From positions 248,001 through 312,000 of the forward strand of contig NZ_OZ060393.1 in the NCBI RefSeq assembly GCF_964059135.1: 64,000 nucleotides of DNA, written 5' to 3'. Origin of the DNA: Buchnera aphidicola (Symydobius americanus) (GTDB lineage: Bacteria > Pseudomonadota > Gammaproteobacteria > Enterobacterales > Enterobacteriaceae). The position numbers were made by a program, and so were the translations under genes. Under the pieces are notes generated by a model. The model was not told the DNA's origin. It saw only the letters and a program-made list of their open reading frames with translations, and ran no database searches. Below are positions 1 through 64,000 of this stretch, piece by piece; position 1 is the first letter of the stretch; each line of letters starts with the position of its first letter.

Positions 1-114
1 AGTACTCATTATATTCACGGTAAATCAAAATCTATTTTAAACTTATTTTCTTCACATCCTTCAACACAAGACAGAATTATTGCTTTATATAATAAAACAT
101 ACATATATCATTAA
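1..114 (+). CDS. htpX: HtpX membrane protease, 3' end only
   Basis: An open frame runs from the first base to a TAA at 112-114 and encodes 37 residues. It contains the string LFSSHPSTQDRI, which resembles the C-terminal end of HtpX (E. coli has a SHPPLDKRI-type ending). HtpX is an inner-membrane zinc metalloprotease involved in membrane protein quality control. The catalytic HExxH and membrane segments lie outside the window, so identity rests only on the tail. Placement next to terC/yoaE agrees with remembered Buchnera gene order; a cspC gene might be expected between them, but the 97-bp gap is too small for one. Confidence 0.7.
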   Translation, partial: STHYIHGKSKSILNLFSSHPSTQDRIIALYNKTYIYH

Positions 115-121
115 AACTATA

Positions 122-158
122 TCAAGAATAATAAAAATTTTTATTTTATTATTCTTGG
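122..158 (+). terminator. Inverted repeat after htpX, possible terminator
   Basis: Arms 122-136 and 144-158 are complementary over 15 positions (one end pair is G-T), with a 7-nt loop. It starts 8 bases after the htpX stop. The stem is almost entirely A/T and has no clean T-run after it, so it may end htpX transcription or stabilise its 3' end. Confidence 0.45.
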
Positions 159-211
159 TTATATACATTTTTAAAATATAAACATATTTATTATTTTTAT
201 GGAGTATTTTC

Positions 212-1777
212 ATGGGATTTTTTCACCCATCTAATTGGATTGGATTATTAACCCTTGTTTTATTAGAAATAGTATTAGGTATAGATAATTTAATATTTAT
301 TGCTATTTTATCAAAAAAATTACCTCCACATGAAAGGGATAAAGCACGCTTAATAGGGCTAGGGCTATCACTAATTATGAGATTAATATTATTATCCACG
401 ATATCTTGGATGATTACATTAACTCATCCTATATTTAATAATAAATATATTAGTTTTTCTGGTAGAGAAATTATATTATTAACAGGAGGTTTATTTTTAT
501 TATTTAAAGCAACAATTGAATTACATGAAAAACTTGAAGGACATCAAAATAATAATAAAACAAATAAAAATTACCCTGGATTTTGGACTATAATTTTACA
601 AATAGTTATTTTAGATGCAATTTTTTCATTAGATTCTGTAATTACAGCAATTGGTATGGTAAATAAATTGTTTATTATGATGTTAGCGGTCGTTATTGCT
701 ACAAGCATAATGTTAATAGCCTCAAAACCATTAACAAAATTTGTCAATTTACACCAAACAATTATAGTGTTATGTCTAAGTTTTTTATTAATGATTGGAT
801 TAAGTTTAGTATCAGAATCATTAGGATTATATATTCCAAAAAAATATATATATGTTTCAATTGGATTTTCCGTGCTTATAGAAATTTTTAATCAAATTGC
901 ATTATATAACTTTATTAAACATGAATCTCATCGACCCATTCGGCAAAGAGCTTCTGAAACTATTTTAAATTTTATGCGTGCAGAAGTTAAAAATCAAAAA
1001 AAAAATAAAAAAAAATTCAAAAATAAAAGTTTTTTTCAATTACATTCAACAGAATCAAATTTAGCAAGCTTAAAGGATGAAGAAAGATATATGATTCATG
1101 GTGTATTAGGATTTTCAGGACGATCTATCCAAAGCATGATGACACCTAGAAATGAAATTTCATGGATTAATGTAAAAAATAATACTACAGAAATTAGAAT
1201 AAAATTATTAGATACACCGCATAGTTTATTTCCAGTATGTAAAGGCGAATTAGATAAAATTATTGGTATTGTTAGAGCAAAAGAATTACTAGTTACATTA
1301 GATAATGGTTTAGAAAATATTTTTGAATTTGCTTCTAAAAATCCCCCAATAATTGTTTTGGATACTTTAGATCCAATTAATTTATTAAAAATTCTAAAAA
1401 AATCTAAAGGGATTTGTGTAATTGTAATGAATGAATTTGGAGTAGTACAAGGATTAATTACTCCATTAGATTTATTAGAAGCCATTGCAGGAGAATTTCC
1501 AGATGCTGATGAAACACCAGAGATTATTGTTGAAAAAGATAGTTGGTTAGTAAAAGGTAATACAGATATTCATTCCCTAGGTCAATTTTTTAAAATACAA
1601 GAGTTTGTGTATGAAAAGAAAAAATATGCTTCTTTAGCTGGATTATTAATTTCACATTATGGAAAACTACCAAAAGTTGGAGAAAATATTTATATTCCAC
1701 CATTAAATTTTAATATTGTTTCGATTAAGAAATATCAAATTAATTTAATCCGAATCACTAAAAATAAATCTAATTAA
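212..1777 (+). CDS. yoaE: TerC-family membrane protein with CBS pair and CorC domain (YoaE-like)
   Basis: 521 residues, close to the 518 of E. coli YoaE. The first ~235 residues form a TerC-type integral membrane domain with several hydrophobic segments and acidic motifs inside helices ([12 protein letters not shown] near 18-29, [15 protein letters not shown] near 133-147). A CBS-pair region (about 300-425) and a CorC/HlyC-type C-terminal domain (about 435-515) follow. TerC proteins are implicated in metal handling at the inner membrane, such as manganese export; the substrate here is unknown. A GGAG ribosome binding site precedes the ATG. A long A/T-rich stretch near residues 258-270 encodes a lysine/asparagine-rich linker between the membrane and CBS parts. 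Confidence 0.9.
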
Positions 1778-1890
1778 ATATATTTATTTTTAATAAAATA
1801 ATATTTATAAAATGAATTAAGATATTTTATAATAAATAAAATATGTTATATTCATTATAATACTTCCAAATAATTTTAAATAATTAAAAT

Positions 1891-2583
1891 ATGTATGAAA
1901 CTATTCTTTCTATTGATACTTCATTAAATTATTGTTCCATTTCAATATTAAAAAATGAAAAAATTGATAGTGAATTTAAAATATGTAAAAAAAATCATGA
2001 AAAATATGTTTTATCATGTTTAAAATTGCTATTGATTCGAAATAATATAAAAATGAATCATATCAAAATGATTTCATTTTCTAATGGTCCTGGAAATTTT
2101 ACTGGTATTAGAATTGCAAGTAGTATTGCGCTGGGATTATCAATTCCTTATAATATCCCCGTAATTGGAATATCTACATTAATAGTATTAGCAGAACAAG
2201 CATGGCGCAAAGAAAGATTAAAAAAAGTGATTATATGTATCAAATCAGGAAAAAAAAATATATATTGGGGGCAATATATTAAAAATCCAAAAAATATTTG
2301 GGTAGGAAAAAAAACAGAAGTTTTATTAAATATAGATGAAGCATATAAAAAAATTTCGTCATTAAAAAATCAGTGGAATATTATTGGAGATGGGAATATT
2401 TATTTTAAATCTATACAAAATACATTTTTAAAATTCTATAATATTATAGAACCGCATTCTCAAGATTTAATTCCACTAACCATATCAAAAATACGGAAAA
2501 AAAAAATAAATTTTTTTTCAATAAAACACATAAAACTAAATTATTTAAATACCCCAATTTATAAAAAACATCTTAAATCATAA
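1891..2583 (+). CDS. tsaB: tRNA t6A synthesis protein TsaB (YeaZ)
   Basis: 230 residues against 231 in E. coli. The N-terminal ILSIDTSLNYCSIS matches the ASKHA-fold start of TsaB, and GPGNFTG lies at 66-72, equivalent to the family GPGSFTG loop. TsaB is the non-catalytic partner of TsaD. With TsaE it transfers threonylcarbamoyl to A37 of ANN-decoding tRNAs. The C-terminal half is very lysine/asparagine-rich and diverged, as is common in AT-rich endosymbionts. It converges on leuD, with a 13-bp inverted repeat between the two genes. The N-terminal alignment supports the ATG start. Confidence 0.92.
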   Translation: MYETILSIDTSLNYCSISILKNEKIDSEFKICKKNHEKYVLSCLKLLLIRNNIKMNHIKMISFSNGPGNFTGIRIASSIALGLSIPYNIPVIGISTLIVLAEQAWRKERLKKVIICIKSGKKNIYWGQYIKNPKNIWVGKKTEVLLNIDEAYKKISSLKNQWNIIGDGNIYFKSIQNTFLKFYNIIEPHSQDLIPLTISKIRKKKINFFSIKHIKLNYLNTPIYKKHLKS

Positions 2584-2589
2584 AAATGT

Positions 2590-2633
2590 ATTAAACTACA
2601 TAATTGAAAATTAATAATTATATGTAGTTTAAT
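2590..2633 (-). terminator. Terminator hairpin between tsaB and leuD
   Basis: A perfect 13-bp inverted repeat (2590-2602 with 2621-2633) lies between two convergent genes. On the minus strand the stem is followed by a T-rich run (complement of 2582-2586), as expected for an intrinsic terminator of the leu operon. It may also act on tsaB from the other side. Confidence 0.6.
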
Positions 2634-2662
2634 AAGTTATATTGAAAATAAATTGCATTTGT

Positions 2663-3271
2663 TTATTGATAAAAAACAGGTATATTTTTTTCATATTTTG
2701 AAATATATCTTTCGTATTTCATCGTCAAGTCAATACTATCAAATCCGTTTAATAAACAATGTCGATGAAAATCATTAATTTTAATAATATATTTTTGATT
2801 TTTTAATATAATAAAATTCATTTTTAAATTGATAGTAGCCTGTATACCTGGATTTTTAAAAACAATGTTAAATATACTATCAATATGTACTTTTGATAAA
2901 GTAATTAAAAGTAATTGATTATTAAAACTATTATCATAAAATATATCTGCAAAATCTGGGGCAATAATTGATTTAAAACCATAATCTAATAAAGCCCAAA
3001 CAGCATGTTCTCGTGAAGATCCACAACCAAAATTCTCGCGAGATATTAAAATACTAGCTGATTTATAATGTTTTTGATTTAATACAAAATTTAAATCAGG
3101 AGTTTTTGTATTTCCATTTAAAAATCTCCAATTATGAAATAAATGTTCAGAAAACCCAGTTCTGTTAATTTTTTGTAAAAATTGTTTTGGTATAATAGCA
3201 TCCGTATCTACATTCGATCTATCCATAGGAGCAATAATACCAGTATGACTAATAAATGAAGTTAACATCAT
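2663..3271 (-). CDS. leuD: 3-isopropylmalate dehydratase small subunit LeuD
   Basis: 202 residues (E. coli 201). The N-terminal segment MDRSNVDTDAIIPKQFL is the LeuD signature, and NFGCGSSREHAVWAL carries the conserved GSSREHA motif of the aconitase swivel domain. With LeuC it isomerises 2-isopropylmalate to 3-isopropylmalate in the cytoplasm, the second step of the leucine branch. It is the last gene of a leuABCD run, 22 bp after leuC and just before a terminator-like hairpin. No motif is missing, so the pathway looks functional. Confidence 0.97.
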   Translation of the reverse strand: MMLTSFISHTGIIAPMDRSNVDTDAIIPKQFLQKINRTGFSEHLFHNWRFLNGNTKTPDLNFVLNQKHYKSASILISRENFGCGSSREHAVWALLDYGFKSIIAPDFADIFYDNSFNNQLLLITLSKVHIDSIFNIVFKNPGIQATINLKMNFIILKNQKYIIKINDFHRHCLLNGFDSIDLTMKYERYISKYEKNIPVFYQ

Positions 3272-3293
3272 AAATCCTCTATATAATTATAAA

Positions 3294-4691
3294 TTATAAT
3301 AATTCTCTAACATCTGTAAACTTTCCGAATATTGCTGCCGCTGCTGCCATAGCAGGACTAACTAAATGTGTTCTACCACCTAAACCTTGACGATTTTCAA
3401 AATTTCTATTACTAGTTGAAGCACATCTATCTCCCGCATTTAATTGATCATCATTCATTCCTAAACACATCGAACATCCAGGTAATCTCCATTCAAAACC
3501 TGCGTTAAGAAATATTTGATCCAATCCTTCTTCTTCAGCTTGTTTTTTAACTAATTTTGAACCCGGTACAACAATTGCTTTAACATTTTTATGGACATAT
3601 TTATTTTTTATAACTTTAGCTGCTATTCTTAAATCTTCTATTCTTGAATTAGTACACGATCCAATAAATACTTTATTAACTTTTACATTATTCAAAAAAA
3701 CACCGGGTTTTAATCCCATATATAATAATGATTTTTTGGCAGATTCCTGTTCTATAGAATTTGAAAATGATTCAATTGGGGGAATGGGCTGATTAATTGA
3801 TACTACCTGGCTAGGATTAGTGCCCCATGTAATCTGGGGGGATAAATGATTCAAATCAATAGATATAGATTTATCAAAATAGGCATTTTTATCAGATTTT
3901 AATGTTTTCCAAAATTGAACGGCATTATTCCATGTATTTTTTTTTATAAGGGGTTTATTTTTTAAATAATTAAAAGTTACTTCATCTGGAGCAATTAATC
4001 CAGATTTTGCTCCCATTTCAATCACCATATTACATAAAGTCATACGACTTTCCATACTGAAAGATGAAATAATATTTCCAAAAAATTCTACAACATATCC
4101 TGTTCCACCTGAAACACCCAGTTTATTAATAATAAATAATATTATATCTTTAGTACTTATAATTGGATTAATACTTCCAACAAGCTCTATTTTCATATTT
4201 TTGAATCGTTTTTGTTTAATTGTCTGTGTAGCAAAAACATGTTCCACTTCAGATGTTCCAATTCCAAATGCTAAAGAACCAAAAGCCCCATGAGTAGAAG
4301 TATGAGAGTCACCACAAACAATTATCATACCAGGTAATGTCATCCCCTGTTCAGGTCCGACAACATGTACAATACCTTGGTTTGGATGATTTAAATCATA
4401 TAACGATATATTAAAATCATTACAATTTTTTATTAAAGTTTCTATTTGAATTTTAGCCATACTATCTAAGCTATTAATATCTTGTATTTTAGTGGAAACA
4501 TTATGATCCATAGTTGCAAAAGTTTTTTGAGGGCATCGTATACTTCGTTTGTTTAGTTTTAATGAATGAAAAGCTTGAGGAGATGTTACTTCATGGATTA
4601 AATGAAGATCAACATATAAAATTGATGTATCATTCGTGTCTTTGTAAACTATATGACTATCATATAATTTATCATATAATGTTTTTCCCAC
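3294..4691 (-). CDS. leuC: 3-isopropylmalate dehydratase large subunit LeuC
   Basis: 465 residues (E. coli 466). Aconitase-family protein binding a [4Fe-4S] cluster. The three cluster ligands are present in FIGSCTNSR and LPGCSMCLG (near 346, 406 and 409). Histidine motifs such as [13 protein letters not shown] are also intact. It pairs with LeuD to isomerise isopropylmalate. The ATG follows the leuB stop by one base, which suggests translational coupling within one leuABCD message. No damage is visible. Confidence 0.98.
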
Positions 4692-4692
4692 T

Positions 4693-5784
4693 TCATACCT
4701 CTTTTATAAATAATTTAGAAATTATATCTCCCATTTGATCAGTACTAATATAATCTGTATTATCGGTAATATCAAATGTTCTATATCCCTGTTTTAGTGC
4801 AGTATTTACTGATGAATAAATTGCATCTGATAATTCATGTAAATTCATACTATAACGTAACATTAAAGCAATTGAAAGTATTTGAGCAATTGGATTTGCA
4901 AGATTTTTATCCTGAATATCTGGTGCAGATCCTCCTGCTGGTTCATATAAACCAAAATTATTTTCATTTAAACTAGCAGAAGCTAACATTCCAATTGAAC
5001 CTGTTAACATTCCGCAAGCATCTGATAAAATATCACCAAATAAATTAGAACATAAAATAATATCAAATGTATTAGGATGTTTTATAATTTGCATGACTGC
5101 ATTATCAATATATAAGTGCGATAATTCTACATCAGGATAATTTTTAGATACTTCTTCTACTGTTCTTCTCCATAATTTAGAACTTTGTAATACATTTGCT
5201 TTATCAACAGAAACAATTTTTTTTTTACGCTTTTGTGCAGTTTTAAAAGCAAAATGAGCTATGCGCTCAATTTCAAATTTATAATATATTTCTGTATCAA
5301 ATGCATACTCCTGTAATTCTTGATTAAGATTATTTCCCGAGTTTCCAAAATATATTCCACTCGTTAATTCACGTATACACAGTATTTCAAAACCAAAACG
5401 AGTTATACGAGAATGTAAAGGAGATAAGTTTTTCAATTCAGGATGTAATATAGACGGACGAATATTAACAAATAAATTGAAATGTTTTCTTAATGGTAAC
5501 AAAGCACTTCTTTCAGGTTGTTGTTTATCTGGTAATGATTGCCATTTAGGACCACCTATTGAACCCAATAAAATTGCATCGGATTTTTGGCAACCTAATA
5601 ATGTTTTTTGTGGTAATGCAACACCATATTTATCAATTGCAATACCTCCAATATCATATTCCATAAATTGAAGATTGAGTAAACACTTATCTTTTAAAAT
5701 ATTTAAAATCTTATACGCTTGTTGCATAACTTCAGGACCTATTCCGTCACCCGGCAGAACTGCAATGCAAAAATTATTTTTCAT
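4693..5784 (-). CDS. leuB: 3-isopropylmalate dehydrogenase LeuB
   Basis: 363 residues, the normal length. It starts with the isocitrate/isopropylmalate dehydrogenase N-terminus ([13 protein letters not shown]) and has the NAD-binding tail region [20 protein letters not shown] near 280-300, with metal-binding aspartates in [15 protein letters not shown]. It oxidises and decarboxylates 3-isopropylmalate to 2-ketoisocaproate using NAD+. Second gene of the leuABCD operon, 87 bp after leuA, and almost touching leuC. The start codon agrees with the family N-terminus. Confidence 0.98.
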
Positions 5785-5871
5785 ATTAAATTATTGTTAA
5801 ATTAAAAAGATAATTTAATTATAACATTTCTACTAAAAATAAAATCAAATATTTTAATAAAAAATGATTAA

Positions 5872-7413
5872 TTACATTTGTCTTAATTTTAAAATAACTT
5901 GATTTGCTCTCCAAATATTATTTAAAACATTAACCATAGCTTTGGCAGAAGATTCAATAATATCAGTTTCTAATCCAATTCCATGAAATATTCGTTTATT
6001 ATATTCCACTAAAATGTCTACTTGTCCTAGTGCATCTTTTCCTTTTCCTTTAGCAACAAGTTGAAATTTTTGTAAAATAATTTTATATTCCGAAATTTTA
6101 TTTAAAGCACGGTAAACTGCATCAACTGGACCATTACCAGTTTTTGCGGATTGAGTAATAGTTTCTTTTCCGCAAATCAGGGTTACCGAAGCTTCTGCAG
6201 ATCCGGTAGAACTAGATTTAACATGAAAATACTTTAATTTAAAATATTCTGAACTTTCTTGTTGATTATTTATAAAAGCCAATGCCTCTAAATCATAATC
6301 AAAAACTTGACCCTTTTTATCTGCTAATTTTAAAAAAGAAGAATATAATTCATTAATATCATATTCACTATCTTTATATCCCATTACACGCATGCGATGT
6401 CTAACTGCTGCACGTCCAGATCGTGAAGTAAGATTTAATTGTACTTCCTTTAGACCTATATCTCTTGGAGATATAATTTCATAATTTTCTCTATTTTTTA
6501 ATACTCCATCTTGATGTATACCAGAAGAATGTGAAAAAGCATTACTACCAACAATCGCCTTATTAGCTGGTATTGGTGTATTACAAATTTGGCTAATAAT
6601 TTTACTCGTTCGATATATTTCGGTTGTATTCACAGTAGTATGTACATTCAATAAATCTTTTCTAGCTTGAATTGCCATTATAATTTCTTCTAACGCTGCA
6701 TTACCTGCTCTTTCCCCAATACCATTAATCGTACCTTCTACTTGTCTAGCTCCAGCCATAATTGCGGAAATTGAATTTCCAACAGCCATCCCTAAATCAT
6801 CGTGACAATGTATAGAAATAGTTGCTTTGTCAATATTGGGAACTTTCTGGTATAATGATTTAATAATTTTACCAAATTGATCAGGAATTGTATAACCTAC
6901 TGTATCTGGAATATTAATTGTAGTTGCACCATGTTTAATGGTTTGTTCTACAATTCTACAAAGATTGTCTATTGAGGTTCTACCAGCATCTTCACATGAA
7001 AATTCAATATCGTCAGTATAACGTTTTGCGCGTTTAATAGAGCGTATCGCCATAGATATGATTTCATTAAAATTCTTTTTTAATTTAGAATGAACATGTA
7101 AATTAGAAGTTCCTAAAAATATATGAATTCGAAAAAAATCTAATATTGACATAGCGTCTGCTGCCACGTCAATATCTTCATCAATACAACGAGCCAAACT
7201 ACATATTCTAGTATTTTTAATGTTTTTTGAAATAGTACGAACAGATTCAAAATCCCCAGGGGATGAAATAGGAAATCCCACCTCAATAATATCAACATTC
7301 ATTCTTTCTAAAGCCATGGCAATTTGTAATTTTTCTTTTACACTTAAACTAGCCTGTAAAGATTGTTCGCCGTCTCGTAATGATGTATCAAAAATAATAA
7401 TTTTTTCACTCAT
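5872..7413 (-). CDS. leuA: 2-isopropylmalate synthase LeuA
   Basis: 513 residues (E. coli 523). The N-terminal TIM-barrel begins with [17 protein letters not shown] and contains [13 protein letters not shown] and the GERAGN loop. The C-terminal ~120 residues correspond to the leucine-binding regulatory domain and look complete ([11 protein letters not shown]). It condenses 2-ketoisovalerate with acetyl-CoA, the committed step of leucine synthesis. A TAGGGA ribosome binding site lies 7 bases before the ATG. The 194 bp between minE and leuA contain a candidate Leu-rich leader peptide, described separately. Feedback control by leucine may persist, since the regulatory domain is retained. Confidence 0.98.
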
Positions 7414-7527
7414 TTGTGATTCCCTACATAAAATATTTTAAATATTTTAAAAAAATAAAATACAAAATATTAAAAGTTAAATATCAAAATTAAAATCATT
7501 GAGATATTTTGAATAAAATTTCACATA

Positions 7528-7572
7528 TTAAGAGTGATAAAATAAAATATATCCTAATAGTAAATATATCAT
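7528..7572 (-). promoter_or_regulatory. Candidate leu operon leader peptide (leuL-like), 14 aa
   Basis: On the minus strand a 15-codon frame, ATG at 7572 to TAA at 7528, reads MIYLLLGYILFYHS. Three leucine codons (TTA CTA TTA) stand in a row at positions 4-6 and a fourth is at 10. It has a good AAAGGA ribosome binding site (7581-7586), 8 bases upstream. The stop is about 115 bases before the leuA ATG, and the intervening RNA holds short A/T hairpins, for example an 8-bp AATATTTT/AAAATATT stem around a T-rich loop. This is the layout of a leucine attenuator. TTA is common in this genome, so chance is a serious alternative. The minE stop at 7608 leaves no room for a separate promoter downstream of minE. 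Confidence 0.35.
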
Positions 7573-7607
7573 GTTTTATTTCCTTTAATAATTTATTAAG
7601 CAGTATT

Positions 7608-7859
7608 TTATTCGGGTAAAATAATATTCAATTCTAAAATTGAAAAATCTTCTCTTTTTTGATTTAATTGGATTTTTATCATATTTGGGTTAATTTTCAC
7701 ATATTTACAAATAACAGTAAATATTTCTTTTTTTAATTTTAGAAAATATTTAGGTCGAATATTATTATTTTTTCTATCTGATATAATAATTTTGAGTCTT
7801 CTTTTGGCTATATGTGCTGTATTTTTATTACGAGAAAGAAAAAAATCCAAAATTGTCAT
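7608..7859 (-). CDS. minE: Cell division topological factor MinE
   Basis: 83 residues (E. coli 88). The N-terminal LLDFFLSRNKNTA-type segment (here ILDFFLSRNKNTAHIAKRRL) is the MinD-binding and membrane-targeting part, and the C-terminal half is the dimerising topological domain. MinE displaces MinD ATPase from the membrane so that MinCD oscillates and the Z-ring forms at midcell. It starts 4 bases after the minD stop and is the last min gene, immediately before the leu leader region. The only shortening is at the extreme C-terminus. Confidence 0.96.
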   Translation of the reverse strand: MTILDFFLSRNKNTAHIAKRRLKIIISDRKNNNIRPKYFLKLKKEIFTVICKYVKINPNMIKIQLNQKREDFSILELNIILPE

Positions 7860-7862
7860 ATA

Positions 7863-8675
7863 TTATCTCCAAAATAATCTATGAAAAAAACTTTTTTTTT
7901 CTTCTTCAAGGAATCTAAAAGCACATTTTTTTCCTAACAATCGATCAACTGTATCAATGTATGCTTTTCCTGCTAGAGAATTCGAGTCTAAAATAATCGA
8001 TTCACCTTGATTAGATGCTTTTAATACTGAAGAATCTTCGGGAATTACTCCAATAAGAGGAATTCTTAATACATCTAATACATCTTGCATACTTAACATA
8101 TCTCCTTTATTTACTCGAACTGGGTTATAACGAGTTAACAATAAATATTCTTTAATAGGAAATTCATTATTTTTAGATCGTTTAGATTCTGATGATATAA
8201 TTCCTAAAATTCGATCAGAATCACGTACAGAAGAAACTTCAGGATTTGTAGTAATAATAGCCTCATCTGCAAAATAAATTGCTAATATTGCACCTGTTTC
8301 AATTCCGGCTGGAGAATCGCAAATAATAAATTCAAAATTCATATCTAACAATTGTTTAAAAATTTTTTTAATTCCTTCTTTCGTTAAAGAATCTTTATTT
8401 CTTGTTTGAGATGCAGGTAAGATAAATAAATTTTCTGTGTATTTATCTTTTATAATCGCTTGATGAATTGTAGCATCTCCTTGAATAACATTGATTAAAT
8501 CATATACTACTCTTCTCTCGCATCCCATAACTAAATCTAAATTTCTTAATCCAATATCAAAATCAATAACTATTGTTTTATTTCCCTTTTGAGCAAAACC
8601 AGTTGCAATTGCTGCACTAGAGGTAGTTTTACCAACTCCCCCCTTACCCGAAGTAACCACAATAATACGAGTCAT
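7863..8675 (-). CDS. minD: Septum site-determining ATPase MinD
   Basis: 270 residues, full length. Deviant Walker A KGGVGKTT at about 10-17, with the signature lysine. The C-terminal membrane-targeting amphipathic helix (EEEKKSFFHRLFWR) is present. MinD dimerises with ATP on the inner membrane, recruits MinC, and is released by MinE. The gene lies between minC and minE with short spacers, a normal minCDE operon. Retention of all three Min proteins indicates division-site selection is kept in this symbiont. Confidence 0.98.
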   Translation of the reverse strand: MTRIIVVTSGKGGVGKTTSSAAIATGFAQKGNKTIVIDFDIGLRNLDLVMGCERRVVYDLINVIQGDATIHQAIIKDKYTENLFILPASQTRNKDSLTKEGIKKIFKQLLDMNFEFIICDSPAGIETGAILAIYFADEAIITTNPEVSSVRDSDRILGIISSESKRSKNNEFPIKEYLLLTRYNPVRVNKGDMLSMQDVLDVLRIPLIGVIPEDSSVLKASNQGESIILDSNSLAGKAYIDTVDRLLGKKCAFRFLEEEKKSFFHRLFWR

Positions 8676-8708
8676 GTGCTTATTACCTTTTATAAATGTT
8701 AATATTAT

Positions 8709-9407
8709 TTACGTCAATGGATAAATTAATAAAATATTATTTTTTAAAAAAATATGTACTGATTTTCCTAATAAATCCAATGGTATTTGATCAATCAATA
8801 AATATTCTCCAGAAATTGAAATTAATTCAGCAAATAACTGCGTACAAAAAATATTACGAGTTTTATCTCCATTTACACCAGCCAATACTCGACCTCGCAT
8901 CATACCGTAAATATGTATATCTCCATCAGCAATTAATTCTGCGCCAGGATTAACATGATTTGTAACAATTAAATTCGATTGATTTACATAAATTTTTTGT
9001 CCAGATCTAACAGGAGTATTAATAATTTTTGTATTAAATTTTTTTTTATTAATGAATTTATTATTTTTTTGATTTTTTTGTTTACAATATACTTCATTTT
9101 TTCCTTCTAATAAAATTGGAATACCAGATTTTATTATTTTACATTTTAAAATTTTATCTATACATCCACTTACACCAATAATATGTAATCCTGTAGATAT
9201 AATAGATTTTTGCATATCATTCCAATTTACAGTATTTGATAAACTAGATACATTGATTACAATAGGTGCATTTTTAAAAAATTGGGGTGCTTCCATGATT
9301 TTTTCTAAAATAGCATTTTGAACAGAAGAAACTGATTTATTTTTAATATATAATACTAATAATGTAAAAACACTGCCTTTTAACTCAATAAAATTATTTT
9401 TTAACAT
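8709..9407 (-). CDS. minC: Septum inhibitor MinC
   Basis: 232 residues (E. coli 231). The N-terminal FtsZ-inhibiting domain is diverged. The C-terminal beta-helix domain, which binds MinD and other MinC molecules, is well conserved (VRSGQKIYVNQSNLIVTNHV and the glycine-rich GAELIADGDIHIYG). First gene of minCDE on the minus strand, divergent from rsmC across 139 bp. The lysine/asparagine-rich stretch near 105-125 is the linker between the two domains. Confidence 0.95.
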   Translation of the reverse strand: MLKNNFIELKGSVFTLLVLYIKNKSVSSVQNAILEKIMEAPQFFKNAPIVINVSSLSNTVNWNDMQKSIISTGLHIIGVSGCIDKILKCKIIKSGIPILLEGKNEVYCKQKNQKNNKFINKKKFNTKIINTPVRSGQKIYVNQSNLIVTNHVNPGAELIADGDIHIYGMMRGRVLAGVNGDKTRNIFCTQLFAELISISGEYLLIDQIPLDLLGKSVHIFLKNNILLIYPLT

Positions 9408-9546
9408 GTAATTATATTTCTAAAATAATAAAATGATTTTAACATGATATTTTAAATAATAATATTATAAGCTTTTGAAAATATAAAAGAATGATTTAAT
9501 ATATTTATAATATAAAATTAGTCATTTTAGATGGAGCATAATACAC

Positions 9547-10557
9547 TTGAATGTACATAACGCAAACATAATAGTTATGAAATATTTAAAAAATTTCAAA
9601 AATCAAAATATACTATTTTCTGGAAATATTTCAAAAGATTTTTTCTTATATTTTAAACTAACTAACATTAGAATACATGTACAACAAGATTATCACCCTA
9701 TGTTATTAAAAATTTTAAAAAAAAATAATATTTGTTTCAGAATCATTCCAAGAAAAAATTTTGTTTTAGATTGTAATATTCTAATATTTTTTTGGAGAAA
9801 AAATAAATTAGAATCTCAATTTCAAATAATTTATTTTTTATCCGTTTTAAAAAAAGATACTGAAATATTTATCATAGGAAAAACAAGAAGCGGTGTGAAT
9901 TGTGTCAAAAATTTTTTAAAACATTGGGTAGATATAAAAAAAATATATTATAAAAATAGATATGCTTTATATTATGGAAAAATAATTCAAAATTCTATTT
10001 TTATATTCAAAAAATATTTTAAAAAATATATTTGGAATAATTTAATTATTTATACTCTACCAGGAGTATTTGATTATAAAAGAATAGATAATGGAAGTAT
10101 ATTATTGATTTCAACATTTGATACAAATCTTCAAGGAAAAATATTAGATATTGGATGTGGTTCTGGAATTTTATCTATTGCATTAAATAAAATTTCTGAT
10201 AGAACTAAAATAACATTAATTGATAATAATAGTACTGCAATTTTATGTAGCAAAATTAACTTACGGAAAAATCACGTAAAAGCTAAAATTATTTTAAGTA
10301 ATATATATTCTGATATACAAGAAAAATTTAATTTAATTATATCTAATCCTTCTACTCATTCAGATATAAAAAATAATTTTAATGTAATTAAAAAAATTAT
10401 TCAAAATTCAAAAAAATATTTAAAAAAAAATGGTGAGTTAAGAATGGTGGTTCATTCTCATATATCTTGCAAGAAAGAATTTTTAAGTGTTTTTAATCAT
10501 TATAAAATTATAGCAAAATATAGACATTTTAATGTACACCAAGGAATATTAAAATAA
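9547..10557 (+). CDS. rsmC: 16S rRNA guanine-1207 N2-methyltransferase RsmC, altered catalytic motif
   Basis: 336 residues from a TTG start at 9547. A TGGAG site lies 10 bases upstream, and alignment to the E. coli N-terminus favours this start over the ATG at 9577. The inactive N-terminal domain (1-185) retains ILFSGN and GKTRSGV-type motifs. The C-terminal Rossmann domain carries the SAM motif ILDIGCGSGILSI near 199-211. The normally invariant NPPF catalytic motif reads NPST at 267-270. Family role: N2-methylation of G1207 of 16S rRNA. Activity is doubtful given the motif change, although the rest of the fold is maintained. It is followed by tRNA genes on the opposite strand. Confidence 0.88.
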   Translation: MNVHNANIIVMKYLKNFKNQNILFSGNISKDFFLYFKLTNIRIHVQQDYHPMLLKILKKNNICFRIIPRKNFVLDCNILIFFWRKNKLESQFQIIYFLSVLKKDTEIFIIGKTRSGVNCVKNFLKHWVDIKKIYYKNRYALYYGKIIQNSIFIFKKYFKKYIWNNLIIYTLPGVFDYKRIDNGSILLISTFDTNLQGKILDIGCGSGILSIALNKISDRTKITLIDNNSTAILCSKINLRKNHVKAKIILSNIYSDIQEKFNLIISNPSTHSDIKNNFNVIKKIIQNSKKYLKKNGELRMVVHSHISCKKEFLSVFNHYKIIAKYRHFNVHQGILK

Positions 10558-10562
10558 AACTG

Positions 10563-10649
10563 TGGTACCCAGAGCGGGAATCGAACCCGCAAAGCCGTTA
10601 AGCCGAGGGATTTTAAGTCCCTTGTGTTTACCAATTTCACCATCCGGGT
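10563..10649 (-). tRNA. tRNA-Leu(TAA)
   Basis: On the minus strand it folds as a class II tRNA with the anticodon in the loop of GGGACTTAAAATCCC and a long variable arm. It is close to E. coli leuZ. The acceptor stem pairs ACCCGGA with TCTGGGT, with one G-T. The discriminator is A and CCA is encoded, unlike the other tRNAs of this window. It decodes UUA/UUG, UUA being the dominant Leu codon here. Confidence 0.97.
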
Positions 10650-10654
10650 AAAAT

Positions 10655-10725
10655 AGGCGCGTTCTGGAATCGAACCAGATTATACGGATTTGCAGTCCGC
10701 TACATCACCAATCTGTCAACGCGCC
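10655..10725 (-). tRNA. tRNA-Cys(GCA)
   Basis: Minus strand, 71 nt, with acceptor GGCGCGT/ACGCGCC, anticodon GCA in a CTGCAAA loop, and discriminator T as in E. coli tRNA-Cys. CCA is not encoded. It sits 5 bases upstream of tRNA-Leu(TAA) on the same strand, so the two are probably cotranscribed. Confidence 0.97.
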
Positions 10726-10917
10726 GAAAATTTTTTTATAAAATTTAATTATAAGCTTTTTTATATACATTGTCCAATATATTTTATAATATTTTACATA
10801 TGATATTTATTATAATATGAAAAATTTTTTGAATAAATCTTTACATTCATGAAAACCTATATTATTATAAATTTATTTTAAGAATAAATATCAAGAATTT
10901 ATATTTACTAAAAAAAT

Positions 10918-11005
10918 GGAGGAGTGGCCGAGTGGTTTAAGGCAGCGGTCTTGAAAACCGCCGATGAATAATATTCATCCGAGAGTTCGAATCCCTCCTC
11001 CTCCA
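10918..11005 (+). tRNA. tRNA-Ser(TGA)
   Basis: Plus strand, 88 nt, class II, with acceptor GGAGGAG/CTCCTCC and anticodon TGA in the loop CTTGAAA. The long variable arm is GATGAATAATATTCATC. The T stem GAGAG/CCCTC has one A-C mismatch. The discriminator appears to be A, while E. coli serine tRNAs have G. CCA is not encoded. Confidence 0.95.
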
Positions 11006-11362
11006 ATTTTTTTTAAAAATATTTAAAAACAGAATTTTATTATAATCCAGTTAATATATTATTTTTTTTAATAAAATATTTTGTACTCTTATAAAATATA
11101 AATTTTAAATTTCATTTAACATGTACAACATGATTTAATTTAAATAATTACAAAGAAAATAAAATTTGAATTAAAATTCTATAAATATATTTCGATTTCT
11201 TTCATTCATTTATTCATCCCTTCATGCTTTCCTCTTCTATTTAATCTTGATAAAAACCAATCAAATATAAATTATAAATACTATTATGTAATATAATATT
11301 TTATAAATAATTTATACTTAATAACATGATTATCCAATTAATAAAATCAAAAAAAATTGTAT
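11006..11362. other. Intergenic, no gene seen
   Basis: 357 bp between tRNA-Ser(TGA) and the murJ stop. No open frame resembles a known protein. A purine/pyrimidine-skewed patch at about 11196-11250 is less A/T-rich than its surroundings and contains repeated TTCAT units. No clear terminator or promoter was found. Confidence 0.5.
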
Positions 11363-12904
11363 TTATATTTTAACTTTAAAATAAAAATGACTTAAACGAA
11401 CACCTAATAGAAATAAAGTAGTAAAATATATCAAAATAGCACAAAATAAAACAAATAATAAACGAAATAATCTGTATATAATAATTCCAACATCCCAAGA
11501 TGTTATAATATGTAAAATAAAAATTAAAAAAATTGACATTGCAAATGATGCAATAATTATTTTACTAATAAAAGAACACCAACCAGGTTGAGGAAAGAAA
11601 ATTTTGTTTTTATATAAATACCAATATAGTAATGCAGAATTTAACCATGCTGATATACTAATTGAGATGGATAATCCAAAATAACCCAGAGAAGTAGATA
11701 ATAACACTACATTTATAGATTGAGTAATAATGATTGTAATAATAGAAATAATCATTGGAGTAATAGTATCTTGTCTAGCATAAAAAGCAGGAGACAAAAT
11801 TTTTACTAAAATTAATGCAATCAATCCAATTGCATATCCTATCAATGATTTTTCTGTCATGATAGTATCAAATTGTGTAAATTTTCCGTATTGAAATAAA
11901 ACAGCAATAATTGGATGTGATAAAATATATAATATAATCGAACTAGGTAAACTAATTAATAAACCGACACGTAAACCCCAATCAAGTAATTTAGAAAATG
12001 CAACCTCTGCATTATTAGCAAAGCTTTTAGTTAAACATGATAGCAAAATTGTTCCAAGTGATATACCTAATATACCTACAGGTAATTCAATAAGTCTATC
12101 GGCATAATACATCCACGATACTGAGCCTGAAATAAATAGTGATGCTAAAATACCATTAATAAACAAAGAAACATGATTTGCTGATACTCCTAATACACCA
12201 ATTCCAATCTTACTAACTAAACTTGATATTTCCGGAATATGAAGGTTAATTCTTGGCCTAACTAACATATTAATTTTTTTTAAATATAAAAACTGATATA
12301 AAAACTGTAAACAACCTCCTATAATTACTGACCATGCTAGAGATAATATAGGAATTTGAAAATATTTTGTAAAAATTAAAATAAAAGATATCATACTTAT
12401 ATTTAATAAAATAGGAGAAAAAACTGGTATTAAAAAATATCCCCAAATATTAAGTATAGCGGTAGTTAAAGAAGCTAATGAAATAAAAAAAACATAAGGA
12501 AAAGTAATTCGTAATAATTTTGTAGCTAATATAAATTCTTCTGGTTTTTTAAAAAATCCCGGTGCAACAATTAAAACGATATAAGGAGCAAAAAAAAACC
12601 CTAAAAAAATTACACAAGATAATATTAAAATCATGAATCCTAAAATATAAGAAAAAAATTGTCTAGTTAAATTGATATTTTCTTTTTTTTTATATTTTAC
12701 AAAAATTGGAATAATTACCTGTAAAAAAGCACCTTCCGCAAAAATACGTCTTAATAAATTTGGAACTTTAAAAGCAATAAAGAAAGAATCAGTTGCTATA
12801 GATACCCCGAATGTATATGCAATAATAAAATCTCGTAAAAAACTTAAAATACGAGATAAAAACGTAATCATACTAATATTAATTAAAGACTTTAAAAGAT
12901 TCAT
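11363..12904 (-). CDS. murJ: Lipid II flippase MurJ (MviN)
   Basis: 513 residues from the ATG at 12904; E. coli MurJ is 511 and starts MNLLKSL, as here. An upstream in-frame TTG at 12922 is less likely. About 14 hydrophobic segments cover the protein. Family motifs include TDSFFIAFKVPNLLRRIFAEGAF near 40-62, GSVSWMYYADRLIE-type and FQYGKFT. It flips undecaprenyl-linked lipid II across the inner membrane for peptidoglycan synthesis. It faces flgH divergently, as in the enterobacterial murJ/flg arrangement. Its conservation implies some peptidoglycan synthesis is kept even though murA and glmM are missing from their usual neighbourhoods in this window. Confidence 0.96.
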   Translation of the reverse strand: MNLLKSLINISMITFLSRILSFLRDFIIAYTFGVSIATDSFFIAFKVPNLLRRIFAEGAFLQVIIPIFVKYKKKENINLTRQFFSYILGFMILILSCVIFLGFFFAPYIVLIVAPGFFKKPEEFILATKLLRITFPYVFFISLASLTTAILNIWGYFLIPVFSPILLNISMISFILIFTKYFQIPILSLAWSVIIGGCLQFLYQFLYLKKINMLVRPRINLHIPEISSLVSKIGIGVLGVSANHVSLFINGILASLFISGSVSWMYYADRLIELPVGILGISLGTILLSCLTKSFANNAEVAFSKLLDWGLRVGLLISLPSSIILYILSHPIIAVLFQYGKFTQFDTIMTEKSLIGYAIGLIALILVKILSPAFYARQDTITPMIISIITIIITQSINVVLLSTSLGYFGLSISISISAWLNSALLYWYLYKNKIFFPQPGWCSFISKIIIASFAMSIFLIFILHIITSWDVGIIIYRLFRLLFVLFCAILIYFTTLFLLGVRLSHFYFKVKI

Positions 12905-13242
12905 AATTTTAATAATATTCAAATTAATATTTTAAATTGATCAACTCATATTTAAAATATTATTGTTTATTTAATTAATTTAAATATATTATATAACAAT
13001 ATTTCTAAAATCTAAATATTTATTGCATAATCTTGAATATTTTTAAACATATTTAAGTAATTTATACATGAATTATTAAAATTTAATCAAATAATAAAAT
13101 TTTTTAAAATTTAAAATGATATTTTTAAAGAAATAAACAAGTTAAATATAAAAACATTAATATATTCTTAAAATAAATATGATATTATACTATATGCATA
13201 ATTTTAATTATGAGAATTTAATATATTTCAGGTAAAATATTA
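12905..13242. other. Intergenic between murJ and flgH
   Basis: 338 bp of extreme A/T content between divergent genes. In E. coli this position holds flgN, flgM and flgA through flgG. No frame here resembles any of them, so they appear fully erased. It must contain promoters for murJ and probably flgH; a TATACT-like box near 13188 is a weak candidate. Confidence 0.5.
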
Positions 13243-13923
13243 ATGAAAAAATGTTTTTTATTTCAAAAAAAATACTATTTTATAATTATGATGTTATTTA
13301 TATTAAATGGATGCGCATCATGTATAAAAGAACCAATCAAAAAAAATTTTATAAAAAATATATCCTTAGAAAAAAAATACAGTTACTCTACAATTTATAC
13401 TAATATCAATAATGATGAAACTAATGATTTATTTCAAGACAATCATAAATATAAAATTGGAGATACTATTACTGTTTTAATTCAGGAATCTTTTCAATCT
13501 AAAAACCAAACATCTTATCATTTTATAAAACAAAATAATCAAAAAATAAACATTAACATACAAAAAAATTTCCTGAAAAACGATAAAGATCATGCTAAAA
13601 AATCTATTGAAAATAATGATAAAAAATATATTTCTAGATTAAATAAATATTTAAATAAAAATATATTTATAACAACCATTACTACACAAATAACTGATAT
13701 TGATTCTTATGGAAATTTCAAAATATATGGAGAAAAAAAAATTTCTTGTAATGAATATTCAGAAAATATTCAATTTTCTGGAATAATTAATCCCAAGATG
13801 ATTGATATGCATAATTCTATTCCATCATCATTAATTTCAAATTTACATATTAAATATTGCAATAAACAGGATTATCCTGTTCAAAAAAATAATTGGATAA
13901 AACAAATATTATTTATGATTTAA
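13243..13923 (+). CDS. flgH: Flagellar L-ring lipoprotein FlgH
   Basis: 226 residues (E. coli 232). The N-terminus is a lipoprotein signal peptide with lipobox LNGC and acylation cysteine C24. The body contains the FlgH core YKIGDTITVLIQES near 77-90, which matches the family DLITVVLQE-type strand, and a beta-rich C-terminus (FSGIINPKMID). FlgH forms the L-ring bushing in the outer membrane, around the rod. The centre is lysine/asparagine-rich and diverged. A CAGGT site precedes the ATG. Rod and hook genes that normally precede it are absent from this locus, so its partner structure is uncertain. Confidence 0.9.
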   Translation: MKKCFLFQKKYYFIIMMLFILNGCASCIKEPIKKNFIKNISLEKKYSYSTIYTNINNDETNDLFQDNHKYKIGDTITVLIQESFQSKNQTSYHFIKQNNQKININIQKNFLKNDKDHAKKSIENNDKKYISRLNKYLNKNIFITTITTQITDIDSYGNFKIYGEKKISCNEYSENIQFSGIINPKMIDMHNSIPSSLISNLHIKYCNKQDYPVQKNNWIKQILFMI

Positions 13924-13984
13924 AAAATATGTAATGTAAATATCATTAAATTATTCTTATGCTTATTATATAAAGGTTTAAAAT

Positions 13985-15025
13985 ATGTCATGGTTAAAAA
14001 AAATTTTAGGAATATGTTTAGTTTTGATTAGTTTAAATGTCTATGCAGAAAAAATTAAAAATATATCTATTATACAAACTAATCTTGAAGATAAGTTAAT
14101 AGGATATGGATTAGTTGTTGGTTTAGACGGTACTGGTGATCACATTTCAGAAGCTATATTTACCTCAAATGCATTAAATAATATGTTATTAAAATTGGGT
14201 ATTAATAATATAGGCAACAAAAATTTAAAATTAAAAAATATAGCATCAGTAATTGTAACAGCAAATTTATCATCTTCTTTTAGAAAAGGAGAAAAAATTA
14301 ATGTTATGGTTTCATCAATAGGAAATTCTAATAATTTAAAAAATGGAATATTATTAAATACTCCCTTAAAAGGAACAAATAATAAAATTTATGCTATTGC
14401 TCAAGGAAAAATATCTACTAAAAATCATATGAAAAATTTTTCTACAAAACAAGATACATTTAAATGTAATGGAATTATTCCTTTTGGAGCATTAATAAAA
14501 AAATCTTTAAATAATCATCATAGGAATCACGAAAAAATCAATTTACAAATTTTTTCAGAAAATTTTAATTTAATTCAAAAAATCAGTAGCGCAATCAATA
14601 ATTATTATCCTAATGTAGCAATTCCTATTAATAATAAAACCATTGAATTAAAATTACCACTTGATCATATCAAAAAAAATTACATGCTATCTAAAATTCA
14701 AAATATAGATATACCAATCTTTAAAAAAAAATATCAAATTATTTTTAATAAAAAAGATGGTTTAATCATGATGAATAATATTATTCATATCAATGAATGT
14801 ATCATAGAAAATAATAATATATCAATTTTTATTAAAAAGAATCAGCATTATATTATTTATAATAAAAACAATCATAAAAAATATTTTTTTTTAAAATCCT
14901 ATAACCATCTTGATGAATTAATTAATCTTTTAAATACATTAAAACTTCAAAAGAATGAAATTCTTTCAATATTAAAAAATATGAAAAATATGAATTGTTT
15001 TCAAGCTCATTTAAAAATCGTATAA
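13985..15025 (+). CDS. flgI: Flagellar P-ring protein FlgI
   Basis: 346 residues (E. coli 365). It begins with a Sec signal peptide (KKILGICLVLISLNVYAEK), consistent with periplasmic export. The next part, LIGYGLVVGLDGTGD, is the hallmark FlgI motif, followed by NMLLKLGI and KLKNIASVIVTANL. FlgI assembles the P-ring in the periplasm. The C-terminal half is eroded but the reading frame is open. It lies 61 bp after flgH. The genes that follow in E. coli, flgJ, flgK and flgL, are missing, and rne converges directly, 24 bp from its stop. Confidence 0.92.
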   Translation: MSWLKKILGICLVLISLNVYAEKIKNISIIQTNLEDKLIGYGLVVGLDGTGDHISEAIFTSNALNNMLLKLGINNIGNKNLKLKNIASVIVTANLSSSFRKGEKINVMVSSIGNSNNLKNGILLNTPLKGTNNKIYAIAQGKISTKNHMKNFSTKQDTFKCNGIIPFGALIKKSLNNHHRNHEKINLQIFSENFNLIQKISSAINNYYPNVAIPINNKTIELKLPLDHIKKNYMLSKIQNIDIPIFKKKYQIIFNKKDGLIMMNNIIHINECIIENNNISIFIKKNQHYIIYNKNNHKKYFFLKSYNHLDELINLLNTLKLQKNEILSILKNMKNMNCFQAHLKIV

Positions 15026-15049
15026 ATATTATTAAAATTTATTTTTAAA

Positions 15050-16285
15050 TTATTTAAATCTGACCAATGGAGGACAAATATAATTATATTTTTTATCAGA
15101 ATGTGTATTGAGCTTTTCGCGCGATAATTCTAATATTCCAAAATTAGAAATACGTCCTACTTGAATACGAGCTCGATCTTCTAAAAGATTTGTTTTTAAT
15201 ATTTTTTCAATCATTCTACAATTTTTCATAACTTTCATATTAATTAAATCGATTAAAATTAATCCACCAATATCTCTTAATCTTAACTGACGAACAACCT
15301 CAATAACTGCTTCTAAATTAATTTTAAAAGCTGTATCTTCAATATTTTTACCTACATATGAACGTGACGAATTTACATCAATAATTGTACATGCTTCTGT
15401 AAAATCTAGAATTAAAGATCCTCCCGAAGGTAATCTAATTTCTCTTTTAGATAATAAATTAATTTGATTATCAATATTATAATATTTAAAAATTGGAATA
15501 GTATTAGAATACAATCTCATTTTTTTATAAATATCAATTTTTTTAAAAAAAAATGTATAAAAATGAATCATATTAAATATCTCTATATTATCAATAATAA
15601 TTTGATCAATATCATTATATAAATAATCTTCAAATATTCTCATAATAATTTTATTTTTATAAAAGATTATTCCAGGATATAGAGAATATTTAGAAATTTT
15701 AAAAATTTCATTTAAGCAATTTAATAATAATGCAAAATCATATTTAATCTTTTTGATATCTTTTCCTAAACTAGAAGTACGAACAATTAAACTGACATTA
15801 TTGGGTATATCAAATGTTAAAAGATTATCTTTAATTGTTTTTCTATCTTTTCCTTGAATTTTTTTTGATATAAAAATATTTTTTTTATTACTTAACTTTA
15901 ATATTAAATAAATCCCTGATAATTGAATAAAAGTAGTTAATTTCACACCTTTTTTTTTATTTTCTTCACGAATAATTTGTACAATTACTCTTTGATTTTT
16001 TTGAAGCATATTTTTTACATTTGATATATCTAAATAATTTTGATTTTTTAAAAAATAATAATCAGCAATTTCTTTAAATGGAAGAAATCCATATTTTTTT
16101 TCCCCATAATCCACAAAAACAGCTTCTATACTAGGTATGATATTAATAATTTTTCCTTGATATATATTTAATTTTTTTTTAATACAAGTTAAATTATTTA
16201 ATTCTAAATTATATAAAATATTATTATTTAAATAAGCTATTCGAAACTCTTTATTTTGTTGAAAATTAATTATCATTTTTTTCAT
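15050..16285 (-). CDS. rne: Ribonuclease E, catalytic core only, truncated at the zinc link
   Basis: 411 residues against 1061 in E. coli. Residue numbering matches E. coli without net shift. S1-domain F57, F67 and K112, the 5'-sensor R169 and T170, and the DNase I-like catalytic D303 and D346 are all present. The zinc-link Cys at 404 remains (ICPP), but position 407 is Leu and the protein ends four residues later. The small dimerisation domain and the whole degradosome scaffold are therefore missing. The function would be 5'-end-dependent mRNA and rRNA decay or processing. The stop abuts flgI, suggesting one deletion removed flgJ-L and the 3' part of rne. Confidence 0.93.
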   Translation of the reverse strand: MKKMIINFQQNKEFRIAYLNNNILYNLELNNLTCIKKKLNIYQGKIINIIPSIEAVFVDYGEKKYGFLPFKEIADYYFLKNQNYLDISNVKNMLQKNQRVIVQIIREENKKKGVKLTTFIQLSGIYLILKLSNKKNIFISKKIQGKDRKTIKDNLLTFDIPNNVSLIVRTSSLGKDIKKIKYDFALLLNCLNEIFKISKYSLYPGIIFYKNKIIMRIFEDYLYNDIDQIIIDNIEIFNMIHFYTFFFKKIDIYKKMRLYSNTIPIFKYYNIDNQINLLSKREIRLPSGGSLILDFTEACTIIDVNSSRSYVGKNIEDTAFKINLEAVIEVVRQLRLRDIGGLILIDLINMKVMKNCRMIEKILKTNLLEDRARIQVGRISNFGILELSREKLNTHSDKKYNYICPPLVRFK

Positions 16286-16407
16286 AGTAAAATTTAATCA
16301 TTTAAAAAAAATTAATATTAATATTATAATAAATTTACTATATTAAATATTATTAAAACACATGTAAATATTTTATATATATGAAAGTTATATTATGAGG
16401 ATAAATA

Positions 16408-17340
16408 TTGGATAAAAAAATATCTGTATCAATTGTAAAGATTGATAAAGAAATGATAAATCAACGTATAGATAATTTTATAAAATCTCAATTTAGAAAA
16501 ATACCAAAAGGTTTATTATATAAAATTATAAGAATTGGTCGTATTCGAGTAAATAAAAAAAGAGTTAAACCAGATTATAAATTAAAAATAGGTGATATAT
16601 TAAGAATTCCACCCTTTCATGAAAAAAAAATAAAAAAAAATATTACAATCAACTTAAATATTAAAAAAAAATTATTATCTAGCATTTTATATGAAGATGA
16701 ATATTTATTGGTAATTAATAAACCACCAGGAATAGCAGTACATGGAGGAAGCGGATTAAATTTTGGTATTATTGAAGGCTTTAGATTATTAAAAGAAAAA
16801 TATCAATATTTAGAATTAATACATCGATTAGATAAAAATACATCTGGAATATTAATGCTTGCGAAAAAAAAATCCTGTTTAAAAAATATTCATGAACAAT
16901 TTAGAAAAAAAATCATCGAAAAACAATACATAGCTTTAGTTCATGGAAAATGGAAAGATAATATAAGAATTATATCAAAACCATTAATAAAAAATAAATT
17001 ATTTAATGGAAAAAAACACGTTACAATCAGTTGTAATGGAAAACAATCAAAAACTATTTTTATAGTAAAAAAACGTTTTGATTTAAATACGATGTTATTA
17101 ATCATTCCAAAAACTGGTCGTACACATCAAATTAGAGTACATGCTGCATATGCAGGACATCCAATTATTTTTGATAACTATTATGGAAATAAAAAATTAG
17201 ATTACCAAATTAATCAAAAATATCAACATGAAAAAATTTTATTACATGCAATAAAAATTTCTTTTTTTCATCCATTAAGTAAAAAAAAAATTTATATTAA
17301 AGCACCTTTAGAAAATAGATTTAAAAAATATTTAAAATAA
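16408..17340 (+). CDS. rluC: 23S rRNA pseudouridine synthase RluC (955/2504/2580)
   Basis: 310 residues from a TTG at 16408, with a GAGG site 7 bases upstream. The alignment VSIVKIDKEMINQRIDNFI fits the E. coli N-terminus, so the non-ATG start is preferred. An S4-like RNA-binding domain (about 18-75, RIRVNKKRVKPDYKLKIGD) precedes the RluA-type catalytic domain with HRLDKNTSG, containing the catalytic Asp. GRTHQIRVHAAYAGHPI is also intact. It isomerises three uridines in 23S rRNA. It is divergent from rne, as in enterobacteria, and followed by rpmF. Confidence 0.94.
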   Translation: MDKKISVSIVKIDKEMINQRIDNFIKSQFRKIPKGLLYKIIRIGRIRVNKKRVKPDYKLKIGDILRIPPFHEKKIKKNITINLNIKKKLLSSILYEDEYLLVINKPPGIAVHGGSGLNFGIIEGFRLLKEKYQYLELIHRLDKNTSGILMLAKKKSCLKNIHEQFRKKIIEKQYIALVHGKWKDNIRIISKPLIKNKLFNGKKHVTISCNGKQSKTIFIVKKRFDLNTMLLIIPKTGRTHQIRVHAAYAGHPIIFDNYYGNKKLDYQINQKYQHEKILLHAIKISFFHPLSKKKIYIKAPLENRFKKYLK

Positions 17341-17468
17341 TTGTTATTTTAAATAAAGTATATAATATATGTAAAAATTCATTTTTAAAAATATTATTTA
17401 TGAAATCAATTTATTAATAGAATATATAATAAATTATTAATTATCATTTTAAGGGAGAAATTAAAATT

Positions 17469-17645
17469 ATGGCAGTACAAAAAAGTAAACCTACTAGATC
17501 AAAAAGGGGTATGAGAAGATCTCATGATCAACTAAAAAAATTATCTTTATCCTGCGATAAAGTAAGTAAAGAAATACATATTCGACATTGTGTAACTAAA
17601 AAAAAATTTTATAAAGGAAAAAAAATTATCACTGATAACAAATAA
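17469..17645 (+). CDS. rpmF: 50S ribosomal protein L32
   Basis: 58 residues (E. coli 57). It reads [20 protein letters not shown] at the N-terminus, the L32 signature. AAGGGAG lies upstream of the ATG as a strong ribosome binding site. It is placed between rluC and fabD, as in enterobacteria where rpmF heads the fab cluster. The C-terminus is lysine-rich. The upstream yceD gene of E. coli is absent. Confidence 0.96.
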
Positions 17646-17772
17646 ATTTATCACAATAATTTTTAATATCACATAAAAATAAAATATTAAATATATATAT
17701 AATTAATATATACAACCAATGTATTAAATATATTTAATATTTTGATAAAATTTTATCATAGGTACATTATGT

Positions 17773-18735
17773 ATGGTATCCATAGCAATGATTTTCCCGG
17801 GTCAGGGTTCACAAAAAATTGGGGCACTATCTCAATTATCAAAACAAAATATTATTATTAAAGATACATTTGAAGAAGCATCAGAATATTTAAAATACAA
17901 TTTATGGAAGTTAATAAATTACGGACCTTTTAAAAAAATAAATCAAAGTAAATATGCACAACCGTTGATATTAGTTTCGTCTATAGCTATTTATCGACTT
18001 TGGAAAAAAATGGGGGGATGTAACCCACATATATCCGCAGGTCATAGTTTGGGAGAATATTCTGCATTAGTTTGTGGCAATTCCATAAATTTTGAAGATG
18101 CTGTAAAATTTATTCAGCAACGAGGAAAAATAATGGAAAATTGTGTGCAAAATCAAGAAGTTTGTATGAAAGTAATTTCAGGATTACGCGAAAAAACAAT
18201 ATTAAATTTATGTAAAAAATATTCAAATTATAATATTGTAAATATTGCAAGTATCAATGCAAAAACACAAATCGTAATATCTGGACACAAAATTGCAGTT
18301 GAAAAAACTGCTCAAGAATGCAAAAAAATTGGAGCTAAATTAATTGTAAATATACCAATTAATATCTCTTCACATTGTGAAATTATGAAAAAAATTTCTA
18401 TAAAAATATCCCAAAAACTAAGAAAAATTTCTTTTCAAACTCCTTTATATACAATATTAAATAGCATTTTTATAAAAAAATACCAAACAAAAAAAGATAT
18501 TTGTGATAATTTAACTAAACAATTATATCATCCTGTACAATGGGAAAAAACAGTTAAAGTACTTCAAAAAAACACAGATATTACGTTAGAAGTTGGACCT
18601 AGAGAAATTTTAACTAATTTATATAAAAAATATTACTTTTCAAAATGTATTTCAATTAATAATCCCCAAAATTTTTTCTTAGCTCTAGAATTATCTCAAA
18701 ACAAAACAAACAAAAAAAATAATAGTATAAACTAA
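17773..18735 (+). CDS. fabD: Malonyl-CoA:ACP transacylase FabD
   Basis: 320 residues (E. coli 309). The N-terminal MIFPGQGSQ loop and the nucleophile motif GHSLGEYSA with Ser92 are intact. It moves malonyl groups from CoA to acyl carrier protein for fatty acid elongation. The ATG at 17773 puts the FPGQGSQ motif at the same distance from the start as in E. coli. Two 16-bp A/T palindromes lie just upstream (17723-17738 and 17743-17758). fabG begins 2 bases after its stop, so the two are cotranscribed. The extra length is a lysine/asparagine tail. Confidence 0.96.
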   Translation: MVSIAMIFPGQGSQKIGALSQLSKQNIIIKDTFEEASEYLKYNLWKLINYGPFKKINQSKYAQPLILVSSIAIYRLWKKMGGCNPHISAGHSLGEYSALVCGNSINFEDAVKFIQQRGKIMENCVQNQEVCMKVISGLREKTILNLCKKYSNYNIVNIASINAKTQIVISGHKIAVEKTAQECKKIGAKLIVNIPINISSHCEIMKKISIKISQKLRKISFQTPLYTILNSIFIKKYQTKKDICDNLTKQLYHPVQWEKTVKVLQKNTDITLEVGPREILTNLYKKYYFSKCISINNPQNFFLALELSQNKTNKKNNSIN

Positions 18736-18737
18736 AA

Positions 18738-19472
18738 ATGAAAAATAAAAAAAAAATAGCTTTAGTTACTGGAGCAAATCGGGGGATAGGACAAGAAATT
18801 GCGAAAAAATTATCAAAAAATAATATTATTGTTATTGGAACAGCAAAAAATTTGATAGAAAAAAATAAAATTAATTCAATGTTAGGAAAAAATGGATTTG
18901 GAATAATTTTAGATGTTACAAATAAACTCGAAATATCACAATCTGTTCAAAAAATTCATAACAATTTTGGAATTATTGATATATTAATTAATAATGCTGC
19001 TATTAAATATGATAAATTATTAATTCAAATGAGCGATCATGATTGGAATAAAACTTTAAAAACTAATTTAACTAGTATATTTCATATATCAAAAGCAGTA
19101 ATAAAAAAAATGATTCAACAGAAATATGGAAGAATTATTACTATTGGTTCAGTTATAGGAGAATTAGGTAATATTGGACAAATTAATTATTCTACCTCTA
19201 AATCTGGAATTATTGGATTTAACAAAACATTAGCTTTAGAAGTGGCTGATAAAGGAATAACAGCAAATGTTATTTCTCCAGGGTTAATAAATACAGATAT
19301 GATAAACGATATTTCCCTAGAAAAAAAAAAAAAATATTTATTAAATATCCCCATGAAAAAATTTGGATCTAAAAAACATATTGCAAGTATGGTGTTATAT
19401 TTAATTTCTAAATCAGCTGCTTATATTACTGGACAAACAATTCATATTAATGGTGGAATGTATATGAACTAA
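18738..19472 (+). CDS. fabG: 3-oxoacyl-ACP reductase FabG
   Basis: 244 residues, the E. coli length. Short-chain dehydrogenase fold: TGANRGIG cofactor loop at 11-18, NNAA near 85, and the catalytic triad Ser138, Tyr151 and Lys155 (YSTSK). It reduces 3-ketoacyl-ACP with NADPH. The frame passes through a run of 14 consecutive A (19321-19334), encoding a lysine stretch before YLLNIP. It is still open, but it is a likely site of polymerase slippage. It follows fabD by 2 bases and precedes acpP by 105 bp. Confidence 0.97.
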   Translation: MKNKKKIALVTGANRGIGQEIAKKLSKNNIIVIGTAKNLIEKNKINSMLGKNGFGIILDVTNKLEISQSVQKIHNNFGIIDILINNAAIKYDKLLIQMSDHDWNKTLKTNLTSIFHISKAVIKKMIQQKYGRIITIGSVIGELGNIGQINYSTSKSGIIGFNKTLALEVADKGITANVISPGLINTDMINDISLEKKKKYLLNIPMKKFGSKKHIASMVLYLISKSAAYITGQTIHINGGMYMN

Positions 19473-19507
19473 TGATATATATTTAAATTAATTAATATTT
19501 AAATTCT

Positions 19508-19567
19508 ATATAATTGCATGAAATTAATATATATATGATAATATATATTTATTATATGCAATTATAT
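19508..19567 (+). promoter_or_regulatory. Inverted repeat upstream of acpP
   Basis: 12-bp perfect arms (19508-19519 and 19556-19567) contain the only G/C bases of this A/T-rich spacer. They are separated by 36 nt and end 10 bases before the acpP ATG. It could be the fabG terminator, an mRNA structure near the acpP ribosome binding region, or chance in A/T-rich DNA. Confidence 0.3.
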
Positions 19568-19577
19568 TTTATAAAAA

Positions 19578-19838
19578 ATGAATAAAATTTCTAATCAAAT
19601 CAAAAAAATTATTTCTCAAAAAATGGAAATACCAATTTCAAAAATTCATAATGATACTCATTTAAGCAAAGATTTAAATATAGATTCTTTAGATATGATT
19701 GAAATTATTATGACTATTGAAGAAAAATTTAACATCGAAATACCAGAAAATATTAGTGATTCGTTTGAATCAATCAATTTTATAACAAAATATGTCAAAA
19801 ATATAATAAATTCATCACATGATAATTTAAAAAATTAA
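19578..19838 (+). CDS. acpP: Acyl carrier protein
   Basis: 86 residues (E. coli 78). The phosphopantetheine attachment motif IDSLDMIE is present with Ser37, the expected position. The four-helix ACP fold is recognisable, including EEKFNIEIP. It carries growing acyl chains for FabD and FabG, and for lipid A and phospholipid enzymes. It is third in the fabD-fabG-acpP order, with fabF missing before tmk. The C-terminus is extended by about eight polar residues. Confidence 0.96.
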   Translation: MNKISNQIKKIISQKMEIPISKIHNDTHLSKDLNIDSLDMIEIIMTIEEKFNIEIPENISDSFESINFITKYVKNIINSSHDNLKN

Positions 19839-19884
19839 AAAATATAATATTCAATAAATTATTTTAAACAATAAAAATATTCAA

Positions 19885-20514
19885 ATGATAAATAGTAAAT
19901 TTATTGTAGTAGAAGGAATAGATGGTTCTGGAAAAACTAGTGTTTGTCAAACCATTAAAAAAATATTAAAAAAAAATGGAATTAAAAAAATTATAATTGT
20001 ACACGATCCTGGAGGAACCGTAATTTCTGAAAAAATTCGGAAAATTATTAAAAATTCTTATCAAAATGAATATATTCATCATAAGACAATTTTATTATTA
20101 TTTTATGCGGCAAGAATTCAATTAATTGAAAATATAATTAAACCAGCATTAAAAAATAAAACATGGATAATATCTGATAGACACGATTTATCTTCATTAA
20201 CATATCAAGGAGGGGGGTTTGGAATTAAAAAAAATATTATTATGAAATTAAAAAAAATGATGATCGGAAACTTTTATCCGGACTTAACTATATATTTAGA
20301 TATTCTTCCTAAGTTTGGATTACAACGTATTATAAAAAGAGGAAAATTAGATACAATAGAAAAAAATAATTTAGATTTTTTTAATAAAGTTAGAAATAGT
20401 TATTTAAATTTTATCTCTAAAGATAATAAAAGTATTAAAATTAATGCTAATTTAAAATTCAATATTGTTAAACAAGAAATTCAAAATAAATTAGAAGCAT
20501 GGTTAAAAAAATGA
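19885..20514 (+). CDS. tmk: Thymidylate kinase
   Basis: 209 residues (E. coli 213). Walker A GIDGSGKTS at about 11-19. The DR(H/Y) substrate motif appears as SDRHDLSSLTYQGGG, and YAARIQLI and HDPGGT loops are retained. It phosphorylates dTMP to dTDP. Its stop overlaps the holB ATG by 4 bases (ATGA), a typical coupled pair. In E. coli the same tmk-holB order is found. Confidence 0.96.
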   Translation: MINSKFIVVEGIDGSGKTSVCQTIKKILKKNGIKKIIIVHDPGGTVISEKIRKIIKNSYQNEYIHHKTILLLFYAARIQLIENIIKPALKNKTWIISDRHDLSSLTYQGGGFGIKKNIIMKLKKMMIGNFYPDLTIYLDILPKFGLQRIIKRGKLDTIEKNNLDFFNKVRNSYLNFISKDNKSIKINANLKFNIVKQEIQNKLEAWLKK

Positions 20515-21497
20515 ATATAACATTTTATCCATGGTTAATTATACCTTATAAAAAAATTATTAATAGCTATAACAAAAATCATTTACATCATACTATCATT
20601 GTACAATCTAACAATCTACAAGATACATTTAAATTAATATGGGCGATTATAAGATGGATTGTATGTACTAAACGTTTAAAATTTAAAAGTTGTGGAATAT
20701 GCAAGGGATGTACTTTAATACTTAATAAGAATCATCCAGATTGTTACTTTTTATATCCTAAAACAAATAAAAATTTTTTAGAAGTTGAACTGATTAGAAA
20801 TACAATTAAATCACTTTTAAACACTGCTCAACAACATGGAAAAAAAATCTTTTGGATTCCAAATTATAGCACATTAACAACATTTGGAATAAACGCATTA
20901 TTATCAATAATAGAAACACCTCCAAAAAATACATTTTTTTTTATTGGGCATGACGTATCAAAAAAAATCCATCTTACATTTCGCAGTCGATGTTTAATAT
21001 ATCACATTGTTAAACCAACAGAAAAAATAGCATTACAATGGATACAAAAACAAATAAATCTTACAAAACAATCATATCTAGTAGCAATTAGAATATCTGA
21101 AAACAATCCAATACTTGCAAAAAAAATATTAACAAGCAATATATGGAATCAACGAAAAGAATTATACCATCAAATACATTTGTCAATTCAAAATAATAAT
21201 TTTATCAAATTATTATCAATATTAAATTATAATACAATAATTAAAATTAATTGGATTATTTTATTATTATTAGATGCAATGAAATTTAAAAAACATCTTC
21301 TTATATTATTAATTAATTTAGATCAAAAATTATTAATCGAAAAAATTATTCAAAATTACTCATACAAATATTTAAATAAAATTACAAAATCATGGATTAA
21401 ATGTAGATATCAATTAATAAATATAAAAAATATTAATTATGAATTATTAATCTTAAAACAACTGATAAAATGGGAAAAAAAATATAAAATATTATAA
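20511..21497 (+). CDS. holB: DNA polymerase III delta prime subunit HolB
   Basis: 328 residues (E. coli 334). The start is set at ATG 20511, which overlaps the tmk stop and gives MNITFYPW, like the E. coli MRWYPW. An ATG 12 bases earlier is less likely. The zinc-binding cysteines (C-x9-CGICKGC) and the SRC motif TFRSRCLIYHI are present. The AAA+ clamp-loader fold lacks a working Walker A, as expected for delta prime, which opens the beta clamp as part of the gamma complex. The C-terminal domain is degenerate but full length. Confidence 0.93.
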   Translation: MNITFYPWLIIPYKKIINSYNKNHLHHTIIVQSNNLQDTFKLIWAIIRWIVCTKRLKFKSCGICKGCTLILNKNHPDCYFLYPKTNKNFLEVELIRNTIKSLLNTAQQHGKKIFWIPNYSTLTTFGINALLSIIETPPKNTFFFIGHDVSKKIHLTFRSRCLIYHIVKPTEKIALQWIQKQINLTKQSYLVAIRISENNPILAKKILTSNIWNQRKELYHQIHLSIQNNNFIKLLSILNYNTIIKINWIILLLLDAMKFKKHLLILLINLDQKLLIEKIIQNYSYKYLNKITKSWIKCRYQLINIKNINYELLILKQLIKWEKKYKIL

Positions 21498-21534
21498 ATT
21501 AATATCATATTAATACAAATAAAGAGAATATTAT

Positions 21535-22320
21535 ATGTACTTTATTGATTCGCATTGTCATTTAAATTTATTAAAACATAAAAATTCAAAACAAGAAATA
21601 AATAAATTTTTAAAACAAGCAAATAATACATTTGTAAAATTATTTTTAACAGTTGCAACTTCTATAAAAGATTACCAACAAAATTTTAAATTATTTAAAG
21701 AATATTCCAGCGTATTATACAGTATAGGAATTCATCCACTAAACAGTAGTATCACCAATCTTAGTGATATATCAAAATTTAAAAAAGAAATTTCTCAAAA
21801 CAACAAAATTATTGCATTTGGAGAAACTGGTTTAGATTACTATCATCCATTACATAATAAAATTATACAAAAAAAAATATTTTTAGAACATCTTAAAATG
21901 GGATGCGAATTAAAAAAACCGATTATTATCCATACTCGAAATTCTGAGATAGATCTTTTAAATATATTATCAAGCAAAGAATGTAAAAATTGTACTGGTG
22001 TAATACATTCTTATACAGGTGATATATTCACGGCAAGAAAATTATTAAATTTAGGTTTTTACATTTCATTTTCAGGTATTGTAACTTTTAAAAACGCAAA
22101 AAATATAAAAAATACTCTTAAATTTATCCCAATAGATAGAATATTACTTGAAACAGATTCTCCATATTTAACACCAGAACCATATCGGGGAAAAGAAAAC
22201 CAACCATCTAATCTATTTATTATTGCAAAATATATATCAAAATTAAAAAATATTGATTTATATACTTTATCACAAGAAACAAAAAAAAATTTTAATAAAT
22301 TATTTAATACAAAATATTAA
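21535..22320 (+). CDS. ycfH: TatD-family metal-dependent hydrolase (YcfH)
   Basis: 261 residues (E. coli YcfH 265). TatD-type motifs are present: DSHCHLN at 5-11, AFGETGLDYYHP near 97-108, HTRNS, and ETDSPYLTPEPYRGK near 204-218. The family comprises TIM-barrel metal-dependent hydrolases with exonuclease or D-aminoacyl hydrolase roles; the physiological substrate here is not known. It follows holB, as in E. coli. Confidence 0.94.
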   Translation: MYFIDSHCHLNLLKHKNSKQEINKFLKQANNTFVKLFLTVATSIKDYQQNFKLFKEYSSVLYSIGIHPLNSSITNLSDISKFKKEISQNNKIIAFGETGLDYYHPLHNKIIQKKIFLEHLKMGCELKKPIIIHTRNSEIDLLNILSSKECKNCTGVIHSYTGDIFTARKLLNLGFYISFSGIVTFKNAKNIKNTLKFIPIDRILLETDSPYLTPEPYRGKENQPSNLFIIAKYISKLKNIDLYTLSQETKKNFNKLFNTKY

Positions 22321-22400
22321 TTAAATAATAAATTTAAAATATAATTTATTCAAATATTATAAAAAAATAAGAAAAATTAAATGTTTAGGAAACACATAAC

Positions 22401-23834
22401 ATGATAAAAAACATGTTTTCAAATTTACAAAAAATTGGTAAATCACTAATGTTACCAGTATCGGTCTTGCCTATTGCTGGAATTTTACTTGGAATTGGAT
22501 CTGCAAATTTTTCAATTATACCTTCAATAATATCTCATGTTATGGCTGAAGCGGGAAGTGTAATATTTAAAAACATGCCTTTAATATTTTCAATTGGAGT
22601 TGCACTAGGATTTACCAATAACGATGGTGTTGCCGCATTAGCTGCTCTAGTCTGTCAAAGTATTATGGTACAAACTACATCTATAATTATTCCATGCTTT
22701 TTAAAAAATGTCATTATTCAATCAAATTATCAAAACTTTTGCGATACTGGAATTTTAGGAGGAATTTTATCTGGTTCCATTTCAGCATATTTATTTAATA
22801 AATTTTATAAAATCACATTACCAGAATATCTAGGATTCTTTTCTGGTAAAAGATTTATTCCCATAATATCTGGTTTAACAGCAATATTATTTGGATTTTT
22901 ATTATCTATTATATGGCCTACTATTAGTAACGCAATCCAAATATTTTCAAAATGGGCCGCATACCAAAATCCCATGCTTGCTTTTGGAATATACGGTTTT
23001 GTGGAACGCGCATTAGTTCCGTTCGGATTGCATCATATTTGGAATGTTCCATTCCAAATGCAAATTGGGGAATATACTAATTCTGCAGGACAAGTATTTC
23101 ATGGTGATATTGCAAGATATATGGCTGGAGATAATACAGCCGGAAAACTAGCAGGAGGTTTCTTATTTAAAATGTATGGCTTGCCAGGAGCAGCATGTGC
23201 TATTTGGCGTTGCGCAAATAAAGAAAATAGAAAAAAAATCGGCGGAATGATGCTATCTGCAGCTTTAACAGCATTTCTAACCGGCATTACAGAACCAATT
23301 GAGTTTGCATTTTTATTAACAGCTCCTATATTATACTTTATTCATGCAGTTTTAGCAGGATTAGCTTTTCCAATCTGTATATTTTTTGGAATGAATGCTG
23401 GAGCTAGTTTCTCACATGGATTAATAGATTTTATTATATTAAGTAGTCGTGTAAATTCAATTTGGCTATTTCCTGTGGTCGGAATTGTATACGGTTTCAT
23501 TTATTACATAATATTTTATTCATTAATAAAATATTTCAATTTTATCACACCTGGAAGAGAAAAAATTCAACATAATGAATTTGAAAATAACATACAAAAA
23601 ATAGCTCCATTACTAGTATCTGCTTTTGGTGGAAGTAATAATATTGATAATTTAGATGCATGTATTACAAGATTAAGAGTAACTGTTAAAGATATTTCAA
23701 AAGTTAATCAAAAAAAAATCAAAGAATTAGGGGCAGTAGGAGTAGTAATTTCTGGTTTAGGAGTACAAGCTATTTTTGGAACAAAATCAGATAATTTAAA
23801 AACTGCTATGGATGATTATATCAATCAAAAATAA
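22401..23834 (+). CDS. ptsG: Glucose-specific PTS permease, EIICB
   Basis: 477 residues, the E. coli length. The N-terminal EIIC domain (about 1-385) has around ten hydrophobic segments and the family strings [11 protein letters not shown] and [11 protein letters not shown]. The C-terminal EIIB domain carries the phospho-acceptor cysteine in [11 protein letters not shown] near 421. It takes up and phosphorylates glucose with phosphate from EIIA-Glc, making sugar phosphate for glycolysis. It ends the fab-to-ptsG block, after tatD. It looks fully functional and is among the better conserved genes of the window. Confidence 0.97.
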
Positions 23835-24215
23835 ACGTATTTTAATTAAAATTCATACATTTCAAAAAAAATATAAATAATTATTATTTTTAAAAAACGT
23901 AAAATAAAAAACCAATCAAAATATGTTAATTATAAACAATTATCAATATAATTTATATAAATAAATAAAATTATATTACACATAACAATATTAATATGTA
24001 ATTTTATAATATATACATCATAATTAATTATAATATAATATATATTATATATAATAATTAAACTTGATTATAATAAAATTGCTTTAATATATTAAAATGA
24101 TATTACATCTCTCTAATAATCATTATAAATACTTTAAACTAATAAACATTTATATGAGAGATGTAAAATACATATAAAATTAAAATATGTAATTTCAATT
24201 TTATCATATATTATA
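23835..24215. other. A/T-rich spacer between convergent ptsG and asnS
   Basis: 381 bp without a credible open frame. It is dominated by alternating A/T (about 24020-24060). It also contains the long-loop inverted repeat described next. This looks like decayed DNA plus the transcription ends of two convergent genes. Confidence 0.5.
24103..24166. terminator. Inverted repeat downstream of asnS
   Basis: Perfect 11-bp arms (TTACATCTCTC at 24103-24113 and its complement at 24156-24166) are separated by 42 nt. The stem stands out because it has four or more G/C pairs in an A/T-only neighbourhood. It lies 50 bp beyond the asnS stop, so it may serve asnS. Confidence 0.35.
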
Positions 24216-25616
24216 TTAACATAATGCATGATTTATAGTTCTTGGAAATGGTATTAAATCTTTAACATTATAAATTCCAGTAATATAAGATATTAACCTT
24301 TCAAAACCCAAACCAAAACCGGAATGAGGAACACTACCATATCGACGTAAATCAATATACCAAGAATAATCTTTTTTATTTAAATTTAATTCTAATAACC
24401 TATTTTTTAAAATAGATTTATTTTCTTCTCTTTGAGAACCTCCCAATATTTCTCCAATACCTGGAATCAATAAATCCATTGAAGAAACTGTATGACCATC
24501 ATTATTTAATTTCATATAAAATGCTTTTAAATGTTTGGGAAAATTTTTAACAAATACTGCATTAAAAAAATAATGATCTACTAAATATTTTTCATGTTCT
24601 GAAAATAAATCCATCCCCATAGAAATAGGGTTTTTAAAATTATAATCCGAATCTTGTAAAATTTGAATAGCATCTGAATAATTTATATGAACAATTTCAG
24701 AAGATAAGAATTTTTCTAATCTTTGAAAAATATTAGCATCAATCTTATTCTGTAAAAAATTCATTTCATTACTACAATGCTTTAAAACAAAATTTATAAT
24801 ATATTTAATTATTTGTTCAGATAATTCAGAAATCTCATTTAAATCAAAAAATGCTTGTTCAACTTCTAGCATCCAAAATTCTGAAAGATGACGAGTAGTA
24901 TTAGAATTTTCAGCTCGAAAAGTAGGACCAAAAGAATATACTTTCCCCATAGAGCATGCATACGACTCTAGAGTTAATTGGCCTGAAACTGTTAAAAAAG
25001 ATTCTTTTCCAAAAAAATCCTGTTTAAAATCAACCAATCCATCTTTTTGTCTAGGGGGATTACTAATATCTAATGTAGATACTTTAAACATTGCTCCAGC
25101 ACCTTCTGAATCTAAACTAGTAATAATTGGGGTCGGAATCCAGTAATATTTTTTTTTATATAAAAAATGATGCATAGCATGAAACATAGTATTACGTATT
25201 CTCGTAATTACCCCAATAAAATTTGTTCGTGATCTTAAATGAGGAATTTCTCTCAAATATTCGTAAGTATGATTTTTAGCTGCCACCGGGTATTTTTCTG
25301 GAAAATCTACCCATCCAATTACCATAAGTTTACTCGCTTGTATTTCATATTTTTGTTTTTTACCAATAGATAATACTAATCTTCCATCAATACAAACAGA
25401 ACAACCAATTGTTAATCTTAATACTTCTGTATTATAATTAAATATACTTTGATTAACTATAACTTGTACTGTTTTAATAGAAGACCCATCATAAAGATCT
25501 AAAAAAGAAATACCGCATTTAGAATCTCTGCGATTTCGAATCCAACCAAATACTGTAATATGTTGATTAATTAAAAAACGATTTTTATGTATATCATCTA
25601 TTGATATTATGCTCAT
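24216..25616 (-). CDS. asnS: Asparaginyl-tRNA synthetase
   Basis: 466 residues, E. coli length. An N-terminal OB-fold anticodon-binding domain (about 1-115, with VFGWIRNRRDSK) is followed by the class II catalytic core. Motif 2 is FRAENSNTTRHLSEF and motif 3 is GFGLGFERLISY. It charges tRNA-Asn with asparagine in the cytoplasm. The minus-strand neighbours are trhO upstream after a 342-bp spacer, and ptsG convergent. No truncation is seen. Confidence 0.98.
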   Translation of the reverse strand: MSIISIDDIHKNRFLINQHITVFGWIRNRRDSKCGISFLDLYDGSSIKTVQVIVNQSIFNYNTEVLRLTIGCSVCIDGRLVLSIGKKQKYEIQASKLMVIGWVDFPEKYPVAAKNHTYEYLREIPHLRSRTNFIGVITRIRNTMFHAMHHFLYKKKYYWIPTPIITSLDSEGAGAMFKVSTLDISNPPRQKDGLVDFKQDFFGKESFLTVSGQLTLESYACSMGKVYSFGPTFRAENSNTTRHLSEFWMLEVEQAFFDLNEISELSEQIIKYIINFVLKHCSNEMNFLQNKIDANIFQRLEKFLSSEIVHINYSDAIQILQDSDYNFKNPISMGMDLFSEHEKYLVDHYFFNAVFVKNFPKHLKAFYMKLNNDGHTVSSMDLLIPGIGEILGGSQREENKSILKNRLLELNLNKKDYSWYIDLRRYGSVPHSGFGLGFERLISYITGIYNVKDLIPFPRTINHALC

Positions 25617-25958
25617 AAATTTTATTCAACCCTCAATATAATATAAATTAACAACCATTTTTTATATTTGTAATATTTTTATAGTTATGTAAAATATTTT
25701 AGAAATAAATTTTATTTTACAATTTAAAAATATATTTTTTAATAATATAAAACATGTATTCAAAAAAAAATAGTTTTGTATAAAATTAAAAATTATAAAT
25801 ACATTTCAAAATATTTTAATTTATAAAAACCATAACATATCGATTACTGAATATAAAATTTATAAATATATATGTTAAAAAAAATATTATATTAATATTT
25901 TTTTTTGAAAATAAATATTTTTTTAAAATGCACTATAAATTTTAATTATCAAATAAAA
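25617..25958. other. A/T-rich spacer upstream of asnS
   Basis: 342 bp between trhO and asnS, both on the minus strand. No open frame or RNA gene recognised. It presumably contains the asnS promoter and the remains of lost genes, with many short A and T runs. Confidence 0.5.
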
Positions 25959-26846
25959 TTAAATATATTTAATTTGACAATTAATAGAACAATACCCAGA
26001 ATATTTAATGTAACAATTTTTACATTGTAAAAATAAACGATGACAAAAATAATTATTACAATTCATATAATCATTATAATGTTGTCCGCAAGTTTCACAT
26101 AAACTAAATATATGAGAAGATATAAATTCTGAAATCCTATTATCAAAGACAAAATTTTTTCCATAAAACTTGATTGGTAAATTTTTTCTATGCGATTCAT
26201 TAACATAATTTAAAATACCCCCCTCTATATGATAAACATTTTTAAAATTATGAAATTTTATTAAAGCTGTAGCTTTTTCGCAACGAATACCACCAGTACA
26301 ATACATAACGATCGATTTATTTTTATAAGGTGTTAAAAATTTAACCATATTATTTAATTGATCTCGAAAAGTTGATCCGGGTACATGAATTGCTTTTTTA
26401 AAATGACCAATTTTATATTCATAATCATTACGTAAATCAACAAAGATTGCCTTTTTATCTACTAACATGTTATTAACTTCATGAGGTTTCAAATAAATCC
26501 CAGAATTTTTATAATTAAATTTAAAATTTAATAAACCATCTGCAACAATTTTATTTTTTACCTTTACTTTTAAAATAAAAAAAGATGTTTTATTATTTAA
26601 ACCGCGATTTATTTTCATTCCTTTAAAATCGTGATGCATCTTATATATAAATTTCTTAAATATATGGTAATTTGTATTTAAAACACTAATCTGTGCATTA
26701 ATTCCTTCTCTTGATATATAAACTCTACCTAAAATATTTAATATATTAAATACTTTATATATAATTTTTTTAAAATTATACGGATCATAAATATCACAAT
26801 ATTTATAAAAAGATAATGTAACACGAAATTCATTATTTGAAAGCAT
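25959..26846 (-). CDS. trhO: tRNA uridine-34 hydroxylase TrhO (YceA, rhodanese domain)
   Basis: 295 residues against about 350 in E. coli; both ends are shortened. An N-terminal acylphosphatase-like part (SREGINAQISVL) precedes a rhodanese domain with the active-site loop MYCTGGIRCEK, keeping the catalytic cysteine. A C-terminal cysteine-rich region follows (CETCGQHYNDYMNCNNYFCH and further CxxC pairs), which may bind metal. TrhO makes 5-hydroxyuridine at tRNA position 34, widening decoding of NNU/NNA codons. The E. coli tail after the cysteine cluster is absent. Confidence 0.9.
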   Translation of the reverse strand: MLSNNEFRVTLSFYKYCDIYDPYNFKKIIYKVFNILNILGRVYISREGINAQISVLNTNYHIFKKFIYKMHHDFKGMKINRGLNNKTSFFILKVKVKNKIVADGLLNFKFNYKNSGIYLKPHEVNNMLVDKKAIFVDLRNDYEYKIGHFKKAIHVPGSTFRDQLNNMVKFLTPYKNKSIVMYCTGGIRCEKATALIKFHNFKNVYHIEGGILNYVNESHRKNLPIKFYGKNFVFDNRISEFISSHIFSLCETCGQHYNDYMNCNNYFCHRLFLQCKNCYIKYSGYCSINCQIKYI

Positions 26847-26995
26847 AAAAAACCATCATATTTTGTTAAATAAAAATAATATAATATTAATTATTTATTT
26901 ATATTTTATAATTAAATAATATTTTAAAATAAAATCATAAATAATAAATTAATTCTTTTATATGAATAATATAATATTTATACTAATATTCTATG

Positions 26996-29854
26996 TTATA
27001 CAGATAAAATATTATTTTTTTGAAAAATTAATTTATTATATGTAGTAATCAATTCATTCAGATTTTCTTTTTTTTGTAATATTATTTTATTTGGGGCTTT
27101 TTTTATAAATTCTTGATTATTTATCAACTCTTTCAATAAATTAATTTTGGTAGATAGAATATTAATTTTTTTCTTTATTTTTTTTAATTCTAATGAATGA
27201 TCAATATCTTTTACAACAATAATAAATATTTTAACATTATCTATAATACCTAAAATAGTATCAGGAATAGAAACGTTTTCGTTGAATAAAATAGTAATAT
27301 TTTCTAAATATGCTAATTTTTTGATAATATTTTTATAATATAAAAATATATTTTGTAAATTAATATGTAAATTAGAAATAAATATAGATAATAATTTTTT
27401 AGAATGTATTTTAAAATTGACTCGAGTATTTCTGATAAATAAAATCATATCTTGAATGAAATACATCATTTTTAAAATACTATTATTTAATATTTTTTTA
27501 TTAAATATAGGAAATGGTTGTAACATAATTGTAGATTCTGATATATTCATAATATGTTTAATATCTTTCCAAATTTTTTCAGTAATGAATGGAATAATTG
27601 GATGCGAAAGACGTAAAATAGACTCAAAAACATAAAATAAAGTATATTGGGCATTTTGAACTTGTTGGATAGATCCAACCTCAACTATAATTTTGATAAT
27701 CTCTAAATACCAATCACAAAATTTATGCCAAACAAAATTATATAATTCATTAGCTGCAATATCAAATCTATATATATCTAAAGAATCGCGATAAATTTTA
27801 ATTACATTATTTAATTCTAATAATATCCAATGATCAAAAAAATATAAAATCTTTCTAAAATATTTCATATCAATATTAATATTTTGAAAATATATTAAAA
27901 TAAATCGACCAGCATTCCAAATTTTATTACAAAATTTTTTATATCCTTGTAACCTATTCATATCCCAATTAATACTTCTAGTAGGAGAAGATAAAGAAGA
28001 AAAAGTAAATCGCAATGCATCAGAACCGAAACTACTAATTCCTGACGGAAATTGTTTTTTAGTGTTTTCAGAAATTTCTTTTAATTTTGACTTATCTATA
28101 ATAAACTTAGTACGTTTTTTTAATAAATCTGATAAATTAATTCCATCTATAATATCTAAAGGATCTAATACATTTCCTTCAGATTTAGACATTTTTTTTC
28201 CATTTTCATCTCTAATTAAACCTGTTATATATACCGATTTAAAAGGAATATGAGAAATATTTTGATTATCTTTAATACAATACATAGTCATTATAATCAT
28301 TCGAGCAATCCAAAAAAATATAATATCAAAACCAGTAACAATTACATTGGTAGGATGAAAAGTATTTAATAAATTATTTTTTTTGGGCCAATCTAATGAA
28401 ATAAACGTCCATAAACTAGAAGAAAACCATGTATCTAATACATCTTCATCTTGTAATAATTCTTCGTTATCAGGGATGAAATATTTTTTTCGAATATCTT
28501 TTTCATTTTTTCCAACATATATTCTTCCCCGAATATCATACCATGCCGGAATACGATGCCCCCACCATAATTGACGAGAAATACACCAATCTTGAATATT
28601 ATTCATCCAGGAAAAATACATATTTTGATATTTTTTGGGAAAGAACTTAATATCATTTTTTAAAACAGCAGATATAGCTGGTTGTGATAAATCTGATATT
28701 TTTAGATACCATTGATTTGTTAACATAGGTTCAATAATCGAATGACTTCTATCACCATATGGAAGTGTAATATTTTCTTCAAAAACATTCTCTAATAAAT
28801 TAAGTTCCTTTAACATATCAATTAGTTTATTTCTTGCTAAAAATTTATTTAAACCGCGCAATTCGATAGGAATAAAATTATCATAAATATTTGAATCATA
28901 ACCCAAAATATCATACACATTAAAATACTCACAAATATTACCGTCTTTTTGAAAAATATTAATTAAAGGTAAATGATGTCTTAGTGCAATTTCATAATCA
29001 TTAAAATCATGAGCGGGAGTAATTTTTACACAACCAGTTCCTTTATTCATATCAACATATTGATCAGATATAATAGGAATAATTCGATTTACTAAAGGAA
29101 CTTGAACATATTTTCCAATTAAAGAAATATATCTTTTATCAATAGGATTCACTGCAACAGCAGTATCTCCCAATAAAGTTTCAGGCCTAGTAGTAGCAAC
29201 AGTTAAATATTTTTGAATATTAGAATTATTTACATAATCTAATATAGGATATCGAATATACCAAACATTTCCTTTAACAACCTGATAATCTAATTCTAAA
29301 TCAGAAATAACTGTTCTTAATTTAGTATCCCAATTTGATAATTTTTTTTTACGATAAATTAAATTATGATTATATAAATCTATAAAAACTTTTTTAACAC
29401 CTCTAGAAGATATAGGATCTAAAGTAAATCTTTCTCTAGACCAGTCAACTGAATTTCCTAAACGTTGCATTTGATAATTAATTTGATTAATTGATATATT
29501 TTTCCATTCCCAACATTTTTTAATAAAATTTTTTCTACCAAAAGAATTTAAATTAATATTATGTTTTAATTTAATATGTTTTGAAACCACCATCTGGGTA
29601 GCAATACCGGCATGGTCAAAACCAATCTGCCATAAAGTATTGTCTCCTTGCATACGATGATATCGAATTAAAATATCCATAATAGTATGTTGAAAAGCAT
29701 GCCCCATGTGTAATATACCAGTAATATTTGGAGGAGGCATAATAATACAAAATGATTTTTTTTTGATATTATTATTCGGTTTAAAATAACCATTTTCCTT
29801 CCACATGCGATATATTGATTCTTCAATTTCTTTAGGATTATATTTTTTTTTCAT
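26996..29854 (-). CDS. valS: Valyl-tRNA synthetase
   Basis: 952 residues (E. coli 951). Class Ia features are present: PPPNITGILHMGHA with the HMGH signature near 46, the editing CP1 domain with TTRPETLLGDTAVAV, KMSKSEGNVLDPLD with the KMSKS loop, and a C-terminal coiled coil rich in Lys/Asn (about 885-945). It charges tRNA-Val and edits threonine mischarging. The N-terminus KKYNPKEIEESIYRMW agrees with E. coli. The stand-alone position, divergent from argF, is seen in several Buchnera genomes to my memory. Confidence 0.97.
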   Translation of the reverse strand: MKKKYNPKEIEESIYRMWKENGYFKPNNNIKKKSFCIIMPPPNITGILHMGHAFQHTIMDILIRYHRMQGDNTLWQIGFDHAGIATQMVVSKHIKLKHNINLNSFGRKNFIKKCWEWKNISINQINYQMQRLGNSVDWSRERFTLDPISSRGVKKVFIDLYNHNLIYRKKKLSNWDTKLRTVISDLELDYQVVKGNVWYIRYPILDYVNNSNIQKYLTVATTRPETLLGDTAVAVNPIDKRYISLIGKYVQVPLVNRIIPIISDQYVDMNKGTGCVKITPAHDFNDYEIALRHHLPLINIFQKDGNICEYFNVYDILGYDSNIYDNFIPIELRGLNKFLARNKLIDMLKELNLLENVFEENITLPYGDRSHSIIEPMLTNQWYLKISDLSQPAISAVLKNDIKFFPKKYQNMYFSWMNNIQDWCISRQLWWGHRIPAWYDIRGRIYVGKNEKDIRKKYFIPDNEELLQDEDVLDTWFSSSLWTFISLDWPKKNNLLNTFHPTNVIVTGFDIIFFWIARMIIMTMYCIKDNQNISHIPFKSVYITGLIRDENGKKMSKSEGNVLDPLDIIDGINLSDLLKKRTKFIIDKSKLKEISENTKKQFPSGISSFGSDALRFTFSSLSSPTRSINWDMNRLQGYKKFCNKIWNAGRFILIYFQNINIDMKYFRKILYFFDHWILLELNNVIKIYRDSLDIYRFDIAANELYNFVWHKFCDWYLEIIKIIVEVGSIQQVQNAQYTLFYVFESILRLSHPIIPFITEKIWKDIKHIMNISESTIMLQPFPIFNKKILNNSILKMMYFIQDMILFIRNTRVNFKIHSKKLLSIFISNLHINLQNIFLYYKNIIKKLAYLENITILFNENVSIPDTILGIIDNVKIFIIVVKDIDHSLELKKIKKKINILSTKINLLKELINNQEFIKKAPNKIILQKKENLNELITTYNKLIFQKNNILSV

Positions 29855-30162
29855 ATTCTTTCTTAAATAAAATTAATAAAACAGGTAAAATTTTAATTCA
29901 TTTCAGATATATCTTGATATATTTTATATAAATTCTAATATTTTAAAAAAATGTCATAATAATATAATTATTATTAATTCAAATTATATTTTAATAAAAT
30001 ACTATTTACATAATTTTTAAAAATATCTTATTAAAATAAAATTTATGAAATATATCATAAAATTTAATTTAATTAATAATTAAACTAATACATAATATTA
30101 TATATCATATTAATATAGTTATATTACTTTAAATAAATATAAAAATCTTAGGAGATTACATA
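29855..30162. other. Divergent promoter region, valS and argF
   Basis: 308 bp between two divergent genes, nearly all A/T. No gene seen. Promoters for both genes must be here, but -10/-35 boxes cannot be told from the background. A clear AGGAG ribosome binding site for argF is at 30151-30155. No recognisable ARG boxes were found. Confidence 0.4.
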
Positions 30163-31173
30163 ATGAAAAGTTTATTTAAAAAACATATAATAAAAATATC
30201 GAATTTTAATAAACATGAAATTCAAAAAATTATTGAATTATCTTTATATTTAAAAAAAAATCGAAATAATCAACAGGAAATTCAATATTTAAAAAATAAA
30301 AAAATTGCATTAATTTTTGAACAAGAATCTACACGAACGAGATGTGCATTTGAAATTGCCGCTATTGAACAGGGAGCATATTCTAGTTATTTTGGACCAG
30401 GAAATATGCATCTCGGATATAAAGAGTCTATTATTGATACCGCTAAAATTTTAAGTAAAATGTATGATGGTATTCAGTATCGGGGAAATGATCATAATGT
30501 TATCAAAATCTTATCGAAATATGCTAGTGTTCCAGTTTGGAATGGATTAACTAATAAATATCACCCCACTCAATTAATTGCAGATTTATTAACTATGATA
30601 GAATTTTCAAGAAATAAAAATATATCTGAAATAATTTGTTCTTATTTAGGTGATGCTTCTAATAATATTGGAAATAGTTTAGTAGAATTAGCAGGAATTA
30701 TGGGATTTCAATTAAACCTTATTGCTCCAAAAAAATATTGGCCAGATCAAAAAATACTCAATAAATACATAAAGAGCAATAATATTATTTGTACTGAAAA
30801 TATTAATCAAGGAATATATCAATCTGATTTTATCTATACTGATGTCTGGGTCTCTATGGGAGAAACAGAAGATGCATGGAAAAAAAAGATTGAATTATTA
30901 AGAAAATATCAAGTTAATAAGAAAATTATTCAAATTGCACAAAATCCTAAAGTAAAAATTCTACATTGTTTACCAGCACTACATGATAAAAATACAAAAA
31001 TAGGAAAAAAAATTTCTAATTTATACCAATTTAATGATGGTATAGAAATCACTAATGAAATTTTTGATAAATATAATCGTATTATTTTTCAACAAGCAGA
31101 AAATAGATTACATACAATTAAAGCAATACTAATAAGTACTTTAACTAATATAGAAAAATTAAAAATTTATTAA
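30163..31173 (+). CDS. argF: Ornithine carbamoyltransferase
   Basis: 336 residues (E. coli ArgF/ArgI 334). The carbamoyl-phosphate loop STRTRCAFE is near 56-64. The HCLPA motif carrying the ornithine-side cysteine is near 270, and the DVWVSMGE segment is present. It makes citrulline from ornithine and carbamoyl phosphate in arginine synthesis, an amino acid supplied to the aphid. It has its own ribosome binding site and converges on deaD across a hairpin. Whether it descends from argF or argI cannot be told. Confidence 0.96.
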   Translation: MKSLFKKHIIKISNFNKHEIQKIIELSLYLKKNRNNQQEIQYLKNKKIALIFEQESTRTRCAFEIAAIEQGAYSSYFGPGNMHLGYKESIIDTAKILSKMYDGIQYRGNDHNVIKILSKYASVPVWNGLTNKYHPTQLIADLLTMIEFSRNKNISEIICSYLGDASNNIGNSLVELAGIMGFQLNLIAPKKYWPDQKILNKYIKSNNIICTENINQGIYQSDFIYTDVWVSMGETEDAWKKKIELLRKYQVNKKIIQIAQNPKVKILHCLPALHDKNTKIGKKISNLYQFNDGIEITNEIFDKYNRIIFQQAENRLHTIKAILISTLTNIEKLKIY

Positions 31174-31195
31174 CTATAAAGAATAATCACCCACA

Positions 31196-31214
31196 TATGC
31201 CACAAAGTGGCATA
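31196..31214. terminator. Bidirectional hairpin between argF and deaD
   Basis: A perfect 8-bp stem TATGCCAC/GTGGCATA with a 3-nt loop lies between convergent genes. It is unusually G/C-rich for this genome. There is no T-run directly after it on either strand, so it may end transcription weakly or protect both 3' ends. Confidence 0.55.
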
Positions 31215-31275
31215 ATATCAATATATTTGAAATATATACCACTAAAATATATTCGAAATGTTATTTTAAATAATT

Positions 31276-33069
31276 TTAATTATATGTTTTTACATGATAT
31301 TTTTTTTTTGAACGAATAATTCCTTTAACATCATGAGGTAATTTGGATATTACATGATTTTTATTTAACGATGATTTATACATATTATATAATTTTAATT
31401 TGATTGGTTTATTTAAAATACGAGTATGAGTTAAGTTTTTTAAAACATTTTTGGTAATATTTTTAGACAATTCAAGAACAGAATATCCTGGAAATATTTT
31501 AATGTTACCAATATTTCGACTATGAATATTACCCTCATTAGCAATTGCTCCAACTATATGACGAACTTCTATACCATCATTACTACCCACTTCAATACGA
31601 TAGATATCCATAGATAATTTAGACTTATTATATTTTTCTATAGAATATGAACCCTTTTTAATATGTTCTTTTTTTTGAATGACAGAATTTAAATAAATTG
31701 ATTTTTTTTTAAAATCACGCTGATAATATCTTTGAGATATATTGATTGCAGAATCTTTAGGAATAATTAATGAACGTTCCCCCTCTGCCATTTTTAATAA
31801 AGCAGCAGCTATTTTTTCTATTGTGAATTCTTTATTGGGATTAATTTTTAATAATAATTCAGAATATTTATCTAAATCCTTGCTCTTTAAATGTTCAAGT
31901 ACTCTTTTAGAAAATTTTTCTAATCGATATTTACTTAATAATTCAATATTAGGAAGCATCACTTCTAAAATAGGTTGTTTCATAATTCTTTGAATATTTT
32001 TTAATAGTCGTTTTTCTCGAAATTCAACAAATAATAAAGCACGACCAGTACGTCCAGCACGACCAGTACGACCGATACGATGAATATAAGATTCTGCATC
32101 CATAGGAATATCATAATTAATAACAAAACTAATACGATCGACATCTAATCCTCTAGCAGCTACATCGGTTGCAATTAAAATATCTAATCTTCCATTTTTT
32201 AATCGCTCTAAAGTTTGTTCTCTTAATGTTTGATTCATATCACCATTTAGTGCTGCACTATTATATCCATTCTTCTCTAAAGTTTCAGATACTTCTAAAG
32301 TAGCGCTTTTAGTACGAACAAAAATAATAGTCGCCGAAAAATCTTCTGATTCCAAAAAACGTATTAAACCATCAGTCTTTCTACCCCGTACTATCCAATA
32401 GGTTTGTTTAATATTTGGTCGTGTCATAATATTAGATTGTATTTTAACTTCTTTAGGGTTTTTCATGAACCTTTTCGAAATTCGACGAATAACTTCAGGC
32501 ATAGTAGCAGAAAATAGAGCTGTCTGATGATCAATGGGTATTTCTGATAAAATATTTTCTACATCTTCTATAAAACCCATACGTAACATTTCATCAGCTT
32601 CATCTAATACCAATCCCTTTAAATGTGATAAATTTAAAGTTCCTCTTCTTAAATGATCTAATAATCGTCCAGGAGTACCTACTACAATTTGAGGACCTTT
32701 TCGTAAAGCTTTTAATTGTACTTCGTATCTTTGTCCACCATATAATGGTAAAACTTTAATTCCTGTAATATATTTTGAAAATTCTGAAAACGATTCAGCC
32801 ACTTGAACAGCTAATTCTCTTGTTGGTGCTAAAACTAAAACCTGTGGAAATTTCAAATTTAAAATAACATTATTTAATAAAGGTAATGAAAAAGCAGCAG
32901 TTTTACCACTACCAGTTTGTGCCATTCCTAACACATCTTTCCCTGATAATAAATATGGAATACACGCTTTTTGAATAGGAGAAGGTTTGACATAACCCAT
33001 TTCTTGTAATGCTTTTACAATTAACGGATTCAAACCGAACGAAGAAAATATATTTTTAATTTGAATCAT
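31276..33069 (-). CDS. deaD: DEAD-box RNA helicase DeaD (CsdA)
   Basis: 597 residues from ATG 33069, which gives [13 protein letters not shown] at the same spacing as the E. coli N-terminus; an ATG at 33078 is the alternative. Helicase motifs in order: Q motif ([11 protein letters not shown]), [32 protein letters not shown], and [11 protein letters not shown]. The DbpA-like RNA-binding region ([22 protein letters not shown]) is kept near 490-515, but the Arg/Gly-rich E. coli tail is lost. It helps 50S assembly and mRNA unwinding at low temperature. It is downstream of pnp, while nlpI, between them in E. coli, is absent. Confidence 0.96.
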
Positions 33070-33099
33070 ATAATGCATGTACCTCTCATAATAATAAAA

Positions 33100-33160
33100 G
33101 CCAGTTTACATAAATTATTATGAAAAATTTAATATTTTCATATAAAACATGCTAACCGGC
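33100..33160 (-). terminator. Probable pnp terminator
   Basis: On the minus strand an outer stem GCCGGTT/AACTGGC (one G-T wobble) encloses an inner TGAAAA/TTTTCA stem. A run TTTTATTATT follows it. It lies between the pnp stop and deaD, so it likely limits read-through into deaD. Confidence 0.5.
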
Positions 33161-33227
33161 AAAATAAATCATTTCATAAAAATATTAATATATAAATTCA
33201 AAACAATACAATAATTAAGATTATTAT

Positions 33228-35333
33228 TTATATATGTTTAAATTTTTCTACTTCTTTTATACTAAGTCGTAAACGACCCTGACGATCAATTTCCAAAACC
33301 TTTACAGAAACTATTTGCTCTAATTTTAAATAATCTGTTACATTCTCAACTCGTTTGTTAGAAATTTGTGAAATATGTACTAAACCCTCTTTTCCAATAC
33401 CAATAGAAACAAATGCACCAAAATCTGTAATACGAATTACTTTCCCTTGATATATCTTTCCTACCTGAATTTCTTCAGTAATTTCTTCAATACGTTGAAT
33501 TGCATGTCTAGCATTTCTTTCCATAGTAGCAGAAATTTTAACAGTCCCATCATCCTGAATTTCAATTACTGTACCAGTTTCTTCAGTAAGCATACGAATT
33601 ACAGAACCACCTTTCCCAATAACATCTTTAATTTTTAAGGGATTAATTTTAATAATATGAATTCTAGGAGCAAATTTTGAAATTTTTTTTCTTGGAATAT
33701 CAAGAATTTTTTTCATTTTATTTAAAATATATATTCTTGCTTTTCTTGCTTCATATAAAGCATGTTTTAAAATTACATTTGTAATACCTTCTATCTTCAT
33801 ATCCATTTGTAATGCAGTAATTCCAATTTCATTACCAGCTACCTTAAAATCCATATCCCCTAAATAATCTTCATCTCCAATAATATCAGACAAAATAATA
33901 TAATCTTCTCCTTCTTTTATCAAACCCATAGCAATTCCAGCAATATGTGATTTAATAGGAACTCCAGCATCCATTAATGCTAAAGAAGCACCACATACAG
34001 AAGCCATAGAAGAAGAACCATTAGATTCAGTAATTTCCGAGACTACCCGAACAGTATATGGAAATTCAGATAATTTGGGCATAATTGCTAATAAACTTCT
34101 TTTAGCTAAACGACCATGTCCAATTTCTCTTCTTTTAGGAGAACCTACTACACCAATTTCTCCAATAGAATAAGGAGGAAAATTATAATGAAATAAAAAA
34201 TTATCTACCCGATCTCCTAATAATTCATCTAAATTTTGAGCATCACGGGATGTTCCTAGGGTGGCTGATACCAAAGACTGAGTTTCACCTCGAGTAAACA
34301 GAGAAGATCCGTGAACACGAGGTAATATTCCAATACGAATATCTAAAGGTCTAATAACACTTGGTTTTCGACCATCAATATGACATTTGTCACGTAAAAT
34401 TTTTTCTCTGACAATAATTTTTTCAATCTCATATAAAATATCCTGAAATTCATATTCTTCTAAAATTATACCTTTATCTTGTAATTGTTTAAAAATATCA
34501 TTCTTAATTATCTCTAATTGTTCAGAACGTTTTTTTTTCTCAAAAATACAATATGCTTGAATAATTTTAGGATGAGATAATTCTAAAATTTTGTAAAAAA
34601 ACTGATGATTTCTAATATTGTATGGAATATAATTCCAGGATTTTATACCTACATCACTACAAAATAGAATAATATTGTCAATTAAAACTTGTTGTTGTTG
34701 ATGTCCAAATAAAATTGCATCTAAAACTTGTTTTTCATTTAATAATGATACTTCTGCTTCTACCATTAAAATAGCATTTTTGGTACCAGAAACAATTAAA
34801 TCCAATTCAGTATCTTGCATATCTTCTACTGTAGGATTTAAAATATATTCATTTTTAATATAACCTACTCTAGCAGCTCCAATTGGACCTAAAAATGGAA
34901 CACCAGATAATTTTAATACTACTGACGCTCCAATAATAGCAACAATATCAGGATTAATTTGCGAATTTACAGAGACAACAGTAGCAATAATCTGTACTTC
35001 ATGAAAAAAATCTTTCAAAAATAACGGACGAATAGGACGATCAATTAATCTTGAAATAAGAATTTCATTTTCACTCGGTCGCCCTTCTCTACGAAAAAAA
35101 CCACCAGGAATACGACCTGCAGCATAAGTTCTTTCTTGATAATTAATAGTAAGAGGAAAAAATTTTTGACCAGTAGCTGATGTTTTATTTACAACAGCAG
35201 TAACTAATACAGAAGTATCATCCATAGTTACCATAACAGCTGATGTTGCTTGACGTGCAACCATTCCAGTTTCTAAAGTAACCGTATGTCGACCATATTG
35301 AAATTTTCGAATAATTGAATTTAACAAAATCAC
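33228..35333 (-). CDS. pnp: Polynucleotide phosphorylase
   Basis: 701 residues (E. coli 711). Two RNase PH-like domains ([20 protein letters not shown] at the start; second core near 310-540 with [15 protein letters not shown]), a KH domain ([17 protein letters not shown] near 563-579) and an S1 domain ([19 protein letters not shown]) are all present. It degrades RNA 3' to 5' by phosphorolysis. With RNase E cut back before its scaffold, PNPase cannot be held in a classical degradosome here. It is preceded by rpsO and a clear intrinsic terminator, as in E. coli. Confidence 0.97.
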
Positions 35334-35464
35334 ATCCTTGACTTACATTAAAAATTTTATATTATATATTAAAATCTTAATATTAATTCACCTAAGTTAA
35401 TAATCACTATTTATAAAATAAATAGCATTTTAATATTATTTTGATAAGAATATCATATCACAAA

Positions 35465-35485
35465 AAAGGGCTAATATAGCCCTTT
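35465..35485 (-). terminator. Intrinsic terminator of rpsO
   Basis: Perfect 8-bp stem AAAGGGCT/AGCCCTTT with loop AATAT. On the minus strand it is followed by a T6 run (complement of 35462-35467). This is the most canonical terminator of the window and matches the position of the rpsO t1 terminator before pnp in E. coli. Confidence 0.8.
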
Positions 35486-35553
35486 ATTATAAACTATTTC
35501 ATATTCATCAAATATTTAAAATATAAGAAAAAATTTTAGAAATTTATAATATT

Positions 35554-35817
35554 TTAACGACGCAATCCTAAATCCTGAATTAAAATATTATATTGAGGTA
35601 AATTTTTAGTTTTTAAATAATCTAATAATTTTCGTCTACGCGATACCATTCTTAATAAACCGCGTTTGCTAGAAAAATCATGTTTATGAGTATCAAAATG
35701 CTGTTTTAAATAATTAATCTTATAACTTAGTAATGCTATTTGTACTGAAGAAATACCACTATTCTCTACATACTGTCCGTATTTTAAAATAATATCTTTC
35801 CTATTAAACGCTTTCAT
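35554..35817 (-). CDS. rpsO: 30S ribosomal protein S15
   Basis: 87 residues (E. coli 89). Conserved helix strings SSVQIALLSYKINYLKQH and SKRGLLRMVSRRRKLLDYL match S15, which binds the central domain of 16S rRNA early in assembly. It sits between truB and pnp, as in E. coli. An intrinsic terminator follows its stop. Confidence 0.98.
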   Translation of the reverse strand: MKAFNRKDIILKYGQYVENSGISSVQIALLSYKINYLKQHFDTHKHDFSSKRGLLRMVSRRRKLLDYLKTKNLPQYNILIQDLGLRR

Positions 35818-35865
35818 ACAACAACACCAACCTTAAATGAAATAAAACAACTTAAAATATATAAA

Positions 35866-36781
35866 TTAAATATTTAATAATTTATATGAAATTAACTCTC
35901 CTAAATTTCCAACCATACCTATTATAAATATTTTTTTATTTTCTTTAATAGTAATTCTTACAAAACTATTTCGTGTTAGAGGAATTGGACAAAATTTTTG
36001 TTTTTGATAGAGTGTAGATAAAGAATCAATTTTAATTTCAGGTAATGTAAAAAAAATATCCTTTAACGATAATAATAAATTGAACATAATGTTATTATTA
36101 TCTAACGCATCAGAAAATTGACGTAACTTATATAAATTCATGAAATTTATAGCCTTTGAAACATGATATATACCAACCATTAATCTCCTTAAAAAAATTA
36201 CATGTGCTCCACATTTTAACAATTTTCCTAAATCATGAATTAATGTACGAATATACGTTCCTTTCGAACAAGTAATTTCCAATTCAACTATTTCGTTATT
36301 AAACTGAATACAATTAATATGATATATAAATACTGTTCTTTGAATTTTAGGAACAGAAATATTTTTCCGAGCATATTTATATAATGGCAAACCTTGATAT
36401 TTAATTGCTGAATAAACTGGAGGAAATTGAATAATTTTACCTTGAAAATTCTGTAAAGCATTATAAAATTCAATTTGGGTAAAATTAATTGAATGAGTTT
36501 CTACAATAGATCCTTCAGAATCATAAGTAGAAGTAACTTGACCTAATTTGCCAATCACATGATATGACTTTATTGAATTTGTTAAATAATTTGATAATTT
36601 AGTTGCTTCACCAAAACAAATAGGTAAAATGCCTGTTGCTAATGGATCTAATGTACCTATATAGCCAGCTTTATGAGCTCTAAAAATTTTTTTAATTTTT
36701 TGTAATGCCTGATTGGAAGATATGCCTTGGGGTTTGTCTAATAACAATACACCATGAATATTTTTTTTTTAAAATATGCAT
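35866..36781 (-). CDS. truB: tRNA pseudouridine-55 synthase TruB, frame broken at a 10-A run
   Basis: As written, the conserved frame begins only at a TTG (36747) inside LLLDKPQG and would give 293 residues without a ribosome binding site. An ATG at 36781 lies one base after the rbfA stop. From it the frame runs through 10 A (36761-36770) and ends out of register. With 9 A it would read MHILKKNIHGVLLLDKPQG, the proper TruB N-terminus, and 304 residues in all. The catalytic GTLDPLATGILP and the CSKGTYIRTL motif are intact. TruB makes pseudouridine 55 in tRNA. The gene may be rescued by polymerase slippage, carry a sequencing error, or be starting to decay. Confidence 0.85.
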
Positions 36782-36782
36782 T

Positions 36783-37220
36783 TTATAAGCTTTTTGAAGT
36801 TGTTTTATTATTCTTATTATTTTTTAAAGAAGATTTAATTATATTAGAAATTTTCATTCCAGTAAGTAAAGAACTATCATGATAAAAATATAAAATTGGA
36901 ATTTTTCGTAAATTAAATCTTTGATACAATAATTTTCGTATATAATTAGAAGAATTCTGTAATATATTTAATATTTCAGAAATTTTATATTTACTATTAA
37001 AAAAATTTTTTGCATTACTATACTGTTCTAAATAACTAAAAAATATTTTTGCACAGGATAAATCACGAGATACACGTACCATAGAAATTGTAACTAAAAA
37101 ATTAATTCTAGGATCTTTAATATATCGCATTAAAATAATTGATATTTCTTTTTTTAATTCCTGCGAAACACGAATAGCACGTGTAAAATTTTTTTTTTGA
37201 TTCAATTGAGGGTATTTCAT
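36783..37220 (-). CDS. rbfA: Ribosome-binding factor A
   Basis: 145 residues (E. coli 133). KH-like small protein with RAIRVSQELKKEISIILMRYIKDPR at its N-terminus and VTISMVRVSRDLSCAKIFFS in the core, both RbfA features. It helps 30S maturation at the 5' end of 16S rRNA. Between infB and truB, as in E. coli. The C-terminus is extended by an Asn/Lys-rich tail. Confidence 0.95.
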   Translation of the reverse strand: MKYPQLNQKKNFTRAIRVSQELKKEISIILMRYIKDPRINFLVTISMVRVSRDLSCAKIFFSYLEQYSNAKNFFNSKYKISEILNILQNSSNYIRKLLYQRFNLRKIPILYFYHDSSLLTGMKISNIIKSSLKNNKNNKTTSKSL

Positions 37221-37287
37221 AAAATTTAAAAAATATTGTTAAAAGTAATTAAATAAAATAAATACATAAAATAAATTTTAAAACACG

Positions 37288-39492
37288 CTATATTTGAGTA
37301 TTTTCAAATGATTCAATAATATCACCAACACAAATATCATGATATTTTTTTATTCCAATTCCACATTCTTTACCGCTACTCACTTCTTTGACATTTTCTT
37401 TAAATCTCCTTAATGAATCTAATTCACCCTCATGTATTATATTATTTCCGCGTAGAACTTTAACTGGATTAGTACGCTTAATTATTCCGTCTATAACCAT
37501 TACTCCAGCAATGACAGAACATTTAGAAGTTTTAAAAATATTACGAACTTCTGCTTTTCCAACGTGTTTTACTTGATACGCAGGAGAAATCATGTTTTTC
37601 ATAGATGATTTTATAGCCTTTATAATATCATATATTACTGTATAATAATATGTACTAACTTTCTCTTTCTGAATCATCTGCTTTGCTAAATAATTAGATT
37701 TTACGTTAAAACCAATAATTTTAGCCCGAGAAGCTATAGCTAAAGAAACATCAGTTTCAGTAATATCTCCAACATTGGAACTAATAATTTTTATTTCTAT
37801 AGATGGAATAGATAAAGATTGTACTGTATGAACAATTGCTTCTAAAGAACCTTGAGCATCAGCTTTTAAAATTAAATTAAGTTTAGAATTCGATTCATTT
37901 TGTAAATCCTGAAACATGTTTTCAATATTAGATGTTTTATAAGTCAAAAATTTATCTTCTCTAGACCTTTTTTTTCTATATAAAGCAACTTCTCGTGCTT
38001 GTTTTTCGGTTGTTACAACATTAAATATATCTCCACTAATAGGAATGCCTGATAATCCTAATATTTGTACTGGAATAGCAGGTTCAGCAATTTGTAATTC
38101 TTTTCCAAACGCATCAAGAATTAAACGAATCTTGCCATATTCAAAGCCACATAAAATAATATCCCCTTTCTTTAAACTACCTTCTTTAATTAAAATAGTA
38201 GCTATTGGACCTTTACTACTATCTAAAAAAGATTCAATAACTACACCAGAAGCCATACCAGAATATGTAGTAGTTAATTCTAATAATTCAGATTCTAATA
38301 ATATCGCGTTTAATAAATCATTAATTCCTTGACCTGTTTTTGAGGAAATGGTAACAAATACATGTTTACCACCCCATTCTTCTGGAATAATATCATGTTT
38401 CATTAATTCTTTTTTGACGTTTTCAGGATTAGAATCTAATTTATCAATTTTATTAATTGCTACAATTAATGAAACATTAGCAGCTTGAACATGTTGAATA
38501 GCTTCAATTGTTTGAGGTTTAACACCATCATCTGCTGCAACAACTAATATTACAATATCTGTAATCTGTACTCCTCGGGCTCTCATTGAAGTAAAAGCAG
38601 CATGTCCAGGGGTATCTAGAAAAGTTATCACTCTATTATTGTTTTTAACATGATAAGCACCAATGTGTTGTGTAATTCCTCCAGATTCGTTTAAAGCAAT
38701 ACGAGTAGAACGAATATAATCTAATAAAGAAGTTTTACCGTGATCAACATGACCCATAATAGTTACAATAGGCGGCCTAGTTTGTTTAGTATATTTTTGA
38801 TTTTCGATATTACGATAATTAATTATTGAATCTTCTAATTTATTATCATTACGTAAAATTACCTTATGTCCCATTTCTTCTATTACTAATTGTGCTGTTT
38901 CATGATCAATAACTTGATTTATAGTAACTACAACACCCATGCGTATCATTCTTTTTATTAATTCAGATACTTTTATTGAAAGTTTATTAGATAATTCTAA
39001 TATTGTAATAGTCTTATTAAGAATAATTTCTCTTGAAATAAAATTAGAAGGTTTAGTAAAATTTTGTTGTAAAACACTACCTCTTTTATTATAAAGAACA
39101 TGTTTTTTTTTACGCAAACGAATTTTCGGAATTTCAGTCTCTTTAGTGTTATCATAATATTTTAATTTATTTTGATAATTTGTATATTTAATATTTTTAA
39201 TATTAGAGTACTTATTTTTTTCAATCAATTTCTTTTTTTCATTATCTTTTTTAGTTACATGTAAAAATTTTTTAACATGATTATTTGAAATAGAATCTTT
39301 AACAAAAAATTCAGAAGATAAAAAAGAATTAATTTTATTTGAACATTGTAAAATACATAATAATTTAATAATTATTATTTTATAATTATTACTATAATTT
39401 CTACTAATAATTACAAAAAATATTTTCTTTAAAAATGGTATTTGATAAAATAACATTTTAAAAATTAAATATCTTAAATTAATTTCTTTCAT
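37288..39492 (-). CDS. infB: Translation initiation factor IF-2
   Basis: 734 residues against 890 in E. coli. The GTPase core is complete: [29 protein letters not shown] and NKIDK. C-terminal fMet-tRNA-binding domains are also complete. The middle linker is reduced to about 100 Lys-rich residues. The N-terminal IF2N module (1-55) aligns gaplessly with E. coli but shares few residues and is rich in Ile/Phe, so it looks degenerate. The second IF2N-like segment near 155-205 ([19 protein letters not shown]) is well kept. It follows nusA, with the usual nusA-infB-rbfA order. Confidence 0.96.
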
Positions 39493-39644
39493 GATCTCAC
39501 CTTATATAAATTTAATTAATTATTTAATAAATAAATATTACAACCAATAATCTACTGTAAAATCAATAAAATTTTTAAATATTTATATTTATAAAATTTT
39601 AAATAAAATAACTTAATTAATTTTATATTATAAAAACAATAATT

Positions 39645-40928
39645 TTAACCAATCACGTTATAATATTTTTTATTTTTAAGATTATTCGAAAAAAAAATAT
39701 TAGTTGTTGTTTTAATAAAATGTGCTGTTTTTCTATCTATTCCTGGAATATTTAATAAATCAGAATACGAAATATACATTAAATCTTTTAATGAAGATAA
39801 CCCAAATTGAATTAAAGAAGTTATAATCTTTCTATTAAAATTAAAATATTTTATAAATACATTATGAAAATGATACGTAGATTTTTGATCTTCACCCATA
39901 ATATCTACAATAATAATATTTAACGACCAACCAAGTAATTGAGAAGCTAAACGAACATTTTGGCCATTTTTCCCAATTAATTGAGATATGTTTTCGGAAT
40001 CAACAAATATATCTATGAAATGATTATTTTTATGAATTACAAGATCATGAATATCAGCTGGTGCAATCACATTCATAGCAAACTTAGAAAGATTATTATC
40101 CCATAAAATAATATCTATTCGTTCACCTTGTAATGTATTAGAAATTGATCGAATTCTATTACCTCTCAAACCAATGCAAGCACCAACTGGATCAATTCCA
40201 TTATCAATAGATTCAACTGCAATTTTTGAACGATAACCAGGATCACGAGCAATAGATTTAATTTTAATTAAACCTTCTTTAACTTCTGGTATTTCAATAT
40301 TAAGTAATGCTAATAACATTCGAGAATTTGATTGACTAAGTAATAGTTTTATATGATCAATCATGAAATACACCGCACATAACACTCCTTTTACTTTATC
40401 ACCAATCCTAATATTTCTGATTGATAACATATCTGATCTATATATAACAGCTTCTACAAATTCTCTCACCAATAAAATAATATATGTATTTTTAATTAAC
40501 TTGACTGTACCTATAATAATTTGACCTTTCTGATTATAAAATTCATCAAGCATGATTAACTGTTTTTCTTCTTGAACTTTTTTAAAAATAATTTTTTTAG
40601 CTTCTTTAGTATTTATGTGATGTAGGGTTATTGAAGTGATTTGATCTTGTATGAAATCATTTAATTTTATTTTTTTTTTTTGGATTTTTGCTTTTTTAAA
40701 AGCTATTTGTCGATCTGGTTGAATAACTTTTGAAACGACCATCCAACGACGAAAAACATTAAAATCACCATTTATTTTATTAATAAATAATCGAATATCC
40801 TTAAAATACGAATACTTACATTTAATAGAAATAGACAATGCGTTTTCTAAAACTTCAAAAATTTTTTCTTGAGATAATAATTCTTTATCAGAAATAGACT
40901 TTACAAGAAATAAAATTTCTTTATTCAT
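39645..40928 (-). CDS. nusA: Transcription factor NusA, second acidic repeat lost
   Basis: 427 residues from ATG 40928, with GAGGT upstream and MNKEIL as in E. coli (495). A TTG 12 bases earlier is in the ribosome binding site and is rejected. Order: RNAP-binding N-terminal domain, S1, KH1 and KH2 (DPVGACIGLRGNRIRSISN and LIGKNGQNVRLASQLLG), then one helix-hairpin-helix acidic repeat (LLNIPGIDRKTAHFI). The second repeat of E. coli is missing. A 12-A run in the coding strand (complement of 40670-40681) stays in frame. NusA modulates pausing, termination and antitermination. Confidence 0.95.
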   Translation of the reverse strand: MNKEILFLVKSISDKELLSQEKIFEVLENALSISIKCKYSYFKDIRLFINKINGDFNVFRRWMVVSKVIQPDRQIAFKKAKIQKKKIKLNDFIQDQITSITLHHINTKEAKKIIFKKVQEEKQLIMLDEFYNQKGQIIIGTVKLIKNTYIILLVREFVEAVIYRSDMLSIRNIRIGDKVKGVLCAVYFMIDHIKLLLSQSNSRMLLALLNIEIPEVKEGLIKIKSIARDPGYRSKIAVESIDNGIDPVGACIGLRGNRIRSISNTLQGERIDIILWDNNLSKFAMNVIAPADIHDLVIHKNNHFIDIFVDSENISQLIGKNGQNVRLASQLLGWSLNIIIVDIMGEDQKSTYHFHNVFIKYFNFNRKIITSLIQFGLSSLKDLMYISYSDLLNIPGIDRKTAHFIKTTTNIFFSNNLKNKKYYNVIG

Positions 40929-41070
40929 TAATAACCTCAAAACACTAAAATATAAAAAATATCAATACAAAAAAATACATATATCAAATCGAAAAAAAAT
41001 AATTCTAAAAATAATAAAATCATAATTTATAAAAATAAAAATTAATTAATGATATTTTGAAAATATTTTA

Positions 41071-41158
41071 TACCGAGAATGGGATTTGAACCCATAAGCT
41101 ATAATCAATAGCACTACCCCCTCAAAGTAGCGTGTTTACCTATTTTCACCATCTCGGT
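41071..41158 (-). tRNA. tRNA-Leu(GAG)
   Basis: Minus strand, 88 nt, class II, with acceptor ACCGAGA pairing with TCTCGGT and anticodon GAG within TTTGAGG. It resembles E. coli leuU, which lies beside secG there too. CCA is not encoded. Metallo neighbours metY and rimP of E. coli are absent; nusA follows directly. Confidence 0.96.
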
Positions 41159-41326
41159 ATAATAATAAAGTTAAATAACACAATAAAATATTCAAAATAA
41201 TGCAAAATAATCTTATATAATTATCATTAAAATAATTTATTATGTTTTAAATAATATAAAATATTTCATATATTTAAACAATTAATGAAAATTTTTTAAA
41301 TATTTTTAATTTTATCAAAAAAAAAA

Positions 41327-41342
41327 AAAAAATAATTTAATA
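41327..41342 (-). other. Homopolymer run, T16 after secG
   Basis: Sixteen consecutive A on the plus strand, which reads as T16 three bases after the secG stop on the minus strand. No stem precedes it. It may act as a poorly formed terminator or simply be a length-variable tract. Confidence 0.4.
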
Positions 41343-41345
41343 TTA

Positions 41346-41582
41346 TTAAACTCTATGACTGTTTAAAATGGATATTAAAAAACACAAAATCAAAAAACAT
41401 GCTGCAAAAATGTTTTTTATCTTATAAATTAAAGTATTTTTAAAAATAGATTTATTTAACGATTGCAAATGATGATTATTTAAAGAATAAGATAAATTAT
41501 TATTTCTTTCTGAATTGCATACAATTAAAAAAATTAAAGAACATGAAATAAAAACAAATAAAAATAAAATTATATTATACAT
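41346..41582 (-). CDS. secG: Protein translocase subunit SecG
   Basis: 78 residues with two hydrophobic segments (about 2-22 and 54-73) separated by a polar loop, the SecG topology. Start MYNIILFLFVFISCSLIFLIV resembles E. coli MYEALLVVFLIVAIGL, and the end ILNSHRV matches the NINSNK segment. It assists SecYEG in protein export. Sequence identity is low, but the position between tRNA-Leu(GAG) and ftsH supports the call. glmM and folP, between secG and ftsH in E. coli, are gone. A run of 16 T follows on its coding strand (41327-41342). Confidence 0.85.
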   Translation of the reverse strand: MYNIILFLFVFISCSLIFLIVCNSERNNNLSYSLNNHHLQSLNKSIFKNTLIYKIKNIFAACFLILCFLISILNSHRV

Positions 41583-41732
41583 AATTGTATTATAATATGC
41601 TAATGGAATTAAAATAATTAATATATGATATTTAAAATTTTAAAATATATAAATATTTTTTAAAAAATCTTTTTTTTTAATAAAATAATTATATAAAAAA
41701 TTATAATTTTAAGGAAAATAATTTTAAAAAAA

Positions 41733-43610
41733 CTAATTAATATTTAATTCCCAACCTATGGGATCTTTAATTGTTTTTCTAGACATTAAATCATTAATTT
41801 GATTAGAATCAATAGTTTCATATTTCATTAACGCATCTTTCATAGCATGCAAAATATCTAAATTTTCATGTAACAATTTTTTAGCTCGATTATAATTTTT
41901 TTGAATTAATAATTTGACTTCTTCATCAATAATTCTAGATGTTTCATTAGATAAATAGCTTGCGTATACAGATTGACTAAAAAATAGTTTATTTTCATCA
42001 TCATCAGAATACAATAATGGACCAAGCTTTTCTGAAAAACCCCATTTAGTTATCATATTACGTGCTATTCGAGTTGCTACTTTAATATCATTCATTGCTC
42101 CGGTAGATACTTTATAGGGTCCATAAATAATTTCTTCTGCTAATCGACCGCCATATAAAGTTGATATTTGACTTTCTAATTTTTCTCTACTGATACTAAC
42201 AGCATCAAATTCTGGTAAAAAAATTGTTACTCCTAAAGCAAGACCTCTTGGAACTATGGTTACTTTATGTGCCGGATCATGTTCTGGAACTAACCTTCCA
42301 ATAATTACATGACCTGACTCATGATATGCAGTTAATTCTTTTTGGGTTTCAGTCATAATCATAGAACGTCTTTCAGACCCAATAATCATTTTATCTTTCG
42401 CTTTTTCAAAATCTGACATAGAAACAATTTGATGGTTTGATCTTGCTGCAAATAAAGCAGACTCATTCACTAAATTAGATAAATCAGCTCCAGAAAAACC
42501 AGGAGTTCCTCGAGCAATAATCATAGGATCTACATCAGGTGAAACAGGAATATTTTTCATATGTACTTTTAAAATTTTTTCTCTACCCCTAATATCCGGA
42601 AGTGAAACTATCACTTGACGATCAAACCTACCAGGTCTTAATAAAGCAGGATCTAAAACATCAGGTCTGTTTGTTGCAGCGATTAATATAATTCCCTCAT
42701 TACCTTCAAATCCATCCATTTCAACTAACATTTGATTTAAAGTTTGTTCTCGCTCGTCATTTCCACCTCCTAAAGCACTACTCCTTTGACGACCAACAGC
42801 ATCAATTTCATCAATAAAGATTATACAAGGTGCTGATTTTCTAGCATGATCAAATACATCTCTCACTCTAGATGCTCCTAAGCCTACAAACATTTCAACA
42901 AAATCTGAACCTGATAATGTTAAAAATGATACTTTTGCTTCTCCTGCAATAGCTTTTGCTAATAAAGTTTTACCAGTTCCTGGGGGACCAATCATTAAGA
43001 TTCCTTTTGGAATTTTACACCCTAATTTTTCAAATCGTTTAGGTTCTTTAAGATATTCAACTAATTCCCTAACTTCTTCTTTAGCCTCATTACACCCAGC
43101 AACATCAGCAAAAGTAGTTTTAATTGGATTTTCAGAAAATATGTGCATTTTACTCTTCCCAAAAGAATTAGAATTCTTAAGGTGATTTTTTTTTACATGA
43201 TTAAGCAAATAAACCCATATCCCAATTAATAACATGGTTGGAAACCAAGAAATAAAAATAGATAATAAAATATTTGTTTCTTTTGGAGCACGACCAGTAA
43301 CAGTAATGCCATGTGATAATAATTGATTCAGTAATTTGCTATCATGTAATGGAATATAAGTAGTATATGTACTTTTGTCTTTTTTAATAATATCAATTAA
43401 ACTACCATCTACATAAATTTCTTTAATTTCGTTTTTATTTATAGAAGATATAAATGTAGTATAATCAATATTATGATTTTTTTTATCAATTACATGAATA
43501 CCAAAACATATAAGTATAAAAAAAAAGATTGTTATTAACCAAAAAATAAAACTTTTAGATATTTCATTCAAAAGATTAACCTCATCATTGTTATAATTAT
43601 TAAAAAACAC
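41733..43610 (-). CDS. ftsH: ATP-dependent zinc metalloprotease FtsH
   Basis: 625 residues (E. coli 644). Two N-terminal membrane segments (about 17-36 and 115-135) flank a periplasmic domain. The AAA module has Walker A GPPGTGKT, Walker B IIFIDEID and the RPGRFDR arginine finger region. The protease domain has the zinc motif HESGH (AYHESGHVI). It degrades membrane proteins and regulators such as LpxC in E. coli. It starts one base after the rlmE stop, the usual rlmE-ftsH pair. Confidence 0.98.
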
Positions 43611-44243
43611 TTAAAAATTATTTTTTTTATTCATTGCTAATATAAATAATTCACGCGAACGATTTCGAGAAGCATGAGGTTTACAAATTTTTACTATTTT
43701 AAAAATAGAACGTATTTTATTTAAATAATTTTTGAATTTCTCTCCTTGAAAAATTTTAATTAAAAAAACACCTGTATTTGACAATATTTTTAAAGTAATA
43801 TTAAGCGCAAAATTCGATAAAGAAAAAGCATTAGGTATATCAATTGAAGATATTCCTGTAATATTGGGAGACATATCCGACATAACTAAATCAATTTTAC
43901 GAGATTTTAAAATATCTAATAAAGATTGAAATACTTCTGGTTTCGTGATATCACCATGTAAAAAAAATACTCCTTTTATTTTAATCATAGGATTGATGTC
44001 ACAGGCTATAACTAATCCTTTATTTCCAATTTTTTTAATTGCATATTGTGACCAACTTCCAGGAGAAGAACCTAAATCTAAAACATATGCACTTCGTTTA
44101 AATATATTGTATTTTAAATTAATTTGATCCAACTTAAACCAGGCTCGAGAACGAATTCCACACAAATGAGTATGTTTCACATAAACATCACGAAAATGCT
44201 CCGATAACCAACGATTTGAACTATAAGATCGTTTTTTTTTCAT
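43611..44243 (-). CDS. rlmE: 23S rRNA 2'-O-methyltransferase RlmE (FtsJ)
   Basis: 210 residues (E. coli 209). SAM motif VLDLGSSPGSWSQYA, and the catalytic K-D-K-E set in RAWFKLDQI, DLVMSDMSPN, FLIKIFQGEKF and RNRSRELFIL. It methylates U2552 in the A loop of 23S rRNA, a late 50S step. Upstream partner of ftsH on one transcript. Unlike three other RNA methyltransferases of this window, its motifs are all normal. Confidence 0.97.
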   Translation of the reverse strand: MKKKRSYSSNRWLSEHFRDVYVKHTHLCGIRSRAWFKLDQINLKYNIFKRSAYVLDLGSSPGSWSQYAIKKIGNKGLVIACDINPMIKIKGVFFLHGDITKPEVFQSLLDILKSRKIDLVMSDMSPNITGISSIDIPNAFSLSNFALNITLKILSNTGVFLIKIFQGEKFKNYLNKIRSIFKIVKICKPHASRNRSRELFILAMNKKNNF

Positions 44244-44355
44244 ACTTGTAAAATAAATTAAAAAATAATAATATTTATATTTTAAAACGAAAATCTTAAA
44301 ATTAAATATTGATATGAATATTAAAAAATATTATTGAATAATAAAATATGAAATA

Positions 44356-44832
44356 TTAAATATATTTAACACATAATACTTTATAATTTACTAAGCCTGA
44401 TGGAGTTTCTATTGAAACAATATCAGATTCCATGGTTCCAATTAAACCTCGAGCTAAAGGGGAATTAATTGAAATTAAGTGATTTTTAAAATCAGCTTCA
44501 TCATCTCCTACAATACGAACCTCTAAAAATTTATTAGTATCTATATTTAATATACTAACAGTGGAACCAAATATTACTTTTCCGTTAAATGGAATATTTT
44601 TAATATCAATAATTTGAACTGAATTTAATTTTAACTCAATATTTTTAATTTTTCTTTCATAAAACGCCTGTTGTTCCCTTGCTGCATGATATTCAGCATT
44701 TTCTTTTAAATCACCATGTTTTCTAGCTTTTGAAATCTCAGAAATAATTTCCGGTCTTTTATATCTTATAAGTTGATGTAATTCTTTTTGAAGTTTTTTG
44801 AAACCTGATAAGGTAATTGGGGTTTTAAACAT
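44356..44832 (-). CDS. greA: Transcription elongation factor GreA
   Basis: 158 residues from ATG 44832, exactly the E. coli length, with AGGA upstream. An in-frame ATG 16 codons earlier is not supported by homology. The N-terminal coiled coil ends with the tip EISKARKHGDLKENAEYHAA containing the acidic residues that activate RNA cleavage in stalled RNA polymerase. The C-terminal domain has GDDEADF and SPLARGLIG. It rescues backtracked RNA polymerase. Confidence 0.97.
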   Translation of the reverse strand: MFKTPITLSGFKKLQKELHQLIRYKRPEIISEISKARKHGDLKENAEYHAAREQQAFYERKIKNIELKLNSVQIIDIKNIPFNGKVIFGSTVSILNIDTNKFLEVRIVGDDEADFKNHLISINSPLARGLIGTMESDIVSIETPSGLVNYKVLCVKYI

Positions 44833-45052
44833 AAATAAAATCCTACAAATATAATTAAAACATATAAATATAATAGACATATATTATCGAAAATAATACA
44901 ATACTCTATATAATTAAATATATTTAACAATCTCAAATTAAAAATAAACCACTAAAATATCAAACATGTCATTCTAAAATAAAAAAATATTGATATAAAA
45001 AAAATCAAATAATTTATCTATAATAATTTAAAATCTTTTAATTGGTTGAAAT

Positions 45053-45310
45053 ATGAATACTTTAGAAATAGAATCTTGCATAAAAAAAGCAGTAGAATTA
45101 AATAATATATATATCATAGGTGACTTAAATCATATAAAAATTATTGCTATAGGAAATATATTTATTGGTATGAATAATGTTCAAAAACAACAAATTATTT
45201 ATAAACCAATTACAAAATATATTATGAAAAAAAAAATTCATGCGATCTCGATTTATACTTTTACACTAAAAGAATGGGAGAAAAAAAAGGGTAATTTTTT
45301 TGTAAATTGA
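45053..45310 (+). CDS. ibaG: BolA-family protein IbaG (YrbA)
   Basis: 85 residues (E. coli 84-89). BolA-like fold with the conserved His in GDLNHIKIIAIG, probably an iron-sulfur ligand shared with a monothiol glutaredoxin. The motif MNNVQKQQIIYKPI is typical. Role by family: Fe-S cluster trafficking. In E. coli it is followed by murA; here only 139 bp separate it from rplU and murA is missing. Confidence 0.9.
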   Translation: MNTLEIESCIKKAVELNNIYIIGDLNHIKIIAIGNIFIGMNNVQKQQIIYKPITKYIMKKKIHAISIYTFTLKEWEKKKGNFFVN

Positions 45311-45449
45311 TTAAATTAAATTAAGATGTAATTAATATAATTTTTATAAAATATTATATTAATAAAAGAAGGATAATAAATAGATATATCGTGTTACAAT
45401 AAGTTAATTAAATGAAAAATGTGTAAGATTAAACAGAGGAATATAATGT

Positions 45450-45770
45450 ATGTATGCAATATTTTCTAATGGCGGAAAACAATACCAAGCCAAAATCGGT
45501 CAAACTATTCGTTTAGAGAAAATTAATCTCAACCAAGGAAAACAAATTAAATTTCATAATATTTTGATGATAGTAGATAATAATAATATCCAAATTGGAA
45601 AACCAAAAATATTAAATTCTTTTGTTTTAGGAGATATTATACAACATGGAAAAAATAAAAAAATAAAAATCATTAAATTCAATCGCAGAAAACATTATAA
45701 AAAAACACAAGGACACAGACAAAATTTTACAGATATAAAAATTATAAGTATTCAACACTCTACAACATAA
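45450..45770 (+). CDS. rplU: 50S ribosomal protein L21
   Basis: 106 residues (E. coli 103). MYAIFSNGGKQYQAKIGQ and RRKHYKKTQGHRQNFTDIKI are L21 signatures. AGAGGA lies upstream. It is followed by rpmA and obgE, the conserved rplU-rpmA-obgE order. Confidence 0.98.
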   Translation: MYAIFSNGGKQYQAKIGQTIRLEKINLNQGKQIKFHNILMIVDNNNIQIGKPKILNSFVLGDIIQHGKNKKIKIIKFNRRKHYKKTQGHRQNFTDIKIISIQHSTT

Positions 45771-45788
45771 AAATACAAAGGAGAACGT

Positions 45789-46040
45789 ATGGCGCATAAA
45801 AAAGCAGGTGGTTCAACAAGAAATGGAAGAGATTCAAGATCTAAAAGATTAGGGATTAAACATTTTGGGGGAGAACAAATTAAATCAGGATCAATTATTA
45901 TTAGACAAAGAGGAACAAAATTTCATCCTGGAAATAATGTAAAAATAGGAAAAGACCATACAATATTTGCAACAAAATCAGGAAAAGTAAAATTCGAAAT
46001 TAAAGGATTAAAACAAAAAAAATACATTAGTATTATTTAA
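45789..46040 (+). CDS. rpmA: 50S ribosomal protein L27
   Basis: 83 residues (E. coli 85). [16 protein letters not shown] at the N-terminus, the L27 arm that reaches the peptidyl transferase centre, and the [10 protein letters not shown] and DHTIFA motifs. It lies 18 bases after rplU, with AAAGGAG upstream. Confidence 0.98.
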
Positions 46041-46188
46041 ATAAATCATTTTTATATTATGATATACCAATAAGATATATTATTATTCTTAAATAATAAA
46101 ATAAATTAATTAAATATTAATAATTCATTATATAATAAAATGTAATAATATTACTTAGTATTAATTGCTATATAAAAAAATATCGTGA

Positions 46189-47205
<1,017 letters not shown>

Positions 47206-47243
47206 ATATAACATTTTTATATAATTGATCTTTAATGATTTAA

Positions 47244-47270
47244 AATCCGGATAATCTAATATTCCGGATT
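47244..47270. terminator. Hairpin between obgE and rpsI
   Basis: Perfect 8-bp stem AATCCGGA/TCCGGATT with an 11-nt loop, between convergent obgE and rpsI. It is G/C-enriched compared with its surroundings. No strong T-run follows on either side, so it is a probable bidirectional terminator or 3' protector. Confidence 0.5.
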
Positions 47271-47298
47271 ATATAAAAATATATGAATGAATATAATG

Positions 47299-47691
47299 TT
47301 ATCTTTTTGAAAATTGTGGTTTTTTTCTAGATTTTTTAAGTCCAATTTTTTTTCTTTCTACTTTACGAGAATCTCGAGTAACAAAACCCGCTTCCCTTAA
47401 GCTTGATCTAAATAATGAATCGTATTTTATTAAAACACGAGTAATTCCTTGTCGGATTGCTCCAGCTTGACCAGAAGTACCACCACCTTTCACTGTAATA
47501 TATAAATTTATTTTATCTAACATATTAGTTAATTTTAATGGACTTAAAATCACCATACGAGTAATTTCCAGAGGAAAATATTGTAAAAAAGATCTTTTGT
47601 TAACTGTAATATTACCTAATCCTATTTTTAAAAAAACACGAGCAGAAGAACTTTTACGACGACCTGTAGCATAATATTGAAAATTAATCAT
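47299..47691 (-). CDS. rpsI: 30S ribosomal protein S9
   Basis: 130 residues, full length. [32 protein letters not shown] and the C-terminal [12 protein letters not shown], whose last Lys/Arg residues touch the P-site tRNA, are all present. It is cotranscribed with rplM, 17 bases upstream. Confidence 0.98.
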
Positions 47692-47708
47692 TTTATAATA
47701 TACCTAAA

Positions 47709-48137
47709 TTATATATCTAAAAATTTGGGTTTTTGAGCGTAATGATTATGCTCATTAAAAGCATAAACCTTCAATTTACTAAATATTATTCGTCCCAATG
47801 GACCTTTTGGTAACATGCCTTTTACAGCATGAGAAATAATTCTTTCAGGGAAATTCAATAACATTTCTTGAAAAGATATTTTTTTTATACCACCAACATA
47901 CCCAGTATGTCGATAATAAAATTTTTTTAGTTTCTTATTACCGGTGACTATAATTTTTGAAGCGTTTAAAACGATAATATAATCTCCAAAATCAAGATAA
48001 GGAGTATATTTTGTTTTATGTTTTCCTTTTAAATAATAAGCTATCTTTGAAGCAAATCTTCCTAAGATTTTATCAGTCGCATCTACATAATACCATTTTT
48101 TTTTAATATCATTACAATCGTTTGAAATAATTTTCAT
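47709..48137 (-). CDS. rplM: 50S ribosomal protein L13
   Basis: 142 residues from ATG 48137, identical in length to E. coli; an in-frame GTG three codons earlier lies in the AGGTGG binding site. Motifs [19 protein letters not shown] and [12 protein letters not shown]. It heads the rplM-rpsI pair and is divergent from pheA across 274 bp in which no reliable promoter boxes were recognised. Confidence 0.97.
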
Positions 48138-48411
48138 AATAACCACCTAAAATTCTTAAAATCAATAAATATTAAGTATATAAAATACATTTAAAATATT
48201 AAACACAATATATTTCTTTAAATTACAAAAAATTAATTAAATAGCGCTTTGATCAATAAATATGATACAATCAATATTTTCAAATTAAACAAAATATAAA
48301 ACATATTATTTTAAAAAAATATATTTAAAATCAAAAAAAAAGAAATAAATAAGTATATTAATATAAAAAATAATATTTAAAACTTTACCGTTCTATTAGG
48401 TACAGAAAAAT

Positions 48412-49548
48412 ATGAACCTTAAAAATACTTTACTTGAATTAAGAAAAAAAATTAATATTATTGATAAAAAATTACTAATTTTATTATCTCAAAGAAGAAA
48501 TATTGCAATTCAAATAGCAAAAAATAAAATTATTAATCAATACCCTATTCGAGATAAAAAAAGGGAAAAAGAATTACTTGAAAAATTAATTATTTTTGGA
48601 AAAAAAAAATTACTTTCTAAAAATTATATCCAAGAAATCTTTGAAAGAATTATTCAGGATTCTGTTATAATACAAAAAAAAATACAAAAAAATATCAATA
48701 TATATGAATATTTAAAAACACCAACATTTTCTATTCTTGGACCTAAAGGATCTTACTCTTATATTGCTGCTACACAATATGCAAAAAAAAAATATGAAAA
48801 TTTTCAAATTATTGAACATACCAATTTCTATAAAATTTTTCAAGCAGTAGAAAATAAACAATCAAATTATGGAATTATCCCCATTGAAAATCGTTCTTCT
48901 GGTTTTATTCAAGAAGTATATGATCTACTATATAATACCAATCTATATATCGTAGAAGAATTAATAATTCCTATTAATCATTGCTTACTAGTAAAACCAA
49001 GCACATATATTGAAGATATAAAAATTGTTTATAGCCATAGTCAACCATTCCAACAATGTAAAAATTTTATGGAAAAATTTCCAAACTGGAAAACGGAATA
49101 TACTGAAAGTACTTCATGTGCAATTGAAAAAGTTTCTCGAAGCAAAAAAAATAATACTGCTGCAATCGGTAATGAAAATACTGGAATAATTCATGGATTA
49201 CAATCTATTCGTAAAAACATTGCTAATTATCAAAACAACCAAACTCGTTTTATCGTGCTCACTAATGAAAAAATTCATACTGCTTCAATGAAGACATCAA
49301 AAATAATACTTATGATAAATATCCTTAAAAAACAATATAAATTATCTAATATATTACTATTATTTAAGATAAATAAAATATCGATTCTAAAAATCGAATC
49401 AAAAAAATATATTAATAAAAATTTTATAAAGGAAACATGCTATATTGAAATTCAAAAATTTCTAAAACAAAAAACCCTAGAAAATATATTATTTTTATTA
49501 AAAGAAAAAAATATATCTATAAAATTTATAGGATGTTATCCAACATAA
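48412..49548 (+). CDS. pheA: Chorismate mutase/prephenate dehydratase PheA, altered regulatory domain
   Basis: 378 residues (E. coli 386). The chorismate mutase domain (1-90, KINIIDKKLLILLSQRR) is followed by prephenate dehydratase (about 105-285, LGPKGSYSYIAA and the catalytic TRFIV) and a C-terminal ACT domain. In E. coli phenylalanine binding needs GALV at 309-312 and ESRP at 329-332. Here the same positions read YKLS and ESKK. This agrees with published reports that Buchnera PheA is desensitised to phenylalanine, which suits overproduction for the aphid. No Phe-rich leader peptide was found in the 274 bp upstream. Confidence 0.96.
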   Translation: MNLKNTLLELRKKINIIDKKLLILLSQRRNIAIQIAKNKIINQYPIRDKKREKELLEKLIIFGKKKLLSKNYIQEIFERIIQDSVIIQKKIQKNINIYEYLKTPTFSILGPKGSYSYIAATQYAKKKYENFQIIEHTNFYKIFQAVENKQSNYGIIPIENRSSGFIQEVYDLLYNTNLYIVEELIIPINHCLLVKPSTYIEDIKIVYSHSQPFQQCKNFMEKFPNWKTEYTESTSCAIEKVSRSKKNNTAAIGNENTGIIHGLQSIRKNIANYQNNQTRFIVLTNEKIHTASMKTSKIILMINILKKQYKLSNILLLFKINKISILKIESKKYINKNFIKETCYIEIQKFLKQKTLENILFLLKEKNISIKFIGCYPT

Positions 49549-49619
49549 AAATATTGTATTCCAAAATTTAAGGAATAAAATTAAAATATAATAATTATCA
49601 TCATCATTGAGTAATAATT

Positions 49620-50972
49620 ATGTTTAATAATATTAAAAAAAAATTTATATCAATAATTAAAAATATTTCTGGTCAAGGTAGAATTACAGAAAAAAATATT
49701 CAAAATACTTTAAGAGAAATTAGAATAACTTTATTAGAAGCAGATGTTCCATTAATAGTAATTAACAAATTTATAAAAAATGTAAAAAAGTTTGCAATTG
49801 GAAAACATGTTAATAATAGTTTAACTCCCGGTCAGGAATTTATTAAAATTATTAAAAATGAATTAATATCTATTATGGGAAAAGAAAAAAATAATATTAT
49901 TTTTTCCAAAAAAAAAATATCTATATTTTTAATTATTGGATTACAAGGATCTGGAAAAACAACTACTGTAGGAAAATTAGGAAAATTTCTTAAAATTAAA
50001 CATAATAAAAAAATCTTAGTTAGCTCTGCAGATACTTATAGACCGGCAGCAATAGAACAATTAAAAATTTTATCAAAAAAATCAAATATTGATTTTTTTC
50101 AACCAAAACAAAATAGTAATCCTATTGAAATTAGCAAGCAGGCTGTACAAGAAGCAAAAAATAAATTATATGATATTCTAATATTAGATACAGCTGGTCG
50201 ATTACATATTGATAATAATATGATGCATGAAATCAAAAATATTCAAAATATTATAAAACCAACAGAAATCTTATTTGTATTAGATGCTATGATGGGACAA
50301 GATGCACTTCATACAGTAAAAGTATTTAATCAATTTATTTCAATATCAGGTATAATTTTAACTAAATTAGATAGTGATACTAGAAGTGGATCTGCTTTTT
50401 CAGTAAACTATATTGTGAAAAAACCCATTAAATTTATCGGTATAGGAGAAAAAATTAATGATTTAAAAATTTTCGAACCAAAAAAAATCGTTTCTCGTAT
50501 TTTAGGAATGGAAAGTGTTTTATCTATTATAAAAAAAATCGATAAAAAAATCAATCGTCAAGATATAAAAAAAATAAATGAAAAAATTACAAAACAATAT
50601 AAATTTAACTTAAATGATTTTAAATTACAGATTATACAGATGTCTAAAATAGGAGGTATAAAAAATATTATAAAACAATTGCCTATGAAATTATCAAACA
50701 ACTATCAAATGCCAAAAAACCAAGAAAAAAAATTTTTAATAAAAATGGAAGCTATCATTAATTCAATGACACCACATGAAAGAAATAATCCAAATATTAT
50801 TAAAGGATCAAGAAAAAGAAGAATAGCTAATGGATCAGGAACTAATGTACAAGAAGTTAATCAATTATTAAGAAAGTTTGATGAATCAAATAAAATGATG
50901 CAACATATAAAAAAAAAGGGAACACGAACAATATTACAAAATTTTAAAAATATTATCAAAAATATATTTTAA
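49620..50972 (+). CDS. ffh: Signal recognition particle GTPase Ffh
   Basis: 450 residues (E. coli 453). N domain, G domain with GLQGSGKTT near 107-115, DTAGRLHID and TKLDSDTRSG, and a C-terminal methionine-bearing M domain (about 300-430, including SRKRRIANGSGT). With 4.5S RNA it targets nascent membrane proteins to FtsY. First of the ffh-rpsP-rimM-trmD-rplS group, in E. coli order. Confidence 0.97.
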   Translation: MFNNIKKKFISIIKNISGQGRITEKNIQNTLREIRITLLEADVPLIVINKFIKNVKKFAIGKHVNNSLTPGQEFIKIIKNELISIMGKEKNNIIFSKKKISIFLIIGLQGSGKTTTVGKLGKFLKIKHNKKILVSSADTYRPAAIEQLKILSKKSNIDFFQPKQNSNPIEISKQAVQEAKNKLYDILILDTAGRLHIDNNMMHEIKNIQNIIKPTEILFVLDAMMGQDALHTVKVFNQFISISGIILTKLDSDTRSGSAFSVNYIVKKPIKFIGIGEKINDLKIFEPKKIVSRILGMESVLSIIKKIDKKINRQDIKKINEKITKQYKFNLNDFKLQIIQMSKIGGIKNIIKQLPMKLSNNYQMPKNQEKKFLIKMEAIINSMTPHERNNPNIIKGSRKRRIANGSGTNVQEVNQLLRKFDESNKMMQHIKKKGTRTILQNFKNIIKNIF

Positions 50973-51040
50973 TACATATTAAAATATAAAATTTTTTAAT
51001 ATTTTATACAATGTAAAAATATCTATCAAACAGAGGAAAT

Positions 51041-51292
51041 ATGGTAAAAATTAGATTAGTTTTACAAGGTTCTAAGAAAAAACCATTTTATAAAATAGTT
51101 GTAGCGGATAGTAGATTCCCAAGAAATGGAAGATTTATTGAACAAATTGGTTTTTTTAATCCAAATACCAAAGATCAAACAAAGAAAATTCATTTTAATG
51201 TTAATAGAATTCAATATTGGATTAAAAATGGAGCTAAATTGTCTGATAGAACAAAATATTTAATTAAACAAAATAATCTAATAGAAAAATAA
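51041..51292 (+). CDS. rpsP: 30S ribosomal protein S16
   Basis: 83 residues (E. coli 82). MVKIRLVLQGSKKKPFYKIV and ADSRFPRNGRFIEQIGFFNP are S16 signatures. GAGGAAAT precedes the ATG. It is followed after 12 bases by rimM. Confidence 0.97.
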   Translation: MVKIRLVLQGSKKKPFYKIVVADSRFPRNGRFIEQIGFFNPNTKDQTKKIHFNVNRIQYWIKNGAKLSDRTKYLIKQNNLIEK

Positions 51293-51304
51293 TCATATTA
51301 AAAT

Positions 51305-51817
51305 ATGGATCAATTAATTAAACCAATCATTATCGGAAAAATAGGAACTTGTTATGGAATTTTAGGATGGAATAAATTAACTTCTTATACTGAAAATAAA
51401 GAAAATATTTTAAAATATAATAAATTTTTTATACAAAAAAATAATCGATGGAAAAAAATAAGTATATTAAAAAAAAAAATACATTATAATACAATAATTA
51501 TAAAAATTGATAACATTAATAATAGAGAAGATGCTAAAAAAATTACTAATAAATTAATTGCAATTGATGAAAAAACATTACCTGATTTAAAAAAAAACGA
51601 ATATTATTGGAAAGATATTATAAATTGTGATGTATTTACAATAAATAAGAAATATTTAGGAAAAGTAGATTATATTATTCGAGAAAAAATTAATGATTTA
51701 CTTAGTATAAAAAAAAATAAATACCAAAAAAATGCAATACTAATCCCATTTATTCAAAAAAAAATTATTAAAAATATTGATATTTTAAATAAAAAAATTT
51801 ATATCAACCATCAATAA
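51305..51817 (+). CDS. rimM: 16S rRNA processing protein RimM
   Basis: 170 residues (E. coli 182). The N-terminal domain starts IIGKIGTCYGILGWNKLTSYT, like the GKI..YGIRGWLKVFS of the family, and the C-terminal PRC-barrel contains EYYWKDIINCDVF. It binds S19 and helps mature the 30S head. It is strongly diverged, with many Lys/Asn/Ile substitutions. The gene position before trmD is diagnostic. Confidence 0.92.
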   Translation: MDQLIKPIIIGKIGTCYGILGWNKLTSYTENKENILKYNKFFIQKNNRWKKISILKKKIHYNTIIIKIDNINNREDAKKITNKLIAIDEKTLPDLKKNEYYWKDIINCDVFTINKKYLGKVDYIIREKINDLLSIKKNKYQKNAILIPFIQKKIIKNIDILNKKIYINHQ

Positions 51818-51853
51818 TATATTATGAAATAATTACCTTAAAAGTTAAAAAAT

Positions 51854-52585
51854 ATGTGGATTGGAATCATCAGTATATTCCCAGAAATGTTTAATGCAAT
51901 ATTAAATTACGGAATTACCAGTAAAGCAATAAAAAAAAAAATTATTAGTATTAATATATGGAATCCAAGAAATTTTTCAAATTATAAACATCAAAAAGTA
52001 GACGATCGACCCTATGGTGGTGGATCTGGTATGTTAATGATGTTTGAACCATTAAAATTAGCTATTGCATATGCAAAATTAAAAGCTAAAAAAAAAGTAG
52101 TAGTAATATATTTATCACCCCAGGGAGAAAAAATAAACCAAAAAAAAATATATAAAATATCTAAATATAATAAAATTATATTAATCTGCGGAAGATATTT
52201 AGGAATAGATGAAAGAATTATAGAAAATGAAATTGATGAAGAATGGTCTATTGGTGATTATATACTAACAGGTGGTGAATTAGCTGCAATGGTTATTATC
52301 GACAGTATTTCTAGGTTACAACCGGGAATAATTAAAAAAAAATCATTGGAAGAAGAATCTTTTTCTAATGGAATACTAAACCATCCAAATTATACTCGAC
52401 CAAAAAGCATTTTAGGAAAAAATGTTCCAAAAATATTATTATCAGGACATCATAAAAATATTAAAATATGGAAAATAACAGAATCATTAAGAAATACTAT
52501 CATTAAAAGACCTGATTTATTAAAAAAAATAAAATTATCTCATAGGCAAAACAATATTCTAAAAAAATTAAAAAGTTATAAATAA
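51854..52585 (+). CDS. trmD: tRNA guanine-37 N1-methyltransferase TrmD, E116 replaced
   Basis: 243 residues (E. coli 255). SPOUT-family knot enzyme: WIGIISIFPEMF start, DDRPYGGGSGMLMM, and the SAM-knot region SIGDYILTGGELAAMVIID, with the catalytic aspartate retained. The highly conserved CGRYEG motif reads CGRYLG, placing Leu at 116 where E. coli has Glu. TrmD makes m1G37 in tRNAs reading CUN, CCN and CGG, preventing frameshifts, and is normally essential. The change may weaken activity or reflect compensation. Confidence 0.95.
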   Translation: MWIGIISIFPEMFNAILNYGITSKAIKKKIISINIWNPRNFSNYKHQKVDDRPYGGGSGMLMMFEPLKLAIAYAKLKAKKKVVVIYLSPQGEKINQKKIYKISKYNKIILICGRYLGIDERIIENEIDEEWSIGDYILTGGELAAMVIIDSISRLQPGIIKKKSLEEESFSNGILNHPNYTRPKSILGKNVPKILLSGHHKNIKIWKITESLRNTIIKRPDLLKKIKLSHRQNNILKKLKSYK

Positions 52586-52639
52586 AAATACAATAAAATA
52601 TAAAACTCACATGTTATAATAAACTAAACAAAATACAAT

Positions 52640-53002
52640 ATGCAACCTAAAATAATCGAAGTTCTTGAAAAAGAACAAATGAATAAAAAAAATATACCAA
52701 AATTTCGGACTGGTGATACAATAGAAGTAAAAGTATGGGTTGTAGAATCCTCGAAAAAACGTTTACAATCTTTTGAAGGAATTGCAATTGCAATCAAAAA
52801 AAGAAATTTACAATCCTCTTTTACAATTAGAAAAATATCAAATGGAGAAGGAGTAGAAAGAGTCTTTCAAACTTATTCTAACATTATCGAAAGTATTCAT
52901 ATTAAAAAATTAGGTGCAGTACGAAAATCTAAATTATATTATTTAAGAAGCCGAATCGGTAAATCTGCTCGTATTAAAGAACGAATAAAATCAAAAGAAT
53001 AA
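52640..53002 (+). CDS. rplS: 50S ribosomal protein L19
   Basis: 120 residues (E. coli 115). [26 protein letters not shown] and [18 protein letters not shown] are L19 features; it sits at the 30S-50S interface. Last gene of the ffh-rplS group. A TATAAT box at 52615-52620 is a possible extra promoter, uncertain in such A/T-rich DNA. A hairpin follows the stop. Confidence 0.97.
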
Positions 53003-53032
53003 TATTTAAGTAATTTTAACAAAAATAAATTA

Positions 53033-53059
53033 TGCAGTCATGATATTGTATTGACTGCA
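53033..53059 (-). terminator. Terminator hairpin between rplS and tldD
   Basis: Perfect 8-bp stem TGCAGTCA/TGACTGCA with an 11-nt loop between convergent genes. On the minus strand it is followed by TAATTTATTTTT, so it suits termination of tldD. It may act for rplS as well. Confidence 0.6.
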
Positions 53060-53085
53060 AAAATGTAAAAATATAGTATAAATAA

Positions 53086-54546
53086 TTATTTTATTCCACC
53101 GATAGTCAATTTATCTAATTTAATAGTAGGCTGACCTACTCCTACTGAAATTTGTTGACCATCCTTAATACAAATACCAGTACCATCATCCATTTTAAAA
53201 TCATTCCCAACCATAGAAATTTGATTCATCACCTCTATTCCGGAGCCAATTAAAGTAACTCCCTTAATAGGAAAAGCAATTCTTCCATTTTTAATTAAAA
53301 AAGCTTCTGAAGTAGAAAAAACAAATTTTCCGGAAGTAATATCTACTTGACCCCCAGAAAAATTTACTGCAAATATTCCATAATCTATACTACTTATAAT
53401 ATCTGAAACAGATGAATTTCCAGGTAACATATACGTATTTGTCATTCTTGGTTTAGGAAGATGAGCATAAGATTCTCTGCGACCATTTCCAGTAGGTTTT
53501 TGATGCATCAACCTAGCAGTCAGCTTATCTTGCATATATTTTTTTAAAATTCCATTTTTAATTAATATATTATATTTTCCTGGAGTACCTTCATCATCTA
53601 TATAAATTGATCCTCTAGTATTTAGCATAGTACCATCATCTACTATAGTACATAAAGAAGAGGTAATTTTCTGATTAATTTTTTTATAAAATATTGAACT
53701 TTTTTTCAAATTAAAATCACCCTCCAATCCGTGTCCAACTGCTTCATGTAATAATATTCCAGGCCAACCACATCCTAAAACCACCGGAAAAGTACCTGAA
53801 GGTGCATCTTTTGCAAATAAATTCGATACTGCAATTCGAACAGCTTGTTTTGTCCAAGTGTCTAATCTCATTTCTCCTAGTTCATTTTTTTCAAAGAAAA
53901 AATCATAACCTAACCTTCCCCCCCCACCGCTATAACCTTTTTCTATTACCCCTTGAGATTCTACAACAACAGAAATAGAAAGATACACTAAAGGTCTAAT
54001 ATCAGACGCAAATGTTTCATCCGTAGCAGATACCAAAATTTTTTCATCATAACCGCTTAAAATAGCATTTACCTTTATTACCCTATGATCTGTATGTCTC
54101 GCAATTTTATCTACATGATACAAAATAGATATTTTTTCGCTAACGGTTAATTGTTGTAATACAATACTATTAAGATAATTATTATTATTTTTATTTAAAT
54201 TATTTAATAAACATGATGCATGTTTTTTATATTGTTTTTTCTTTCGCATAAAACTACATGCCATACTAAAACTATTTTGAATGGAATGTAATGTAATTTG
54301 ATCAGAATATGAAAATCCTGTAGATTCTTGATGAATTACTCGTGCTCCAAAACCGGAATCAATGCTGTGTATTCCTTCTTTGATAATTTTATCATCTAGT
54401 ATCCAAGATTCAGAAATAATAGATTGAAAATATATTTCTGCATAGTCTATTTTATACTTCATACAATCATATAAAATAGAAAATAAATCTTGATATTGAA
54501 TTTTATTTATTTCTAAAAAGTAATCACTAACTAAATTAAATGACAT
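53086..54546 (-). CDS. tldD: Metalloprotease TldD
   Basis: 486 residues from ATG 54546 (E. coli 481, MSLNLVSEQLL; here MSFNLVSDYFL). A TTG five codons earlier is rejected. The zinc motif HEAVGHGLEGDF near 270-281 is intact, and conserved glycine-rich DDEGTPG and GGQVDITSGKF segments follow. With TldE (PmbA) it degrades unfolded peptides and processes microcins in other bacteria. Its retention in a reduced genome suggests a general peptide-clearing role, which is inference. TldE is not in this window. Confidence 0.95.
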   Translation of the reverse strand: MSFNLVSDYFLEINKIQYQDLFSILYDCMKYKIDYAEIYFQSIISESWILDDKIIKEGIHSIDSGFGARVIHQESTGFSYSDQITLHSIQNSFSMACSFMRKKKQYKKHASCLLNNLNKNNNNYLNSIVLQQLTVSEKISILYHVDKIARHTDHRVIKVNAILSGYDEKILVSATDETFASDIRPLVYLSISVVVESQGVIEKGYSGGGGRLGYDFFFEKNELGEMRLDTWTKQAVRIAVSNLFAKDAPSGTFPVVLGCGWPGILLHEAVGHGLEGDFNLKKSSIFYKKINQKITSSLCTIVDDGTMLNTRGSIYIDDEGTPGKYNILIKNGILKKYMQDKLTARLMHQKPTGNGRRESYAHLPKPRMTNTYMLPGNSSVSDIISSIDYGIFAVNFSGGQVDITSGKFVFSTSEAFLIKNGRIAFPIKGVTLIGSGIEVMNQISMVGNDFKMDDGTGICIKDGQQISVGVGQPTIKLDKLTIGGIK

Positions 54547-54660
54547 ATAATTTTCCAACAAATTTGAATTAATGAATTATCAATGAAAACCTTTACAAAA
54601 ATAGTAAATATTACTAAAATGAATAATATAATTTTAATTAAAACTTATGTCATTTTAAAT

Positions 54661-55110
54661 ATGTCTCAATTTAACATTCTATTATTAAATGGACCAAATT
54701 TAAACTTATTAGGAACACGAGAATCCTTAATTTATGGAACCACTACATTAAATGAGATCATATATAAATTATCTCAAAGATCTAAACAAATTAACACCAA
54801 TATTATACATTTTCAATCTAATGCAGAACATATGTTAGTTGAAAAAATACATGAATCCAAAAATATGGACTATATTATTATTAATCCAGCAGCATTTACG
54901 CATACAAGTATTGCGCTAAGAGATGCACTATTAGCAGTAAATATCCCCTTTATTGAAGTACATATTTCAAATATTTATTCTCGAGAAAATTTTCGTTCCC
55001 ATTCATGGTTATCAGATATTTCTAGTGGAATTATTTCCGGTTTTGGAATTGATGGATATTATTGGGCATTAGAAACCGCCGTAAATCGATTAAAAAACAA
55101 CTCAAAATAA
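54661..55110 (+). CDS. aroQ: 3-dehydroquinate dehydratase, type II
   Basis: 149 residues from ATG 54661, where homology begins ([18 protein letters not shown]). The 26 codons upstream show no family similarity. Catalytic features are the N-terminal GPNLN with the active Arg/Tyr region (GTRESLIYG), the [14 protein letters not shown] segment and the [15 protein letters not shown] loop. It dehydrates 3-dehydroquinate in the shikimate pathway, feeding pheA here. E. coli uses the unrelated AroD, so the type II enzyme is typical for Buchnera. No clear ribosome binding site. Confidence 0.94.
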
Positions 55111-55327
55111 ATCTATTTATAACTTTATTAATATATAAAAATTTAAATCTTTCAAAATGTATAAAACGATCATTTTTGATAAATGTATATTCTGAATATC
55201 ATTACTCAAAACTATACAAAATTGAAATTATAATTATATTAAAACATTTATATAATTATTAATAACTTTCAAATACTAATTTTAAAATATATTTAAATAA
55301 TATAAATAAAAAACTATTATTTCAATA

Positions 55328-56257
55328 TTAACATATATTTATTAAATTTAATATATCACTTGGTAAAGATATATTACAATCAATTAAAGTATAATTAATA
55401 GGATGAAAAAATTTAATTCGAATTGCATGCAATGCTTGTCTAGGAAAATTATAAACACTCTTAAATTGTTTTAAATCAATACCTTTAGGAATCAAATTTC
55501 TCATTTGATATATCCTATCTCCAATAATAGGATGTTTAATATGTAACATATGTACTCTAATTTGATGAGTTCTTCCAGTTTCTAATCTAATTTTCAGATG
55601 CGTATAATATTTAAATCTTTTAATAATTCTATAATGTGTAATTGATGGTTTCCCAGAAAGATGAGTCATCATACAAACTCTTTTCTTAAAATGTCTCATA
55701 ATAGGAAAATTGATTGTACCTCCAGACAAAAAATTTCCTAATACTACTGCCTCGTACTCACGAATAATTTGTCTATTTTTTAATAAATAAACTAATCTGT
55801 TATAACTCAACAAATTTTTTGCCACAATCATCAAACCGGTAGTATTTTTATCCAATCTATGTAAAATACCAGCCCTAGGTATATTATGAAAAATCGAATC
55901 ACGAAATAATAATGCGTTTAATAATGTTCCATGAGTATTACCAAAACCAGGATGGACTACCAAACCAGCAGGTTTATTTAAAATTAATAAATACTTATCT
56001 TCATAAACAATATCTAAAACAATATTTGAAAAAGAATCAATTGATTTTTCATTAATTAAAATAATTATTTCATCACCCAAACAAACACGTCGTTTAGGTA
56101 TTTTAGTTATTATACAATTAACTAACACCTTCCCAGATAAAATAAGTTTTTTAAAAAAAGATCTAGAATATTTAGATAAAATATTCGATAAAAAAAGATC
56201 CAACCTTTTATTAAAAATATTATTTTCCAAAACTTTTAAAATAATTTTTTTTTTCAT
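55328..56257 (-). CDS. rluD: 23S rRNA pseudouridine synthase RluD (1911/1915/1917)
   Basis: 309 residues from ATG 56257; E. coli RluD is 326. An upstream ATG at 56290 adds 11 residues without homology. The S4-like domain (KYSRSFFKKLILSGKVLVN) precedes the catalytic HRLDKNTTG near 127-135 and LETGRTHQIRVHMLHIKHP. It forms three pseudouridines in helix 69 of 23S rRNA, the most important of its class. The E. coli C-terminal tail is missing. It is divergent from alaS. Confidence 0.95.
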   Translation of the reverse strand: MKKKIILKVLENNIFNKRLDLFLSNILSKYSRSFFKKLILSGKVLVNCIITKIPKRRVCLGDEIIILINEKSIDSFSNIVLDIVYEDKYLLILNKPAGLVVHPGFGNTHGTLLNALLFRDSIFHNIPRAGILHRLDKNTTGLMIVAKNLLSYNRLVYLLKNRQIIREYEAVVLGNFLSGGTINFPIMRHFKKRVCMMTHLSGKPSITHYRIIKRFKYYTHLKIRLETGRTHQIRVHMLHIKHPIIGDRIYQMRNLIPKGIDLKQFKSVYNFPRQALHAIRIKFFHPINYTLIDCNISLPSDILNLINIC

Positions 56258-56429
56258 AATGTAAAAAATATTAAAATATTTAAAAAACAAAAAATTTTAA
56301 ATATATTAAATATTATAAATAAATTAATTTGATAAAAATATAAATTATTATTAAAAAATCATAAAAAATACGTTATAAATATATTTAAATTTATAACTCA
56401 TATAATATTTAACCTGATTCAGGAAATAT

Positions 56430-59051
56430 ATGCAATATACAACTAAAAAAATTCGTAAAATGTTTCTAGATTTTTTTAAAGAAAATAATCATAAAATAAT
56501 AGAAAGTAGTTCTTTAATTCCTCAAAAAAATTCTAATTTATTGTTTACTAATGCTGGTATGAACCAATTTCAAAATATATTTTTAGGAAAAGAGAAATAT
56601 CAATTTCAAAAAGTAGCAACTGTTCAAAAATGTTTACGAACAGGAGGAAAGCACAATGACCTGGAACAAGTAGGATACAGTCAATATCACCATACTTTTT
56701 TTGAGATGCTAGGTAATTTTAGTTTTGGAGATTATTTTAAAAAAGAAGCAATTTTATACGCATGGAAATTATTAACCGATAGAAATTGGTTTAATTTACC
56801 TAAAGAAAAAATTTTAGTAACCGTTTATCAAGACGATAATGAATCATATAATATATGGAAAAATTTAATTGGATTATCTGTAGAAAATATTATTCTGATA
56901 GGAAATACACCAAATAATCCTTATGTATCAGATAATTTTTGGCAAATGGGAGAAACAGGACCTTGTGGACCATGTACTGAAATATTTTTTAAAAAATCTA
57001 ATGATATATTCAAAATATCCCATTTAAAAGATAAAAAAAAATATATAGAAATCTGGAATATCGTTTTTATACAATTTAACAGAATTAATCAAAATAAAAT
57101 AATTCCTTTACCTATATTTTCTGTCGATACCGGCATGGGATTAGAGAGAATTGCTTCTATTTTACAAAATGTAAATTCAAATTATGAAATAGATATCTTT
57201 AAAGAATTAAAAAAATCAATTTTAAAAATTAATAACTTAAAAAAAATCAAACATACAAAATCATTAAATGTCATTTCAGATCACATTAGAGCATCAGTTT
57301 TTATTATACAAGAAAATATATTACCTGATAATGAACATCGAGGTTATGTATTAAGACGTATTATTCGAAGAGCATTAAGACATGGTGAAAAACTGGGCAT
57401 AAAAAATCCATTTTTTTATAAAATAGTACCTGATGTAATAAAATGTATAAAAATATTTGGAGAAAAAATAAGATTCCAACAAAATAATATTAAAAATATC
57501 TTAAAAAAAGAAGAATTACAGTTTACAAAAACACTACAAACAGGACTAAAATTATTAAAATCTGAGATAAAAAAAATAAAAAATCATCAACTAGATGGAA
57601 AGACTGTATTTTACCTATATGATACAATAGGGTTCCCAATAGATTTAACCCAAGATATTTGTAAAGAATATCAAATTAATATCAACATAAATGAACTCAA
57701 GAATGAAATAAATAAAAAAAAAAGACAATCCAAACAAAATAAAAACAAAATCAAAAATCTTCCCAACGTCATTCAAAATACATATACTTCTACTTTTAAA
57801 GGATACAATCACAATAAAATTACTTGTATTGTAAAACAGATTTTCGTTAATCAACAAGCAGTAAACAAAATACTTCCAGAAGAAAAAGGAATAATTATAT
57901 TAGATCGTAGTCCATTTTATGGAGAATCTGGTGGACAAATTGGAGACAGTGGAATTATTTACAATTCAAAATCTCTCTTTCATGTACAGAATACACAAAA
58001 CTATGCAACTACTATTATACATATTGGTCAAATAAAAATAGGTTCATTAGAAATAAATGATCTTGTAACTGCCCACATTGACGAAAAAAAACGAAAATTA
58101 ATTCAAAATAATCATTCTGCTACACACTTATTACAACATGCATTAAATAAAATACTAAAAAAAAATATTATCCAAAAAGGATCATATATTAGTGAAAAAT
58201 ACTTAAGATTTGATTTTTCTTACAATCAAGAAATTAGTATAAAAGAAATATTTTGTATAGAAAAATTAATTAATAAAAATATTCAAAAAAACATTAATAT
58301 TTGTGATGACCATCTAAATTTTGAAGAAGCTAAGAATCAAGGTTATATTTTTTTTCAAAATAAAACATATAATTCTATAGTACGAACATTAAAAATAGGA
58401 AATATTTCAAAAGAATTATGCAAGGGAACACATGCTCATAATACAGGAAACATTGGATTATTTAAAATTATATACGAAAAAAGTATTTCAAGAGGGATAC
58501 GTCGAATAGAAGCTGTTACAGGAAAAAAAGCATTAAAACATATTTATAATCAATATAAAAAAAATATTAATATTAATAAAATTCTAAAATCTAACCACGA
58601 ATCTATTATTCCAAAAATCAAAAAATTAATTATAAACTATAAAAATCTAGAACAATCAAATAAACAATTAAATAAAAATATTATTGCAATTCAAACAAAA
58701 GAATTAATAAATAAAATAATACAAATAAAAAAAATTAATTTTTTAAATAGCGAAATTAAAATCAAGGATAGAAAATTATTAAAAAATATGATAGATCAAT
58801 TAAAAAACAAAATACATACTGGAATAATTATTTTATTTTATAAAAAAATAAGCAAAAATATTTTTATGGTAGGAGTAACTAATAATTTAACTAATATAAT
58901 ACAATCCAATAAAATTATCGAAATTATTAAAAAATACGCTAACGGGTCGGGAGGAGGAAAAGCTGAAATAGCAGAATGTATTACTGAAAATATTAATAAT
59001 TTAGATCAACTCATAAATTATATTAAAAAATGGATTGAACTAAAAATATAA
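56430..59051 (+). CDS. alaS: Alanyl-tRNA synthetase
   Basis: 873 residues (E. coli 876). Class II core with NAGMNQFQNIFLG and GETGPCGPCTEIF, then the editing domain with HSATHLLQHAL and the zinc-type CKGTHAHNTG near 665-675. The C-terminal C-Ala oligomerisation part ends GSGGGKAEIAECI. It charges tRNA-Ala and deacylates Ser/Gly mischarged tRNA. It is preceded by a divergent rluD and followed by csrA, the enterobacterial order. Confidence 0.98.
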   Translation: MQYTTKKIRKMFLDFFKENNHKIIESSSLIPQKNSNLLFTNAGMNQFQNIFLGKEKYQFQKVATVQKCLRTGGKHNDLEQVGYSQYHHTFFEMLGNFSFGDYFKKEAILYAWKLLTDRNWFNLPKEKILVTVYQDDNESYNIWKNLIGLSVENIILIGNTPNNPYVSDNFWQMGETGPCGPCTEIFFKKSNDIFKISHLKDKKKYIEIWNIVFIQFNRINQNKIIPLPIFSVDTGMGLERIASILQNVNSNYEIDIFKELKKSILKINNLKKIKHTKSLNVISDHIRASVFIIQENILPDNEHRGYVLRRIIRRALRHGEKLGIKNPFFYKIVPDVIKCIKIFGEKIRFQQNNIKNILKKEELQFTKTLQTGLKLLKSEIKKIKNHQLDGKTVFYLYDTIGFPIDLTQDICKEYQINININELKNEINKKKRQSKQNKNKIKNLPNVIQNTYTSTFKGYNHNKITCIVKQIFVNQQAVNKILPEEKGIIILDRSPFYGESGGQIGDSGIIYNSKSLFHVQNTQNYATTIIHIGQIKIGSLEINDLVTAHIDEKKRKLIQNNHSATHLLQHALNKILKKNIIQKGSYISEKYLRFDFSYNQEISIKEIFCIEKLINKNIQKNINICDDHLNFEEAKNQGYIFFQNKTYNSIVRTLKIGNISKELCKGTHAHNTGNIGLFKIIYEKSISRGIRRIEAVTGKKALKHIYNQYKKNININKILKSNHESIIPKIKKLIINYKNLEQSNKQLNKNIIAIQTKELINKIIQIKKINFLNSEIKIKDRKLLKNMIDQLKNKIHTGIIILFYKKISKNIFMVGVTNNLTNIIQSNKIIEIIKKYANGSGGGKAEIAECITENINNLDQLINYIKKWIELKI

Positions 59052-59212
59052 CCCTAGGAGTAAATATTTCAATAAATAATTAAAACTATAATTAATTATA
59101 TAAATACATTATCATGCATCGTATTATTTAAAATTAAATATAATTTTGAAATTGTCAAAAAAAAACACCAAAAAATGGACCATGCATATTTTAATACTTC
59201 AGGGAAGAGAGA

Positions 59213-59431
59213 ATGCTTATTTTAACTCGTAGAGTTGGAGAAACGCTCATTATTGGAAATGAGATAACTGTCACAGTACTCGGAGTTAAAGGTAATCAAG
59301 TTCGAATTGGTGTCAATGCTCCACAAAAAGTTTCAGTCCATCGTGAAGAAATTTATCAACAAATCAAAAACGAAAAATATAAATATAAACAATTTAAAAC
59401 ACATAAAAAAAAAATACATATATATTCATAA
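59213..59431 (+). CDS. csrA: Carbon storage regulator CsrA
   Basis: 72 residues (E. coli 61). [20 protein letters not shown] and [12 protein letters not shown] are nearly identical to E. coli, including the RNA-contact residues Leu4 and Arg44. CsrA binds ANGGA motifs in mRNA leaders to repress or stabilise them. The coding sequence is much better conserved and less A/T-rich than neighbours. The C-terminal extension ([18 protein letters not shown]) is basic and new. Its antagonistic small RNAs are not in the window. Confidence 0.96.
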
Positions 59432-59553
59432 ATATATATTTAAAATATATTATTAATTGTTAATAAAAAATAATATTGATATATTTTAAAAATACAATTA
59501 CAATATATTGAAAACTTTATAAATAAAATTTTATTTATTAAAAAAATCATATT

Positions 59554-59641
59554 AGTGAGATGGCCGAGTGGCTTAAGGCGCTCCCCTGCTAAGGGAGTAT
59601 ACAATAATTATGTATCGAGGGTTCGAATCCCTCTCTCACTG
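59554..59641 (+). tRNA. tRNA-Ser(GCT)
   Basis: Plus strand, 88 nt, class II, acceptor AGTGAGA/TCTCACT, anticodon GCT within CTGCTAA, T stem GAGGG/CCCTC, discriminator G as expected for serine. No encoded CCA. It follows csrA as in E. coli serV. Confidence 0.97.
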
Positions 59642-59657
59642 TATAAAAATAAAAATC

Positions 59658-59731
59658 GCATCCGTAGCTCAGTAGGATAGAGCACTCGGCTACGAACCGA
59701 GCGGTCGGAGGTTCAAATCCTTCCGGATGCA
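59658..59731 (+). tRNA. tRNA-Arg(ACG)
   Basis: Plus strand, 74 nt, acceptor GCATCCG/CGGATGC, anticodon ACG within CTACGAA. The A34 would be edited to inosine by TadA to read CGU/CGC/CGA. Discriminator A, no encoded CCA. It is 16 bases after tRNA-Ser(GCT), as in E. coli serV-argV. Confidence 0.97.
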
Positions 59732-59734
59732 AAA

Positions 59735-59800
59735 ATTATTTTCATTTATTTATAATATTTAATAAATTTTTATTAAATATTATAAATAAATGAAAATAAT
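59735..59800. repeat. 66-bp near-perfect palindrome after tRNA-Arg(ACG)
   Basis: Arms 59735-59766 and 59769-59800 pair over 32 bp with a 2-nt centre; the outer 30 bp are exact complements. The repeat starts 3 bases after the tRNA-Arg discriminator. Both arms are almost all A/T, with one C/G pair. It could terminate the csrA-tRNA transcripts or mark a replication/deletion hotspot. A T-run after it is absent. Confidence 0.75.
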
Positions 59801-59871
59801 AAAATATTAAAAATATAAATAATCAAAGAAAATAATTCATCAAATTCTATAAAAAAAATAATTCACTCCAA

Positions 59872-60618
59872 ATGAACAAAAAAATCCCAAGAATTTTTTT
59901 TGAAAAAAAAATAAAAATCAATAATGAATATCTAATATTAAATGAAATGTATCACTACTGTGTAAACGTGCTACGAATTAAACTATATGAAATAATAGAA
60001 ATATTTAATAATACAAATACAATATATTACGGAAGTGTCATAAAAATTTTTAATAAAAAAATGCTTATAAAAATCTTATCCAAAAAAAATATTAAATATC
60101 CGAAAAAAATTTACATACATTTAATTCAGGTAATATACAATTATGAAATAATGAAATTTATTATCCAAAAAGCAACTGAATTAGGAGTGAATGAAATTAC
60201 TCCAATAATATCAAATAAATCTAATATAAAAATTACTTCAAAATATCATATTTCCAAAAAAATTAAACAATGGAAACAAGTAGCAATTACAGCATGTATA
60301 CAATGTAAAAGAAATATCCTACCTAAAATTAATCAAATAACTAGTATGGAAAAATATGTCCAAATATCTAATAATACAAAAAATAAAACAAAAATTATTT
60401 TTCATCCTAACTCACAAATTCAATTACATGAAATAAAAAAAAAATATAAAAATATTGAATTGCTAATAGGTCCAAAATCAGGTTTTACCTTACAAGAAAT
60501 CGAATATGCAATCAAAAATAATTTTATTAATATCTCTTTAGGAGAAAAAATATTAAAATCAGAAACTGCAAGCATAACAGCAATTGCGTTATTTCAATTA
60601 AAATATAAAAATTTATAA
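59872..60618 (+). CDS. rsmE: 16S rRNA uridine-1498 N3-methyltransferase RsmE, altered SAM loop
   Basis: 248 residues (E. coli 243). A PUA-like N-terminal domain (HYCVNVLRIKLYEIIEIF) is followed by a SPOUT knot domain with KATELGVNEITPI, ACIQCKRNILP and the C-terminal SETASITAIALFQ. The family GPEGG loop reads GPKSG at 200-204, and LGPRILRTETA appears as LGEKILKSETA. RsmE makes m3U1498. The sequence is heavily Lys/Asn biased, so the enzyme may be weak or inactive even though the frame is intact. Confidence 0.88.
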   Translation: MNKKIPRIFFEKKIKINNEYLILNEMYHYCVNVLRIKLYEIIEIFNNTNTIYYGSVIKIFNKKMLIKILSKKNIKYPKKIYIHLIQVIYNYEIMKFIIQKATELGVNEITPIISNKSNIKITSKYHISKKIKQWKQVAITACIQCKRNILPKINQITSMEKYVQISNNTKNKTKIIFHPNSQIQLHEIKKKYKNIELLIGPKSGFTLQEIEYAIKNNFINISLGEKILKSETASITAIALFQLKYKNL

Positions 60619-60696
60619 TTAATTTATTAAAAAATTTAAAAATGATTCCATAAATATCAAGTATCTTTAAACATTTGAACAATTTATTATAAAAAA

Positions 60697-61353
60697 TTAA
60701 TTCATTAATTTAATACCAGAATACGTCCCAATTAAAGCTACATCTGCTGTTCTAGAAGCAAATAATCCCACCGTTACTACTCCCGATAAGGAATTAATAT
60801 ATTTTTCTATCATAACAGGATTATTTAAATTCAAATTATGTACATCTATTATAATATTTCCATTATCCGTTACAACTCCTTTCCGATATTTTGGAATACC
60901 CCCTAGTTTAATAATTTCTTGACATATATAAGAATATGAAAAAGGTATAACTTCTAACGGTAACGGAAAAGATCCTAAAATATTAACCTTTTTAGATTTA
61001 TCAATTATACAAATAAATTGTCTAGCAGATGATGCAAGAATTTTTTCTTTAGTTAAAGCAGCACCTCCACCTTTAATCATTTGCATATCATAATTTATTT
61101 CATCTGCACTATCTATATATATCATTAAAGAAGGAATTGTATTGAGATCAAAAACTTTAATACCATATTTTTTTAAAATTATTGTAGTATCATTAGAACT
61201 TGAAACTACACCAAAAATATTTTTCTTGATATTACTTAACGCTTTAATAAAATATAATACAGTTGATCCAGAACCAATACCAATAATTGAATTATAAGAA
61301 ATATAATCTAACACAGAAAACGCTGCATTTTTTTTTAATTGATCAAATTTCAT
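60697..61353 (-). CDS. rpiA: Ribose-5-phosphate isomerase A
   Basis: 218 residues (E. coli 219). GIGSGSTVLYFI, DSADEINYDMQMIKGGGAALTKEK with catalytic Asp and Lys residues, and GTYSGIKLMN near the end are present. It interconverts ribulose 5-phosphate and ribose 5-phosphate for nucleotide supply. It converges with rsmE and lies upstream of the tRNA cluster. Confidence 0.97.
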   Translation of the reverse strand: MKFDQLKKNAAFSVLDYISYNSIIGIGSGSTVLYFIKALSNIKKNIFGVVSSSNDTTIILKKYGIKVFDLNTIPSLMIYIDSADEINYDMQMIKGGGAALTKEKILASSARQFICIIDKSKKVNILGSFPLPLEVIPFSYSYICQEIIKLGGIPKYRKGVVTDNGNIIIDVHNLNLNNPVMIEKYINSLSGVVTVGLFASRTADVALIGTYSGIKLMN

Positions 61354-61462
61354 AAAAATTATTTTAAATTATACAATTTAAAAATACCTACATTTTAGAT
61401 AATATTGTTCTAATAGATTTATCGAATATAAGAAAAGAAAATTAATATTAAAAATATTTTTT

Positions 61463-61533
61463 CTGGGGTACCTGGATTCGAACCAGGGATGCCGGTATCA
61501 AAAACCGGTGCCTTACCTCTTGGCTATACCCCA
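61463..61533 (-). tRNA. tRNA-Gln(TTG)
   Basis: Minus strand, 71 nt, acceptor TGGGGTA/TACCCCA, anticodon TTG within TTTTGAT, T stem CCTGG/CCAGG, discriminator G. Last of a Met-Leu-Gln set that matches E. coli metT-leuW-glnU order. The variable loop is one base shorter than in E. coli. Confidence 0.96.
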
Positions 61534-61549
61534 AATATAAAATTTTAAA

Positions 61550-61632
61550 TACGGGAGGCGAGATTTGAACTCGCAAACCTAAAAGGCGCCAGAACCTAAA
61601 TCTGGTGCGTCTACCTATTTCGCCACTCCCGC
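61550..61632 (-). tRNA. tRNA-Leu(TAG)
   Basis: Minus strand, 83 nt, class II, acceptor GCGGGAG with CTCCCGT (G-T closing pair), anticodon TAG within TTTAGGT, discriminator A. It matches E. coli leuW and sits between the Met and Gln tRNAs. No encoded CCA. Confidence 0.96.
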
Positions 61633-61637
61633 TTTTA

Positions 61638-61711
61638 TGGCTACGAAGGGAATTGAACCCATGACCCCAGCGTTATGAGTGCTGTGCTCTAACCAACTGA
61701 GCTACGTAGCC
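61638..61711 (-). tRNA. tRNA-Met(CAT), elongator
   Basis: Minus strand, 74 nt, acceptor GGCTACG/CGTAGCC, anticodon CAT in CTCATAA. It matches E. coli metT rather than initiator or Ile2 tRNA. The T stem ATGGG/CCCTT contains one T-T mismatch. First of the Met-Leu-Gln cluster. Confidence 0.93.
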
Positions 61712-61874
61712 TATATATAAATTATGATTGTTAACTACATTTTCGTCAACAACTTTTTAAAAAATATTTTATATAAATATAATTTTACTACTTTTTAATT
61801 AAAATATATATTAATATATTTTTATCATAAACACTTAAAACATAATTATAACCAAAAATAGTTAATTAAATCAA

Positions 61875-63518
61875 ATGAAATATCATAAAAAAAAAATAAA
61901 TATTGGATTCATAGATAAAATAATTCAAAAATTTTTACATAATCATAATTCACCAATACATACTCGTTTCCCTCCTGAACCAAATGGATATCTCCATATC
62001 GGTCATGCTAAGTCAATCTTTCTTAATTTTGAAATTGCAAAAAATTATAACGGAAAATGCAACTTACGATTTGATGATACTAATCCTATTAAAGAAAATA
62101 TAAAATATATTCATTCGATTAAAAGAGATATTCAATGGTTAGGATATCAATGGTATAAAGAAACAAAATATGCTTCTCAATATTTTCAAAAAATGTATGA
62201 ATATGCAATTGAATTAATTAAAAAAAAATTAGCATATGTAGATCAATTAAATCAATTAGAAATTCGAAAATATCGAGGAACATTAGAAAAAGGGGGCATC
62301 AATAGCCCTTATAGAAATCAAACAATTGAAAAAAATCTAATATTATTCCAGGATATGAAAGAAGGAAAAATAAAAGAAGGTCAAGCTTGTCTAAGAGCTA
62401 AAATTAATATGAACTCTGCATGCATAATAATGAGAGATCCTGTATTATATAGAATTAAATTTAAAAAACATCATCAAACAAAAAATAAATGGTGTATTTA
62501 TCCAACATATGATTTTGCTCATTGTATTTCAGATGCAATAGAAGGTATTACTCATTCTTTATGTACATTAGAATTTCAAGATAATAAAAAATTATATAAT
62601 TGGATATTAGATAACATTAATATTAAACATCATCCAACTCAACACGAATATTCTAGATTAAACTTAGAATATTCAGTGCTTTCAAAAAGAAAATTACAAA
62701 TACTAATTGATAATAATATCGTAAAAGATTGGAATGATCCTCGCATGCCAACTCTTTCAGGCTTAAGAAAAAGAGGATATACACCAACAGCAATAAAAAA
62801 TTTTTGCAATAAAATTGGAATAACAAAACAAAATAATTTAATAGAAATGCAAATATTAGAATCTTGTATTAGAAAAGAGTTAAATCAAATAGCTTATCGT
62901 ACAATGGCTATATTAAATCCTATAAAGGTCATTATATATAATCTTCCAAAAAATTATGAACAAAAAATTAATATATTAAATCATCCAAAAAATTTACAAT
63001 TTGGAAAAAGAAAAATACATTTTACTAATGAAATATACATTGAAAAATCAGATTTTCAAGAAAAAGGAAATAATAAATATAAAAGATTAGTTTTAGGCGG
63101 AACAGTAAAATTAAAATATTCCTGTTTTATTACAGCTCAATATATACAAAAAGATAAAAATCAAAATATCAAAAAAATTTTTTGTACCTATCAAATAATA
63201 AATAAAATAAATTATAAAAAATATGGAATCATTCATTGGATTTCAAAAAAAAATACTATGCAAGCTGAATTTAGATTATATAATCATATATTTAATATTA
63301 AAAATCCTGATATAAAAAAAAATATATTATCATATATTAATCAACAATCGAAAATTATAAAATATGGCTTGATTCATAAATCAATAACTAAAAATCTAAT
63401 GATAAAATTTTATCAATTTGAAAGAATAGGATACTTTTGTATCGATAAAAATTTTTGTTCTAATAAAAAAATCATTTTTCACCGTACTGTAACACTCAAA
63501 GAAAATTGGAATACATAA
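61875..63518 (+). CDS. glnS: Glutaminyl-tRNA synthetase
   Basis: 547 residues (E. coli 554). Class Ib: HTRFPPEPNGYLHIGHAKSI with the HIGH signature near 33-52, LRFDDTNP, and VLSKRKL as the KMSKS loop near 268. The C-terminal part is two beta-barrels that read the anticodon. It charges tRNA-Gln, which is encoded about 340 bp away on the other strand. The C-terminus is diverged and Lys/Ile rich. Confidence 0.97.
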   Translation: MKYHKKKINIGFIDKIIQKFLHNHNSPIHTRFPPEPNGYLHIGHAKSIFLNFEIAKNYNGKCNLRFDDTNPIKENIKYIHSIKRDIQWLGYQWYKETKYASQYFQKMYEYAIELIKKKLAYVDQLNQLEIRKYRGTLEKGGINSPYRNQTIEKNLILFQDMKEGKIKEGQACLRAKINMNSACIIMRDPVLYRIKFKKHHQTKNKWCIYPTYDFAHCISDAIEGITHSLCTLEFQDNKKLYNWILDNINIKHHPTQHEYSRLNLEYSVLSKRKLQILIDNNIVKDWNDPRMPTLSGLRKRGYTPTAIKNFCNKIGITKQNNLIEMQILESCIRKELNQIAYRTMAILNPIKVIIYNLPKNYEQKINILNHPKNLQFGKRKIHFTNEIYIEKSDFQEKGNNKYKRLVLGGTVKLKYSCFITAQYIQKDKNQNIKKIFCTYQIINKINYKKYGIIHWISKKNTMQAEFRLYNHIFNIKNPDIKKNILSYINQQSKIIKYGLIHKSITKNLMIKFYQFERIGYFCIDKNFCSNKKIIFHRTVTLKENWNT

Positions 63519-63578
63519 TTTGAATATTATCAATAAAATAAGTACATATTTTAAAAATATTATATTTTAGGAAAAAAA

Positions 63579-64000
63579 ATGTCAAAAATTAAAAAAATTA
63601 CCGCAAGAGAAATAATTGATTCTAGAGGCAATCCAACAGTAGAAGCAGAAGTAGAATTAAAAGATGGATCAATTGGATTATTTTCTTGCCCATCTGGAGC
63701 ATCTACTGGCTCAAAAGAAGCAATTGAACTTCGAGATTATGATAAAAATCGATTTTTTGGAAAAGGTGTATTAAAATCAATATCAATGATTAAAAACCAA
63801 ATATTTTCAAAATTAAAAAATAAAGATGCAATGAATCAATTTGAAATTGATCAAATTATGTTAAAACTCGATGGTACTAATAATAAAAATTATCTAGGTG
63901 CAAATTCTATTTTAGCTGTATCAATGGCAACCGCAAAAGCGGCTGCAATATCTAAAAAAATACCATTATATGAATATATTGCAGAATTAAATAATACCCC
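63579..64000 (+). CDS. eno: Enolase, 5' part only
   Basis: 140 codons before the window ends. [20 protein letters not shown] and [15 protein letters not shown] are enolase N-terminal signatures, followed by [18 protein letters not shown]. It dehydrates 2-phosphoglycerate to phosphoenolpyruvate, feeding the PTS (see ptsG) and the shikimate pathway. AGGAAA precedes the ATG. The catalytic barrel lies beyond the window. Confidence 0.97.

Follow-up and report, generated by a model that had tools for sequence, protein, structure and literature searches.

In Buchnera aphidicola (Symydobius americanus), a run of adenines places the probable start codon of truB and the remainder of the gene in different frames, raising the question of whether its product, a tRNA pseudouridine(55) synthase, is still made and, if so, how the break is bridged. 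We examined the locus in a window of 64,000 nt (contig NZ_OZ060393.1, positions 248,001 to 312,000; coordinates below are those of the window), which belongs to a genome of 453,427 bp in a single contig (hereafter G000), and in a genus set of 11 genomes including G000.

The upstream neighbour of truB is rbfA (30S ribosome-binding factor A; 36783..37220, minus strand, as are all features of this locus), identified with NCBIfam TIGR00082 at 85.7 bits versus a cut-off of 51.15. Its TAA stop occupies 36785-36783, and the single base 36782 separates it from an ATG (36781-36779) that is probably the truB start codon: all 11 genus genomes have an ATG 18 to 51 nt ahead of the conserved GxxxxDKP motif, in frame with it in eight. 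Eight bases, CATATTTT, lie between the ATG and an A10 tract (36761..36770; T10 on the plus strand), which is directly followed by TATTCATGGTGTATTGTTATTAGAC. Translation from the ATG in the zero frame gives a peptide beginning MHILKKKYSWCIV that closes after 29 residues (29 codons plus stop, 36692..36781). The truB body is annotated at 35866..36747, with 293 aa from a mechanically assigned TTG start, and its open frame extends, stop to stop, between 36768 and 35869. By eye, removing one A from the tract, or adding two, puts the ATG and the TruB body in the same frame, giving ...KKNIHGVLLLDKPQG. A first-pass annotation of this DNA had described an ATG one base past the rbfA stop that runs into ten adenines and then loses the frame, which is right in both coordinates and frame; its remark that removal of one A yields the exact TruB start is fair for the genus, as exemplified by MYKNIHGILLLDKP in genome G008. 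Downstream of truB lies a gene that we take to be rpsO (35554..35817), with a tblastn match in each of the other 11 genomes of a 12-taxon set. A search for a separate truB promoter found no minus-strand promoter-like site in 36600-37300 (four plus-strand sites; shuffles averaged 6.3 over both strands).

The body is that of a TruB protein, scoring 236.7 bits against NCBIfam TIGR00431 (curated cut-off, 151.45) and matching Pfam TruB_N (175.7 bits) and TruB_C_2. Two relatives, G002 and G005, also carry a truB body out of frame with the upstream ATG, and all three bodies carry the TruB motifs GxLDxxA[ST]GxL, around the catalytic Asp (GTLDPLATGIL in G000 and G002, GILDPLASGIL in G005) and KGTY[IV]RxL (SKGTYIRTL in G000 and G002, SKGTYVRTL in G005). 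Counted from the GxLLLDKP motif up to their stops, they contain 295, 296 and 296 residues in G000, G002 and G005, respectively, and those of the in-frame species contain 295 to 300.

Differences among these three bodies are lowest at the second and highest at the third codon position, as in the in-frame species. The values for positions 1/2/3 were.305/.163/.376 for G000-G002,.339/.193/.376 for G000-G005 and.206/.118/.250 for G002-G005, with means of.338/.224/.403 over the 28 pairs of in-frame species. Under a simple neutral model, in which 10% of the sites of 500 simulated bodies were redrawn, only 1.0, 0.2 and 0.2% stayed free of stops for G000, G002 and G005. Amino acid identity among the three proteins is 58-71%; that between G000 and G002 (60.0%) is the seventh lowest among 29 genes, for which the median is 64.9%, so TruB evolution in this pair is somewhat fast, not extreme. 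By its open frames and codon-position differences, the truB body is otherwise intact and under purifying selection in the three genomes, and its product is probably still made, rather than the gene being dead or misread.

The break at the start of truB is confined to three of the 11 genus genomes. The body follows an A10 run at offset 1 in G000, an A11 run at the same place at offset 2 in G002, and an A10 run, also at the same place, at offset 2 in G005, such that the frame would be restored by one A less or two more in G000 and by one more or two less in the other two. The remaining eight genomes have an in-frame ATG before truB and no A run longer than 8 there. Among 19 further family loci, a hand-chosen sample (17 of 20 from one new search plus two from an earlier one), 18 were readable and all of these were in frame, with an ATG start or, in two, a TTG; one was unreadable.

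G000, G002 and G005 form one clade in the multigene trees. The 12-taxon tree (five genes, 1221 columns, G020 as outgroup) groups G000 with (G002,G005) with an ultrafast bootstrap of 90, and G002 with G005 with 100; a set of 29 genes (9918 columns) from five genomes gives a support of 100 to the split of these three from G007 and G010. In a tree of truB only, rooted on the distant G020, G000 falls outside and does not group with G002 and G005. The simplest history is a single truB break in the ancestor followed by at least one change of offset; independent breaks in the three lineages are possible.

Our preferred reading, to which we assign a probability of about 0.6, is that truB still functions, although the A10 tract keeps its start codon and its body in different frames, and that slippage of RNA polymerase bridges the two. 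Translation would initiate at the ATG adjoining the rbfA stop. RNA polymerase would slip on the A10 tract, a run at least as long as the 9-base RNA:DNA hybrid, and the resulting pool of transcripts would be mixed in run length, with the 9-A or 12-A share encoding full TruB and the rest yielding short peptides. The break would have arisen no later than the last ancestor shared by the three genomes. It would have persisted since then, its offset changing, because even a run of this kind with an out-of-frame length would still give some full-length message.

Several observations favour this reading. The body lies out of frame across an A run of at least 9 in G000, G002 and G005, and the break is shared by these three of 11 genomes, all of one clade, with offsets that are not identical. 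Since the offset differs between species, a frame-blind process fits better than one fixed ribosomal shift: what is needed at truB is a process that ignores the frame, either mixed run lengths produced by RNA polymerase or a start of translation below the run. The proximity of the ATG carries less weight, because an ATG starting within 11 nt ahead of a run of at least nine A is common (82 of 396 runs), and its presence in all three genomes is only suggestive (0.207 cubed, about 0.009, for genomes that are not independent).

Slippage at poly(A) tracts is well documented in related systems. Tamas et al. (2008, PNAS), as cited elsewhere, found that it rescues genes frameshifted at poly(A) runs in Buchnera and Blochmannia (PMC3017870, PMC3164680, PMC5009743), and frameshifted genes of one aphid and one ant endosymbiont are reported to have corrected frames in 12-50% of transcripts (PMC5009743). 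In Citrobacter rodentium, slippage on the A11 run of tssM1 reportedly gives a longer product at about 20-25% (PMC4256274). Insertion slippage in Buchnera is described as climbing exponentially with run length, up to 11 nt (PMC5574713). For E. coli RNA polymerase, no slippage activity is reported below 8 A (PMC6260861); the truB runs of 10-11 A lie beyond that limit, which favours slippage.

Other published data fit less well. Homopolymers account for 151 of the 157 transcription insertions reported for Buchnera but for only 16 of the 57 deletions, single bases make up 80% of the insertions, and the same genome-wide survey describes no error that restored a frame (PMC5574713). Insertion of a single base suits G002 and G005, which need one A more, but not G000, which would have to lose one A or gain two; that this is not the usual direction counts against slippage. 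Deletion slippage by E. coli RNA polymerase, in turn, is stated to be absent on the poly(A) lengths examined in that work (PMC6260861).

The main rival to slippage is a start of translation below the tract, in which case the ATG frame would be irrelevant and TruB slightly shortened. The candidate codons are an ATT just past the tract, recognised by eye in the TruB frame at 36759-36757 (ATT also in G005, ATC in G002), or, in G000, the in-frame TTG at 36747-36745. Such a start would account for both the neutrality of the frame and the constrained body with no need for slippage. However, a scan of the stretch reaching from 60 nt upstream of the first base of the motif to 40 nt downstream of it found no in-frame ATG, GTG or TTG opening the body in G002 or G005; the sole in-frame GTG of G002 is followed by a stop after six codons, and the position of the TTG of G000 is TTA in both. 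Consequently, only the rarely used ATT and ATC starts remain for these two genomes. The TTG itself can be due to chance, since TTG represents 62 of the 585 TTA and TTG codons counted in those of 22 window genes that lie on the minus strand. In addition, the ATG before the tract has been retained in all three broken genomes, and ATG[C/T]AT is common to G000, G002 and several in-frame species. We regard a start below the run as rather unlikely.

Ribosomal frameshifting on the A-rich message could also restore the truB frame, as A runs are slippery for ribosomes, and G002 and G005, both with offset 2, would be accommodated by a shift of -1. G000, with offset 1, needs the opposite shift, so that no single direction serves the three genomes. 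Nor did we find, in a folding model that leaves pseudoknots aside, a structure clearly beyond those of shuffled sequences (z of 0.23, -0.98 and -1.71 for G000, G002 and G005); the result for G005 was marginal, with 9 of 200 shuffles folding as well, and the stretches from G002 and G005 begin inside the tract. Because the direction differs and there is no clear structure, ribosomal shifting is less likely than polymerase slippage, and we deem it improbable.

A further explanation is that sequencing or assembly gave the wrong tract length for G000, whose true genome would have 9 A, since A10 runs are error-prone and a single base restores the frame. The window contains 83 A or T runs of at least 9. 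Coding-strand A runs flanked by homology support on either side account for 64 of these, and every one of the 64 was filed as frame-keeping; outside them are six T runs, eight edge cases (truB included) and five runs lacking support. A frame-change survey of the window found no A-run junction inside any protein gene, and its three clusters there fell on tRNA genes. Ten other runs of at least nine A that fall within the first 75 nt of the 49 listed window genes are all inside open frames. Because the window runs were all filed in frame and no protein gene was broken in the survey, the assembly bears no sign of many homopolymer errors; long runs elsewhere keep the frame, and truB does not in three species.

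Over five syntenic 64-kb stretches, 334 of 337 supported coding-strand runs of at least nine A were filed as frame-keeping; this total leaves out 23 T runs, 12 unsupported runs and 24 edge cases, which include the three truB runs. The three cases filed as differing (positions 58341 in G002, 13050 in G005 and 18133 in G007) were rejected once the sequence was read, as they are ends or starts of genes. The census is lenient, in that a stronger match on one side that reaches across the run is filed as the same frame, and a re-check located five breaks within the 334 (rimM and rluD in both G002 and G005, and pheA in G007); hence, the figure is too high by at least five. Since long coding A runs nearly all keep the frame, with a rule-of-three upper limit near 5% on the error rate from the 64 window runs, and two relatives are broken at the same place, an error in the G000 tract is very unlikely. 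The constrained body likewise speaks against the homopolymer error that the first-pass annotation had named as its alternative. Its main proposal, a gene expressed despite the frameshift, gains from the similar breaks in two relatives, from the open, constrained body and from the frame keeping elsewhere, whereas slippage as the mechanism bridging the break is something that we infer.

Finally, the idea that truB has recently become a pseudogene in this clade, or is decaying into one, is hardly credible: the frame from the ATG is closed in the three species, 24 of 392 sampled family genomes have no TruB match and truB is dispensable in E. coli, but about 295 codons have stayed open in each of the three despite their divergence, and second codon positions differ least.

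Read as a case of polymerase slippage, truB adds to an established kind of poly(A) frameshift, its particular features being the site close to the start, a change of offset and the occurrence in each of the three genomes of the clade. It resembles the slippage-rescued genes described in Buchnera and Blochmannia in having a long coding A run within an otherwise intact gene of an AT-rich insect endosymbiont, and differs from them in that the run comes right after the start codon and the rescue is deduced from sequence. The ancient homopolymer frameshifts of Blochmannia, kept by selection according to Wernegreen et al. (2010, MBE; as cited in PMC3017870), are likewise shared by several species in genes with no detectable decay, although truB is a different gene, broken near its start, in a clade of aphid symbionts. 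Eight Buchnera genomes are reported to contain the same kind of lesion, with 1 to 18 homopolymeric frameshifts each, murF for example; truB is absent from the examples given there (PMC3164680). The tssM1 gene of C. rodentium shares the long A run (A11), with slippage that was shown by experiment; unlike in truB, its break is described as far from the start and both of its products as needed. Our literature search, judged by titles and the openings of abstracts, found no earlier report of a truB frameshift.

More tentatively, the truB frame of this clade may be free to drift: a run of at least about 10 A would yield some full-length message whatever the offset, so that the offset shifts while the protein stays constrained, and the run would act as a brake that sets TruB output at the rate of slippage and has been kept through divergence to 58-71% identity. 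This is a doubtful extension of the slippage reading. Should that reading hold, expression of a tRNA-modification gene has gone on despite a broken frame throughout the history of a Buchnera clade, and functional genes would be lost from, or shortened in, annotations that treat such cases as dead or move their start to a TTG. Nature would then also supply three variants of a single start (A10, A11 and A10, in two offsets) with which to measure how much slippage suffices.

Other genes of the relatives are also interrupted at A runs. The rimM gene is out of frame at an A12 run in G002 (locus L058) and G005 (L059); in each, one additional A or the loss of two would restore the frame. It is intact in the window (51305-51817); in G000 and G007 the frame is kept and the site has no long run, and five genomes (G009, G001, G010, G006 and G003) have runs of A8 to A13 at the same place, in frame, with two of the 11 loci not readable by motif. 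The rimM and truB breaks fit a lineage that tolerates such breaks in genes of ribosome and tRNA maturation.

We also noted that rluD (loci L062-L072) is broken ahead of the catalytic domain in G002 (A13) and G005 (A9), and is intact in G008 and in the window (55328-56290), where the protein has an S4 match. No S4 domain was recognisable by eye upstream of the catalytic domain in G009, G010, G003, G001 and G004, that is, in five of the eight loci where the search motif was found (it was not found in three of 11). As no S4 region was recognised in these relatives, the rluD breaks look like domain loss; we set them aside as further rescued genes and did not count them as support. In G007, the frames of the two parts of a presumably pheA-like gene differ at an A9 run, around positions 49650-49950 of the joined stretch L041-L044. 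An ATG directly follows the break, and this possible gene split, which may represent two genes, was not retained as a case of slippage. Lastly, an A14 run at 19321-19334 of the window keeps the frame inside a gene (18738-19472) that we take to be fabG-like, offering a possible in-frame control for slippage.
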